50,203 bases of DNA from a bacterium. Lineage in GTDB: Bacteria > Vulcanimicrobiota > Vulcanimicrobiia > Vulcanimicrobiales > Vulcanimicrobiaceae. The notes beneath the pieces were generated by a model. The model searched no databases and was not told the origin of the DNA. It saw nothing but the letters and a program-made list of their open reading frames with translations. The stretch lies in assembly GCA_021805775.1 (NCBI GenBank), contig JAJZED010000017.1, forward strand, positions 1 through 50,203. The letters run 5' to 3'. Shown here one piece after another: positions 1 through 50,203 of the stretch. Position 1 is the first letter of the stretch. Each line of letters starts with the position of its first letter. Made by a program: the position numbers and the translations under genes.

Positions 1-64
1 GTCATGCACAAACTCCTGGTTATCGCCTATGGGGTCCTCAAATCCCAACGACCCTTCAACGCCC

Positions 65-150
65 AAATGGCTTGACGATCAACACGGAATCTCGATACGC
101 TGCCTTCGGCAGCTACTCGGCGTGACAGAGCGGCTACTCGGCGTGACGGA
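65..150. repeat. Dispersed palindromic repeat, one full and one partial copy
   Basis: A full unit lies at about 91-126: constant flank CTCGATACG, a short stem (CTGCC, TTC loop region, GGCAG), then constant flank CTACTCGGCGTGAC. A truncated copy carrying only the CTACTCGGCGTGAC end follows at about 134-147. The same family fills 23918-24685 and 49883-50093. No gene is evident in 1-210 besides this repeat. Confidence 0.8.
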
Positions 151-210
151 GCGGCTGTGCGCGCTGCGGGGTAGGCGGGCCGCTGCACTTGCACGAAAGG
201 CATTCCCATC

Positions 211-633
211 ATGCAACGATCCGCCCCAAAGAGTCTCCACTGGCCCGGCCTTCTCGCCGCACTTCGCGCCTGCGAGGGAGCGACCGTCTTTCTACGGACG
301 GGGACGACCAGCGAGCCGGCAGGGGAAATTCGCACGCGTCCCGCGGCCCGCGGCACCGAATTCTGTCTCTTCGAGGGAGATTCGCCGGTTCCGCGCGTCG
401 CGCTTATCGAGCGGCTCGAACATTTAGCGTCGCATCCCGACCGGCGATTCGCCGCCGCCGCGCGCATTCACGTCAACGGCAGCTTCGAACTCGTCGAACG
501 TGCGATCGACGATTCGATCGCCGGTGCGCTCTGCACGGTTGTCGTTGCGCGGAACTCCGGTGGGCGCTTCGAGCCCTTACGCGGGAAAGCGCCGCATACC
601 ACCGGACGCAGTAAACGCATCAAGACCGGGTAG
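211..633 (+). CDS. Hypothetical protein, 140 aa
   Basis: I do not recognise this protein. It is soluble by eye, rich in Arg and Ala, with no signal peptide or membrane segment. The middle (about residues 60-110) alternates hydrophobic and charged residues as a folded alpha/beta domain would; the last 20 residues are basic and look disordered. The ATG at 211 has an AAAGG about 12 bases upstream, a weak ribosome site. Alternative frames over the same stretch are more Arg-rich and less protein-like. It converges on the GH114-like gene, with stop codons three bases apart. The gene could be spurious, because 1-210 is repeat-derived sequence. Confidence 0.5.
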   Translation: MQRSAPKSLHWPGLLAALRACEGATVFLRTGTTSEPAGEIRTRPAARGTEFCLFEGDSPVPRVALIERLEHLASHPDRRFAAAARIHVNGSFELVERAIDDSIAGALCTVVVARNSGGRFEPLRGKAPHTTGRSKRIKTG

Positions 634-636
634 CTT

Positions 637-1485
637 TTATGGTGGGCAGGTAACGATCCACGCATCGAGCGCGGGATGTTTGAGAATCGTCGTATCGCCG
701 AGCGCCGCTGCCGCGGGGCAATACGTCGAAGTAAATTGAGAAGCATTGGTCGCGTCGTCGTATTCGACATCGACGATAAATTTATGTTGCGCTCGTAACG
801 GGGCGTCGTCGGCGCACCATCCTTGTGCCCAACAGCTTTCGTTGATTGCAAAATCGACGGTTGAGGCCATTGTCGGCAACATCTCGGGCGCATTCTTGAG
901 CCCGACGGCGAGCCCGTCGGAGTGAGCGAACGTTGCCAAATTCGCAAGATAGTTTTCGTCATCTTGGAGAGTCAGTGGAAACCCGGTGTTATTGCTATAT
1001 CCGTCGACGTTATCGAACTCGACGCCGTCGAATCCCTTCGCACGACAGGTCGCGATTCGTGCATCCATGATTGGAGCGAGAAGGTCTATGCGCCGCACGT
1101 CGAGCCACCGTTCGTTTGGAAAACCCACGTAAGTATTTCCGAGCACGACCGTCGGAAAACTCGACGCATCCGAGCGCCAATTTTCATAACTCCCGGCATC
1201 GACATAGCAGACCGCGCGCCCGCCGGCGGCATGCAGCGTAGCAATATCGCTCGCCGTCGTTGCCTCCCAATCGATATCTTCGATTGCAGCTCCCGGCGAT
1301 GGAAGCCCCGCCTGGCTGAGATCGTACTGAAAGCTCGAGCCCGGCGTTGGGGCCCACCACGTTGCGCTCGGGCTCGGTGCCGGGGCGGGCATGCCGGATC
1401 CGGCGACGCTTCCTCCGGCACCACACGCGGCGAGCAATCCGATCGCCGCGATAAGGCACCCCGCACTGTAAGTCCTAAACCTCAT
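637..1485 (-). CDS. Secreted lipoprotein, GH114-like (endo-alpha-1,4-polygalactosaminidase family)
   Basis: A 282-residue protein that begins with a lipoprotein signal peptide: hydrophobic run, then lipobox LLAAC with the modified Cys near residue 21. A Pro/Ser linker follows. The remainder matches the TIM-barrel GH114 (TM1410-type) family: an opening W-x-P-x-P-G-S-S-F-Q-Y-D-L segment, the VCYVDAGSYENWR strand, a KGFDGVEFDNVD strand carrying the acidic residues expected in the active site, and LAVGLKN followed by DFAINESCW. Family members hydrolyse galactosaminogalactan-like polymers; the substrate here is inferred from family only. The start lies three bases after the stop of the upstream propeller gene, so the two are probably co-transcribed. 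Confidence 0.8.
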   Translation of the reverse strand: MRFRTYSAGCLIAAIGLLAACGAGGSVAGSGMPAPAPSPSATWWAPTPGSSFQYDLSQAGLPSPGAAIEDIDWEATTASDIATLHAAGGRAVCYVDAGSYENWRSDASSFPTVVLGNTYVGFPNERWLDVRRIDLLAPIMDARIATCRAKGFDGVEFDNVDGYSNNTGFPLTLQDDENYLANLATFAHSDGLAVGLKNAPEMLPTMASTVDFAINESCWAQGWCADDAPLRAQHKFIVDVEYDDATNASQFTSTYCPAAAALGDTTILKHPALDAWIVTCPP

Positions 1486-1488
1486 TCA

Positions 1489-4400
1489 TCACGGCGCAAC
1501 CGCGTGAAGGCCACGAATGTCGGGTAGATGCGCTGCTTGCAAGCGTTTCTGCAACGGTTGCATCACTTCGGTTTGAAAGGCCGCATAACGTTTCATAGCG
1601 TTTCGATAGCGCACCATGAACTCAGCGTCGAAGGTAAGGTCGGCGGCGGTCGGTGGGTGAAGCGAGAAGCTCAGCCCGGCCGGTAGATCTTCTCGTAATG
1701 AACCGGCGCGTAACGCAAAATCTTCGCCGTTACGGTAGTTTGCTGTAAATGCAGCGAATACGGCGTCGCGTTTTGCCATGGCGGTTGCGATGGCGGCGCG
1801 CAAGGCTGCATCGTGGGTCGCCGTGCGTGCCTTTTCGAGTGAGGCCGCCATCGCATCGAGATCGTTCAGAGCGGTATCGATCGCCGATGTAACGCGCACG
1901 TAACCGAGATTGAAACGATACGCACGTTCGTAATCGCTTTGCCGCCACGGGGAGCGCGGATCGGCGCGTAATTTTAGCGTCGTCGTTTCGGTCCGCCCGT
2001 CGGCAGTGAGGCGGAGCGTGTAGGTTCCCGGAGGGACCGGTGGCCCCGACTGCACGCGAAATGCGGGAGCCGCGCCCTTCCACTGCACGGCAGGGGTCGC
2101 GTTGAGATTCCACACGTAACGATTGATGCCGATGTGATTCGAAATGCGTGCAACGATTTTCTTGCCGACTTTGTGGGTTCCGGCAATCGTTCGCACCAAG
2201 TGCCCGGTCGCGTCGAAAATTTGCAACGTCGGCGGGGTGCTCGAAACGCGATGCTGGTAGAACGAGATCGTCGCTCCGGCCGGCGGATTTTTACCGGAGA
2301 ATCGACCGTAGAGCCCCTCCTGATTCGAGTGCATAACCCACCTGTACGTGGTGCGTAGGTGAAAGAGCATGAAGCCCGCTCTCTGCGCCGCACGGAGGCG
2401 CTCCAGCGGCGTCAGGTCGTCGAGGATCCAAATGCCGCGCCCGTGGGTTGCAACGACCAGGTCGCGCTCGCGTGGCGCGAATCGTATATCGCGAAAGCTT
2501 GCAACCGGAATATTGTTTCGCAAGCTCTCCCAATTCCGCCCGTCGTTGAAACTCACGTAGAGGCCCCGCTCCGTTCCAAGGTAGAGGACATGCGGATTGA
2601 CCGGGTCGGGGCGAATCGTCCGCACAAACTCCGTCGGAGGAATGCCGGTGACGATCTTGCGCCACTGTTTGCCGTAATCGGTGGTGACGAACGCATACGG
2701 CGCATCGTCGCCCGACCGATGCCGATCGACGACGGCATAGGCCGTTCCGGCGTCAAACGGCGAGGGCGCAACCGTTTCGACGCGGCCGAATGGAGCGAGC
2801 CCGGGCGGGGTGACGTTCTCCCACGATTTCCCGCCGTCGCGCGTGAGTTGCACGAGCCCGTCATCGGTGCCGACCCAGATCTCTCCCTTTGCTACCGGCG
2901 AACCTTCGATATCGAGAATCGTATCGGAGGATTCGGTGCCGAAGACATCCTTGGTAATCGGTCCCCCCGAAGGCGCTTGGTGCGATTTTATATTCAACGT
3001 GAGATCGGGGCTGATCGGCACCCAATGCTCGCCGCGATCCGTGCTCTGAAAGACGACGTTGCCGCCGTACCACAATATTTGCGGATTCCAAGGTGCAAAG
3101 GCGATCGGCGAATCCCAGTTAAAGCGATATTTTGCCAGCCGTAAATCGAAACGCGCGGCCGAGGTGGCGTTATAAGGGCCGACGTAGCGAAAATCTTCGT
3201 CCTTCCAATCGTAACGCAGCAAATAGCCATCTTCGGAGTCGGCGAACACATAGCGAGCATTCGCAGGGTCGGGAACCGCCCACATGCCGTCACCACCAAC
3301 CGTTACGCGCCAATCGCGACCGGTAATTCCATCGTAGGAACGAGAATTCGACGGCCCGCAAAATGCTTCATTATCCTGCAACGCCGCGCAAACCATAAAC
3401 GGACGGGCGGAAGAAATCCCGACATGGTACACCTGTTCGATCGGCAGATTACGCGAGAACGAGAAATGCTTCCCGCGGTCCAGGGTGAGCGCAAAGCCGC
3501 CGTCGTCGCCGATGATAAAACGTTTCCCATCGCTCGGATCGATCCAAATTGCGTGAGCGTCTGCGTGGACGCCGCGACCGAAGCGTTTGAAGTGTTTTCC
3601 ACCGTCGGTACTCAATGCGAGATTCATTGACAACGTATAAACGCGATTTTCATCTTTCGGATCGACGGCGAGATGCGTGAAATAGAACGGGCGTTGATCG
3701 ATGAGCGTTCCGGAAAACAGTTTCGTCCAATGTAGGCCGGCGTCGTCCGATCGCCAGAGTACGCCATCACGAGATTGGATCAATGCGTAAATTCGGTTCG
3801 GATTGCTGGGCGCAATTGCCAAGCCGATGCGACCGGTAAGGCCCGTCGGGAAACCGTTGCCCTCGATCCGCTTCCAACTTTTCCCGCCATCGACGGATTT
3901 ATAGAGGCCGCCGTGGGCCCCGCCGCTCGAAAACGTCCACGGCTTGCGGCGAAACTCCCACATGCCGGCGTAGAGAATTCGCGGATCGTTCGGATCCATC
4001 GCGAGGTCGCTCGCGCCGCTGTCGGGAGCGAGATAGAGCGTCTTCTTCCACGTCTTGCCGCCGTCGGTCGTCACATAGACGCCACGGTGTACGCTATTAC
4101 GATAGACATCGCCGAGCACCGCGACGACGACATGATTGCTATCGCGAGGGTCGACGGCGATTGCTGCGATGTGTCCGCTACGGCGAAGCCCGACATTTTT
4201 CCAGGTCTTTCCACCATCGACGCTCTTATAGAGTCCGTCTCCGCGGATGACGTCATTGCGAGGATTGCTCTCGCCGGTTCCTACCCAAACGATCTTGGCA
4301 TTGCGCGGGTCGATGGCGATTGCGCCGATGGAAGCGACCGGTTCCTTCGCAAAAACATCGCGCCACGTCGCCCCGCCGTTCACGCTCTTCCACACGCCCC

Positions 4401-4590
4401 CGCCGGCGGTGCCGATATAGTAGAGGTTCGGCTGCTGCGCGCTCCCGGCAACCGCCGGCACGCGCCCCCCCGCAATCGCCGGTCCGATCGATCGAAAGCG
4501 CATCGCGGAGTATGGGAGCTGCGCCGAACGCGCCATCCCGGGAGAGCAGAGTGCGACGAGCGCGGCGAACCACGGCATAAATCGTTTCAC
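1489..4590 (-). CDS. Exported VPS10/sortilin-like beta-propeller protein, paralogue A (1033 aa)
   Basis: Large exported protein built from BNR/Asp-box repeats. I count 11 Asp-box-like motifs of the S-x-D-G-G-x-T-W type across the first 750 residues, which implies one or two beta-propellers of the sortilin/VPS10 or WD40/YVTN/BNR class. The C-terminal 250 residues hold a beta-sandwich-like region and then a helical region. I place the start at GTG 4590: GGAGG lies seven bases upstream and the product opens with a clean signal peptide (basic start, hydrophobic core, cleavage near ARSAQ). An upstream ATG at 4713 would bury the signal peptide. Such proteins are usually labelled glycosyl hydrolase or sialidase-like, but no catalytic residues can be assigned. 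Paralogues B and C lie at 15272-21569. Confidence 0.85.
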   Translation of the reverse strand: MKRFMPWFAALVALCSPGMARSAQLPYSAMRFRSIGPAIAGGRVPAVAGSAQQPNLYYIGTAGGGVWKSVNGGATWRDVFAKEPVASIGAIAIDPRNAKIVWVGTGESNPRNDVIRGDGLYKSVDGGKTWKNVGLRRSGHIAAIAVDPRDSNHVVVAVLGDVYRNSVHRGVYVTTDGGKTWKKTLYLAPDSGASDLAMDPNDPRILYAGMWEFRRKPWTFSSGGAHGGLYKSVDGGKSWKRIEGNGFPTGLTGRIGLAIAPSNPNRIYALIQSRDGVLWRSDDAGLHWTKLFSGTLIDQRPFYFTHLAVDPKDENRVYTLSMNLALSTDGGKHFKRFGRGVHADAHAIWIDPSDGKRFIIGDDGGFALTLDRGKHFSFSRNLPIEQVYHVGISSARPFMVCAALQDNEAFCGPSNSRSYDGITGRDWRVTVGGDGMWAVPDPANARYVFADSEDGYLLRYDWKDEDFRYVGPYNATSAARFDLRLAKYRFNWDSPIAFAPWNPQILWYGGNVVFQSTDRGEHWVPISPDLTLNIKSHQAPSGGPITKDVFGTESSDTILDIEGSPVAKGEIWVGTDDGLVQLTRDGGKSWENVTPPGLAPFGRVETVAPSPFDAGTAYAVVDRHRSGDDAPYAFVTTDYGKQWRKIVTGIPPTEFVRTIRPDPVNPHVLYLGTERGLYVSFNDGRNWESLRNNIPVASFRDIRFAPRERDLVVATHGRGIWILDDLTPLERLRAAQRAGFMLFHLRTTYRWVMHSNQEGLYGRFSGKNPPAGATISFYQHRVSSTPPTLQIFDATGHLVRTIAGTHKVGKKIVARISNHIGINRYVWNLNATPAVQWKGAAPAFRVQSGPPVPPGTYTLRLTADGRTETTTLKLRADPRSPWRQSDYERAYRFNLGYVRVTSAIDTALNDLDAMAASLEKARTATHDAALRAAIATAMAKRDAVFAAFTANYRNGEDFALRAGSLREDLPAGLSFSLHPPTAADLTFDAEFMVRYRNAMKRYAAFQTEVMQPLQKRLQAAHLPDIRGLHAVAP

Positions 4591-4604
4591 GAATAATCCT
4601 CCAA
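4591..4604 (-). promoter_or_regulatory. Ribosome binding site that fixes a GTG start for paralogue A
   Basis: On the minus strand GGAGG is followed by ATTATTC and then the GTG codon ending at 4590. The spacing of seven bases is ideal, and no comparable site precedes the upstream in-frame ATG at 4713. Confidence 0.75.
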
Positions 4605-4719
4605 CCGGAGAGATTAGGGAACGCTCGGCTATTTCCCGGTCGCCGACCCGCTGCAGAACCGTACCGGTCGAAGCAACCCGCGACGGCATTCCCGCGTAAC
4701 GGCTCACCCACATAGGTGG

Positions 4720-7700
4720 CTAGCTAAATAGTCGCTCGATATCGGAGGCGTCGAGCGGCAGCGGAGCACTCGATGCATCGGCAAATTGGCTTGCGGCCAG
4801 CTCTCCCTTGCGCGCTTGCAATTCGAGAATTCGTTCTTCAACGCTTCCTTCGGCGATGAGCTTGTAAACGAAAACGTGCTGCTCTTGACCGATGCGGTGG
4901 GCGCGGTCGGTCGCCTGGCGCTCCACCGCCGGGTTCCACCACGGATCGTAATGGATGACGGTATCGGCGGCAGTTAAGTTGAGCCCCGTACCGCCGGCCT
5001 TGAGGCTGATAAGGAAGAGCGGCACTTCACGATTTTGAAAACGTTTGACCGGGGTTTCGCGGTCGCGCGTCGCGCCGCGAATCTCGACGAATTGCATGTC
5101 GCGTTTCGCCAACTCGGGTTTGATAAGATCGAGCATCGACGTAAATTGAGAGAACAGCAATATCCGTCGCCCGTCGGCGATCAAACTTTCGAGCATTTCG
5201 AGTAGCGCATCGAGTTTTTGCGACTCCTTAACGCTATGAGCCGCATCCAAATCGAGCAACCGCGGATCGCAGCAGACCTGCCGAAGTTTCAGCAGCGCGT
5301 CAAGCACAACGATTCGACTACGCGCGAGGCCACGTTTTGCCACTTCATCTCGTACGCGCTTATGCATGGCCAAGCGAATCGTTTCATAGAGGTCGCGCTG
5401 AGCTCCACCAAGCTCGACGCGATGGACGATCTCGGTTTTCTCGGGAAGATCTCGTGCAACGTCTTCTTTGGTGCGCCGCACGAGAAATGGATGCAAGCGT
5501 TTTCCTAATGCGTTCCGCCGTAACACGTCGCCACGTTTTTCAATCGGCGTTCTAAAAAATCGTGCAAAAGAGCTCCGCGTTCCCAAAAGACCAGGCAACG
5601 CGAAGGCATAGATCGACCACAGTTCCTCTAAATTATTTTCGATCGGCGTGCCGGTCATCGCTATGCGCTGCTCGGCATGGAGTTTTGTAGCGGAGATTGC
5701 CGCCTTAGCGCGAGGGTTTTTGATTGCCTGCGCTTCATCGAGCACGGCAATCGACCACTCGCGTGCGTGGAGCTCATCGGCATCACGAACCAATAGGGCA
5801 TACGTGCTTAACACGATGTCGGCATTTGGAATTTCGTCGAAAAAACGTGCGCGGTCGGGCCCGCTTAGCGTGAGAACGCGCAATTCCGGCGTAAATCGCG
5901 CGATCTCGGCGCGCCAATTCGGAACGACGCTCGTCGGAGCAACGATCAGCACCGGTTTCTTCAGCCGTCCCGCAGCCTTTTCCATCGCCACGTGCGCGAG
6001 CAACTGCACCGTTTTTCCAAGACCCATATCGTCGGCGAGGACGCCGCCGAAACCGTGCGCGCGCAGAAGTTGCAGCCAAATAACGCCTTCGCGTTGATAC
6101 GGGCGCAATTCGGCATGAAAATTTGTCGGCAGAACCGGAGGACGCGCGGCAAGGTTTTTCAATCCGTCGATAAACGCGCCAAACGCCTCGGTGACGGCTC
6201 CCCGCCGAAGCACGGTTCCATCGATTTCGGTAAGCGAAATGGCACGCGCGGCGGGAAGAGCGATCCGCTCGCCCTCGACTAACGCATGCTCGCCGTCAAA
6301 GAGATCGACGAGCGTCGCCAGAACGCGAGCGACGCGCGCCGGTGGAAGCGCGACGTACGCCCCGCTCGGCAGGCGACCGAAGATCGGCTCGCTACGCGCG
6401 GCAATGGCGACCAGATCGTCGTTCGACGATATGCCATTCGCCGCGAGTGCCTCGACGATCACCGGCAAAAGAGGAATGCGCTCGCCATCTACCTCGATAC
6501 CCAGATCGACTTCAAACCACCCCGTCCGGTGCGGGTCCGGTTCTATATCGGCGTCCCAGTCTTCGGAAAACTCGACGATCTCGTGCGGAAACTCCGCATC
6601 GATCTCCACCTTCCAGCCTTCGTTACGTAATATCGGGGCGGTATAACCGAGAAATCGTGCCCATGCGTAGGCGCTTTCTTCGGAGCCGAGCCGGAAAATT
6701 GTACGCCGTTCCTCGCTATCGAATTCAAAGGAGCGCGGAACCGGCACGAAGCCAAGCGCGTGCAGACGCTCCTGCGCTCGCTCCTCGTACGCACGTTGCC
6801 GAGGCCAAATCGCCGCGCCGTCGCCTTCGGCGATTCGAAATTCCGCGTCGCCGCTCTCCGGCGAAATGCGATAATCGCCATAGGCGAATGCCAACTCGGC
6901 CGTCGTCGTCGCCCGTCCGTGGCCAAGATGTAGAACCGGAGTCGGGTCGCGCTCGATCACGCGGGCGTCGAGCCGGGCTTGCGGACCATCGATGCCGGTC
7001 GCTGAAAAAACGCGCCGCAAAGCCACCTGGACGCGCTTTGCATGCTCGGCCGTCATCGCCGGCGCCCCGGCAAGAACCGCCGCGAGATCCGGCGCGAGAT
7101 CGCTCTGTGCGCGGCCGGCGACGTTGAGATCGGGATCGACATACCAAAGCGGCATCGAGCCGACAAGCACGCTACCGGGACGACCGGCGAGGTGCGGTCG
7201 CTGCCTTTCGTCATCATCGATGCGCCATGCTATATGCGCGTCGACGATGTCCTCGCGCCGAATCACTTTATTGTCGAGGCTCTGCCAGTGCACTCGTTCG
7301 CTCTCCAGTAGCAATTCGAGCAACGTGCCCAAAATCGTGGGAGAGAGCGCATTCATCCCGCCGAGCAAGCCGCTCGCCCCAACGAGTCGACCGATCGTGC
7401 GATCGAGCGGCTGCAAATGCTTCGCGCTCCCCGCTGCGAGGTGTTGGAGTTCGTATCGACGCGCGCTTCCTAAAGCGCCGCTGCGGAGCATCGGCACGAC
7501 GAACGCCTGGAGCGAGAAGGATGGAACGAAGAATCGCTCCTCTATGGATACTACGTAGCGAACGTGCTCTCGCTGCAAGTCGCGTCGCTTACTTGCCGTT
7601 ACGGCATGAACGTTTTCGATCCAGCTTTCGACGGCACCGTCGGCCGCATCGCGCTTGCGCCCGGTCGATCGCGCTGCGATCGCAGCGAGGGCGACCGCCG

Positions 7701-7944
7701 CCGCGTGCTTACAATTGCTCCCCACCGGGCAGGAGCAGCGACCGAGCAACCTCGTGCTGCCGTTGGCGCCGACCGCACGCACGTGAACCGAGTAAGGCTG
7801 CTGCTGAGTACCGATAACGCGAGCGTCGATCGCCTCGGCACCGATCTCCAGTTGCAACACTCGGCGACGCTCGAAATAATCGCGACCCCGCGTGAGCGTG
7901 GGCGCGTCGAACGATGCTTGTAGTACGGCGAGGTCGAGATGCAT
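4720..7944 (-). CDS. SWIM zinc-finger SNF2-family helicase (RapA/HepA-type)
   Basis: A 1074-residue DNA translocase. The N-terminus carries a SWIM zinc finger (C70-x-C72-x5-C78-x-H80), typical of bacterial SNF2 proteins. The middle 500 residues are a family-specific region. The motor begins with a Q-motif-like LRPYQREGVIWLQ, the Walker A segment ADDMGLGKT near residue 640, Walker B as DEAQ near 735, MTGTPIENN, and the C-terminal helicase lobe with ILLFSQFTSMLD, GGTGLNLTAADTVIHYDPWWNP and the arginine-finger segment ATDRAHRIGQ. All motifs look intact. Roles known for the family include RNA polymerase recycling, DNA repair and phage defence. It starts 30 bases after the hydrogenase small subunit on the same strand, with AGAGG eight bases before the ATG. 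Confidence 0.95.
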   Translation of the reverse strand: MHLDLAVLQASFDAPTLTRGRDYFERRRVLQLEIGAEAIDARVIGTQQQPYSVHVRAVGANGSTRLLGRCSCPVGSNCKHAAAVALAAIAARSTGRKRDAADGAVESWIENVHAVTASKRRDLQREHVRYVVSIEERFFVPSFSLQAFVVPMLRSGALGSARRYELQHLAAGSAKHLQPLDRTIGRLVGASGLLGGMNALSPTILGTLLELLLESERVHWQSLDNKVIRREDIVDAHIAWRIDDDERQRPHLAGRPGSVLVGSMPLWYVDPDLNVAGRAQSDLAPDLAAVLAGAPAMTAEHAKRVQVALRRVFSATGIDGPQARLDARVIERDPTPVLHLGHGRATTTAELAFAYGDYRISPESGDAEFRIAEGDGAAIWPRQRAYEERAQERLHALGFVPVPRSFEFDSEERRTIFRLGSEESAYAWARFLGYTAPILRNEGWKVEIDAEFPHEIVEFSEDWDADIEPDPHRTGWFEVDLGIEVDGERIPLLPVIVEALAANGISSNDDLVAIAARSEPIFGRLPSGAYVALPPARVARVLATLVDLFDGEHALVEGERIALPAARAISLTEIDGTVLRRGAVTEAFGAFIDGLKNLAARPPVLPTNFHAELRPYQREGVIWLQLLRAHGFGGVLADDMGLGKTVQLLAHVAMEKAAGRLKKPVLIVAPTSVVPNWRAEIARFTPELRVLTLSGPDRARFFDEIPNADIVLSTYALLVRDADELHAREWSIAVLDEAQAIKNPRAKAAISATKLHAEQRIAMTGTPIENNLEELWSIYAFALPGLLGTRSSFARFFRTPIEKRGDVLRRNALGKRLHPFLVRRTKEDVARDLPEKTEIVHRVELGGAQRDLYETIRLAMHKRVRDEVAKRGLARSRIVVLDALLKLRQVCCDPRLLDLDAAHSVKESQKLDALLEMLESLIADGRRILLFSQFTSMLDLIKPELAKRDMQFVEIRGATRDRETPVKRFQNREVPLFLISLKAGGTGLNLTAADTVIHYDPWWNPAVERQATDRAHRIGQEQHVFVYKLIAEGSVEERILELQARKGELAASQFADASSAPLPLDASDIERLFS

Positions 7945-7974
7945 AAGGGCGACCTCTGTACTTGGCGTTCGGTG

Positions 7975-8397
7975 CTACGATTTCCTTCCGTCGAGCAATG
8001 TCGCAGCGGCGCGCAATCCCTCACGTAATGCATCCGGCGACGGCGGGCAACCACGCACGAAAATCGACGCCTCAAGTTCTCGGCCCGCCCCCGGCCCGGC
8101 ACTTCCCGCTTCGCACCACACGCCGTCGCCGCTCGCACAGTCGCCGACTGCGACAACGACCAACGGCTCGGAAGCGGCCTCGATCGTCATCTGCGCTGCA
8201 TGGCGCATCGCCTCGCTCATCGGCCCGGTCACCGTGATAACGTCGGCGTGCCGGGGAGAGGCGACGACGCCCCAGCCTTCCTGCGAAATATCGTATTGCG
8301 GAGCCGCGAGAGCGTTCATCTCTAACTCACAGCCGTTACAGCTGCCGCAGACGAGGTGGCGAATCCCGAGCGAGTGCAAAAATTTTTCTAATGACAT
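7975..8397 (-). CDS. Group 4 hydrogenase-like small subunit (NuoB/HyfI family)
   Basis: A 140-residue NuoB-type iron-sulfur subunit. It has the CGSCNGCE segment, the GDC segment in a G-D-C-A-S-G context and the GCPPSP segment, which together supply the four cysteines for the proximal [4Fe-4S] cluster. It is much shorter than E. coli HyfI and holds only the core domain. The ATG at 8397 begins three bases after the large-subunit stop and is preferred to an in-frame TTG at 8415, which would overlap that gene. It would pass electrons between the large subunit active site and a partner; no ferredoxin-like HyfH/HyfA subunit is encoded in the window. Confidence 0.88.
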   Translation of the reverse strand: MSLEKFLHSLGIRHLVCGSCNGCELEMNALAAPQYDISQEGWGVVASPRHADVITVTGPMSEAMRHAAQMTIEAASEPLVVVAVGDCASGDGVWCEAGSAGPGAGRELEASIFVRGCPPSPDALREGLRAAATLLDGRKS

Positions 8398-8399
8398 CG

Positions 8400-9809
8400 C
8401 TAACGATCCACGCAAGAATAGCAGAGGTTAAAACTTTTATTAACCAGTGGAAAATCCGGCACGATATTTCCTTCCATCGCGCGCGTCACGAGAGGCCAGT
8501 TGCGATATGCTGCCGAGATAACGTGTAACCGATCGATCCGACCACCCTTTGAAAGCTCGAGCGAGATGCTTTCGGCGCCACGCGCGCCTTCGACAACCGT
8601 CGTAATAATGCCGGCCGCTGCATCCACCTGTCGCGGCGCCGAGAGTTTGCGGCCCTCCACCTCACGGAGGCCTCGTTCAATCAAATCGAACGAGCGCTCG
8701 ATTTCGCGTACGCGCACCTCGGCGCGCGCATAGACGTCCCCTCCTCCGGCAAGTTCTTCAGAGAACGCACAGCCTCGATACGCTCCGTACGGAGCGATGG
8801 CGCGAACATCGCAAGCGATTCCGGAAGCGCGACCGCTCGGCCCTACTGCAGCGAAGCGCCGCGCTAACGGTCGTTCAACGACTCCCGCACCCTCCAGCCG
8901 TCGCAGTAGCGAGCGTTTTGCCAAGAGTGCATCGCAGAACCGCGCGACGTCGTCACGCAATTCGCGAAGGGTCGTGCGAACGATGCCGGGATCGGCGAAG
9001 ATGCCGGCCTTGACGCCTCCGGGAACGACGCTATCGAAGAGCAGGCGATGCCCGCTAGCAACATTGTTGACCTGACAGATACGCTCGCGCAGCCCTAACG
9101 CCGCCGTCGTTCCCCTGTCGTATCCCGCGCCCGCCGCAATACTGCCGATATCGAAAAGGTGGACGTGCACGCGTTCCATCTCTGCAAGAACGAGCCGGGC
9201 GAACTCGGTGCAGTCGTCGAGCTCGACTCCGGCAAGTTCTTCGATCGCTCGCGCATACGCCCAGGAGCGAGCGACGCTACAATTTCCGCAGATCCTCGCG
9301 ACGCGCGGAGCGAGCGCGAGCGCTTCTTGCCCCTCGAACCACGGCTCGAGCGCGCGATGCGAATACGAGAGCTGCGCATCGATATGAACGACGCTCTCGC
9401 CCCCGGTGCTGATCGTAAAACGCCCCGGCTCGATAATGCCGGCGTGGACGGGGCCGACAACCACCCCGCTTATTCCCTTGCCCTCGGCGACGATCGCTTC
9501 GGGAATCGCATCGGAAGAAAAATAGAGCGGCCGTTCGTCGGGGCTCGATTGCACGACGATCTCTTGTAACGCTTGCATTTCGCGTTCGTGATAGGAAAAG
9601 AACGGGTAACGCTGCGCAAGCGATCTCCATTTTTCGTCGCCGTCAAGGGCGGTTCGTAACCCACGCACGCCGGACCGAGAAAGAAAGAGCGTGCGCACCG
9701 TCCGCTGCGTCGCATAGCAACCCAACGGCAGCGCGTCGGACATCAATTCATCGACGACGTTCGGTAGATCGCCTTGTTTGACGGGACGCTCGCTATATTT
9801 ACTAGCCAC
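8400..9809 (-). CDS. hycE: Group 4 [NiFe]-hydrogenase-like large subunit (HycE/NuoCD family)
   Basis: A 469-residue protein. The first 130 residues resemble the NuoC-like domain fused in HycE/HyfG (YPFFSYHERE corresponds to the W-x-E-R-E region). The rest is NuoD/HycE-like. All four cysteines needed for a NiFe site are present: L1 as RICGNCS (C174, C177) and L2 as NLCYSCVDR at the extreme C-terminus (C463, C466). The His that normally follows L1 (C-x2-C-x3-H) is Arg181, and the usual D-P before the L2 Cys is N-L. I chose GTG 9809, which overlaps the preceding gene's stop by eight bases; an upstream in-frame ATG at 9893 overlaps far more and adds a non-homologous basic stretch. The true start could be a little further downstream. 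Confidence 0.85.
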   Translation of the reverse strand: MASKYSERPVKQGDLPNVVDELMSDALPLGCYATQRTVRTLFLSRSGVRGLRTALDGDEKWRSLAQRYPFFSYHEREMQALQEIVVQSSPDERPLYFSSDAIPEAIVAEGKGISGVVVGPVHAGIIEPGRFTISTGGESVVHIDAQLSYSHRALEPWFEGQEALALAPRVARICGNCSVARSWAYARAIEELAGVELDDCTEFARLVLAEMERVHVHLFDIGSIAAGAGYDRGTTAALGLRERICQVNNVASGHRLLFDSVVPGGVKAGIFADPGIVRTTLRELRDDVARFCDALLAKRSLLRRLEGAGVVERPLARRFAAVGPSGRASGIACDVRAIAPYGAYRGCAFSEELAGGGDVYARAEVRVREIERSFDLIERGLREVEGRKLSAPRQVDAAAGIITTVVEGARGAESISLELSKGGRIDRLHVISAAYRNWPLVTRAMEGNIVPDFPLVNKSFNLCYSCVDR

Positions 9810-11226
9810 CTGGAACCAACGTACGCGATAGCTCGAGCAGCCGTGCCGCCTGTGGGAAAAACGGAAAGAACGCAAACGCCAGCGATCCGACACCGACGCA
9901 CCAGAGAACGACGGTCGTCATGCCGACGATAGCCCGCGGTGCGATCGATTCCGGCGCAGTAGGCGAGGAACCGGCCGCGCTCTCGAGCGCGAACCGCAAC
10001 AGTGCGGCAAACCCGAGCAGCAAGGCGATTGCCGCAAAGAGGGCGAGCCAATAGTGCCCCCCGCTCACCAGCGCAAACATGAAAAGCAGCTCGGAGATAA
10101 AGAGCCCTCCGGAAGGCAGCCCGCCCAAACCGATGGAGGCGAAGATGAGCGCTCTCCCGCCGGCACCGCGGCGCAGCCCGCGTAGATGCCCCATCGAGGT
10201 GGTCCCATGTTCGTGCTGCACGACGCCGACACTCAGAAAAGCGAGCGATTTTACCAGAGCGTGATCGAGGAGATGGTACAGGGCGACGAAGTATCCCAGC
10301 GGCGTCGCGAGGCTCAGCGCAATAGCCACGATGCCGGCATGTTCTATCGTCGAATAGGAAAGCAACCGCTTGATATCGCGCTGCGCGAGCATGAGCGCAG
10401 CACCGAGCAACAACGAGAGCGCACCCGCTCCGCGCAGGAGCTGCTCGAAAAGCAGCGCAGCGTCCGTGTGCAACGCCACGCTCGCAACGCGAATGAGTGC
10501 GTAGAACGCACACGAGACGAGCAAGCCCGAAAGCATCGCACTGACCGGTGCCGGGGCCTTCGCGTGCGCGTCCGGAAGCCACGCATGTATCGGCACCAAG
10601 CCGGCCTTCGTAGCGAATCCGACCAACATAAGAAGCAGGCCGGTGCGAGCGAGCGGCGAGTTCAATTGCGCGCCATGAAGCGCTAGCACGCTCCACGAAA
10701 AGCGGTCGCCGGCAACGATACCGAAATCGCCGGCAGCGCGCGCGAGCATAAAAGCTCCAATCAGCGCAACGGCTATGCCAAAACTACAGAGCATGAGGTA
10801 TTTCCACGCCGCCTCTAGCGCCGTGCGTCCGCCGAGGTGAGCGACGAGGAAGGTTGTCGCGAGCGTCGTCGCGGTAATCCCCGCCCAGAGCCCGACGAAG
10901 GTCGTCGCGGTTACGGCGACGAGCATCGCGCTCCAAAAAGCTCCGACGAGCAGAAAGAACGCGGGCGGTCGCGACCACGGAGCCCGATGTCCCCGCGCGG
11001 GCTCGGGAAAGAGCCCGCTGGAGAAAAACACCACCAGCGCCATCACGATCGAGAGCAGAGACGAGAAGATCGCCGAAAGCGCATCGACGCGCGATGCGAT
11101 GGCAAAGGTAGCGAGCACCGTCCCGATTGAAAACGCGATCCGTAACGCGATGCGTATCGCACGTCGACGAGGTATTCCCGCAATTCCGAATGAAAGCAGA
11201 GGGAAAAGCGTCAACATCGTTATCAT
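9802..11226 (-). CDS. Antiporter-like membrane subunit (HyfF/HycQ, NuoM/N family)
   Basis: A 474-residue polytopic protein with about 12-14 hydrophobic segments. It has the proton-translocating antiporter signatures of complex I: a KAGLVPIHAWLPDAHAKAPAPVSAMLSG segment containing the conserved Lys and the broken-helix HAxAPxxxSA pattern, and later the HALVKSLAFLSVG segment with another conserved Lys. It is close in length to mycobacterial HycQ and shorter than E. coli HyfF. The ATG overlaps the upstream stop as ATGA. In the complex it would couple redox chemistry at the hydrogenase module to ion movement across the inner membrane. Confidence 0.9.
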   Translation of the reverse strand: MITMLTLFPLLSFGIAGIPRRRAIRIALRIAFSIGTVLATFAIASRVDALSAIFSSLLSIVMALVVFFSSGLFPEPARGHRAPWSRPPAFFLLVGAFWSAMLVAVTATTFVGLWAGITATTLATTFLVAHLGGRTALEAAWKYLMLCSFGIAVALIGAFMLARAAGDFGIVAGDRFSWSVLALHGAQLNSPLARTGLLLMLVGFATKAGLVPIHAWLPDAHAKAPAPVSAMLSGLLVSCAFYALIRVASVALHTDAALLFEQLLRGAGALSLLLGAALMLAQRDIKRLLSYSTIEHAGIVAIALSLATPLGYFVALYHLLDHALVKSLAFLSVGVVQHEHGTTSMGHLRGLRRGAGGRALIFASIGLGGLPSGGLFISELLFMFALVSGGHYWLALFAAIALLLGFAALLRFALESAAGSSPTAPESIAPRAIVGMTTVVLWCVGVGSLAFAFFPFFPQAARLLELSRTLVPGG

Positions 11227-11825
11227 CCGCGCAACTCCCGCATCCGGCGCACGTCGAGGTCCGGATTTTCTCGCGCGATCTCGCGAGCGATTGCAAGCCC
11301 AACGAGCGTTGCGAGCAACGCGTCGAACGTATCTGCAAGTTCGGCGCTCATCGGTACGTGCGGTACGAATACCACGGCGGCGAGCGAGACGGTGCTGCCC
11401 AAAGCCAGCAAGCCGATCGCGTTGGCGATTAAGCTCCGGTGGGCGATCACGACGGCAATGCTCGTTGCCAGTGCAAAAAACACCAATCCGACGTTATGAA
11501 TATCGGTAAATGCCGGAAGCCGAGCGGCGAGATGGGCGAGCCCCAACGCTGCGAGAACGACGGCGATCCGCCCTCCGAGTGAAAACGAGGGCCGGAGATC
11601 GTTTCGCAACCCACGATGCTTTGCAATCCAGAGAATCGACACGGGCCCGGCCACGAGTTTCACCAACGCCAGCACCACGAACACGCTTAAAGCTCTGATG
11701 TTGTCGGTCCCCGGATAAGAGAACGAGAGCGCGATTCCGGTAAAAAGAACGTAGCCGAATAACGCGGTCCGAATGCGCGCATCTACCACCAACGCAGCAA
11801 GAGCTAAAAAGAAAAGCAGCGTCAC
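11223..11825 (-). CDS. Small membrane subunit (HyfE/HycP family)
   Basis: A 200-residue protein with about six membrane helices, the size and profile of HyfE/HycP, whose second half is NuoK-like. The C-terminal about 30 residues are charged and cytoplasmic, ending in an ARENPDLDVRRMRELRG-like tail. It starts with GTG, overlapping the HycD-like stop as GTGA, and ends overlapping the next start as ATGA. This tight coupling supports one polycistronic mRNA for all hydrogenase subunits. Confidence 0.85.
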   Translation of the reverse strand: MTLLFFLALAALVVDARIRTALFGYVLFTGIALSFSYPGTDNIRALSVFVVLALVKLVAGPVSILWIAKHRGLRNDLRPSFSLGGRIAVVLAALGLAHLAARLPAFTDIHNVGLVFFALATSIAVVIAHRSLIANAIGLLALGSTVSLAAVVFVPHVPMSAELADTFDALLATLVGLAIAREIARENPDLDVRRMRELRG

Positions 11826-12649
11826 CGCAGCCCACCCAACGTATCGATCCCCAAAGCGGCAACGGCAAGGAGAGTAGCGGCGGTCGCAAGCTGCGGGACA
11901 TCAAAAACGCGCATCTTCGCTTGAAATGCCTCCACTAACGGCAACGCCGCAACGACGAGAATGGAGACGAGCACGGGCGAGATGCCGCCGCCTGAAAACA
12001 CATACCCAACCAACACGACCATCACGGCCTGCCGCAGTTGTGCGGAGTACTGCCATGCGGCAAATACGGGGCCGGCATACTCAAGCAACATTCCTTCGTG
12101 GATCATCGTCAGTTCGTAATGCGTTTCCTGATTGTCGACTGGAATGCGCGCGCTTTCGAAGAGAAGCACGATAAAGAGTGCGGAGCCGGCGAGTAGAGCC
12201 GAAGCGGGAACCGTGCGCGCGGCGAGCAGCGCGAGGAGAAACGGCGCTTCGATAATTGCGGCAAAAGCGATCTCCCTCCCAACGGCCATCGCCGAGAACG
12301 AAGATCCAGTATCGAGAGCGGCAAGCACCGTCGCCGCGCGGCCAAGTGCGAAGAACAACACGAGCGCGACGGCGTCGAAGGGCGCGCTGCGCCAGCCCGC
12401 GTTGAAAATGTGCGGGAGCAAGAAAAGAATCGCAACAGATGTCCCCAATGCAAATCCGGCTGCCGCAAAACCAACCGCGCTATCGCTCCGGCCGGCGCGA
12501 GCCCGCTTGCGCAGCGCTTTGCTAAACTCGCGATACGGCTGCAGAAGCGACGGACCGGGCCGCCCGCGCAGACGCGCGCGCAGTTGCGCAAGCACGCCCT
12601 GAAGCAGCGGCGCCAACACGAGAATGGCGAGCACCTGGCCGGCCATCAT
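11822..12649 (-). CDS. hycD: Membrane anchor subunit (HycD/HyfC, NuoH family)
   Basis: A 275-residue, eight-helix NuoH-like protein. Diagnostic segments are GRPGPSLLQPYREFSKALRK in the first loop, the IPVDNQETHYELTMIHEGM segment (the conserved E-x-H-x-E-L-T loop that links the membrane arm to the quinone-like cavity), and LLEYAGP. It anchors the hydrogenase module to the membrane arm. It overlaps the upstream NuoL-like gene by four bases. Confidence 0.92.
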   Translation of the reverse strand: MMAGQVLAILVLAPLLQGVLAQLRARLRGRPGPSLLQPYREFSKALRKRARAGRSDSAVGFAAAGFALGTSVAILFLLPHIFNAGWRSAPFDAVALVLFFALGRAATVLAALDTGSSFSAMAVGREIAFAAIIEAPFLLALLAARTVPASALLAGSALFIVLLFESARIPVDNQETHYELTMIHEGMLLEYAGPVFAAWQYSAQLRQAVMVVLVGYVFSGGGISPVLVSILVVAALPLVEAFQAKMRVFDVPQLATAATLLAVAALGIDTLGGLR

Positions 12650-14520
12650 CGTCCGAGTACCAAGGCAAGAACGATAGCCGCCGCAGCATAGGCAATGTAG
12701 ATGCGCATACGCCCCGATTGTACGATGCGTAGGCGCCGTGCCAGGCGTTGTGCGAGAGCGGCGATCGCACGCGCAGCTTCGTTCGTGACATCTCGGGTGC
12801 TTACCGCATATCGTACGTGCGTCGGGAAATCGCTCGTGGCGGCGGGAAAGAACGAACGCTGCCGTTCGGGGAAGAGCGCAAAAGCGAAGATGCGACGCAA
12901 CGGTTTTGTCAGCGCGGTAGCACTATAGGCCGAGCGCGCCGGAGGTGCCGATCCGCATGCCCAGACGGCGTCGTTTTTCTTCGCAGTTCGCACGCCGTAC
13001 CACCAAAAAATGATCGCTCCGACGGCGGGAAGCGCGGCGAACGTCGCGAGATGCGCGACTCCGGTAAACGTTCCGGGCAGCGTCGTCGGCGACGTACCGA
13101 GCGTTCCGGTCGCGACGACGAGCAGAGCGTTGAGTATGGGGAGTGGGAATATGCCGAGCGCAAGCACCAGCGCGGCGAGAAGCGCCAACGAAAGAACCGC
13201 TGCGTCGAATCGCTCCGGGCTCTCAGTTTCGCGCTCGCGCGAGCTCGGCGCCCCCGCAAACGCGAGGCCAAAGAGTTTCAAGAAAGCGGCCGCAGCGAGC
13301 CCCCCGCCGAGGAGTAGCGCGAAGAGTCCGAGTACGCCGATGACCGCGAGCTCGAGGTTGCCCGATAGCGTCGCGCCGATAAAACCGTGCAAGACGAGCC
13401 ATTCCGAGACAAATGCATTGCTCGGAGGTAACGCTGCTGCGGCAAGGCAGCCTACGAGAACCCAAGGGGCGCTACGCTTGAGCGCATCGCTGCCCAGCCC
13501 GCGAATACGATCGAGATCGGTGACGTGGTGCATTCGCTCGACGACGGTTCCCGATGCCAGAAACAGGAGCGTTTTGAGGGCGGTGTGATTGAGCGCGTGA
13601 AAGAGCATCGCAAGAAACGCAAGCGTTGCGAGAGCCGGAAAGCCCAGTGCGGATGCACAGATCGCGAGGCCGAGTGCAGATACCATGACGCCGATATGTT
13701 CGATCGAACTATATGCGAGCAGGCGTTTGAGTTCGCTTTCAGCTGCGGCGGCAAGCCCACCGACGATCGCACCGGCGAGCCCGGAGAGCAACAGCACCAA
13801 GCCCACGAGCGAGCCGGCCGGTGCGACCAGGACGAAACAAGCGAGGGCGAGAGCGTAAAGCGCGATCTCGAGCATGACGCCGGAGAGCAACGCCGACGCG
13901 TTTGCGGGAGCGGCCGGGTGCGCCCGCGGCAGCCAGAATTGTAGCGGCACGAGCCCTGCTTTCGAACCAAAGCCGATGGCGATTGCGACGATCGCAGTCG
14001 CGCGCATTGCCGGCGAGAGCGAAGCCGCAGCAGCGGCGATCGTCGAAAAATTGCCGCTCCCTGCATGCACGGCGAGAATTGCAAAGCCGATCGTGGTCGA
14101 TAATGCACCGAGTTGGCTGATGAGCGCATATGCAAACGCCGCGCGACGAACGTCCTTCCGCTCGCGATCCGTCGCGACGATGAGTATGGAGATCAGCGAC
14201 ATACTCTCCCAACTCAGTAAGAAAGCGAAGACCGAATGCGCGAGCAGCACGCCGACCATCGTCGCGCTAAAAAACGCGAGCGCGATGCCGGCACCCGCGC
14301 GTCCCCGCTTCAGATTCCAGATTGCGACGGCGATGACGCCGATTGCCAGAAAAATGAGAAAGGGTCGAGCGAGCGGCGTTGCAACGAAATCGAGCGAGAG
14401 ATATCGCGCGAATACCGAAGAAGCGATAACGAACGGCGCGAGCGGCAACACGGCAAGCGCCACGGCGGTGGCAGCCACCGCGCCGAGCAAAAGGGAGGCG
14501 AGCGGCCGTAGCGCGTGCAC
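12646..14520 (-). CDS. Antiporter-like membrane subunit (HyfB, NuoL family)
   Basis: A 624-residue polytopic protein, the largest antiporter-like subunit of the complex. Visible signatures are SWESMSLISI early on, the FGSKAGLVPLQFWLPRAHPAAPANASALLSGVM segment (conserved Lys plus the broken helix), and FHALNHTALKTLLFLASGTV with the second conserved Lys. The C-terminus (about 130 residues) has the long amphipathic stretch and final membrane helix of HyfB/Rv0083-type proteins. It begins with GTG, sharing its first G with the TAG stop of the ArsR gene, so regulator and structural genes are translationally coupled. Confidence 0.92.
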   Translation of the reverse strand: MHALRPLASLLLGAVAATAVALAVLPLAPFVIASSVFARYLSLDFVATPLARPFLIFLAIGVIAVAIWNLKRGRAGAGIALAFFSATMVGVLLAHSVFAFLLSWESMSLISILIVATDRERKDVRRAAFAYALISQLGALSTTIGFAILAVHAGSGNFSTIAAAAASLSPAMRATAIVAIAIGFGSKAGLVPLQFWLPRAHPAAPANASALLSGVMLEIALYALALACFVLVAPAGSLVGLVLLLSGLAGAIVGGLAAAAESELKRLLAYSSIEHIGVMVSALGLAICASALGFPALATLAFLAMLFHALNHTALKTLLFLASGTVVERMHHVTDLDRIRGLGSDALKRSAPWVLVGCLAAAALPPSNAFVSEWLVLHGFIGATLSGNLELAVIGVLGLFALLLGGGLAAAAFLKLFGLAFAGAPSSRERETESPERFDAAVLSLALLAALVLALGIFPLPILNALLVVATGTLGTSPTTLPGTFTGVAHLATFAALPAVGAIIFWWYGVRTAKKNDAVWACGSAPPARSAYSATALTKPLRRIFAFALFPERQRSFFPAATSDFPTHVRYAVSTRDVTNEAARAIAALAQRLARRLRIVQSGRMRIYIAYAAAAIVLALVLGR

Positions 14521-14831
14521 TAGCTCTGCGCTTCGAAGCTCGCGCGTTGCTCGCGAAGAAGTCGGTCGCAGAAATCGCGCGCGGCGTCGAGGATATCCCA
14601 GAGGCGTCGGTCGGCGACGCTATAGCGAACGAAGAGCCCCTCGCGACGGGCTACGACCAGCCCCTTCCCGCGCAGAGCTGCGAGGTGTTGCGAAACCGCG
14701 GGCTGGCCCAGTTCGAGTGCCTGCTGCAAGTCGGCGACGGTCTTTTCGCCCTCGCGAAGGGCGTCGAGGAGGCGGATCCGCGCGGGATGCGCGAGCGTCT
14801 TAAAAAGATCCGCCTTAAAGTTCCGTAGCAC
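14520..14831 (-). CDS. ArsR-family transcriptional regulator of the hydrogenase operon
   Basis: A 103-residue winged-helix protein: FKTLAHPARIRLLDAL (helix 1-2), TVADLQQALELGQPAVSQHLAALRGKGLV (helix-turn-helix with the PAVSQHL recognition helix), then the RREGLFVRYSV wing. It has a single Cys and lacks the ELCVCDL metal site, so it is probably not a classic metal sensor; redox or another cue is possible. The N-terminal half closely resembles, from memory, M. tuberculosis Rv0081, which heads the corresponding hyc-like operon. The GTG start lies directly after the operator with no ribosome site, which suggests a leaderless transcript. It likely represses its own operon. Confidence 0.9.
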   Translation of the reverse strand: MLRNFKADLFKTLAHPARIRLLDALREGEKTVADLQQALELGQPAVSQHLAALRGKGLVVARREGLFVRYSVADRRLWDILDAARDFCDRLLREQRASFEAQS

Positions 14832-14872
14832 ATCTGAATATTAGCATATTCAGATTTTCTAATGCAAGCTTA
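14826..14872 (-). promoter_or_regulatory. Leaderless sigma-70-type promoter with embedded ArsR operator
   Basis: On the minus strand: TTGCAT, an 18-base spacer, TAATAT, six bases, then the GTG start of the regulator, so transcription would begin at or near the start codon. Overlapping the spacer and the -10 (14833-14854) is a perfect inverted repeat TCTGAATAT-N4-ATATTCAGA, the arrangement expected of an ArsR/SmtB-type operator. The elements are seen directly; binding by the adjacent regulator is inferred. Confidence 0.7.
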
Positions 14873-15259
14873 GGGAATCAGCGATTGTAGCGTCGCGGTC
14901 AGATGGGAATCGACCTCGCCGGCGAGCGCGATGAGATCGGTATTCCCGGTCACCCCAAGCATCGCCCCGGCGTCGATTGCCTTGACATAGGTCTTCCCTT
15001 CTTTTTGCATGACCACGACGTTACACGGAAGCAGTAGCCCGAGGTCGGGCTCGCGCTGCAAGGCCTGATGCGCGAAGGTCGGGTTACAGGCCCCGAGGAT
15101 GACATAGGGCTCGATCTCGGCGCCGATTTTTTTCTTGAGCGTCGCAGCAACGTCGATCTCGGTTAAAACGCCGAAGCCGCGCTCCGCGAGCGCGGCTTTC
15201 GTGCGATCGATGATCTCATCGAATTTACCTTCGACGGCGGTTTCGTGTCCGTATTTCAC
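14870..15259 (-). CDS. DUF302 domain protein
   Basis: A 129-residue soluble protein that matches DUF302 end to end: FDEIIDRTKAALAERGFGVLTEIDV, the VILGACNPTFAHQAL segment with its Cys-Asn-Pro turn, LGLLLPCNVVVMQ with a second Cys, and a C-terminal amphipathic helix. The biochemical role of the family is not established; members often sit near sulfur or redox genes and ArsR regulators. It starts 12 bases after paralogue B and ends 36 bases before the ArsR gene. The ArsR promoter overlaps its 3' end, so a longer read-through transcript may also feed the hydrogenase operon. Confidence 0.88.
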   Translation of the reverse strand: MKYGHETAVEGKFDEIIDRTKAALAERGFGVLTEIDVAATLKKKIGAEIEPYVILGACNPTFAHQALQREPDLGLLLPCNVVVMQKEGKTYVKAIDAGAMLGVTGNTDLIALAGEVDSHLTATLQSLIP

Positions 15260-15271
15260 GAGTTTGTGGCC

Positions 15272-18200
15272 TCACTTTATTGGCAACCCCAGCGGTTTGA
15301 TCACCGTCGCCAGGTAACGATGGTATGCATTCATCGCCGTAGCAAAGCGTACATCGAGATGCCTGCGGTACGCAAGCAAGGACGCCGTCGGCGGCGAGTT
15401 TGCACCGAGGAAGAAGCCGCCGGGCACCGCTTCTCGCAATGCGCCCGGACGCTGGATGGAATCCTCGTCATTCTGATAGTTTGCAGTAAAAGTCGCAAAG
15501 ATTGCATCGCGCCGCTTCATCGCTGCCGAGAGAGCCGCCAAACGCGGAGCGTTATCGGCCGACCGAGCAGAGGCATACGCCTTGTTCAACGCGATTTTCT
15601 GGGAGTCGAGTGCATTGAGCACCGCATTGATTTTCCCCGACATGTCGAGGAAGTGCTTGCCGATCCGATACCCGGCGCGCATCTGTGCGAGCGTATATGG
15701 GCTCTGCGGATCGGGCATCACCCGGAACGACTGCGTGTAGGTATGGCCGTTCAGAATTATCCGAGCGGTGTAGCGGCCCGGAAGCGCCGTGAGCCCTTCC
15801 TTCGGTCCGCGATACGCCTTTCGGGCCGCACCCATCCAGCGGGTGACGCCGTTTTCGTGAAAATCCCAAACGACGCGGTTAATGCCGGCTTTATTTGGAA
15901 CGAGCGAGATCTTCTTCTTGCCGATCTTGACGCTCCCCGAGATCGTCCGTACGACGCGCCCACGCGCATCGACTACCTGGACGACCGGGGCTTTTTTCTG
16001 CGGGGCCTTTTGGTAGAAGTCGAAGATCGCCCCGTAGGGTGGGTTTTTTGCCGCATAGCGCGTGTAGAGATTCTCATCGTTGCTATGCATGATGTATTCG
16101 TAAGCCGTGCGCACCGGGAAAAGCATCGCTCCACGCGCTTGCGCGGCCGAGAGATTTTGCAGCGCCGCGATGTCGTCGAGAATCCAGATCGCACGGCCAT
16201 GCGTACCGATCACCAAATCGTCGAAGGTCGATTGAATGCGAATATCGCGCACCGAGACGGCTGGAACGTTCAAGGAGAACGGACTCCAGGAATTGCCGCC
16301 GTTGAAGCTGATGAAGAGGCCCTCTTCATTGCCCGCAAAGACCAGGTTTTTATTGTGGATATCGGGGCGAATCGTCCGCGTATAGATATCGCCGGGCAAT
16401 CCGTTCACGATCTTCGTCCACGATTTGCCATAGTTGTGCGTGACGTAAAGGTAGGGCGCGTAATCGCCCATGCGATGGTCGTCGAACGAAGCGTACGCCG
16501 TCGCCGGATCGAGCGGGGAGGGGGCAACGGTTTCGACGCGCGCGAATTCCGGCGCGCCTTTCGGCGTGACGTCGCTCCAATGTTTCCCGCCGTCGCGGGT
16601 GAGTTGCACGAGTCCGTCGTCGGTTCCGACCCATATCTCGCCGCTTGCAATCGGCGAGCCTTCGATATCGAGAATCGTGTCGCTATACTCCGCGCCCGAG
16701 ACATCGTGTGCCAGCGGGCCGCCCGCCGGCATCTGATGGGCTTTGATATTCCGCGTGAGGTCCGGGCTGATCGGGTGCCACGTTTGGCCGAGATCGGTGC
16801 TCTGAAACACGACGTTGCCGCCGTACCACAGAATGTGTCCGTTCCACGGCGCAAACGCAATCGGCGAATCCCAATTGAAACGGTACGGCCGTTTATTGAG
16901 ATCGAAAATCGAGAGCCCCGGTTCGAAGTACGGGTTGATAAAGCGATAGAGGCGTGCGTGACGATTGAATACGTTCACGTATCCGTCCTCGAGATCGGCA
17001 ACAACGTCGTTCGAGTCGCTCGGATCCGGAACCGCCCACATGCCGTCTCCGCCGACGACTTGAAACCAACGGCGGTTTTTAATTCCTTGCGGATCTCGCG
17101 AATTCGACGGGCCGCACCAGCCGCTGTTATCTTGCCAGCCTCCGCAGACGAGATACGGATTGCCGTTGGAGAGACCGACGTGGTAGACCTGACCGATGGG
17201 AAGATTGCGCGCGAAGGACCATGCTTTACCACCATCGACCGTTAGCGCATACCCGCCATCCTCACCGACGATAATGCGGTTCCCGTTATTCGGAGCGATC
17301 CAAATGGCGTGATAATCGACGTGCACGCCTTTCGCAATCCGTTTGAATTTCTTGCCGCCGTCGGTACTAACCGAAAGCATCTCCGAGACGCCGTATACGC
17401 GGTCGGCGTTTTTGGGATCGACTGCAATATGGGTAAAATAGAATGGACGTTGATCGACCAACGTATTGTCGGTCATCATTTTCCAGTGCGCGCCGGCATC
17501 GTCGCTCCGCCAAAGAATGCCGCCCTTTGCTTCGATTAAAGCGTAGACGCGCGACGGCTCGCTCGGCGCGATCGCCAAACCGATACGCCCTTCGTACCCG
17601 GCCGGGAGGCCATTGCCGACGAGTTTCGTCCAGCTCTTTCCGCCATCGATCGATTTATAGATGCCGTCGTTGGGGCCGCCGGAATGAAAGGTCCACGGTT
17701 TGCGACGGAACTGCCACATCCCGGCATAGACGATATTCGGATCGGCCGGATCCATCGCAATGTCGCTCGCGCCGCTACTGGGGCCGATGTAGAGCGACTT
17801 CGTCCAGCTTTTCCCCCCGTCGAACGTAACGTACACGCCACGGTGAACGGAGTCGGCATACGGGTCGCCCGATGCGCCGACGACGACGTGCTGCGGATTT
17901 TTTGGATCGATGGCGATGCGTGAAATTTGGCGGGTCAGGGCGAGCCCCACTCGCGCCCACGTTTTTCCACCATTCGTGCTTTTATACAGGCCCGTGCCGA
18001 ACGAGACATCGTTGCGCGGATTGCTCTCGCCGGTGCCGACCCAGAGCACATTTTGATTGGTGGGGTCGATCGCGACCGCACCGATCGCTCCGGTCGGTTC
18101 TTTCGTGAAAATCGGTTTCCAGGTCGCGCCGCCGTTGGAACTTTTCCAAACGCCGCCGCCTGCGGTGCCGATCACATAGAGATCGGCGTTCTGTGCCGTT

Positions 18201-18346
18201 CCCGCTACCGAAGAGACGCGGCCGCCGGCGATCGCCGGACCGATCTCGCGCCATTTCATTCGCGCGTACGGAGCGGTCGCCGCCGCCGCCGGAAGAATAC
18301 CTCCGGCGACAAGCAGCGCACCCAACGCAAGAAACCGTATTTTCAC
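15272..18346 (-). CDS. Exported VPS10/sortilin-like beta-propeller protein, paralogue B (1024 aa)
   Basis: Same architecture as paralogue A: signal peptide (about 23 residues ending AAAA), an opening MKWREIGPAIAGGRVSSVAG, the GTGESNPRND block, 11 Asp-box-like motifs in the same order, and the C-terminal sandwich and helical tail (FRVMPDPQSP, then FATFTANYQNDEDS). The GTG start at 18346 is fixed by GGAGG seven bases upstream. It lies 25 bases after paralogue C, so the two are a tandem pair in one transcript. The function is unknown; propellers of this kind bind proteins or glycans at the cell surface. Long antisense reading frames over this gene are composition artefacts. Confidence 0.85.
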   Translation of the reverse strand: MKIRFLALGALLVAGGILPAAAATAPYARMKWREIGPAIAGGRVSSVAGTAQNADLYVIGTAGGGVWKSSNGGATWKPIFTKEPTGAIGAVAIDPTNQNVLWVGTGESNPRNDVSFGTGLYKSTNGGKTWARVGLALTRQISRIAIDPKNPQHVVVGASGDPYADSVHRGVYVTFDGGKSWTKSLYIGPSSGASDIAMDPADPNIVYAGMWQFRRKPWTFHSGGPNDGIYKSIDGGKSWTKLVGNGLPAGYEGRIGLAIAPSEPSRVYALIEAKGGILWRSDDAGAHWKMMTDNTLVDQRPFYFTHIAVDPKNADRVYGVSEMLSVSTDGGKKFKRIAKGVHVDYHAIWIAPNNGNRIIVGEDGGYALTVDGGKAWSFARNLPIGQVYHVGLSNGNPYLVCGGWQDNSGWCGPSNSRDPQGIKNRRWFQVVGGDGMWAVPDPSDSNDVVADLEDGYVNVFNRHARLYRFINPYFEPGLSIFDLNKRPYRFNWDSPIAFAPWNGHILWYGGNVVFQSTDLGQTWHPISPDLTRNIKAHQMPAGGPLAHDVSGAEYSDTILDIEGSPIASGEIWVGTDDGLVQLTRDGGKHWSDVTPKGAPEFARVETVAPSPLDPATAYASFDDHRMGDYAPYLYVTHNYGKSWTKIVNGLPGDIYTRTIRPDIHNKNLVFAGNEEGLFISFNGGNSWSPFSLNVPAVSVRDIRIQSTFDDLVIGTHGRAIWILDDIAALQNLSAAQARGAMLFPVRTAYEYIMHSNDENLYTRYAAKNPPYGAIFDFYQKAPQKKAPVVQVVDARGRVVRTISGSVKIGKKKISLVPNKAGINRVVWDFHENGVTRWMGAARKAYRGPKEGLTALPGRYTARIILNGHTYTQSFRVMPDPQSPYTLAQMRAGYRIGKHFLDMSGKINAVLNALDSQKIALNKAYASARSADNAPRLAALSAAMKRRDAIFATFTANYQNDEDSIQRPGALREAVPGGFFLGANSPPTASLLAYRRHLDVRFATAMNAYHRYLATVIKPLGLPIK

Positions 18347-18371
18347 TTTCTCTCCTCCACTTTTACTAGCG

Positions 18372-21300
18372 TTAGTGAACGGTACCGATGCCTGCGATCG
18401 GTTTCAAGCCGGCTGCCTTCATTTTTGCTTGCAGCGCGGGAATCGTACCGACGAAAGCGTTGTATTGCCCGATCGCTCGAGCGTATTTTCCGTCGAGGCG
18501 ATGCGCGAACGCTAGCGTCGGCGGCGTGATGAGGCTCTGAGCGGCGAAATAGAGCTGCTCGAAATCTTCGCGCAGCGCGCCCGGGCGCTCGATAGAGTCT
18601 TCGTCGTTTTGATAGTTTGCAGTCAAGATGTCGAACATACCGCGACGCGTGCCGGAAAGCGCGGCGATTGCAGGAAGAACGGCGGTCGCCTTCTTCGCGG
18701 TTGCCGCTTTTTGTGCCGCCGCGAGTTGCTTCTTCAATGCGTCGAGATTATTGAGCATCGTGTCGATCTTACCGAACATCGTTTCATACTTTATCGCAAA
18801 AGCGAAGGTTCGGTTGTAATCGGCCTGCGTGAACTTCGAGCGCGGATCGGGTTTTACGACGAACCGACGCGTGTAGGTTTTACCGTCGAACGTAAGCTTC
18901 GCGGTATAGCTACCCGGCGGCACCGTCGGCCCCTCGGGGAAACCTTGATACGATTTCTTCGCCGCGCCCTTCCAGAGAGCCACGCCGTTGGTGCCCCAGT
19001 CCCAGACATAGCGGTTAAGGCCGACGGCGTTGGGCAAGCGCGGCTCCGCTTTACCGGCAAACTTATGGGTGCCGGAGATCGAACGCATCAACTGCCCGCG
19101 CGCGTTGAATATTTGCAGAGCGGGCGGCGTTTTTGCATTGGCGGATTTCTGATAGTAGTCGAAGATAACGCCGTAGGGCGGGTTATTGCCGACGAAATCG
19201 GTGTAGGTTCCTTCATCGTTTTCGTGCAGCGTATATTGGTAGGAAACGCGCACCGGGAAGAATCGACCGCCGGCAGCCTCCGCGCGAGCGAGCTGTTGGA
19301 TCGGCGTCATATCGTCCATAATGTAGAGCGAGCGCCCGTGCGTCGCAATAACGAGATCGTCGAACGTCGGTTGCATGCGAATATCGCGAACCGAAACCGT
19401 CGGCATACCGTTCTTGAAGCTCTTCCAGCTCTTGCCGTCGTTAAACGAGATGAAGATACCGGTCTCGTTACCGAGGTAGAGAATGGACGAGTTTTTGATA
19501 TCGGGGCGGATCGTCCGAACGAAGACATGCTTCGGAAGATTGCTCGCAATGGAGCTCCAAGTTTTTCCGTAATTATGGGTTACGAAAACGTACGGTTTAT
19601 AGTCGCCGGAACGATGGCGATCGATCGAAACATACGCCGTTGCCGCATCGAACGGCGACGGCGCGACCGTCTCGACGCGGCCGTAGGGGGGAACGCCGGG
19701 GATCAGCATCTTCTTCCAGTGCTTTCCACCGTCGACGGTGAGGCCGATGACGCCGTCGTCGGCGCCGGTCCAAATCTCGCCTTTGCGCACCGGAGAGCCT
19801 TCGATATCGAGCAGCGTATCGCTATATTCCGCTCCCGAGACGTCGTGGGTGATCGGACCGCCCGATGGAATCTGGTGCGATTTCATATTCAGGGTGAGAT
19901 CGGGGCTAATGACCTTGAAGCTCTTGCCGCGATCGGTGCTTTGGAAGACGACGTTGCCGCCGACCCAACCGATATGCGGGTTCCAGGGCGCGAACGCTAT
20001 CGGCGAATCCCAGTTAAAGCGATATTTGCTCGTGCGCAGATCGTATTGCTCTTTAACTCCTTGAAGGTAGGGTTGCGCCGACCACTGGTCTTGCGTTTTC
20101 TTATTCCAGACGACAACCGAGCCGTTCTCCGAATCGCTCCAAATATAATTCGGATTGGACGGATCCGGTACGGACCACTCGCCGTCGCCGCCGACGCTGA
20201 CTTTCCAATATTTGTTAAGTAGCCCACTGGGGTCGAGCGAGTTCTCCGGAGCGCAAAACGCATTATTATCCTGCAAGCCGGCGCAGACTTCGTAAGGATT
20301 CTCATTGGAGAGCCCAACGTGATAGATTTGGGCGATCGGAAGGTTCTTCGAGAAGAACCAGTTCGCACCACCGTCGACGGTGAGGGCGTATCCGCCGTCT
20401 TCACCGAGCATGATGCGCGAAGGGTCGTTCGGAGCGATCCAAATCGCGTGGTAATCGACATGCACGGAGAGGGCGATCGGGTGGAAGGTCTTGCCTGCGT
20501 CGGTGGAGACCGAGGTCAATTCTGAAACAGCGTAGACCTTCTTCGGGTTTTTCGGATCGACCGCGATGTGCGTGAAATAAAATGGGCGTTGGTCGACCAG
20601 CGTATTATCGCTGACCATCTTCCAACTCTTACCGGCGTTCTCGCTACGCCAAAGAATTCCGTGCGCGGCTTCGATCAGCGCATACACGTAGTTCGGATCG
20701 CTCTGTGAGACTGCGAGCCCGATGCGCCCGGTGATGCCGTGCGGTAAACCATTCCCGACGAGTTTCGTCCAGGTCTTTCCTCCGTCGATCGATTTATAGA
20801 GCCCGTCGTTCGGGCCACCGCTGCGGAAGGTCCACGGTTTGCGCCGAAACTCCCACATGCCGGCATAGATGACGTTCGGATCGCTCGGAACCATCGCGAG
20901 ATCGCTCGCACCGCTGTCGGGCGCGAGATAGAGCGTCTTCTTCCAGCTCTTACCGCCGTCGAACGTGACGTAGACACCGCGATGAACGCTATTCCGGTAC
21001 GGGTCGCCGAACGCGGCGACCACGACGTGATTGCCGTCTTTCGGATCGACGACGATGCGGGAGATCGAACGGACGCCCTTGAGGCCAACCCGTTTCCACG
21101 TGATGCCGCCGTTCGTCGATTTATAGAGACCGTCGCCGTAACTGACGTCGTTGCGAGGATTGCTCTCGCCGGTTCCGACCCACACGGTATTATTGTTGCT
21201 GGGGTCGATGCTCACGGCACCGATCGCCGCGACTTTTTGATTCGCAAAGACCGGCGTCCAGGTGAAGCCGCCGTTGATCGTCTTCCACACTCCGCCCCCG

Positions 21301-21569
21301 GCCGAGCCGACGTAATAGAGCTTCACGTTCGTTGCCGAACCGGCGACCGAGGTAACGCGCCCGCCGCCTGCGGCGGGGCCGATCTCGCGCCAGTGAACTT
21401 GCTTGTACGGCGGCGGGGGAGTCGGCGTGGGCGTAGGCTTTGGAGTCGCCTTCGCCGCGCTCTTGGCGGGAGGAGCGCTCGTCGCGCCCGCGGCGCGCGC
21501 GAATGATGGAAGGCTAAGTGCAAAAAGGGCTGCGGCGGCGAGCGCCCAGCGTATAGGTGTGCGAGACAA
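18372..21569 (-). CDS. Exported VPS10/sortilin-like beta-propeller protein, paralogue C (1065 aa)
   Basis: Third member of the family with the same 11 Asp-box motifs and the same C-terminal regions (VKPDPRSKFTQADY, then ILTANYQNDEDSIERPGALRED). It differs by a Pro/Thr/Lys-rich linker between the signal peptide and the first propeller strand. I place the start at TTG 21569, because AGGAGG sits exactly six bases before it and the product opens with a short basic stretch and a clean signal peptide. An in-frame ATG at 21596 has no ribosome site. Transcription of the C-B pair probably starts in the gap after the terminator-like hairpin at 21625-21650. Confidence 0.83.
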   Translation of the reverse strand: MSRTPIRWALAAAALFALSLPSFARAAGATSAPPAKSAAKATPKPTPTPTPPPPYKQVHWREIGPAAGGGRVTSVAGSATNVKLYYVGSAGGGVWKTINGGFTWTPVFANQKVAAIGAVSIDPSNNNTVWVGTGESNPRNDVSYGDGLYKSTNGGITWKRVGLKGVRSISRIVVDPKDGNHVVVAAFGDPYRNSVHRGVYVTFDGGKSWKKTLYLAPDSGASDLAMVPSDPNVIYAGMWEFRRKPWTFRSGGPNDGLYKSIDGGKTWTKLVGNGLPHGITGRIGLAVSQSDPNYVYALIEAAHGILWRSENAGKSWKMVSDNTLVDQRPFYFTHIAVDPKNPKKVYAVSELTSVSTDAGKTFHPIALSVHVDYHAIWIAPNDPSRIMLGEDGGYALTVDGGANWFFSKNLPIAQIYHVGLSNENPYEVCAGLQDNNAFCAPENSLDPSGLLNKYWKVSVGGDGEWSVPDPSNPNYIWSDSENGSVVVWNKKTQDQWSAQPYLQGVKEQYDLRTSKYRFNWDSPIAFAPWNPHIGWVGGNVVFQSTDRGKSFKVISPDLTLNMKSHQIPSGGPITHDVSGAEYSDTLLDIEGSPVRKGEIWTGADDGVIGLTVDGGKHWKKMLIPGVPPYGRVETVAPSPFDAATAYVSIDRHRSGDYKPYVFVTHNYGKTWSSIASNLPKHVFVRTIRPDIKNSSILYLGNETGIFISFNDGKSWKSFKNGMPTVSVRDIRMQPTFDDLVIATHGRSLYIMDDMTPIQQLARAEAAGGRFFPVRVSYQYTLHENDEGTYTDFVGNNPPYGVIFDYYQKSANAKTPPALQIFNARGQLMRSISGTHKFAGKAEPRLPNAVGLNRYVWDWGTNGVALWKGAAKKSYQGFPEGPTVPPGSYTAKLTFDGKTYTRRFVVKPDPRSKFTQADYNRTFAFAIKYETMFGKIDTMLNNLDALKKQLAAAQKAATAKKATAVLPAIAALSGTRRGMFDILTANYQNDEDSIERPGALREDFEQLYFAAQSLITPPTLAFAHRLDGKYARAIGQYNAFVGTIPALQAKMKAAGLKPIAGIGTVH

Positions 21570-21582
21570 CGAGAACCTCCTC
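21570..21582 (-). promoter_or_regulatory. Ribosome binding site that fixes a TTG start for paralogue C
   Basis: Minus strand reads AGGAGG, then TTCTCG, then TTG. Perfect consensus with six-base spacing, better than any site before the upstream in-frame ATG at 21596. Confidence 0.75.
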
Positions 21583-21614
21583 GAGAAGAGCGTCATGATT
21601 CTTGCCCGGAAAGT

Positions 21615-21650
21615 CCTAGAAGGAAGGCCGCGCTCCTGCGAGCGCGGCCT
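21615..21650 (-). terminator. Terminator-like hairpin after the PYP gene
   Basis: Perfect 11-bp stem AGGCCGCGCTC / GAGCGCGGCCT with a four-base loop (21625-21650). On the minus strand it is followed by a pyrimidine-rich TTCCTTCT. It sits 37 bases after the stop of the PYP gene and before the propeller pair, so it likely separates the two transcripts. Confidence 0.6.
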
Positions 21651-21686
21651 CAAATATTGTTCAAAACTTGGCGGATTGCGGCAGTT

Positions 21687-22058
21687 TTAGGCAGACATCC
21701 GCGTGATCAGCACGTCCACGTCGTCGCGGCCCGCTTTGTGCACGAAGGTAATATGCACGCGCTGCGCGCCCCAAGCAAAGCGAAAGGTATAATCGAAAGT
21801 TTCGATACCGCCGCTCGACTTCGCGGCGAGAGTAGTGAAACGCCCCTGGAATTCAGGGTTCGCAGTGCAGGGCGCAACCTCGGTGAAGAAATTTCGGCCT
21901 ACTTGCGACCGCTGATCGAGGCGCGCCATCTCAGCCTCGGTACGGTTATAGCGAAGAATCTTGCCGTCGAGCCCTAAGGTGATAACGCCGACGGGCAACC
22001 CGTCGATCTCCTGTGCGCTCATTGCTTCGACGCGTTCGAGCAGATCTTGATCGTGCAT
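21687..22058 (-). CDS. pyp: Photoactive yellow protein homologue (PAS-fold blue-light receptor)
   Basis: A 123-residue single-domain PAS protein that aligns along its whole length with Halorhodospira halophila PYP with a constant offset of five. Cys64, in the VAPCT context, equals PYP Cys69, which binds p-coumaric acid. Tyr37 equals Tyr42 and Glu41 equals Glu46, the two residues that hydrogen-bond the chromophore phenolate. NFFTEVAPCTANPEFQGRF and FDYTFRF match the family core. Position 50 is Ala rather than Thr, and position 52 is Leu with Arg one place earlier. The ATG is preceded by AGGAGG at seven bases. No tyrosine ammonia-lyase or coumaryl-CoA ligase gene is in the window. It follows crcB by 132 bases on the same strand. 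Confidence 0.9.
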   Translation of the reverse strand: MHDQDLLERVEAMSAQEIDGLPVGVITLGLDGKILRYNRTEAEMARLDQRSQVGRNFFTEVAPCTANPEFQGRFTTLAAKSSGGIETFDYTFRFAWGAQRVHITFVHKAGRDDVDVLITRMSA

Positions 22059-22090
22059 GAATGCTCCTCCTGAAACGATGATCTCTACGC

Positions 22091-22106
22091 GCGGGGAAGA
22101 CCCCGC
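22091..22106 (-). other. Small hairpin in the PYP leader
   Basis: GCGGGG and CCCCGC, separated by four bases, form a short GC stem about 35 bases upstream of the PYP start codon. It may be a leader structure or the tail of a terminator after crcB; no T-run follows. Confidence 0.35.
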
Positions 22107-22190
22107 CGGCTGGAACCATGCAGCATAACTCGCCCCGAAATACGCGGGTTGCCGCTATCGTGTAAGAAGCTCGCAAAGTCTGGAAAGAGT

Positions 22191-22580
22191 TTATCGGATC
22201 GCCAAGCGCACGAGTACTTGCCCGGCAAAGGCAGCAAGCACGCCGATCGCCACGCTCCCAATGGCGTACATCGCCGCGGTTCCAAGCGCGCGATCGCCGA
22301 CGAGGGTCACGGTGTCGAGCGCGAACGTTGAGAACGTCGTATAACCGCCGAGGACGCCGACGGCGAGGAAGAGACGGAGTAACGGCGCCGTTCCAAGCGA
22401 TGAGGTCGTTGCGAGTTCGGCGACGACCCCGATGAGCAGGCTGCCGGATATATTGATGAGCAGCGTGCCGAGTGGGAAACCGGGCCCGAAACGCGCGACG
22501 ACGAGAAAATTCACGACGTAGCGTAACGCCGAGCCGAGGCCACCGCCTAAGGCGACGGCGAGGATCGCTTTCAGCCCCAT
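22191..22580 (-). CDS. crcB: Fluoride channel CrcB/Fluc
   Basis: A 129-residue, four-helix membrane protein. It carries the Fluc family marks: GGGLGSALRY near the start, GTLLINISGSLLIG with the conserved pore Asn, and GVLGGYTTFSTF with the Thr/Phe residues of the fluoride pathway. Fluc works as an inverted-topology dimer that lets toxic fluoride leave the cytoplasm. It starts directly after the DUF190 gene and is under the same fluoride riboswitch. Confidence 0.95.
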   Translation of the reverse strand: MGLKAILAVALGGGLGSALRYVVNFLVVARFGPGFPLGTLLINISGSLLIGVVAELATTSSLGTAPLLRLFLAVGVLGGYTTFSTFALDTVTLVGDRALGTAAMYAIGSVAIGVLAAFAGQVLVRLAIR

Positions 22581-22913
22581 TTACGCGTCCGCCACCGAAC
22601 CGAGGCGCAGCATATCGACCGCTTCGAGCGTGAGTAGCCCCTCCGCGAGGCTCGCGCGGACGACGGGTAGGATCGCGGCGATCTGTTCGGCGCTCGCGAT
22701 CACTTCGATGACGACCGGGAGGTCGGTTGAGAGATCGAAGACGCGCGCGGAATGCACGATGCCTCGGTTTCCGAAACCCTCGATCCCCTTAAAGACGCTC
22801 GCGCCGCCCACCCCCGCCGCTCGAAATCGCTCCAGGAGCGCGGCGTAGGCCGGGCGATCGTCGAGGCGATCCCCTTCATTGAGATAGACGCGTAGGAGTT
22901 GCATGCGTGTCAT
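22581..22913 (-). CDS. DUF190 protein, fluoride-operon companion of CrcB
   Basis: A 110-residue PII-like ferredoxin-fold protein: LLRVYLNEGDR at the start, then AAGVGGASVFKGIEGFG with the turn typical of DUF190, a central DLPVVIEVIASAEQI strand-helix, and a C-terminal VDMLRLG. Proteins of this family often sit beside crcB and are thought to be regulatory. There are two ATG choices, 22913 and 22904; the second gives the usual MQLLRVYL opening. The gene is adjacent to crcB without a gap and downstream of the fluoride riboswitch. Confidence 0.88.
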   Translation of the reverse strand: MTRMQLLRVYLNEGDRLDDRPAYAALLERFRAAGVGGASVFKGIEGFGNRGIVHSARVFDLSTDLPVVIEVIASAEQIAAILPVVRASLAEGLLTLEAVDMLRLGSVADA

Positions 22914-22952
22914 CGTGATCGGCGGGCTCCCTCTGAAGAACTCGATAGCTCG

Positions 22953-23018
22953 TCAGGAGTCATTGGCCCGCTGCGGGCGCTTCGCGCCGTGCCGACGCCG
23001 GGTGAACCCCTCCACCCT
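22953..23018 (-). promoter_or_regulatory. Fluoride riboswitch (crcB motif)
   Basis: Minus strand shows the crcB RNA pattern: a first hairpin GGTGGAGGGGTTCACC (23001-23016), a GC-rich second stem, and the 3' AATGACTCCT element (about 22955-22964). GGGGT of the first loop can pair with ACTCC of the 3' element, as the pseudoknot requires, with one G-U pair. It lies 40-105 bases upstream of the DUF190-crcB pair, exactly where the motif belongs. Conserved A and U positions in the first loop read G and A, so it is a slightly divergent example. Confidence 0.8.
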
Positions 23019-23059
23019 CTATTAAGGAAGTGCGGTAGAAGCACGAGGCTATCCTGCCG

Positions 23060-23215
23060 CTATGGGGTGCCGGTCCGTTCGTAGTGCGGCACGTTGACGT
23101 GAATCGCCCACCACTGGGAATAGCCGATTGCACCTATGAGTACAACGAAAAAAAGAATCAATCCGACCCCCCAGGCACGTTTACCGGTGGGGCTCATCTG
23201 CGAAAAGCGACTCAT
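23060..23215 (-). CDS. Small single-pass membrane protein, 51 aa
   Basis: The protein has a short polar N-terminus (MSRFSQMSPTGKRAW), one strong membrane helix of about 20 residues, and a 20-residue tail that would be periplasmic. A GAAGAGAG stretch lies a few bases upstream of the ATG at 23215. The in-frame extension upstream of this ATG is Arg-rich and overlaps the divergent transglycosylase, so I exclude it. I do not recognise a family. It could be an accessory subunit or a leader product; it lies just upstream of the fluoride riboswitch on the same strand. Confidence 0.5.
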   Translation of the reverse strand: MSRFSQMSPTGKRAWGVGLILFFVVLIGAIGYSQWWAIHVNVPHYERTGTP

Positions 23216-23252
23216 AGGGCTCTCTTCGGCACGCCGCGAACCCTCGGCCTTC

Positions 23253-23909
23253 ATGCGGAGATATCGAACCCTGCTCCCCGCGGCGTTTGCTGTGGGCCTG
23301 CTCGTCCTTGCGCCGCACCGCCTCCTCGCGGCTCCACGGCCCCAGCCGATTCCCGCGACGATCGGCAACGCCCGCGCCTACGCACGCTTTTTGCAGAAGG
23401 TCAATCCGCAGATGCCCCGTTGGCAGCGCGAGCAACTCGCGCTCCACGCACTGCGCAGCGCATGGCACTATCACATCGATGCGAATTTACTCGTTGCTCT
23501 GGTCACGGTGGAATCGAGCTGGCACACGCACGCACGCTCGTGGGCGGGCGCAGTCGGATTAGGACAGCTCATGCCGGGAACCGCGGCGCGCATGGGCATC
23601 GACCCGCGCGATCCGATGCAAAATCTCTCCGGCGCCGCGCGTTACCTGAGCGAGCAAGTGCAGCGTTTCGCAAAGACCCATCACCCTTACCGCAATGCGA
23701 TCGCCGCCTATAACGCCGGGCCGAAGGCGGTGGTGGAATACGGCGGGATTCCTCCATATTACGAAACGCAGCATTACGTGGTGAAAGTCACGCGCGTTTG
23801 GCGGCGCATCGCCCGAAGCGTCCATGCGACGCGCGACCTCACGTTACGCAACCCTACCCCCGACGAACGCTACTGGATCTCGTCCACCGATCGCATCGGC
23901 TCGCCGTAG
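23253..23909 (+). CDS. Lytic transglycosylase (SLT/GH23 domain)
   Basis: A 218-residue exported murein-degrading enzyme. It opens with a signal peptide (RRYRTLLPAAFAVGLLVLA...). The SLT domain follows: HIDANLLVALVTVESSW with catalytic Glu87, AVGLGQLMPGTA, LSGAARYLSEQ, and NAIAAYNAGPKAV with the substrate-binding AYNAG motif, then YYETQHYVVKVTRVWRRI. It cleaves the MurNAc-GlcNAc bond of peptidoglycan with 1,6-anhydro product formation. I chose ATG 23253 because it gives a proper signal peptide; no strong ribosome site is visible and an ATG at 23136 is in frame. Confidence 0.9.
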   Translation: MRRYRTLLPAAFAVGLLVLAPHRLLAAPRPQPIPATIGNARAYARFLQKVNPQMPRWQREQLALHALRSAWHYHIDANLLVALVTVESSWHTHARSWAGAVGLGQLMPGTAARMGIDPRDPMQNLSGAARYLSEQVQRFAKTHHPYRNAIAAYNAGPKAVVEYGGIPPYYETQHYVVKVTRVWRRIARSVHATRDLTLRNPTPDERYWISSTDRIGSP

Positions 23910-23917
23910 CAGCCGCT

Positions 23918-24260
23918 GTCATCCCGAGTAAGCCGCGCCGCTGTCATCCCGAGTAGGCCCCAACGGGGCCGTATCGAGGGAGCACATCCGCCGCTGTCAT
24001 CCCGAGTAGGCCCCAACGGGGCCGTATCGAGGGAGCGCACCCGCCGTTGTCATCCCGAGTAGGCCCCAACGGGGCCGTATCGAGGGAGCGCACCCGCCGT
24101 TGTCATCCCGAGTAGGCCCCAACGGGGCCGTATCGAGGGAGCGCACCCGCCGTTGTCATCCCGAGTAGGCCCCAACGGGGCCGTATCGAGGGAGCACATC
24201 CGCCGTTGTCATCCCGAGTAGGCCCCAACGGGGCCGTATCGAGGGAGCACATCCGCCTCG
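23918..24260 (+). repeat. Tandem array of six 53-base palindromic repeat units
   Basis: Units start at 23943, 23996, 24049, 24102, 24155 and 24208, a strict 53-base period. Each reads GTCATCCCGAGTAG, a GGCCCC-AAC-GGGGCC stem-loop, CGTATCGAGG and a 12-base tail that occurs in two slightly different versions. A truncated copy precedes them at 23918. The spacers are not unique, so this is not CRISPR. It lies downstream of the transglycosylase stop. Confidence 0.92.
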
Positions 24261-24685
24261 ATACGGTTGCTTCGCAACCTACTCGGCATGACAACGCAAC
24301 ATACTCGGCGCGACAGCACAACCGCGTGCGCGAACGGAGCCTGCGTGCACCCGACGAGCGCTTAAGCGAGCGGCGAGGACCCTGACATTGCTTGTCCGAG
24401 CCGCGAGCGTCTAGCGAGGAGCGGTGCAGCGCAGGCGAACGTAAGCGAACGGCGGCGCCTCGATACGAGCGCTTCGCGCTCTACTCGGCGTGACAATTGC
24501 GCGGCGCCTCGATACGAGCGCTTCGCGCTCTACTCGGCGTGACAATTGCGCGGCGCCTCGATACGGTTGCTTCGCAACCTACTCGGCGTGACAGCTCAAG
24601 CAACTCGGCGTGACAACGCAACCTACTCGGCGTGACAAGTGCGCCTCGATACGCCGCCTGCGGCGGCTACTCGGCGTGACAAGCG
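24256..24685 (-). repeat. Inverted and degenerate copies of the same palindromic repeat
   Basis: Here the units run in the opposite orientation (CCTCGATACG, stem, CTACTCGGCGTGAC). Stems seen are GTTGC/GCAAC at about 24256 and 24556, GAGCGC/GCGCTC twice at about 24458-24553, and GCCGCC/GGCGGC at about 24648-24682, with end fragments between them. A diverged stretch at about 24321-24455 contains no unit I can define. With the direct array this forms a 770-base gene-free block between convergent genes. Confidence 0.85.
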
Positions 24686-26942
<2,257 letters not shown>

Positions 26943-26945
26943 CTA

Positions 26946-27186
26946 GGCTTCGCGCCCTTCCCGATGCGTCCTCGAACCGGTGCGGACGCGCATGCGACTC
27001 CGTAAGTGACGGATTACACCTATCTGTTTGAAGTCGCTATTGTAAATCTTTTGTTAGAAATTCGGAGGATACTCAGGTTCCAAATACAACGTAAGTCGGA
27101 GCAGCAGGTACCTTTTTCTGTTCCTTCCTCTCCGTATCTGCTGCACTGCTTGCTACACGCGACGCTCGTTAGTGGAGGATCCTCGT
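26946..27186. other. Intergenic region between divergent thiC and the lipoprotein gene
   Basis: Distinctly less GC-rich than its neighbours between about 27005 and 27120. It probably holds divergent promoters. A possible thiC promoter on the minus strand reads TTTACA, about 17 bases, ATAGGT near 27020-27045. I see no gene or repeat here; a short open frame at 27006-27203 has no family resemblance. Confidence 0.4.
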
Positions 27187-28338
27187 TTGAGAACACCCGG
27201 TAGAATTCTTGTGGCGATGCTTGCCGCATCGTCTATTCTCGCTGCCTGTAGCGGAGGGCATAGTAGCTCGATGCTCCCGAGCGGCAACACGGCATCGAAC
27301 CCCGCCCCGAATCGCGTCTCGGCGCAATCGGTGCGCGTAGGAAAACCGCAGATTTTTTATTCTCGCAATTATTTAGCTTCGCATCCAAGTTTCCAATGGG
27401 GCCCGAACGCACGCACGACGATGTCGGCGCAGCGCACGACGACCTCGAATCTGCTCTATAACGGCGGCCCGGTGCAGACCGCGCCGCAGGTTTACCTGGT
27501 GTTCTGGGGATGGCAGAGCCAGAACGACACGACGGCCGATCCCGACGGATTAGCCGCATATCTCACGGGCTACATGCAGTCGATCGGCGGCAGCCTCTGG
27601 GTCAATACCGACACGCAGTATTACCAGACGCTCGGCGGCGCGACGACCTACATCGCCAACACCAATCCGCAGTATGCGGGCGTGTGGTACGACAGCTCCG
27701 TGCCTCCGACGACTTACACCGACGCGCAGGTGGCGGCGGAAGCCCTCACCGCGGCGGCGCATTTCGGCACCTATAGTTCGAACGCGAACTTTATCGTCGT
27801 AACGCCGACCGGCTACACGCAGAGCGGGTTCGGGTCGCAGTGGTGCGGCTATCACAACACCACGACCGATCCCTCGGGCAACCCGCTCGCCTACACCAAC
27901 CTGCCGTACACCCCCGATGCGGGGACCGGCTGCGGTGTTGGTTCGGTGAACTCGCCGGGAACGCTCGACGGCGTTTCCATCGTCGGCGGCCACGAAGAGG
28001 CCGAGACGCAGACCGATCCGGGCGCCGGCAACGGCTGGCTCGATTCGAGCGGTTCGGAGATCGGCGACAAGTGCGCCTGGACGAACCTCCAGAACTACAC
28101 GTTCCCGAACGGACAGAGCTATCCGGTTCAGCCGCTCTGGAGCAACGCCAGCAGCGGCTGTGCGATCACCTACGGATCGGTTGGACCGACCCCGACGCCT
28201 TCACCGGTTCCGACGACGAGCCCGACACCGGCTCCCACGCCGACGCCGGCTCAGACGCCGACCCCGGTTCCGACCTCCAGCCCGACGCCGGCCCCGACGC
28301 CGACGCCGATCTGCCACGGACGGAAGTGCCGCCCGTAA
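27187..28338 (+). CDS. Secreted lipoprotein with HEEAE motif and Pro/Thr-rich tail
   Basis: A 383-residue exported protein. TTG 27187 is chosen because GGAGG lies seven bases upstream and the product opens with a lipoprotein signal peptide (lipobox LAAC). The central domain has VYLVFWGWQ, repeated aromatic Gly/Thr/Tyr-rich strands, and GGHEEAETQTDPGAGNGW followed by GSEIGDKCAW. This last pattern recalls the H-E-x-x-E-x-x-T-D-P block of Exordium/PHI-1-like and related secreted bacterial proteins, but I cannot confirm peptidase activity. The last 50 residues are near-perfect Pro-Thr repeats ending in a CHGRKC tip. The 27 kDa-like core plus stalk suggests a surface-exposed protein. Confidence 0.7.
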   Translation: MRTPGRILVAMLAASSILAACSGGHSSSMLPSGNTASNPAPNRVSAQSVRVGKPQIFYSRNYLASHPSFQWGPNARTTMSAQRTTTSNLLYNGGPVQTAPQVYLVFWGWQSQNDTTADPDGLAAYLTGYMQSIGGSLWVNTDTQYYQTLGGATTYIANTNPQYAGVWYDSSVPPTTYTDAQVAAEALTAAAHFGTYSSNANFIVVTPTGYTQSGFGSQWCGYHNTTTDPSGNPLAYTNLPYTPDAGTGCGVGSVNSPGTLDGVSIVGGHEEAETQTDPGAGNGWLDSSGSEIGDKCAWTNLQNYTFPNGQSYPVQPLWSNASSGCAITYGSVGPTPTPSPVPTTSPTPAPTPTPAQTPTPVPTSSPTPAPTPTPICHGRKCRP

Positions 28339-28364
28339 CGCAAAGCGTCTAACGCGCGATGCAA

Positions 28365-28403
28365 TCAACGGCTCGCCTTGCGGCGGGCCGTTGAATTTTC
28401 TTT
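28365..28403 (+). terminator. Rho-independent terminator after the lipoprotein gene
   Basis: The stem TCAACGGC...GCCGTTGA (28365-28394) with inner GC pairs is followed by ATTTTCTTT. It lies 27 bases after the stop codon. Confidence 0.8.
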
Positions 28404-28478
28404 CCCTCGATGTCGACGCTCCACGCAAGGGCTTGCTTGTGGAGGAGAAGCTCGCCGGGTAGGGCACAGCGAACGATC

Positions 28479-29246
28479 ATGTTATCGCAAGAACGCACCG
28501 CCGTCGTTACCGGCGGAGCGACTGGGATCGGCGCTGCTATCGTTCGCGCACTCTCCGCCGCCGCAATCAATGTCGTCATCGACTACGTCGGCGACGCCGC
28601 TCCGGCCCAGGCGCTCGTCGCCGAGTTGGCGAGCCGCGGTAGCGCGGCGATCGCTTGCGAGGCGAACGTCGCGATGCCCGCCGACGCAGATCGACTCGTC
28701 GCAGCGGCCGTTGCGCGATTCGGTCGGCTCGATATTCTCGTCAATAACGCCGGAATCGAAGCCCGCTATCCGTTCGTCGATACGCCCGACGAGGTTTGGC
28801 AGCGAGAGATCGCGGTCAACTTGAGCGGCCCGTTCTATTGTAGTCGCTCGGCGGCGAAGCAGATGATCGCGCAAGGCCACGGCGGCCGTATCGTCAACAT
28901 CTCTTCGATTCACGAAGAGGTCGCTGCGCCGACGAACGCACCATACTGTGCGTCGAAAGGCGGGCTGCGCATGCTCGCGCGCACCATCGCCGTCGAACTC
29001 GCAGAGCACCGGATCACCGTCAACAACGTTGCGCCGGGAGCGATCGATACGCCGATGGACGCCGCAACGATTGCGAACAAAACGCTCGATAGCGAGTTAC
29101 TCGCCGAAATTCCTTTACAGCGCTGGGGAAAGCCCGAAGAGGTTGCAGGGTTAGTCCTCTGGCTCTGCAGCGATGCCGCCGGCTATATGACCGGGACGAC
29201 CGTCGTTATCGACGGCGGCATGATGCGTCAGGCCGGCTCGCTGTAA
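28479..29246 (+). CDS. SDR-family oxidoreductase
   Basis: A 255-residue classical short-chain dehydrogenase: TGGATGIG nucleotide-binding motif, an acidic residue after beta-2 (DYVGD), NNAG, the catalytic Ser in NISSIHE, and Y-C-A-S-K (Tyr and Lys). The C-terminal PLQRWGKPEEVAGLVLWLCSD and GTTVVIDGG follow the glucose-1-dehydrogenase/FabG-like pattern. The exact sugar or polyol substrate cannot be read from sequence; the neighbouring glycosidase and epimerase-like protein suggest a carbohydrate. Its TAA stop overlaps the next gene's ATG by one base. Confidence 0.9.
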   Translation: MLSQERTAVVTGGATGIGAAIVRALSAAAINVVIDYVGDAAPAQALVAELASRGSAAIACEANVAMPADADRLVAAAVARFGRLDILVNNAGIEARYPFVDTPDEVWQREIAVNLSGPFYCSRSAAKQMIAQGHGGRIVNISSIHEEVAAPTNAPYCASKGGLRMLARTIAVELAEHRITVNNVAPGAIDTPMDAATIANKTLDSELLAEIPLQRWGKPEEVAGLVLWLCSDAAGYMTGTTVVIDGGMMRQAGSL

Positions 29247-31708
29247 TGACGCGCTACGACATCGTCGACACAACCACCGACCTCTCGAGCGGAAGCGCGG
29301 CGAACCCACACTTCGCCTATATTCTCGACGACGATCAAATGGCGCAGGGGAGTACGCTCGGTGCACCTCGCTGTACGGTCGTTTTGAAGCCTACCGGTGC
29401 TATCGCCAAAATCTATAGCCCCGATGCCGGCTTCGACTATTTCGGCGCGCTTGGCGTCTCCTTCTGGGATCGGCGCAGCACCCTTCGCTTAACTCGCCAC
29501 GGCGGTGAGTTTCACATCCACCCCGAGCGCCAGGATTACGTATATCAACTCAACAACGGCGTCCACGTTCACGAGCAGGTCTTTGCCTATAACGCGGGCC
29601 GGCACGACGCCGCTTCGGTTCCGCCCCCTGCAGCGTACTATCGCGTGCACCTCAAGAACACATCGACAGTTGCGGTCTCGTTCGATATTTACGGATTTTG
29701 CGAATTGCGCGGCAACACGTCGCAAGACGTTCAGGTACGTTTCGACGCCGAGTTGGGCGGCATCGTCGTTTGGAACCAGAGCGTCCCGTCCCACGTCCGT
29801 CTCTTCGCCACGCTCGCGCCGGCAACGAGTTGGGACACGAATTCCGACCGCGCGAGGCTCGTCGCGCACGAATCGCCCGGCGTGCTTTCAAATACGGTCG
29901 AATCCATCGGATCCGATCCTGTCGGGGCCTTACACACGGCGATCGATCTCCAGCCCGACGAAGAGCGTTGGGTTGAATACCTCTGCGTTCTCTCTCCCGT
30001 CTCCCTCACCGATCTTACCGAGGCGCGAAAGCGCTGCCCGTCGGGTAAAAAAGCACTTCACGAAACCTCGGCATATTATTGGGGCTTTCTTTCGCAGTCC
30101 GTTCTGCGCACCCCGAGCCACGACGTCAACCAAGGCGTGCTGTGGGCGAAGGCCAACATGCTGCGCGTCCAAACTTATGCACCGACCGGTTGGTGTTTTG
30201 TGAACGATCCGACGCGAAGCAATAACAGCGTCGGGCGCGACACCGCCTGGATGTCTTTTGGTGCCGACTACCTAAACCACGATTTCGCCCACGACTCGCT
30301 ACAGGCGTACTTTCGCCTCCAGGAACCAAACGGAAAAATCGTAGAGTACTACGACGTTCGCAACGACAAATGGGAAGATTACTCGCTTAACGTTAACGAT
30401 AATACGCCGCTCGCCGTTTTTGCACTCTGGCATCATTATGCCGTCACCGGAAACGAAGATTTTCTGCGCGAATGTTACCCACGCGCAATTCACGCGATGG
30501 ACTACATGCTTTCGCAGCGCAATGACGACGGACTCGTTTGGTGTACCGCCACCGCTACCTCGGATTGGGGAATCATCGGTTGGCGCAACGTCATACAGGA
30601 TTATCGGATTAGCGGTGCCTCGACCGAAGTCAATTCAGAGTGTTTTGCCGCGCTGAGGGCGCTCGTCGAAATGGCGACGTTACTCAAGGACGCACCCACG
30701 GCAAAGCGGTTCAAGAAATCCGCCGACGATCTTTACAAAGCGATCAACACCCATCTCGTCAATCCCACAAACGATCTCTACTACCTGACCATCGACGTCG
30801 ACGGGGCGAAACGCAGTGACGTCACGGCAGATCTTATCTTTCCCGTTCTCTTCGGGGTCGCTCCACCCGATCGCGCAGCCCGCATCATCGCGCGACTTAG
30901 CGACGCAGAGTTCTGGACCGATGCCGGCATTCGAACGGTTCCTCGTAGCGACCTGATCTATGGCCCCATCAACGGCTACGGACTGCTCGGCGGCGTCTGG
31001 GTGGCGGTAACCTATTGGTATGCCTTTGCTGCGGCGAAATACAATCCCGGATTCATGGCCAAAGCCTTGGCAACGAGTTTTCGGCATTTTTCCAGCGACC
31101 CACGCCGTAACAACACCGTTCCGGGGCAGTTTTCCGAATGGCTCCACGGCGAGATTCTCGTCAATCAGGGAATGATGCTCTCGCCGTGGGACGCACCGCG
31201 TTACCTTTGGGCGGCGATCGAAGGCGCGGGCGGGCTCAACGTCAGCGGACAACAGGCGACGATCGACCCATGCCTGGCCGCCGAATGGCGCTGGCTTACT
31301 GCCGTCAACGTTCCATTTCGCGGCAAGCATATCGCCTGGATTGCCGCGCGCATGCCCGGGGGCATGCAGGTCTTTACCACCTCGGAGCTCGGGTCGAGTT
31401 CTCCGCTCACGCGCTACGAAAGAGATCTCACCGAGCTCGGCATCGTCACCGATTCCCGTGTGACGCTCGTCGTGCTGGAGGAAAACAGCTCCCTACTGCT
31501 TTTTATCGGTAATTCGAGCGAGCAGGCGATTACGACGGCGGCCTCCCTGCGCGATATAAAGGGCGCGCGACACTCCGTGCGCCTCTTTTCGACGATTTGG
31601 AATACGTGGCACGACCTCGGACATCTTAAAAAGCAAGAGATTCTCGACGGCATTCCGGTCATTATCGATGCGGGCGGCTTCGCTCTGCTCGAAATCGCGC
31701 AACACTAA
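29246..31708 (+). CDS. Six-hairpin glycosidase, amylo-alpha-1,6-glucosidase-like
   Basis: An 820-residue protein with no signal peptide, so probably cytoplasmic. The first 290 residues are a beta-sandwich domain of the kind found before (alpha/alpha)6 barrels in GH15, GH94 and glycogen-debranching enzymes. The barrel runs from about 295 to 690: GVLWAKANMLRVQTY, GRDTAWMSFGADYLNHDFA, EDYSLNVNDNTPLAVFALWHHY, STEVNSECFAALRAL, and WLHGEILVNQGMMLSPWDAPRYLWA. Acidic residues in these segments are the likely catalytic ones. A C-terminal beta domain closes it. The family is certain only at clan level. The gene is translationally coupled to the SDR upstream. Confidence 0.75.
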   Translation: MTRYDIVDTTTDLSSGSAANPHFAYILDDDQMAQGSTLGAPRCTVVLKPTGAIAKIYSPDAGFDYFGALGVSFWDRRSTLRLTRHGGEFHIHPERQDYVYQLNNGVHVHEQVFAYNAGRHDAASVPPPAAYYRVHLKNTSTVAVSFDIYGFCELRGNTSQDVQVRFDAELGGIVVWNQSVPSHVRLFATLAPATSWDTNSDRARLVAHESPGVLSNTVESIGSDPVGALHTAIDLQPDEERWVEYLCVLSPVSLTDLTEARKRCPSGKKALHETSAYYWGFLSQSVLRTPSHDVNQGVLWAKANMLRVQTYAPTGWCFVNDPTRSNNSVGRDTAWMSFGADYLNHDFAHDSLQAYFRLQEPNGKIVEYYDVRNDKWEDYSLNVNDNTPLAVFALWHHYAVTGNEDFLRECYPRAIHAMDYMLSQRNDDGLVWCTATATSDWGIIGWRNVIQDYRISGASTEVNSECFAALRALVEMATLLKDAPTAKRFKKSADDLYKAINTHLVNPTNDLYYLTIDVDGAKRSDVTADLIFPVLFGVAPPDRAARIIARLSDAEFWTDAGIRTVPRSDLIYGPINGYGLLGGVWVAVTYWYAFAAAKYNPGFMAKALATSFRHFSSDPRRNNTVPGQFSEWLHGEILVNQGMMLSPWDAPRYLWAAIEGAGGLNVSGQQATIDPCLAAEWRWLTAVNVPFRGKHIAWIAARMPGGMQVFTTSELGSSSPLTRYERDLTELGIVTDSRVTLVVLEENSSLLLFIGNSSEQAITTAASLRDIKGARHSVRLFSTIWNTWHDLGHLKKQEILDGIPVIIDAGGFALLEIAQH

Positions 31709-31720
31709 GCGGCGCCGACG

Positions 31721-32824
31721 ATGCCCGATCTCTTCGGCGAACGACTCACCCGCTCGGAACTCGAAGCCCGCATCGGAACGCTCTCGGCGGTCGGCGGCAT
31801 TACCGAGTTCGAATATTCCTCCGGGCGCGCTCGCGGGGTGCGCGCCGTGCGTCTCGATACCGGTCGCCTTTGCGTGGAGTTCGTTATCGACCGCGCGCTC
31901 GATATCGCTCGCGCAGCGATCGATGGGGTTCCTTTCGCTTGGCGAAGCGCAAACGAGATTGCCGCTCCGTCGTATTACGACCCCAACGGCGATGAATGGT
32001 TGCGCTCGTTTTTTGGCGGTTGGCTCACGACGTGCGGGCTCGCGAATTTCGGCCCCGCGGGGCGCGATGCATGGGGAGCGTTCGGGCTGCACGGACGCAT
32101 CGATAATACACCGGCCGGCGAGTATCTTGCGCGAACGTACTGGGAGGGTGACCGCTGCTTCCTCGAACTCGCCGCGTCGATGCACGAAAGTAAAGCGCTC
32201 GGCACCAATCTCGTGCTGCATCGTCGCTGGCGAAGCGAACTCGGCAGCACGACGCTTCACCTTGAGGATCGCGTCGTCAACGTCGGCGACAAACGCGCAC
32301 CGCATATGCTGCTCTATCATTGCAATGCGGGCTTTCCGCTGGTGGGGGAGCAGACGCGCGTCTACGCCTCGCGCTCGGCAACCGCAGCTCGCGATGCCGA
32401 CGCTCAAGCCGGCATCGAGCGTTGGGATCGCGGTGGCATGCCCGCCGCAGATTTTGCCGAGCAGGTCTTCATTCACCGCCCGACCGCGTGTGCCGACGGA
32501 CAAGCGCGCGCGACGATCGTCAATACTGCGGCATGCGGCGGGCATGGCATCGGCTTCGAGATCGCATACGACCCGGTTGCTCTCCCCGCACTGTTTAGCT
32601 GGCGACAATTATCGCGCGGCGAATTCGTTCTGGCGGTCGAGCCCGCGAATACCCCGGCGATCCAGGGGCGCGAGTACGCCGCCGCGCATGGGCTGCTCCC
32701 GTTTCTCGAACCGGGCGAAGAGCGTCGTTATACGCTCGCCTTTACCGCGCTTCGCGGCGACGACCTGACCGCGAGTATCGCGACGATCGCCAAGGCCAAC
32801 GCGACGAGCGCGGCAGCACGGTAA
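31721..32824 (+). CDS. DUF4432 protein, aldose 1-epimerase-like
   Basis: A 367-residue galactose-mutarotase-fold protein of the DUF4432 family. Visible marks: RGVRAVRLDTGRLCVEFVIDRALDIARA at the N-terminus, FFGGWLTTCGLANFG, the GLHGRIDNTPA segment with the catalytic-site His, MLLYHCNAGFPLV with a second His, and VEPANTPAIQGR near the end. It probably acts on the anomeric centre of a sugar. It follows the glycosidase by 12 bases in the same operon. Its last 97 bases overlap the 3' end of the convergent MFS gene. Confidence 0.85.
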   Translation: MPDLFGERLTRSELEARIGTLSAVGGITEFEYSSGRARGVRAVRLDTGRLCVEFVIDRALDIARAAIDGVPFAWRSANEIAAPSYYDPNGDEWLRSFFGGWLTTCGLANFGPAGRDAWGAFGLHGRIDNTPAGEYLARTYWEGDRCFLELAASMHESKALGTNLVLHRRWRSELGSTTLHLEDRVVNVGDKRAPHMLLYHCNAGFPLVGEQTRVYASRSATAARDADAQAGIERWDRGGMPAADFAEQVFIHRPTACADGQARATIVNTAACGGHGIGFEIAYDPVALPALFSWRQLSRGEFVLAVEPANTPAIQGREYAAAHGLLPFLEPGEERRYTLAFTALRGDDLTASIATIAKANATSAAAR

Positions 32825-33897
32825 ATCGACGCAAGCGCGACCCCGGCATCGCTGCGAAGCAACCCGATCGCAAACGTCCCGAAGCCTTCGCCGGTCATGA
32901 GCGCGCCGACGAGTACCCCGGCGACACGATCTTCGTCTGCCGGCATCGCCGCAAACGCAAGCGACATCGCATACGGAAAGACGATGCTACATGCGATACC
33001 GGCGATCGCGAAGCCGACGACGAGCAGCAACGGCGTACGCCAGAGCGGAAGTGCGACAAACGCAGCGGCGATGGCAAACGGAAATGCTGCAAAGGCGATG
33101 CGCGCCGGAACGTATCGCGATGAGAGCGCGAGCGCGACGCGCGTCAGTGTGAGCGCGAACCAAAACCCGGCGAGCGCAGCTTCTCCGGTTGCGAGCGTGA
33201 ACGATCGATCGATATGCACGAACGTCGTCGCCCAACTCGAAAACGCACCCTCGCAGAAGGCGTAGAGCAGCGCCGCGCCGCCAAAGAGCAGCAACGCGAG
33301 CGGGATTTTCCCGTGCGCGCGTGCGACGGGCGCCGGTGTTGCAGTTCTCCAACCGACCGAAAGCACGAGGATGGCCGTAAATGCAAGTGCGAGCACGACG
33401 GGCCAAAGCGGCCATATACCGCGCGCCACGAACGCCCCGATGAAGAGCGGCGTGAGCGAGGTGCCAAGCCCCGTGAGCACGTTAGCGAACGTTACGTCGC
33501 GCGTCGACCGGCTGCACAGCCGCGATGCGAGTTCGTTCACCGCTGAGAAATTCAATCCGAAACCGATGCCGAGCGCGCTGGTATCGACGAGCAACAGCAC
33601 GTAGGCACCGTGCCCGCGAACCGCGACCGACGCAATGAGCGCGACGAGCCCGAAAATATTCGCAACGACGCCGATACCGAGCACGCCGACCATTCCGCGG
33701 CGACGCGCGAGCACGGGCGCGAACATCGCCGCGATGATAGCGCCGAGCGTCAACGGGATAAAGAGCGCGCCGAAGGCGCTCGCGCCGATGCTATACGGAG
33801 CGGCGGAAAAGAGCGTCGCAAGCGAGGGCACGAGCGTAAACGCGAAGCCCTGCAGCATCGCGGCACCGTATACGACGACCGTCGAGCGCTGAATCAC
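32728..33897 (-). CDS. MFS transporter
   Basis: A 389-residue, 12-helix major-facilitator protein with the loop 2-3 basic motif (APVLARRRGMVG) and the helix 5 pattern ALGIGFGLNFSAVNELASRL. The FucP-like overall arrangement suggests sugar uptake, in line with the adjacent convergent sugar genes, but substrate is inferred. The C-terminal helix and basic tail (RSSPRSAVKASV) lie in the 97-base overlap with the DUF4432 gene, so neither reading frame can change freely there. There is no room for a terminator between the two convergent genes. Confidence 0.9.
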   Translation of the reverse strand: MIQRSTVVVYGAAMLQGFAFTLVPSLATLFSAAPYSIGASAFGALFIPLTLGAIIAAMFAPVLARRRGMVGVLGIGVVANIFGLVALIASVAVRGHGAYVLLLVDTSALGIGFGLNFSAVNELASRLCSRSTRDVTFANVLTGLGTSLTPLFIGAFVARGIWPLWPVVLALAFTAILVLSVGWRTATPAPVARAHGKIPLALLLFGGAALLYAFCEGAFSSWATTFVHIDRSFTLATGEAALAGFWFALTLTRVALALSSRYVPARIAFAAFPFAIAAAFVALPLWRTPLLLVVGFAIAGIACSIVFPYAMSLAFAAMPADEDRVAGVLVGALMTGEGFGTFAIGLLRSDAGVALASIYRAAALVALALAIVAILAVRSSPRSAVKASV

Positions 33898-33902
33898 GCT
33901 CT

Positions 33903-33930
33903 TGTAACGCCCCTCCGCCGCGCACCGTTA
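33903..33930 (+). promoter_or_regulatory. Possible ECF-type promoter before the sigma factor gene
   Basis: TGTAAC, 17 bases, then CGTTA resembles extracytoplasmic-function promoters with an AAC -35 and CGT -10. It lies about 90 bases before the sigma start. Autoregulation would be typical, but the match is short and could be chance; GTAACG and CGTTAC also form an inverted repeat. Confidence 0.35.
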
Positions 33931-34019
33931 CGCGCTCGAGCCGCATCACCCCAACACTTTGCTTGCCTACGTGCATCTCTCGTACCGGAACGCTCGCCCC
34001 CTGGAAGGAAGAACCCACG

Positions 34020-34592
34020 ATGCCCGATTCCCCCGATCTCGCTTGCGTGCAGGCCGCCCAGGCGGGCACCCGCGAGGCGCTCGACGCACTCCTCACGACA
34101 TGCTGGCCCGATGCCTACCGCATCGCACGCGGCATCGTCGGAGAGAACGCGCTCGCCGAGGACAGCGCGCAAGAGGCGTGCGCTCAAGTCGTGCGCACGA
34201 TCTCGGAGTTACGTGAACCGGCGGCATTTCGCGGCTGGTTCTACCGAATCGTCGTCAACGCCGCGCGTGCCGCAATGCGGCGCGAACGTCGCCATCGCCA
34301 ATCGCTACCACTCGACGAACATATCGAGCGCCAGATCGGCGACGACGGTGAGGCAACGATCGATCGCGTCGGTATCGAAAGCGCGCTGCTCGCGCTCCCA
34401 AGCATGCAGCGCGAAGCGATCGTGCTGCATTACTACGCGGATCTCAACAGCAAGGAGATCGCCCGCGTCGTCGGTGTGCCCGACGGAACGATTCGCTATC
34501 GATTGTTTCTCGCAAAGCGTCGGCTCCGGGCTCTGCTCGGAGAACGATGCAATGCGGCTCCAGCTATGACGGAGGTCAACGGACATGCCTAA
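34020..34592 (+). CDS. ECF-family RNA polymerase sigma factor
   Basis: A 190-residue group 4 sigma factor. Region 2 spans residues 15-80 (AYRIARGIVGENALAEDSAQEACAQV and the FRGWFYRIVVNAAR core-binding and -10 recognition part). Region 4 spans residues 120-175 (LLALPSMQREAIVLHYYADLNSKEIARVVGVPDGTIRYRLFLAKRRLRALL). The start at 34020 is set by AGGAAG eight bases upstream; an in-frame ATG at 33963 lacks one. The stop overlaps the start of the downstream membrane protein by eight bases, the usual sigma/anti-sigma arrangement. Confidence 0.93.
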   Translation: MPDSPDLACVQAAQAGTREALDALLTTCWPDAYRIARGIVGENALAEDSAQEACAQVVRTISELREPAAFRGWFYRIVVNAARAAMRRERRHRQSLPLDEHIERQIGDDGEATIDRVGIESALLALPSMQREAIVLHYYADLNSKEIARVVGVPDGTIRYRLFLAKRRLRALLGERCNAAPAMTEVNGHA

Positions 34593-35352
34593 CGACACTA
34601 CCTTACGTTCGCTCATTCACGCCGCGCTCGATTCGAGTCCGATTCCGGAACTCGATCTTACGACGATCCATCGGCGGGCCGCGCAGCCCAAGAGAGCACC
34701 TGCGCCGCAACTACGCAAGCGGCGCATCGCCGCAATCGTCCTCGCGATCGCGCTTCCGACCGTCGCGTTTGCAGCGACGCCGCAGTTGGGAATTCAAGCG
34801 ACGCTACGCCGCCTCGCTATCGCGTATTTCGGTCCTAAAGCCGAGACATCTATCGAGCACGGATACTCATTGGGGCGACCTCGTACGTTTACCTCGCCCG
34901 GGCCTCTCGGTAGAGTGAACTCCGTTAAGGTCATCTTATTTAACAAACATCAGGTCGTGGCGATGCCTCTCGCGATGGCCGTACGACGTGCGTCAGAGGA
35001 TTTTCACGTGATAGTTCCGAGCGTGCCAGCGGCGTGGGGTAAACCCGGGTCTGCAACCTACGTCAACAACACGATCGATTATACCTACTTGTTTGGCTCT
35101 CGTGAGTCGGTCCTCGTTACCATCGCAAAAACGAAGCGAACACCTTCGCGCCAGGTAAAGCCGCATAAATTCCAGGGATTTACGGCTCGATTTAACGGTA
35201 GCGGACATCTCATAAGTTCGCATTTAATGCATATCGCAGGCTTCAGTCTGGGCGACGAAATCCTGACGCTCGCGTCGCCGAACATTCCGATCGGTCAACT
35301 CGACGCAATTGGTACAGCGGCGGGAGGCAGAGAGATCGGGCACTCTAACTAA
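34585..35352 (+). CDS. Membrane-anchored protein, probable anti-sigma partner
   Basis: A 255-residue protein: a cytoplasmic N-terminus of about 50 residues with a short helical start (LRSLIHAALDSSPIPELDLTTIHRRA), a basic stop (RKRR), one membrane helix (residues 52-70), then about 185 extracytoplasmic residues that I do not recognise, rich in beta-type segments. The eight-base overlap with the ECF gene and the topology are those of an anti-sigma factor. It has no HxxxCxxC zinc motif, so it is not a ZAS-type anti-sigma. The N-terminal domain would be the sigma-binding part; that is inferred. Confidence 0.7.
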   Translation: MPNDTTLRSLIHAALDSSPIPELDLTTIHRRAAQPKRAPAPQLRKRRIAAIVLAIALPTVAFAATPQLGIQATLRRLAIAYFGPKAETSIEHGYSLGRPRTFTSPGPLGRVNSVKVILFNKHQVVAMPLAMAVRRASEDFHVIVPSVPAAWGKPGSATYVNNTIDYTYLFGSRESVLVTIAKTKRTPSRQVKPHKFQGFTARFNGSGHLISSHLMHIAGFSLGDEILTLASPNIPIGQLDAIGTAAGGREIGHSN

Positions 35353-35357
35353 GCGTT

Positions 35358-35403
35358 GCTCCCATCCCGGGGGAAACGCGCGCATTTCCCCCGGGATGGG
35401 AGC
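35358..35403. terminator. Very strong perfect hairpin after the ECF pair
   Basis: Two 19-base arms, GCTCCCATCCCGGGGGAAA and its exact complement, are separated by eight bases (CGCGCGCA). It starts five bases after the stop codon. There is no T-run on either side, so it is a stabilising or transcription-pausing structure rather than a textbook terminator. Confidence 0.65.
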
Positions 35404-35741
35404 GCTGAGCAGTCGCAACGACACGGGGCAGATCGTGCAACAGTACCGCGCCGGATGCCCGATTTTCAACGCCCACCAGCACTACGACGAGAACAAATCT
35501 TCGACGGAAAAACACCTCGCTAATAAAGTTATGCGGAGCGAACGAACGGGGCCTTTTCAGCCGCTGAATGCGGCGATACCCTCTCGCGGGGCGAACTCCG
35601 GCGTACCAGACAGGCAGCGCGGCGCAGCAAGCGCGATTTCAGGCGAACGATCGCTTGCAGAACCAATCCAAGCGAGCCTATACTGGCGACATCGGGGCCG
35701 CCCAGCGGCGCCGCACATCGCTTTGGGAGGATATCGAGATC
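35404..35741 (+). promoter_or_regulatory. Intergenic region with a sigma-70-type promoter
   Basis: Apart from the hairpin at 35358-35403 I see no gene here. TTGCAG at 35655-35660 and TATACT at 35679-35684 are 18 bases apart, a good sigma-70 promoter, placing the transcript start near 35691 and a 50-base leader before the GTG at 35742. Confidence 0.6.
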
Positions 35742-36272
35742 GTGAAATCGCTATCGCTACGCGCCGTCCTACCTTTTTTCGTCGCCATCCTTGTGGCCGC
35801 TCCGGCGGCCGCGGCAATAAAGAACGCGCCGCTGCACAAATATTTTCGCGCCGGCGTCATCAATCTTCGCATCGATAAAATCGAGACCTATCCATCCACG
35901 GCGACCGCGAGCGTTCCCGTCCTCGAAGGGCAGGGCTTTAGCGGCCCCGGCTATGTCGTCATCACCGCAACCGAACAGAACCCGAGCGGCAACAACGATG
36001 TCGGCGTTCCGCACATGGAGGTCGGCTTCGAACTCAAAGACGGCTCGCAGATGAGCGAGAGCGCTCCCGACGCGATCAACGTCCCCAACACGAAGATCCT
36101 CGCCGCAACATCGCTGCACCCGAAACAGCATATCGTCGTGAACTGGGTGCTCTCCGGGTGGACCGGCGCCGCGCCGACGAAACTCTTCCTGAAAGTCTGG
36201 AACCAATCGGGTTATCCGGGGCACTGGTTCCGCATTCAACTCAAACCCAGCGACGTCACCGCGCACACGTAA
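35742..36272 (+). CDS. Secreted protein of unknown function, 176 aa
   Basis: It opens with a signal peptide (KSLSLRAVLPFFVAILVAAPAAAA). The mature part of about 150 residues is predicted as all-beta by its alternating hydrophobic pattern, with a Gly/Pro-rich turn (GFSGPGYVVITATEQNPSG) and a C-terminal HIVVNWVLSGWTG and LFLKVWNQSGYPGHWFRIQL. It resembles an Ig- or immunoglobulin-like secreted domain, but I do not recognise a family. GTG 35742 is chosen because it starts the signal peptide; GGGAGG lies about 11 bases upstream and a good promoter precedes it. Confidence 0.7.
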   Translation: MKSLSLRAVLPFFVAILVAAPAAAAIKNAPLHKYFRAGVINLRIDKIETYPSTATASVPVLEGQGFSGPGYVVITATEQNPSGNNDVGVPHMEVGFELKDGSQMSESAPDAINVPNTKILAATSLHPKQHIVVNWVLSGWTGAAPTKLFLKVWNQSGYPGHWFRIQLKPSDVTAHT

Positions 36273-36309
36273 ACAGGGAGTCGACGCCGCAACCCACAAC
36301 CGCCGCCGC

Positions 36310-37212
36310 ATGACGCGTGCGGTGTTGGTTCTCGGTTTCGCGCAGATCGCCGTCGGTGCGGCGGCGATCTTCGCGCGCTACGCGCTTCTCGGCGGCACGC
36401 CAATCGGCGTCGCCGCCGCGCGTTTAAGCATCGCCGCACTGGTCATGCTGCTGCTCGCCGCGCTGCGGCCGCAGCCGCGCAGCGAGCGCCCGAACGCCGC
36501 AGCGAGCCGAACGCTCGCATTCGCCGGTTTTGCACTCGCGGCACATTTCGCGCTCTGGATCGCATCGCTCGAATACACCTCGGTCGCGATCTCGACGCTG
36601 TTGGTGACGACGACGCCGATCTGGACCGCGCTCTACGATACGGTCGTCTGCAAACGCCCGCTCTCGCGCCTCGCCACGGCGGGCTTTCTCGTCGGCGGCA
36701 TCGGTCTGTTGCTCGTCGTCGGCATCGACCGCACGCCCGCACCGATTCCCGGCCATGCCATCCTCGGCGATGCACTCGCGCTGCTCGGCAGCGTAGCGAT
36801 CGGCGCCTATCTTTTGCTCGTGCGCGAAGTGCGCGCCGCGCTCACCACGCGCACGATCGTGACCCGCACCTTCAGCTGGGCCGCGCTCGCTCTCGTCGTC
36901 GCCTCGCTGATCGCACACCAACCCGCGCCGCCGCTGCACGACGGCAGCGCCTGGGCGGGGATCCTCGCGATGGCGCTGATCTCCCAACTGCTCGGCCACA
37001 CCGCGATCAACGCGAGCCTCCGCCACTTCACCCCGAACGCCGTCTCCTTCGCAACGCTGCTCGAACCGGTGATCGCCGGCGCGCTCGCCCTGGCGATCTT
37101 CGGGGAGCCGATCCCCGCGCTCGCGCTGCTCGGCGGCGTCCTGCTGCTCGGGGCGATCGGGGTCGTGCTGCGCGAGGAGCGCGTCGATCTGAGTGCCATC
37201 GAAAATTTCTAG
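36310..37212 (+). CDS. EamA-family (DMT) transporter
   Basis: A 300-residue protein with ten membrane helices in two EamA repeats. FARYALLGGTPIGVAAARLSIAAL, then SLEYTSVAISTLLVTTTPIWTALYD mark the first repeat; HTAINASLRHFTPNAVSFATLLEPVIAGALALAIFGE marks the second. Family members export small metabolites such as amino acids; the substrate here is unknown. No operon partner is clear; it lies 37 bases after the secreted protein on the same strand. Confidence 0.9.
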   Translation: MTRAVLVLGFAQIAVGAAAIFARYALLGGTPIGVAAARLSIAALVMLLLAALRPQPRSERPNAAASRTLAFAGFALAAHFALWIASLEYTSVAISTLLVTTTPIWTALYDTVVCKRPLSRLATAGFLVGGIGLLLVVGIDRTPAPIPGHAILGDALALLGSVAIGAYLLLVREVRAALTTRTIVTRTFSWAALALVVASLIAHQPAPPLHDGSAWAGILAMALISQLLGHTAINASLRHFTPNAVSFATLLEPVIAGALALAIFGEPIPALALLGGVLLLGAIGVVLREERVDLSAIENF

Positions 37213-37259
37213 CATTGGCTCGCTCCTAGGCTAGAATTGGCTCGATCCGCCAGCAGGAG

Positions 37260-39953
37260 ATGCGGATCGGCGCGAGCGATTTCGCGCGCATGGACGCTCT
37301 GCATGCCCCACAACCCGATCCCCAAGAGACGCTGGAATGGCGCGAGGCGCTGCGCGGCGTCCTCGCCGCCGAAGGCCCCGAACGTGCCCGAGCGCTGCTC
37401 GAAAACCTCGTCGCCGAGGCACAGGCCGGCGGCGCGCACGTCTCGCTCGGCCTCGAGAGCCCGTACGTCAACAGCATTCCGCCGGAGCGCCAGCCGGCGA
37501 TGCCGGGCGACCCCGCAATCGAAGCGCGCCTCCGCCATTACGTGCGCTGGAACGCGATGGCGATGGTGGTGCGCGCGAATAAAACCAGCAGCGAGCTCGG
37601 CGGACACGTTGCGAGCTTCGCCTCGGCGGCGACGCTCTACGATGTCGGCTTCAACCACTTCTTTCGCGCTCCATCCGATAGCTTCGGCGGCGACATGCTG
37701 TTCTTACAAGGGCACTCCGCGCCCGGCTTCTACGCGCGCGCATTTCTCGAAGGGCGCATCAGCGAAGAGCAACTGCTGAATTTTCGCCAGGAAGTCGATG
37801 GGAAAGGGCTCTCATCGTATCCGCACCCGTGGTTGATGCCGGAGTTCTGGCAATATCCCACCGTCTCGATGGGTCTCGGGCCGATCATGTCGATCTATCA
37901 GGCGCGCTTCATGCGCTACCTGCACGACCGCGAATTACAAGATAACGGCGATCGCAAGGTTTGGGCATTTCTCGGCGACGGCGAGATGGACGAACCGGAA
38001 TCGCTCGGCGCGATCTCGCTTGCCGGGCGCGAAAAACTCGACAATCTCGTTTGGGTCGTCAACTGTAATTTGCAGCGCCTCGACGGCCCGGTGCGCGGCA
38101 ACGGCAAGATCATTCAGGAACTCGAACGCTTCTTCAAAGGCGCCGGCTGGAACGTCCTCAAGGTTATCTGGGGGAGCAGTTGGGATCCCTTACTCGCCGC
38201 CGATACGAACGGTCGCCTGCGTCAACTGATGATGGAGTGCGTTGACGGCGATTATCAGACGTTTAAATCGCGCGATGGGAAATACGTCCGCGAACAATTC
38301 TTCGGTCGCTATCCGGAGACCGCCGCGATGGTCGCATCGTGGACCGACGAGCAAGTATGGGCGCTCCAACGCGGCGGCCACGACCCGCTCAAAGTCTATG
38401 CGGCCTACGCCGCTGCCGCCGCCCATAAGGGCGCGCCGACGGTTATTCTCGCCAAGACGATCAAAGGTTACGGCATGGGCGAGGCCGGCGAAGCGCGCAA
38501 TATCGCGCACCAGGCCAAGAAAATGGATGTCGAGGAGATGCGCGCGTTCCGCGACCGCTTCTCCATTCCGATCCCCGACAACAAGATCGACGAAATTCCG
38601 TTCTTTAAACCCGACGAGAATTCACCGGAGATGCGCTATCTGCGCGATCGCCTCGCCGAGCAAGGGCATCTTCCGCAGCGGCGCCGTAAATCGACCGCGC
38701 TAACCGTTCCCGATCTCAACGCTTTCGAAGCGCAACTGCAGAGCACCGGAGATCGCGAAATATCCACGACGATGGCGTTCGTCCGTATCTTGAGTTCGTT
38801 GCTTCGCGATGCCGAGGTCGGCCCGCGCGTCGTGCCGATCGTCGCCGATGAATCGCGCACCTTCGGCATGGAAGGGATGTTCCGCCAACTCGGCATCTAC
38901 TCATCGGTCGGTCAGCTCTATCATCCGCAAGATGCCGAACAGCTCATGTGGTATCGCGAGGATAAGCACGGCCAGATCCTACAAGAGGGAATCTGCGAAG
39001 CCGGCGCATTCTCTTCGTGGATCGCCGCCGGTACGGCGTACAGCAACCACAACCTGCCGATGATTCCGTTCTACATCTACTACTCGATGTTCGGTTTCCA
39101 ACGCATCGGCGATCTCGCGTGGGCCGCCGGCGATTCGCGCACGCGCGGTTTCCTGCTCGGAGGAACCTCGGGGCGCACCACGCTCAACGGTGAAGGCTTG
39201 CAGCACGAAGACGGGCACAGCCACGTTCACGCCGCCTTCATCCCCAATTGCGTCGCCTACGATCCCACGTATGGGTATGAAGTCGCGGTCATCATTCAAG
39301 ACGGCCTGCGGCGCATGCTCGCCGAGCAAGAAGACGTCTATTACTACATCACGTTGCTCAACGAAAACTACGCACACCCGGCGATGCCTGAAGGCGCGCG
39401 CGAGGGCATTCTGCGCGGGATGTATCTCCTTCGCTCCGGGCAGGGCGGCAAGAAGACCCCGCGCGTGCAGCTCTTCGGTTCCGGAGCGATTTTACGCGAA
39501 GTCATCGCCGGCGCCGATCTGCTCGAAAAAGATTTCGAGATCGCTGCCGATGTTTGGAGCGTCACCTCGTTCTCGCAGTTGCAGCGCGACGGCGTCGACG
39601 CCCAACGCTGGAACATGCTCCACCCCGAAGCGACGCCGCGACGGAGCTTCGTCGAAGAACGGCTCGAAGGGCACGCCGGCCCCGCCGTTGCTGCCACCGA
39701 TTACATCCGCAGTTTCCCGGAGATGATCCGTCCGTTCGTCGGACGTTCGTACACGACGCTCGGCACCGACGGCTTCGGGCGCAGCGATTACCGTGCGAAA
39801 TTGCGCGCGCACTTCGAAGTCGATCGGCGCTACGTCGCACTCGCGGCGCTCAACGCCCTCGCCGCCGAAGGCACGATCCCGCGCAAACGCGCAAGCGAAG
39901 CGATCGCGAAATACGCAATCGACGCCGATAAACCCAATCCGTTACTCGCCTAA
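37260..39953 (+). CDS. aceE: Pyruvate dehydrogenase E1 component, homodimeric type
   Basis: An 897-residue AceE. Landmarks: DKVRANK-like VVRANKTSSELGGHVASFAS, FFRAPSDSFGGDMLFLQGHSAPGFYARAFLEGRI, and the thiamine-diphosphate motif from GDGEMDEPES to the N-C-N-L-Q that follows. The C-terminal half carries FGMEGMFRQLGIYSSVGQLY, LLGGTSGRTTLNGEGLQHEDGHSHV, and TDGFGRSDYRAKLRAHFEVD. It decarboxylates pyruvate and passes the acetyl group to E2. Length is close to E. coli AceE. The start at 37260 has GGAG immediately adjacent, which is too close; an ATG at 37290 is possible. E2 follows directly. Confidence 0.97.
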   Translation: MRIGASDFARMDALHAPQPDPQETLEWREALRGVLAAEGPERARALLENLVAEAQAGGAHVSLGLESPYVNSIPPERQPAMPGDPAIEARLRHYVRWNAMAMVVRANKTSSELGGHVASFASAATLYDVGFNHFFRAPSDSFGGDMLFLQGHSAPGFYARAFLEGRISEEQLLNFRQEVDGKGLSSYPHPWLMPEFWQYPTVSMGLGPIMSIYQARFMRYLHDRELQDNGDRKVWAFLGDGEMDEPESLGAISLAGREKLDNLVWVVNCNLQRLDGPVRGNGKIIQELERFFKGAGWNVLKVIWGSSWDPLLAADTNGRLRQLMMECVDGDYQTFKSRDGKYVREQFFGRYPETAAMVASWTDEQVWALQRGGHDPLKVYAAYAAAAAHKGAPTVILAKTIKGYGMGEAGEARNIAHQAKKMDVEEMRAFRDRFSIPIPDNKIDEIPFFKPDENSPEMRYLRDRLAEQGHLPQRRRKSTALTVPDLNAFEAQLQSTGDREISTTMAFVRILSSLLRDAEVGPRVVPIVADESRTFGMEGMFRQLGIYSSVGQLYHPQDAEQLMWYREDKHGQILQEGICEAGAFSSWIAAGTAYSNHNLPMIPFYIYYSMFGFQRIGDLAWAAGDSRTRGFLLGGTSGRTTLNGEGLQHEDGHSHVHAAFIPNCVAYDPTYGYEVAVIIQDGLRRMLAEQEDVYYYITLLNENYAHPAMPEGAREGILRGMYLLRSGQGGKKTPRVQLFGSGAILREVIAGADLLEKDFEIAADVWSVTSFSQLQRDGVDAQRWNMLHPEATPRRSFVEERLEGHAGPAVAATDYIRSFPEMIRPFVGRSYTTLGTDGFGRSDYRAKLRAHFEVDRRYVALAALNALAAEGTIPRKRASEAIAKYAIDADKPNPLLA

Positions 39954-39985
39954 CTCCCTTCCGAAACCAGAGGAGCACGCACACC

Positions 39986-41287
39986 GTGGCAATCGCAGAA
40001 CTCCGGGTCCCCGATATCGGCGATTTTAAAGACGTACCGGTCATCGAGGTTCTGGTAAAACCCGGCGACCGCATCGCACGCGATGCGTCGGTGGTGGTAT
40101 TGGAGAGCGAGAAGGCATCGATGGAGGTTCCGGCGACCGCTGCCGGGGTCGTCAGGGAGGTGCGCGTAAAACCGGGCGACCGCGTCTCGGAGGGCAGCGT
40201 CGTGCTTACTCTGGAGAGCGATGCCGCTCCCGTTGCTGCACCCGCAGCAGCGCCCGCTCCGGCACCCGCAGCGCCCGTGGCAGCGCCCGCCGCCGCGGCA
40301 CCCGCTCCAGCAGCAGCTGCGGTTGCAGCGGCTGCACCCGCAGCTCCGGCGGCTGCGGCGGCGATGCCGGTTACGGCGAGCGATGCGCCGCTGCACGCAA
40401 GCCCCGCGATCCGTCGCTTCGCGCGCGAACTCGGTCTCGATCTGCACGGCGTTCGCGGCAGCGGCCCGAACGGACGCATCACGCGCGAAGACGTGCAGGG
40501 GCACGTGAAAGCGGCACTCGCCGGCGGCGCCGGTGCGAGCGGATCCGCTTTCGCCGGGTTGCCGCCCTGGCCGACTCCGAACTTCGCTTCGTTCGGCGAG
40601 ATCGAACGCATCGATTTGCCGCGCATCAAACGCCTCTCCGGGCCGAACTTGCACCGCAATTGGGTGCAGATTCCGCACATCACCAACTACGACGAGGCCG
40701 ACGTTACCGAACTCGAGGAGTTCCGCGAACGGGTCAATGCCGAACAGAGCAAACGTGGGGGAGCGAAGCTCACGATGCTCGCCTTCCTAATGAAAGCATG
40801 CGTGGCCGCGCTCCGGCAGTTTCCGGAGTTTAATGCTTCGCTCGTCGGCGACGGCTTAGTATTGAAGCGCTACTACAACATCGGTTTTGCCGCCGACACC
40901 CCCGGTGGGCTCGTCGTGCCGGTGCTCAAAGGCGCCGACAAACTCGGCCTGATCGAGATGGCGCAACGCAGCGCCGAGTTAGCAGCGAAAGCCCGCGACG
41001 GGAAATTACCGCTCGCCGATATGCAGGGCGGCAGCTTTACGATCAGTTCCATCGGCAGTATCGGCGGAACGCAATTCACGCAGATCGTCAACGCTCCCGA
41101 GGTGGCGATTCTCGGAGCGACGCGAGCCGCGATAAAACCGGTTTGGGATGGTGCGGAGTTCGTTCCGCGCCTCATCCAGCCGATCAGCGTCAGCTACGAT
41201 CACCGCGTGATCGACGGTGCCGGGGCGGCGCGGTTCTTACGCTTCGTCGCCGATCTCCTCGGCGATTTCAAGCGAATCGCGCTGTAG
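39986..41287 (+). CDS. aceF: Dihydrolipoyl acetyltransferase (E2 of pyruvate dehydrogenase)
   Basis: A 433-residue E2. Residues 1-75 are one lipoyl domain with the modified Lys43 in ESEKASMEVP. A long Ala/Pro linker (about 75-130) follows. The peripheral-subunit-binding domain is at about 133-170 (ASPAIRRFARELGLDL, then GPNGRITREDV). The catalytic domain carries H406-x3-D410-G near its end. GTG 39986 is ten bases after AGAGGAG. It is co-oriented with aceE; an E3 (lpd) gene is not in the window. Only one lipoyl domain is present, against three in E. coli. Confidence 0.97.
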   Translation: MAIAELRVPDIGDFKDVPVIEVLVKPGDRIARDASVVVLESEKASMEVPATAAGVVREVRVKPGDRVSEGSVVLTLESDAAPVAAPAAAPAPAPAAPVAAPAAAAPAPAAAAVAAAAPAAPAAAAAMPVTASDAPLHASPAIRRFARELGLDLHGVRGSGPNGRITREDVQGHVKAALAGGAGASGSAFAGLPPWPTPNFASFGEIERIDLPRIKRLSGPNLHRNWVQIPHITNYDEADVTELEEFRERVNAEQSKRGGAKLTMLAFLMKACVAALRQFPEFNASLVGDGLVLKRYYNIGFAADTPGGLVVPVLKGADKLGLIEMAQRSAELAAKARDGKLPLADMQGGSFTISSIGSIGGTQFTQIVNAPEVAILGATRAAIKPVWDGAEFVPRLIQPISVSYDHRVIDGAGAARFLRFVADLLGDFKRIAL

Positions 41288-41303
41288 CAAACGGCTAGCG
41301 ATC

Positions 41304-41693
41304 TTAAAGCGCGGCGTCGCCTAACAGCGCGCGCGCCCGGTCGTTATTATCGGTGCTAATTGCGACGACGGCGAAGCCCTCGTCGCGCCGGACGTGATGG
41401 AGCGAACGGATATTAATCTCCGCATCGCCGAGCCGTCGCGAGACGCCGGCGAGCGCGCCGGGGCGATCTTCGATCCGTGCGAGCAACACGTCGTCGGTCA
41501 CGGCGGGGTGCCCCGCATCGGCGAGCGCGGCGAGCGCCTCACTTTCGCGTTCGACTTCGAGCCGAACCAGCGCCGCACTGCCGTGCGATTCAACGACGAT
41601 CGCATGAATATCGACCCCGCGAGCGGCCAGCACCTCGGTGATCTCCGCCAACAGCCCCGGTCGATTCGGAACGATCGCTCTCAGGCTTTGCAT
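41304..41693 (-). CDS. Double-ACT-domain protein
   Basis: A 129-residue protein made of two ACT domains: residues 1-65 (IVPNRPGLLAEITEVLAARGVDIHAIVVES) and 66-129 (ARIEDRPGALAGVSRRLGDAEINIRSLHHV). There is no catalytic domain, so it is likely a small-molecule, probably amino-acid, sensor. Its ATG lies inside the end of the histidine decarboxylase gene (13-base overlap), with GGAGG four bases upstream. It could sense histidine or tune the decarboxylase; that is inference. Confidence 0.88.
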   Translation of the reverse strand: MQSLRAIVPNRPGLLAEITEVLAARGVDIHAIVVESHGSAALVRLEVERESEALAALADAGHPAVTDDVLLARIEDRPGALAGVSRRLGDAEINIRSLHHVRRDEGFAVVAISTDNNDRARALLGDAAL

Positions 41694-42805
41694 GCATCCT
41701 CCTTCTCGCGCGATGTGGCGAGTTCGGCAACGAACGCATCGATCTGCTCGCGCCCCACATTCGGCAACACTAAGACGTGCGAAATATCACCGGCGGTGGC
41801 GAGTTGCCAACGTCGCTGCAACTCCGGGGAGACCCGCGGCAGCACCACCGTGATGGCGTTCGGGTTGCGCCAGGCCGGCACCCCGATCCCAACGAGCCGT
41901 TCCACGAGATACTGCGCGTTTGCTAACGAACGGGCGAGCCGCTCTCGCAGCCCCGATTCACCGAGCTGCTGCAGGCGATACCACAGCATGAGCGGGGAGA
42001 AGCCGCTTCGCGAGCCGGTGATCGTGGTGTCGAGGCTACCGATATAGTCGATCGTCCGCGCGATGCGCTGCACGTTGTGCTTGCGCGCGATGACGATGCC
42101 GCAGGGGATCGGTGCGCCCAAAAACTTGTGCCCGCTAATGGCGACGGAATCGGCGCCGTCGGCGAAATCCCATGCCGGTCGCGGCTCGAGATAGGCGGCG
42201 TATCCGCCGGCAAGCGCGGCATCGGAATGAATGTATCGCTCGCGGATCGCCATGCGGTCCATCATCGCGGCAATGCGCCCGATATCGTCGCGCGCCTCAG
42301 TCATCGTCGTGCCGATATTGGCAAATATAATCGGCGGTCGGTCGCGATGAATTTTGAGCGTTTCGAGAAGATCGTCGTAGTCGATCTCGCCATTGCTTTG
42401 CGAGCGGATCGTAATATGCCGCATTCCCAAGAAATGCAGGTTTTTCGCAACGCTGTAGTGGGTTGCTTCGGAATAGTAAACGATGCCGTCGGGGTGGAGT
42501 TCGCGCGCCAAATAGAGGCCGTAGAGATTCCCCTCGGTGCCGCCGTTGGTCACATAGCCCCACCAATCATCCTGCGGCGCCCGCGTCGCCGCGGCGAAGA
42601 ACGCGACGACCTCCCGTTCGCACTCGCGCGTGTGGACTCGATAGGTGCCCTGAGCGAACGGGTCGCCGATGTTGTTGATCGGAAACGCCATGAAACGCTC
42701 GATCTCGGAGTAATCGAAGTCCTTCGCAGCCGGGTAGCCGAGCGAATCTTCATTCGCCGACCTCAGCTCCTCAAATAACCGATCGAGGCGTTCCATCAGG
42801 GACAT
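41681..42805 (-). CDS. hdc: Histidine decarboxylase, PLP-dependent
   Basis: A 374-residue group II PLP decarboxylase that closely resembles the Morganella/Klebsiella enzyme over its full length: ERFMAFPINNIGDP, WGYVTNGGTEGN, the cofactor-stacking His116 in THYSVAK, IFANIGTTMTEARDD, and the PLP lysine Lys227 in SGHKFLGAP, then TITGSRSG. It would form histamine from histidine. It lies 41 bases after aconitase on the same strand and overlaps the double-ACT gene. No histidine/histamine antiporter is visible nearby. Confidence 0.9.
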   Translation of the reverse strand: MSLMERLDRLFEELRSANEDSLGYPAAKDFDYSEIERFMAFPINNIGDPFAQGTYRVHTRECEREVVAFFAAATRAPQDDWWGYVTNGGTEGNLYGLYLARELHPDGIVYYSEATHYSVAKNLHFLGMRHITIRSQSNGEIDYDDLLETLKIHRDRPPIIFANIGTTMTEARDDIGRIAAMMDRMAIRERYIHSDAALAGGYAAYLEPRPAWDFADGADSVAISGHKFLGAPIPCGIVIARKHNVQRIARTIDYIGSLDTTITGSRSGFSPLMLWYRLQQLGESGLRERLARSLANAQYLVERLVGIGVPAWRNPNAITVVLPRVSPELQRRWQLATAGDISHVLVLPNVGREQIDAFVAELATSREKEDACKA

Positions 42806-42846
42806 ACGACGAACCCTAGCCTGCCGAACCTTGCGCTATGCCGCGC

Positions 42847-45600
42847 TTAGCTCTTCGAAGCCGCACGTAGTTGACGGAGCACGTACTGGAGAATTCCGCC
42901 GTGCCGATAATACTCCGCCTCATCGGGGGTATCGATGCGCACGCGGGCCTTAAAGTGCACCGACTTGCCGCTTTGCGGATCGGTCGCCTTCACCTGGACC
43001 TCCATGCGCGGCTTCACTCCGCCGGAGATGCCGAGAATTTCAACGATCTCTTCGCCGCTTAATGCATAGCTGCCGGCGTTTTCTCCGTTGATAAATTCAA
43101 GCGGCAGTACGCCCATGCCGATGAGGTTGCTGCGATGGATGCGCTCGAACGATTCGGCGATGACCGCGCGCACGCCAAGCAATGCCGGGCCCTTCGCCGC
43201 CCAATCGCGCGAGGAACCCGAACCGTATTCTTTGCCGGCGATAATGACTAACGGCGTTCCGTCTTTCTTGTAACGCATCGCGGCGTCGAAAATCGACATC
43301 TGCTCGCCGTTCGGCAGATAGCGCGTCACGCCGCCCTCAACGCCGGGAACCAAGGCGTTGCGCAAGCGAATGTTCGCAAACGTACCGCGCATCATCACTT
43401 CGTGGTTGCCGCGACGCGCACCGTAGGAGTTGAAATCCGCCGGTTCGATGCCGCGTTCGACGAGATATTTCGCCGCCGGCGAGTTCTTCGCAATCGATCC
43501 CGCCGGAGAGATATGATCGGTGGTGACCGAGTCGCCGAGGACCGCGAGCACGCGCGCGCCGAGGATATCGGATGTCGCACCCGGCTCGGCGGGCATGCCG
43601 TCGAAATACGGAGGGTTCTTAACGTACTCCGATTTCGGATCCCAGGCGTACCGTTCGCTTGCAGCGACGGCGAGGTTCGCCCAATTCGCGTCGCCGCGGA
43701 AGACGTCGGCGTAGCGCGATTTGAACATTTCGTCGGTGACGCATTGCGTGACCACGCGTGCGACCTCTTCGTTCGAAGGCCAAATATCGCGCAGATAGAC
43801 GGGCTTCCCGTCGCTTCCCGTGCCGATCGGCTCGTTCGTGAGATCGATATCGAGCCGGCCCGCCAACGCATACGCAACGACGAGCGGCGGCGAGGCGAGA
43901 TAGTTCGCCCGCACCTGCGCGTGGATGCGTCCTTCAAAATTACGATTACCCGAGAGCACCGCGCCGACAAAGAGATTGCGCTCCGAGATCGCCTCGCTGA
44001 CCTCGGTCGGCAGAGGCCCCGAGTTGCCGATACAGGTCGTGCAACCGTAGCCGACGAGATTGAACCCAAGCGCGTCGAGCGAGCGCTGAAGATCGGCCTT
44101 CGCTAAATAATCGGTAACGACTTTGCTTCCCGGCGCGAGTGAGGTTTTCACCCACGGTTTCTGCTTGAGCCCGCGCTCCACGGCGCGTTTTGCAAGCAAT
44201 CCGGCCGCGACGAGCACCGAGGGATTACTGGTATTGGTGCAACTGGTAATCGCCGCGATGACGACCGATCCGTCGGCGAGTTCCGCCGGCCCTTCGGCGA
44301 GCGCGACGCCGCCATTTCCGCCTTCGTTCTGCATCCGATCGGCACCGCGATTCGCAGGCGTACGCGTCTTCGCATACTCGGCAAATGCATCGCTAAAAGA
44401 CGATTTCACGTCGCCGAGGCGGACGCGGTCCTGCGGACGACGCGGGCCGGCGAGGCTCGGCTCGACGGTGCCGAGATCGAGCACGAGCGTATCGCTATAC
44501 TGCGGCTCGGGTGCGTCGTCGGTGCGGAAGAGCCCCTGCGCGCGCGCGTAGGCTTCGACCAGCGCGATGTGTTCGGGCGCGCGCCCCGTGAGCCGCATAT
44601 ATTCCAGCGTCCGATCGTCGATGGGAAACATCGCAACCGTCGAACCGAACTCCGGCGACATGTTGCCGATCGTCGTCCGGTCGGCGACCGGCAGTCGGCT
44701 TAAACCCGTCCCGTAAAACTCGACGAACTTCCCGACGACGCCCTTCTTACGAAGCATCTGCGTTACCGTCAGCACTAAATCCGTTGCCGTGACGCCTTCG
44801 CGAAGCGCGCCCTCGAGTTTGAAACCGATAACTTCGGGAATCAACATCGTCACCGGTTGCCCCAGCATCGCGGCTTCGGCCTCGATCCCACCGACGCCGA
44901 AGGCAAGAACCCCTAATCCGTCGACCATTGTCGTGTGCGAATCGGTACCGACCGCGCTATCGGGGTAGGCCACGGCAGTCGCCGGATCGTAAGCAACCCC
45001 GGCTCCGCCGGCGCCGAAAATGACGCGCGCGAGATATTCGATGTTAACTTGATGGACGATGCCGGTATCCGGCGGAACGGCGCGGAAATTCGCGAGCGCG
45101 GATTGCCCCCACTTCAAGAATGCGTAGCGTTCGCGATTGCGCTCGAATTCGATCTCGGCATTGCGATCCGCTGCATCGGCAGTACCGAAGCGATCGACCT
45201 GTACCGAGTGGTCGATGACGAGTTCGACCGGCTGTAACGGGTTAATCGCGTTGGGGTCGCCGCCCATCGCCGCCATCGCATCGCGCATCGCGGCGAGATC
45301 GACGACGCACGGAACGCCCGTAAAATCTTGTAAGAGCACGCGAGCCGGGCGAAACGCGATCTCTTTTTCGGAGTGCGTACGCGGGCTCCAGCGAGCGAGC
45401 GCTTCGATATCGGCTTTCGTTACCGAACGGCCGTCTTCAAAACGCAGCAGATTCTCTAAAAGAATCTTGATCGAATAGGGTAACGTCGCGAGATCGGCGA
45501 GCCCCGCTTCATGCAATGCGGCGAGGCGGTAATAGGTGTAGGATCGGTCGTCGACGCGCAGCGTGCCGACGGCGTTAAAGCTTGATTTTTGAGCGCTCAT
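42847..45600 (-). CDS. acnA: Aconitate hydratase A
   Basis: A 917-residue AcnA/IRP-type aconitase that interconverts citrate and isocitrate. The [4Fe-4S] ligands are present: the Cys in [17 protein letters not shown] (near residue 451) and the C-x2-C in [13 protein letters not shown] (near 518). Other landmarks are [35 protein letters not shown], and the C-terminal swivel domain [16 protein letters not shown] with the active-site Ser-Arg. Length is normal. The ATG overlaps the RNase D stop by four bases. Confidence 0.98.
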
Positions 45601-46772
45601 GATACGAGCGTTACTTTCGGCTCCCCTTTTGCATAGCCCTCGACGACAATTCGCGTGTCACCCGACAAAAGTCTCCATAACGGCTCGACCACGAGCGCGG
45701 TACGCCATGCGGAGAGCCCGAGCAGCTCGGCGAGCTCCTCGGCGCTCGCGGGTGCTTCGCGTGCGGCTCGCTCGAGAGCGGCGCGCGTCACCAGGAGCCC
45801 CTGCGGCAAGCCGGCATCGCGGGCGGCCTCGCCGACGGCGACCCCCAGCAGCGTCGCGAGCGTCTCGCGGTCGGAGCCGAGCGGCCGGTGCGGGCGTTCG
45901 GGCAATTCGACCTCCGGGATCGCTTCGCCGCGCTCGACTGCCGCGAGAAAACGCATGCCGAAATTCCTTCGCGCGTTGCTCTCCAAGCGTCGCAATTGCG
46001 CGAGATCGTCGAGATGTTTCGGCCGCAATTGCGCGATACCGCCGACGACGTCGTCGGGCACTACGAACTTCGGTGGAATGTCACGTTCTTTCGCTATTGC
46101 GTCGCGCTCGGCGACGACTTCGGCGAGAACGCCGAGTTCGCGTCGGTTCATTCGCACCGCACCGGGAATTTTCATATACGCGCGCCGCAGATCGAAGCGA
46201 TATTTTTCGGGATTCGCTAACGCGATGCATTCTTGTTCGCACCACGATTCGCGCCCCCGTTCGCTCAATTTTTGCTGCAATGCATCGTGCATGGGGAGCA
46301 AGTGAATGACGTCGTCAACGAGATATTCCATCTGCTTCTCGCTCAACGGTCGCGTCGACCAATCGCTGACGGTCTGTGTTTTTGCGAGCCGAACTCCAAC
46401 GAGATCGCGCACGAGATCGGCGAGCGATATCTGCATACCGTAACCGAGAAACGAAGCCGCGACCTGCGTATCGAAGAGTTTCGGCGGTACGCTTCCGAAA
46501 CGCTCGGCGAAGATTTTGAGATCGCTTTGCAGTGCGTGGCCGACAACGGTGATGCGTTCGAGCGCGGCAACGAGCGGCTGCAAGTCGATCCCCGGCGCGA
46601 GCGGATCGACGATCGCCGTGTATCCCGGCAGCGCGAGTTGCAATACCATCAAACGCGGGGCGTAACTGCGCTCGGCATGAAATTCCGTATCGAGCCCAAC
46701 CCTTTCGCTGCCCTCGAGACGCGCGCAAAGAGCGGCGATGCCGGCGGCGTCGACGATGAGTTCGTTCGTCAC
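45597..46772 (-). CDS. rnd: Ribonuclease D (DEDD exonuclease with HRDC domain)
   Basis: A 391-residue protein. The 3'-5' exonuclease domain covers residues 1-190: Exo I as GLDTEF (Asp28, Glu30), Exo II in [11 protein letters not shown], and Exo III with the Tyr in [15 protein letters not shown]. An HRDC domain follows at about 205-290, then a second HRDC-like region. It trims tRNA 3' ends and other structured RNAs. It overlaps acnA downstream and the TVP38-type gene upstream by four bases each, so the three are translationally coupled, though functionally unrelated. Confidence 0.92.
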
Positions 46773-47500
46773 GGGGTTGCAATCGGCGAAGGCAGGGGCG
46801 TCGAAGGAAGCGGCGTCGGTCGAACGCGCCGGAAGTGAATGTGGAACGGGTGAGCGTGCTTATCGATATACACTTTGGCCCGACGTTCGTAACGTCGCAT
46901 CGCATTCCCCGCGCGGCGTTCGTACCCGTGCACCAGGATCGTCACGCGATCTCCGCCGATCGCCAGCAGCGTGCAGATAGGGATCGCGACGGCGCACATC
47001 GTGTAGATCTGCCGGATGAGCGGGACGCGCATCACCGCCGCCGTTGCGGTGGCAACGGTCCCGCCGAAACCCGGAATCGCGCGAACGCAGATGAGAAACA
47101 TCGGCGATCCCGGCTTAAAGCGCCGAGTCCACGCGGGCAGACGCTTGAGATAGGCATCGAGATCGAGCAGGTGGGTGGCGTGCCGGTTCACCCAATATCC
47201 CAACATGGCCGCAAGCACGAGCCCGACCGCGTTGATGACCGAACCCCAGAGCGGCCCGAAGATCGCGCCGTTCATCACGGCCAGGGCGTCGGTCACCGAG
47301 AACGGCGCCGAGGCGACGATTGCAAAGACGATCGTCGCCATCGGATAGGCCCAGCCGCCGATCGACCGGATAAAGCGATCGACCTCCGGTTGGTACCGGA
47401 TGACGAGGGCCGCCAGGGTGAACGAGAGCAGCAACAGGGCGATACCCCCGACTTTGCGCAGAAGGCGTGGCCGCTCGCTCGAATCGGAAGTCGCGCTCAT
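46769..47500 (-). CDS. TVP38/TMEM64-family (VTT domain) membrane protein
   Basis: A 243-residue protein with about six hydrophobic segments in the DedA/VTT arrangement: a first helix, then ASAPFSVTDALAVMNGAIFGPLWGSVINAVGLVLAAMLGYWVNRH with the G-x-x-x-G pattern, FLICVRAIPGFGGTVATATAAVMRVP (the F-x3-R-x-I-P-x-x-x-G motif), and a final helix. The tail after residue 205 is basic and Pro-rich. VTT proteins are lipid scramblase- or transporter-like. It is divergent from the ABC transporter operon. Confidence 0.85.
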   Translation of the reverse strand: MSATSDSSERPRLLRKVGGIALLLLSFTLAALVIRYQPEVDRFIRSIGGWAYPMATIVFAIVASAPFSVTDALAVMNGAIFGPLWGSVINAVGLVLAAMLGYWVNRHATHLLDLDAYLKRLPAWTRRFKPGSPMFLICVRAIPGFGGTVATATAAVMRVPLIRQIYTMCAVAIPICTLLAIGGDRVTILVHGYERRAGNAMRRYERRAKVYIDKHAHPFHIHFRRVRPTPLPSTPLPSPIATP

Positions 47501-47601
47501 CCCGCCCTAATGCGCGCTCGGAGCTGCTCTCTCCCTGTCGATCCGCCGCCGATGGCCGTGCCCGGAAGGCGCGCATGCGAAGATCGGATAACGGGAGCCG
47601 A

Positions 47602-48513
47602 ATGAGACGCCGATCCTTCCTTTTCATCGCGCTCGCACTCGTCGGCTCGATGCCCAGCGTACTCTCGGCCTCGCCGAAGAACCTCCGCATCGCGTACGCA
47701 GGCTCGATGGGTGCGGTGATGGATCGCGCGCTCGGGCCGCAATTTGCACGGAGCGCGGGCGTCGGTTACCAAGGAATCGGGGCCGGCGCATATGGATTGG
47801 CGCACCTTCTTGCATCGGGGCGCCTGCAAACCGATCTCTTCATTTCGATCACGCCGGGGCCGATCCGCATTTTGCAGCGCGCCGGGCTGGTTTCGCACGC
47901 CTTTCCCATCGCACGCACGCAGATGGTGATCGCCTACAGCCCGAAGAGCCGCTTCGCGCGAGAACTCGGTGCTGCCGCGCGCGGCAGCATCGCCTGGTGG
48001 CGCGTGCTTGAAATGCCCGGCCTGCGCTTCGGGAGAACCGACCCCGCGACCGACCCGCAAGGACAGAGCATTCTCTTCACCATGCAACTCGCCGCATCGT
48101 ATTATCGCCAACCCGATCTCGCGAAGCGCATTCTCGGCTCCGCGCGCAATCCCGCACAAATTTTCACCGAGGCCTCGCTTTTGAGTCGGCTTGAAAGCGG
48201 CGAGATCGATGCATCCTCGGGATACGAGAGCGCGGTGCGCTCGCTCCATCTACCGTTTATCGGGCTCCCTCCGGAGATCGATCTTGGGGATCCGGCGTTC
48301 GCAGGTCGGTACGAGCGCGCGACGATCCGCACCAAGATGCACGGAAAGATGGAGACGATCCATCCCCAACCGCTGGTCTTTTATGCCGCGGTATTAAAAA
48401 ATGCCGCCGATCCGAACGCCGCGCGCGCGTTCATCGCCTTCGTGCGCTCGCCTCGCGGCCTGGCAATTCTACGCAGGTTCGGGTACCAACGGCCGCTCGG
48501 CCGACCGCTCTGA
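47602..48513 (+). CDS. ABC transporter substrate-binding protein, tungstate/molybdate type
   Basis: A 303-residue exported protein. The signal peptide is RRRSFLFIALALVGSMPSVLSA. The mature part follows the WtpA/ModA pattern: LRIAYAGSMGAVMDRALGPQF, then GRLQTDLFISITP, ARTQMVIAYSP, LRFGRTDPATDPQGQ, and GEIDASSGYESAV. The Ser residues in AGSM and SI plus GRTDP would contact an oxyanion. ATG 47602 is chosen because it starts the signal peptide and follows GGGAG; longer starts are Arg/Ser-rich and non-homologous. Substrate by family; sulfate-like oxyanions remain possible. Confidence 0.85.
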   Translation: MRRRSFLFIALALVGSMPSVLSASPKNLRIAYAGSMGAVMDRALGPQFARSAGVGYQGIGAGAYGLAHLLASGRLQTDLFISITPGPIRILQRAGLVSHAFPIARTQMVIAYSPKSRFARELGAAARGSIAWWRVLEMPGLRFGRTDPATDPQGQSILFTMQLAASYYRQPDLAKRILGSARNPAQIFTEASLLSRLESGEIDASSGYESAVRSLHLPFIGLPPEIDLGDPAFAGRYERATIRTKMHGKMETIHPQPLVFYAAVLKNAADPNAARAFIAFVRSPRGLAILRRFGYQRPLGRPL

Positions 48514-49280
48514 TGGCGCGACGCCGACCGAGGGAATCGTGGTGGCTCGCAATTCCCGCGCTGTTGTTTCTGATTGCGCCCTTTTTCGCGCTGGTTTTCG
48601 CGACTCGGTGGACGCATTTTTCGCTCGATGCCGGCGACTGGTCGGCGATCGGCGTCTCGCTGGGATACGGCGCCTGTGCGATGCTTCTGGTCGTCGCGCT
48701 CGGAACGCCGTTTGCTTGGTGGCTCGCGCGCACGCATTTCCCCGCGCGGTGGGTCGCCGATGCAATCGTGCTGTTGCCGCTGCTCTCACCGCCGCTCGCA
48801 TTGGGAATCGTGCTGGAGACGCTCTACGGGCCATACGGCGCGGCTGGTGCGCCGCTGGCGCGGCTCGGGTTGCTGCTGACGAATTCCGCCCCCGCCTTCG
48901 TTCTTGCGTTAACGTACGGTGGATTGCCGTTTTTCATCGTGCTCGCACGCGCGGCATTCGAAGGGGTCTCCCCGGAGTATGAAGCGCTCGCGCGGACGTT
49001 AGGTAAATCACAGCCCGCGATCTTTTTTACCGTTACTCTTCCGCTCGCACGCGTCGGCTTAGGTGCCGCACTCGCGATTGCATGGGTGCGAGCGCTCGGA
49101 GAGTTCGGCATCTGCCTCATCGTTGCGTATTTCCCAATGGGCATCCCGGTGCGACTCTGGGTGAATCTGCAAGATGTCGGGCTCGGCGCGGTCTTCCCGC
49201 TGCTCTGGATCTTTTATCTGGTCGCGCTTCCACTGCCGCTCTGGCTCGGGTTGCGCGCGCAACGGAGAAGCGTCGCATGA
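48513..49280 (+). CDS. ABC transporter permease (ModB/WtpB type)
   Basis: A 255-residue protein with six membrane helices and the EAA loop (EYEALARTLGKSQPAIFFTVTLPLARVGLGAALAIAWVRALGEFG) that docks the ATPase. The helix 3-4 region FPARWVADAIVLLPLLSPPLALGI follows the molybdate/tungstate permease pattern. It overlaps the substrate-binding gene by one base (TGATGG) and the ATPase by four bases. Confidence 0.92.
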   Translation: MARRRPRESWWLAIPALLFLIAPFFALVFATRWTHFSLDAGDWSAIGVSLGYGACAMLLVVALGTPFAWWLARTHFPARWVADAIVLLPLLSPPLALGIVLETLYGPYGAAGAPLARLGLLLTNSAPAFVLALTYGGLPFFIVLARAAFEGVSPEYEALARTLGKSQPAIFFTVTLPLARVGLGAALAIAWVRALGEFGICLIVAYFPMGIPVRLWVNLQDVGLGAVFPLLWIFYLVALPLPLWLGLRAQRRSVA

Positions 49281-49870
49281 CGGGCGTGCACGTCGCCTAT
49301 CGCATCTTCGAACCGATCGAACTTGAGGTGGAGTTCGATATCGCGGGAGTGACGGTGCTCCTGGGCGCAAACGGCGAAGGGAAGAGCACGATTCTTCGCG
49401 CGCTCGCCGGGCTGCTGGCGGCGGAGGGCACGCCGTTCTCCGGGCTCCCCCCGCAACGGCGGCCGATCGCCTATCTCCCGCAAGAGCATCTGCTTTTCCC
49501 GCACCTGCGTGCCTGGGAGAACGTCGCGTTCGCCTTCGACGAGCGCACCCATCGGCGCGAACGGGCGCTCGCATTACTCGCCCGATTCGATATCCAAGAA
49601 CTTGCCGAGCGATTTCCGCACCAACTCTCCGGCGGCGAGCGCCAGCGGGTTGCCATCGCGCGGGCGTTCGCACGCCGGCCGCAACTCGTGCTCTTCGACG
49701 AACCGACCTCCGCTCTCGATAAAAGTGCGCGTGAGGCATTTCTCTCGACCGCACTTCCAGCGCTCCGCGACGCCGGAATTCCGACGCTCGCCGCCACGCA
49801 CGACCCCGCGTTGGTCGAGGTCGCCGATTGCACCGTGCTGCTGCGCGATCGCAAAATCGTCGTCGCGTAA
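49277..49870 (+). CDS. ABC transporter ATP-binding protein (short ModC-like)
   Basis: A 197-residue ATPase. Walker A is GANGEGKST (Lys36); then a Q-loop (LPQEHLLFPHL), signature LSGGERQRVAIARA, Walker B LVLFDEPTSALD, and the H-loop His in ATHDPAL. It holds a single nucleotide-binding domain and ends soon after the H-loop; the C-terminal TOBE/MOP domain that in ModC senses oxyanion is absent. The ATG at 49277 overlaps the permease stop as ATGA. With the two preceding genes it makes a complete import system. Confidence 0.93.
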   Translation: MTGVHVAYRIFEPIELEVEFDIAGVTVLLGANGEGKSTILRALAGLLAAEGTPFSGLPPQRRPIAYLPQEHLLFPHLRAWENVAFAFDERTHRRERALALLARFDIQELAERFPHQLSGGERQRVAIARAFARRPQLVLFDEPTSALDKSAREAFLSTALPALRDAGIPTLAATHDPALVEVADCTVLLRDRKIVVA

Positions 49871-49882
49871 AGCAGCACCGCC

Positions 49883-50093
49883 GTCATCCCGAGTAGGCGC
49901 ACCGCCGTCATCCCGAGTAGGCGCACCGCCGTCATCCCGAGTAGCTGCCGAAGGCAGCGTATCGAGGGAGCGCTTCTCGCGCGCCTCGATACGGGCGCTA
50001 AAGCGCCCTACTCGGCGTGACAGTATCTCCATCACCCCGAGTAGGCGCACCGCCGTCATCCCGAGTAGGCGCACCGCTGTCATCCCGAGTAGA
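49883..50093. repeat. Dispersed palindromic repeat field at the window end
   Basis: Three partial GTCATCCCGAGTAG ends, a full direct unit with stem CTGCC/GGCAG (about 49931-49971), a full inverted unit with stem GGGCGCT/AGCGCCC (about 49983-50021), and three more ends up to 50093. Same family as 65-150 and 23918-24685. It lies directly downstream of the transporter operon. Confidence 0.85.
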
Positions 50094-50101
50094 TGGGATG
50101 A

Positions 50102-50177
50102 GAAGGCCGGTCACCGAAGCGGTTTTCGAAAGAACACCCGCGTTGCGCACTCAGAGGTGCAAGGGAGACCGACCTTC
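50102..50177 (+). promoter_or_regulatory. Structured leader before a truncated gene
   Basis: GAAGGCCGGTC (50102-50112) pairs with GACCGACCTTC (50167-50177) with one mismatch, enclosing a smaller hairpin GCAC-TCAGAG-GTGC (50147-50160) and the AGGGAG ribosome site. The long stem ends exactly at the ATG. I cannot match it to a named riboswitch class. Confidence 0.4.
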
Positions 50178-50203
50178 ATGGGCAAGCATAGCAAGAACGC
50201 AGC
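50178..50203 (+). CDS. Start of a gene cut by the window edge
   Basis: ATG at 50178, ten bases after AGGGAG, opens MGKHSKNA before the sequence ends. Too short to identify. Confidence 0.4.

Follow-up and report, generated by a model that had tools for sequence, protein, structure and literature searches.

The window, the 50,203-nucleotide stretch of DNA analysed here, carries a gene that belongs to the photoactive yellow protein (PYP) family, has an intact chromophore site and is under selection, in an Eremiobacterota genome from which dedicated genes for chromophore synthesis are absent. The initial annotation of a full-length PYP homologue with an intact chromophore site is borne out by family models, phylogenetic tree, fold and the conserved triad; judged by its sequence, the gene is a genuine PYP. 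PYPs are already on record for the phylum, and the gene is of modest novelty in itself. The window is the whole of contig C19 of its genome (2.59 Mb, 95.9% complete).

Identification of the gene as a PYP

The open reading frame is intact and runs from ATG to TAA, encoding 123 aa (21687-22058). It lies on the minus strand, which the initial annotation did not give, and is preceded by CAGGAGGAG, a good ribosome-binding site.

21687..22058, minus strand: pyp (type a), single-domain photoactive yellow protein homologue (ORF, TIGR02373, PDB, AlphaFold, dN/dS)
22064..22072, minus strand: CAGGAGGAG, ribosome-binding site ahead of the ATG of pyp (sequence; A/G-rich site kept in the genus)

The comparison of PYP with general PAS models, which had been suggested as a check, gave 84.5 bits for TIGR02373 (photo_yellow; E 6e-24, residues 5-117) and 24 bits for Pfam PAS and PAS_4, whose gathering scores were reached. 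The equivalog cut-off of TIGR02373 (143.05 bits) was missed by the window PYP and by every other Eremiobacterota PYP copy in 149 genomes of the phylum. These two observations would fit a generic PAS domain that resembles PYP through convergence. However, TIGR02373 retrieves only 20% of PYP homologues, and Pfam mostly divides PYPs between PAS and PAS_4 (PMC9664959). In addition, the PYP score lies far above the PAS scores, and both tree and fold group the protein with PYP. A generic PAS domain is ruled out by model scores, tree and fold, and convergence is extremely improbable.

PYP chains of the PDB matched the protein with E values from 7e-19 to 3e-18. A tree was calculated from 52 PYP sequences, none of them clade B references, together with 13 PAS domains of generic type encoded in the window's own genome. 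It separated the PYPs from the 13 PAS domains with a support of 92/94 and placed the window PYP inside the starred clade of 21 Eremiobacterota PYPs. A phylogeny had been named as the test that could refute the annotation, and in it the gene groups among the PYPs, apart from the generic PAS domains. Given the length of the PAS branches, the tree is not decisive by itself; model scores and fold concur. The AlphaFold model (pLDDT 85.7) superimposes on PYP crystal structures with a TM score of 0.87, and the top 40 fold matches in the PDB are all PYP or PYP derivatives. The best of these had an E value of 1.2e-11, the first ordinary PAS domain one of 3.7e-6.

Orthologues of the window PYP share 65-99% identity with it, and dN/dS against seven of them ranges from 0.010 to 0.051, which indicates strong purifying selection. 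An Acidobacteria match (L016) was discarded, its genome being without any match to the PYP model. The initial statement that PYPs are rare no longer holds: published surveys give 789 and 984 homologues from many phyla and name Ca. Eremiobacterota among these.

Residues of the chromophore pocket

The codons of the three site residues, and of one residue that sets this lineage apart, are located as follows.

21867..21869, minus strand: codon of Cys64 (= Hhal Cys69, where the chromophore thioester forms; alignment, invariant in 15/15 type-a orthologues)
21936..21938, minus strand: codon of Glu41 (= Hhal Glu46; alignment)
21948..21950, minus strand: codon of Tyr37 (= Hhal Tyr42; alignment)
21771..21773, minus strand: codon of Trp96 (= Hhal Met100), a change specific to the lineage, at the position tied to chromophore recovery (Trp in 15/15 type-a and 27/44 Eremiobacterota PYPs)

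The offset to Hhal numbering, initially described as constant, is 5 at Tyr37/42, Glu41/46 and Cys64/69, so that the description is right for the sites it named; beyond an insertion of one residue at about residue 82 the offset is 4. The VAPCT and NFF motifs are both present as described, and the length of 123 aa agrees with the 125 aa given for comparison (family near 125 aa). In Hhal numbering, none of the 15 orthologues departs from Tyr42, Glu46 and Cys69, and Ile31, Phe62, Val66, Ala67, Pro68, Thr70, Phe92, Tyr94 and Phe96 are likewise invariant in them. The PYP pocket residues Ile31, Phe62, Val66, Ala67, Pro68 and Phe96 are thus all present in the window PYP, and the triad is intact in 41 of the 44 Eremiobacterota PYP copies.

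Other positions differ. The family-conserved residues Met100, Trp119, Asp34, Pro102 and Phe28 are altered in the alignment, and the unusual features of the window PYP are Trp100, Phe98 and Asp119; Phe at the position of Tyr98 occurs in 41/44 Eremiobacterota PYPs. Alanine at Thr50 (A45) and leucine at Arg52 (L47) had been read correctly but taken as changes expected to alter the photocycle. Ala50 and Leu52 are in fact the consensus of 984 PYPs (PMC12826048), and so are not unusual. Met100 has been proposed as the catalyst of chromophore re-isomerisation (PMC9664959), and for this reason an altered recovery rate is predicted for Trp100: we infer that dark recovery is probably altered and likely slowed.

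Gene neighbourhood and transcription

The neighbours named in the initial annotation, crcB upstream and two propeller genes downstream, were confirmed.

22581..22913, minus strand: DUF190 gene, upstream of crcB (PF02641)
22191..22580, minus strand: crcB, upstream neighbour coding for a fluoride channel (TIGR00494, above cut-off with 90.4 bits; PF02537)
21626..21649, minus strand: perfect 10-bp stem-loop 3' of pyp, with a CAGGAG-type loop and no T-run (comparison of relatives)
18372..21596, minus strand: first exported sortilin/BNR beta-propeller gene (PF15902, PF02012)
15272..18346, minus strand: second exported BNR-type beta-propeller gene (homologous to the first; NF045728 below cut-off)

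The first propeller gene probably starts with the ATG at 21596 and not with the TTG at 21653, and the stem-loop is located between pyp and this ATG. It is kept in the genus, occurs with an altered stem sequence in other genera and was not called by the terminator scan, which returned only sites at chance level; it is a probable transcript end or processing site of pyp. The gene also has its own conserved leader in the window genus, and it probably forms its own transcription unit. A scan for sigma-70 promoters gave nothing, and no fluoride riboswitch was found. The only riboswitch is an ordinary TPP element (26839-26946, minus strand) upstream of thiC, which scored barely over the gathering score.

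The common gene order is lytic transglycosylase-like gene, DUF190, crcB, pyp, propeller, propeller, and it extends over five genera. The order crcB-pyp-propeller occurs in 12 of 13 loci, and pyp adjoins a propeller gene in all 13, which might indicate a functional unit of DUF190, crcB, pyp and propellers, with PYP in control of fluoride export or of the exported propellers. Against this, crcB lies next to the propeller without pyp in four relatives (G055, G060, G086 and G087), one of which (G087) belongs to the same genus as the pyp-bearing G088. In the exceptional locus of G080, pyp and propeller are adjacent but crcB is on another contig. In the window genus, the separate leader of pyp and the stem-loop between pyp and propeller also speak against joint control. 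The junction without pyp shows that the block existed before pyp entered it or dropped out of it, and that it tells little about function. Control of crcB or the propellers by PYP is thus very unlikely, and a light-regulated operon, which would call for constant linkage, was rejected on account of the four relatives. The setting is a shared chromosomal neighbourhood that exists also without pyp.

Chromophore supply

Genes for chromophore synthesis had been reported as missing near pyp. Neither an aromatic lyase nor an AMP-binding enzyme is encoded on the window contig, and for tyrosine ammonia-lyase (TAL) and a PYP-type ligase the absence extends to the whole genome. The suggested genome search for TAL and coumarate ligase yielded only hutH and no dedicated coumarate ligase. 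This hutH is the one PF00221 aromatic ammonia-lyase gene of the genome (TIGR01225 664 bits, above cut-off). It lies in a hut cluster, and the selectivity motif of its product is S-H, as opposed to H-L in the lyase of the canonical plasmid operon pyp-pcl-lyase of Indioceanicola, which served as positive control; a TAL hidden elsewhere in the genome was thereby rejected. Second copies of aromatic lyases in G085, G105 and G040 were not counted as TAL, as they have a signal-peptide-like start and lack the ASGD-type active-site motif.

The PYP-type ligase model TIGR02372 gave only 40-43 bits in the window genome, similar to matches in 12 of 14 control genomes, so that no candidate stood above background. 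With the pCL and TAL genes absent, the window genome does not hold the canonical pyp-pCL-TAL operon. It encodes four AMP-binding enzymes, none of the PYP type. One of them, on contig C20, reached 367 bits against a cut-off of 375 in the benzoate-CoA ligase family and adjoins enoyl-CoA hydratase-like and acyl-CoA dehydrogenase-like genes; on account of this score and these neighbours it is the best candidate for the activation of an imported hydroxycinnamate.

A PYP-ligase-like gene is present in just one of the phylum's 149 genomes, G117, where its 302 bits fall short of the cut-off of 335. This coumarate-CoA-ligase-like gene shares a stretch with pufLM and carotenoid-synthesis-like genes (L154, C266:9000-22000). 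The assembly of G089, which is 99% complete, has eight PYP matches and no aromatic ammonia-lyase. According to published surveys, just 5% of pyp operons include TAL, and 32% include pCL; the lack of TAL or pCL beside pyp is the rule. As alternative sources of the chromophore, uptake has been suggested in these surveys and histidine ammonia-lyase (HAL) has been proposed as a route to p-coumarate (PMC9664959).

Proposed function

The window PYP is probably a single-domain blue-light sensor with p-coumaroyl bound at Cys64 and a photocycle, whose partner would be encoded elsewhere and whose acid would be imported or arise as a side product. Chromophore identity, photocycle and partner are what we infer. 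The 4-hydroxycinnamoyl (p-coumaroyl) chromophore would be attached to Cys64 as a thioester, and its phenolate would be hydrogen-bonded by Tyr37 and Glu41. Blue light would isomerise the chromophore, Glu41 would then give up a proton, and the protein would open to a signalling state, to be read by a partner whose gene lies elsewhere; beside pyp, no such gene is evident. Since the cell has neither TAL nor a PYP-type ligase, p-coumarate would most likely be imported or formed as a side product of HAL, and a CoA ligase acting generally on aromatic acids, for instance the C20 enzyme, would then activate it. The cultured relative Vulcanimicrobium alpinum moves toward blue light (PMC9758169), and phototrophic relatives have pyp copies beside bchXYZ and hemL; both observations speak for light sensing. 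Points against the proposal are the absence of TAL, a TIGR02372 ligase and a reaction centre from the window genome, the eight PYP matches of G089 in an assembly devoid of aromatic ammonia-lyases, the score under the TIGR02373 cut-off, the altered family-conserved residues and the lack of an evident partner gene beside pyp.

It is also conceivable that the PYP fold no longer senses light via p-coumarate and that Cys64 either carries another acyl or aromatic thioester, for example a urocanate-like, cinnamate-like or CoA-delivered metabolite, or acts in redox sensing, as has been proposed in the literature for some methylobacterial PYPs. The missing TAL and PYP-type ligase, in the window genome as in nearly all PYP-bearing relatives, would agree with this, as would the pocket changes Met100Trp and Tyr98Phe. 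The sole lyase makes urocanate, which is an acrylate like p-coumarate, and paralogue b is found within a carbon-metabolism set (FGGY kinase, pyp, hexose kinase). On the other hand, the full p-coumarate triad and the surrounding pocket are invariant in 15/15 orthologues, PYP bacteria commonly lack TAL, and G117 has its PYP-type ligase-like gene beside photosynthesis genes. Urocanate cannot serve all of these PYPs, as G089 has no HAL. A ligand other than p-coumarate, or a redox function, is unlikely. A wider proposal is less likely than not: a PYP lineage peculiar to this Eremiobacterota family, marked by Trp100, may have multiplied in organisms without TAL and PYP ligase and may use an environmental hydroxycinnamate or a chromophore other than p-coumarate. 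If an environmental hydroxycinnamate were used, the light sensor would depend on phenolics of plants or mosses.

PYP copies in relatives and in phage-like contigs

The window genome contains a second PYP with about 50% identity (G000 C7, L055:5878-10529). The start of its gene overlaps the end of an FGGY carbohydrate kinase gene by 4 bases. This kinase gene lies downstream of a glycerol-3-phosphate-dehydrogenase-like (GlpD-like) gene, and pyp is followed by a 1-phosphofructokinase-like gene; the arrangement is found again in part around the other copies of the genus.

No photosynthetic reaction centre was found in the window genome. Reaction-centre genes are present in 6 of the 149 genomes, five of which also have PYP, and the four genomes with four or more PYP copies are all phototrophs; the statistical tests of PYP copies against phototrophy ignored kinship. 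In G089 (L065:1695-8260) and G094 (L072:1-4190), pyp follows bchZ in a bchXYZ cluster, and in G117 (L070:4875-8759) it follows a bchZ-like gene; hemL comes directly after pyp in G089 and G117. No description of pyp directly after bchZ was found in the literature examined. The pyp of G077 (L085:6021-6752), next to a hemL-like gene, encodes Trp at the position of Cys69 (APWA instead of APCT). In this genome, which is 77% complete, no reaction-centre gene (pufLM) was detected; the PYP is a branch mate. If the cysteine serves light sensing, its loss in a genome without a detected reaction centre is what one would expect. As a single example it possibly reflects the loss of light sensing after photosynthesis was lost, and both decay and a new function are possible.

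Further arrangements were observed in these relatives. G089 encodes a 723-aa PYP-PAS-GGDEF-EAL fusion protein (L064:4643-6814) and an in-frame PYP copy without a short Tyr42-Gly47 segment (L065:6434-6898), due to a deletion or an assembly error. In G118 (L076), pyp (6361-6795) is located just upstream of a methyl-accepting-protein-like frame (7293-7862), which resembles a chemoreceptor gene; this makes the pyp a candidate for the reported blue-light taxis.

A scan of IMG/VR revealed two temperate-phage-like contigs that encode PYPs in which a zinc-ribbon-like pair of CxxC motifs precedes the PYP part at the N-terminus (wider context in L201 and L202).

L199:2261-3339: phage-like PYP locus, IMGVR_UViG_3300044827_000006 (IMG/VR scan)
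L200:2043-3330: phage-like PYP locus, IMGVR_UViG_3300044734_000048 (IMG/VR scan)

Both genes lie directly downstream of an S24-peptidase (CI-like) repressor gene and overlap its 3' end. The neighbours are replication O-like, NinG/Rap and HNH proteins on one contig and ParB, a DNA methyltransferase and an integrase on the other. Both proteins have Phe42, Glu46 and Cys69 and are 37% identical to each other, so that the arrangement of repressor and PYP is not a recent copy. No relatives were found in 50,697 phage records, and no description of the arrangement was found in the literature, judged by title and abstract. The position beside the repressor gene suggests a light input to lysogeny control.

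Implications

With the window PYP comes a group of PYPs that is well conserved, specific to its lineage and naturally equipped with Trp at position 100, a site known mainly from mutants of the model PYP. Two points of the window gene lend themselves to testing, the lack of chromophore genes and Trp100. It sharpens the question of where the chromophore originates in PYPs whose synthesis genes are missing, a question made testable by the cultured phototactic relative V. alpinum. The loci beside bacteriochlorophyll genes or phage repressors would give PYP clear roles, which are lacking in most of the family; these side findings (bchXYZ, Cys69Trp and the phage repressor loci) may matter more than the window gene.

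Comparison with known PYPs

PYPs have already been reported in Ca. Eremiobacterota (PMC12826048), and a PYP of V. alpinum is on record as WPS_26150 (PMC9758169). The accessible parts of these two sources do not give residues, neighbourhood, copy numbers or paralogue groups for the Eremiobacterota PYPs. One PYP is reported there for V. alpinum, in comparison to four in G118, a single-contig phototrophic genome of 3.5 Mb from the window's family.

The PYP of Halorhodospira halophila (PDB 1nwz, 2phy) is 32% identical to the window PYP (125 vs 123 aa). Both are single-domain proteins with the same fold (TM 0.87) and triad. The window PYP differs by Thr50Ala, Arg52Leu, Tyr98Phe, Met100Trp and Trp119Asp, and its genome, unlike H. 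halophila, has no pyp-pCL-TAL operon. The best match among solved sequences is the PYP domain of Ppr from Rhodospirillum centenum (PDB 1mzu), with 40% identity over 100 residues. The LPVG and RYNRTE motifs and the Tyr/Glu/Cys site are common to both. Ppr, however, is fused to a phytochrome and a histidine kinase and has Met100, whereas the window PYP stands alone and has Trp at this position.
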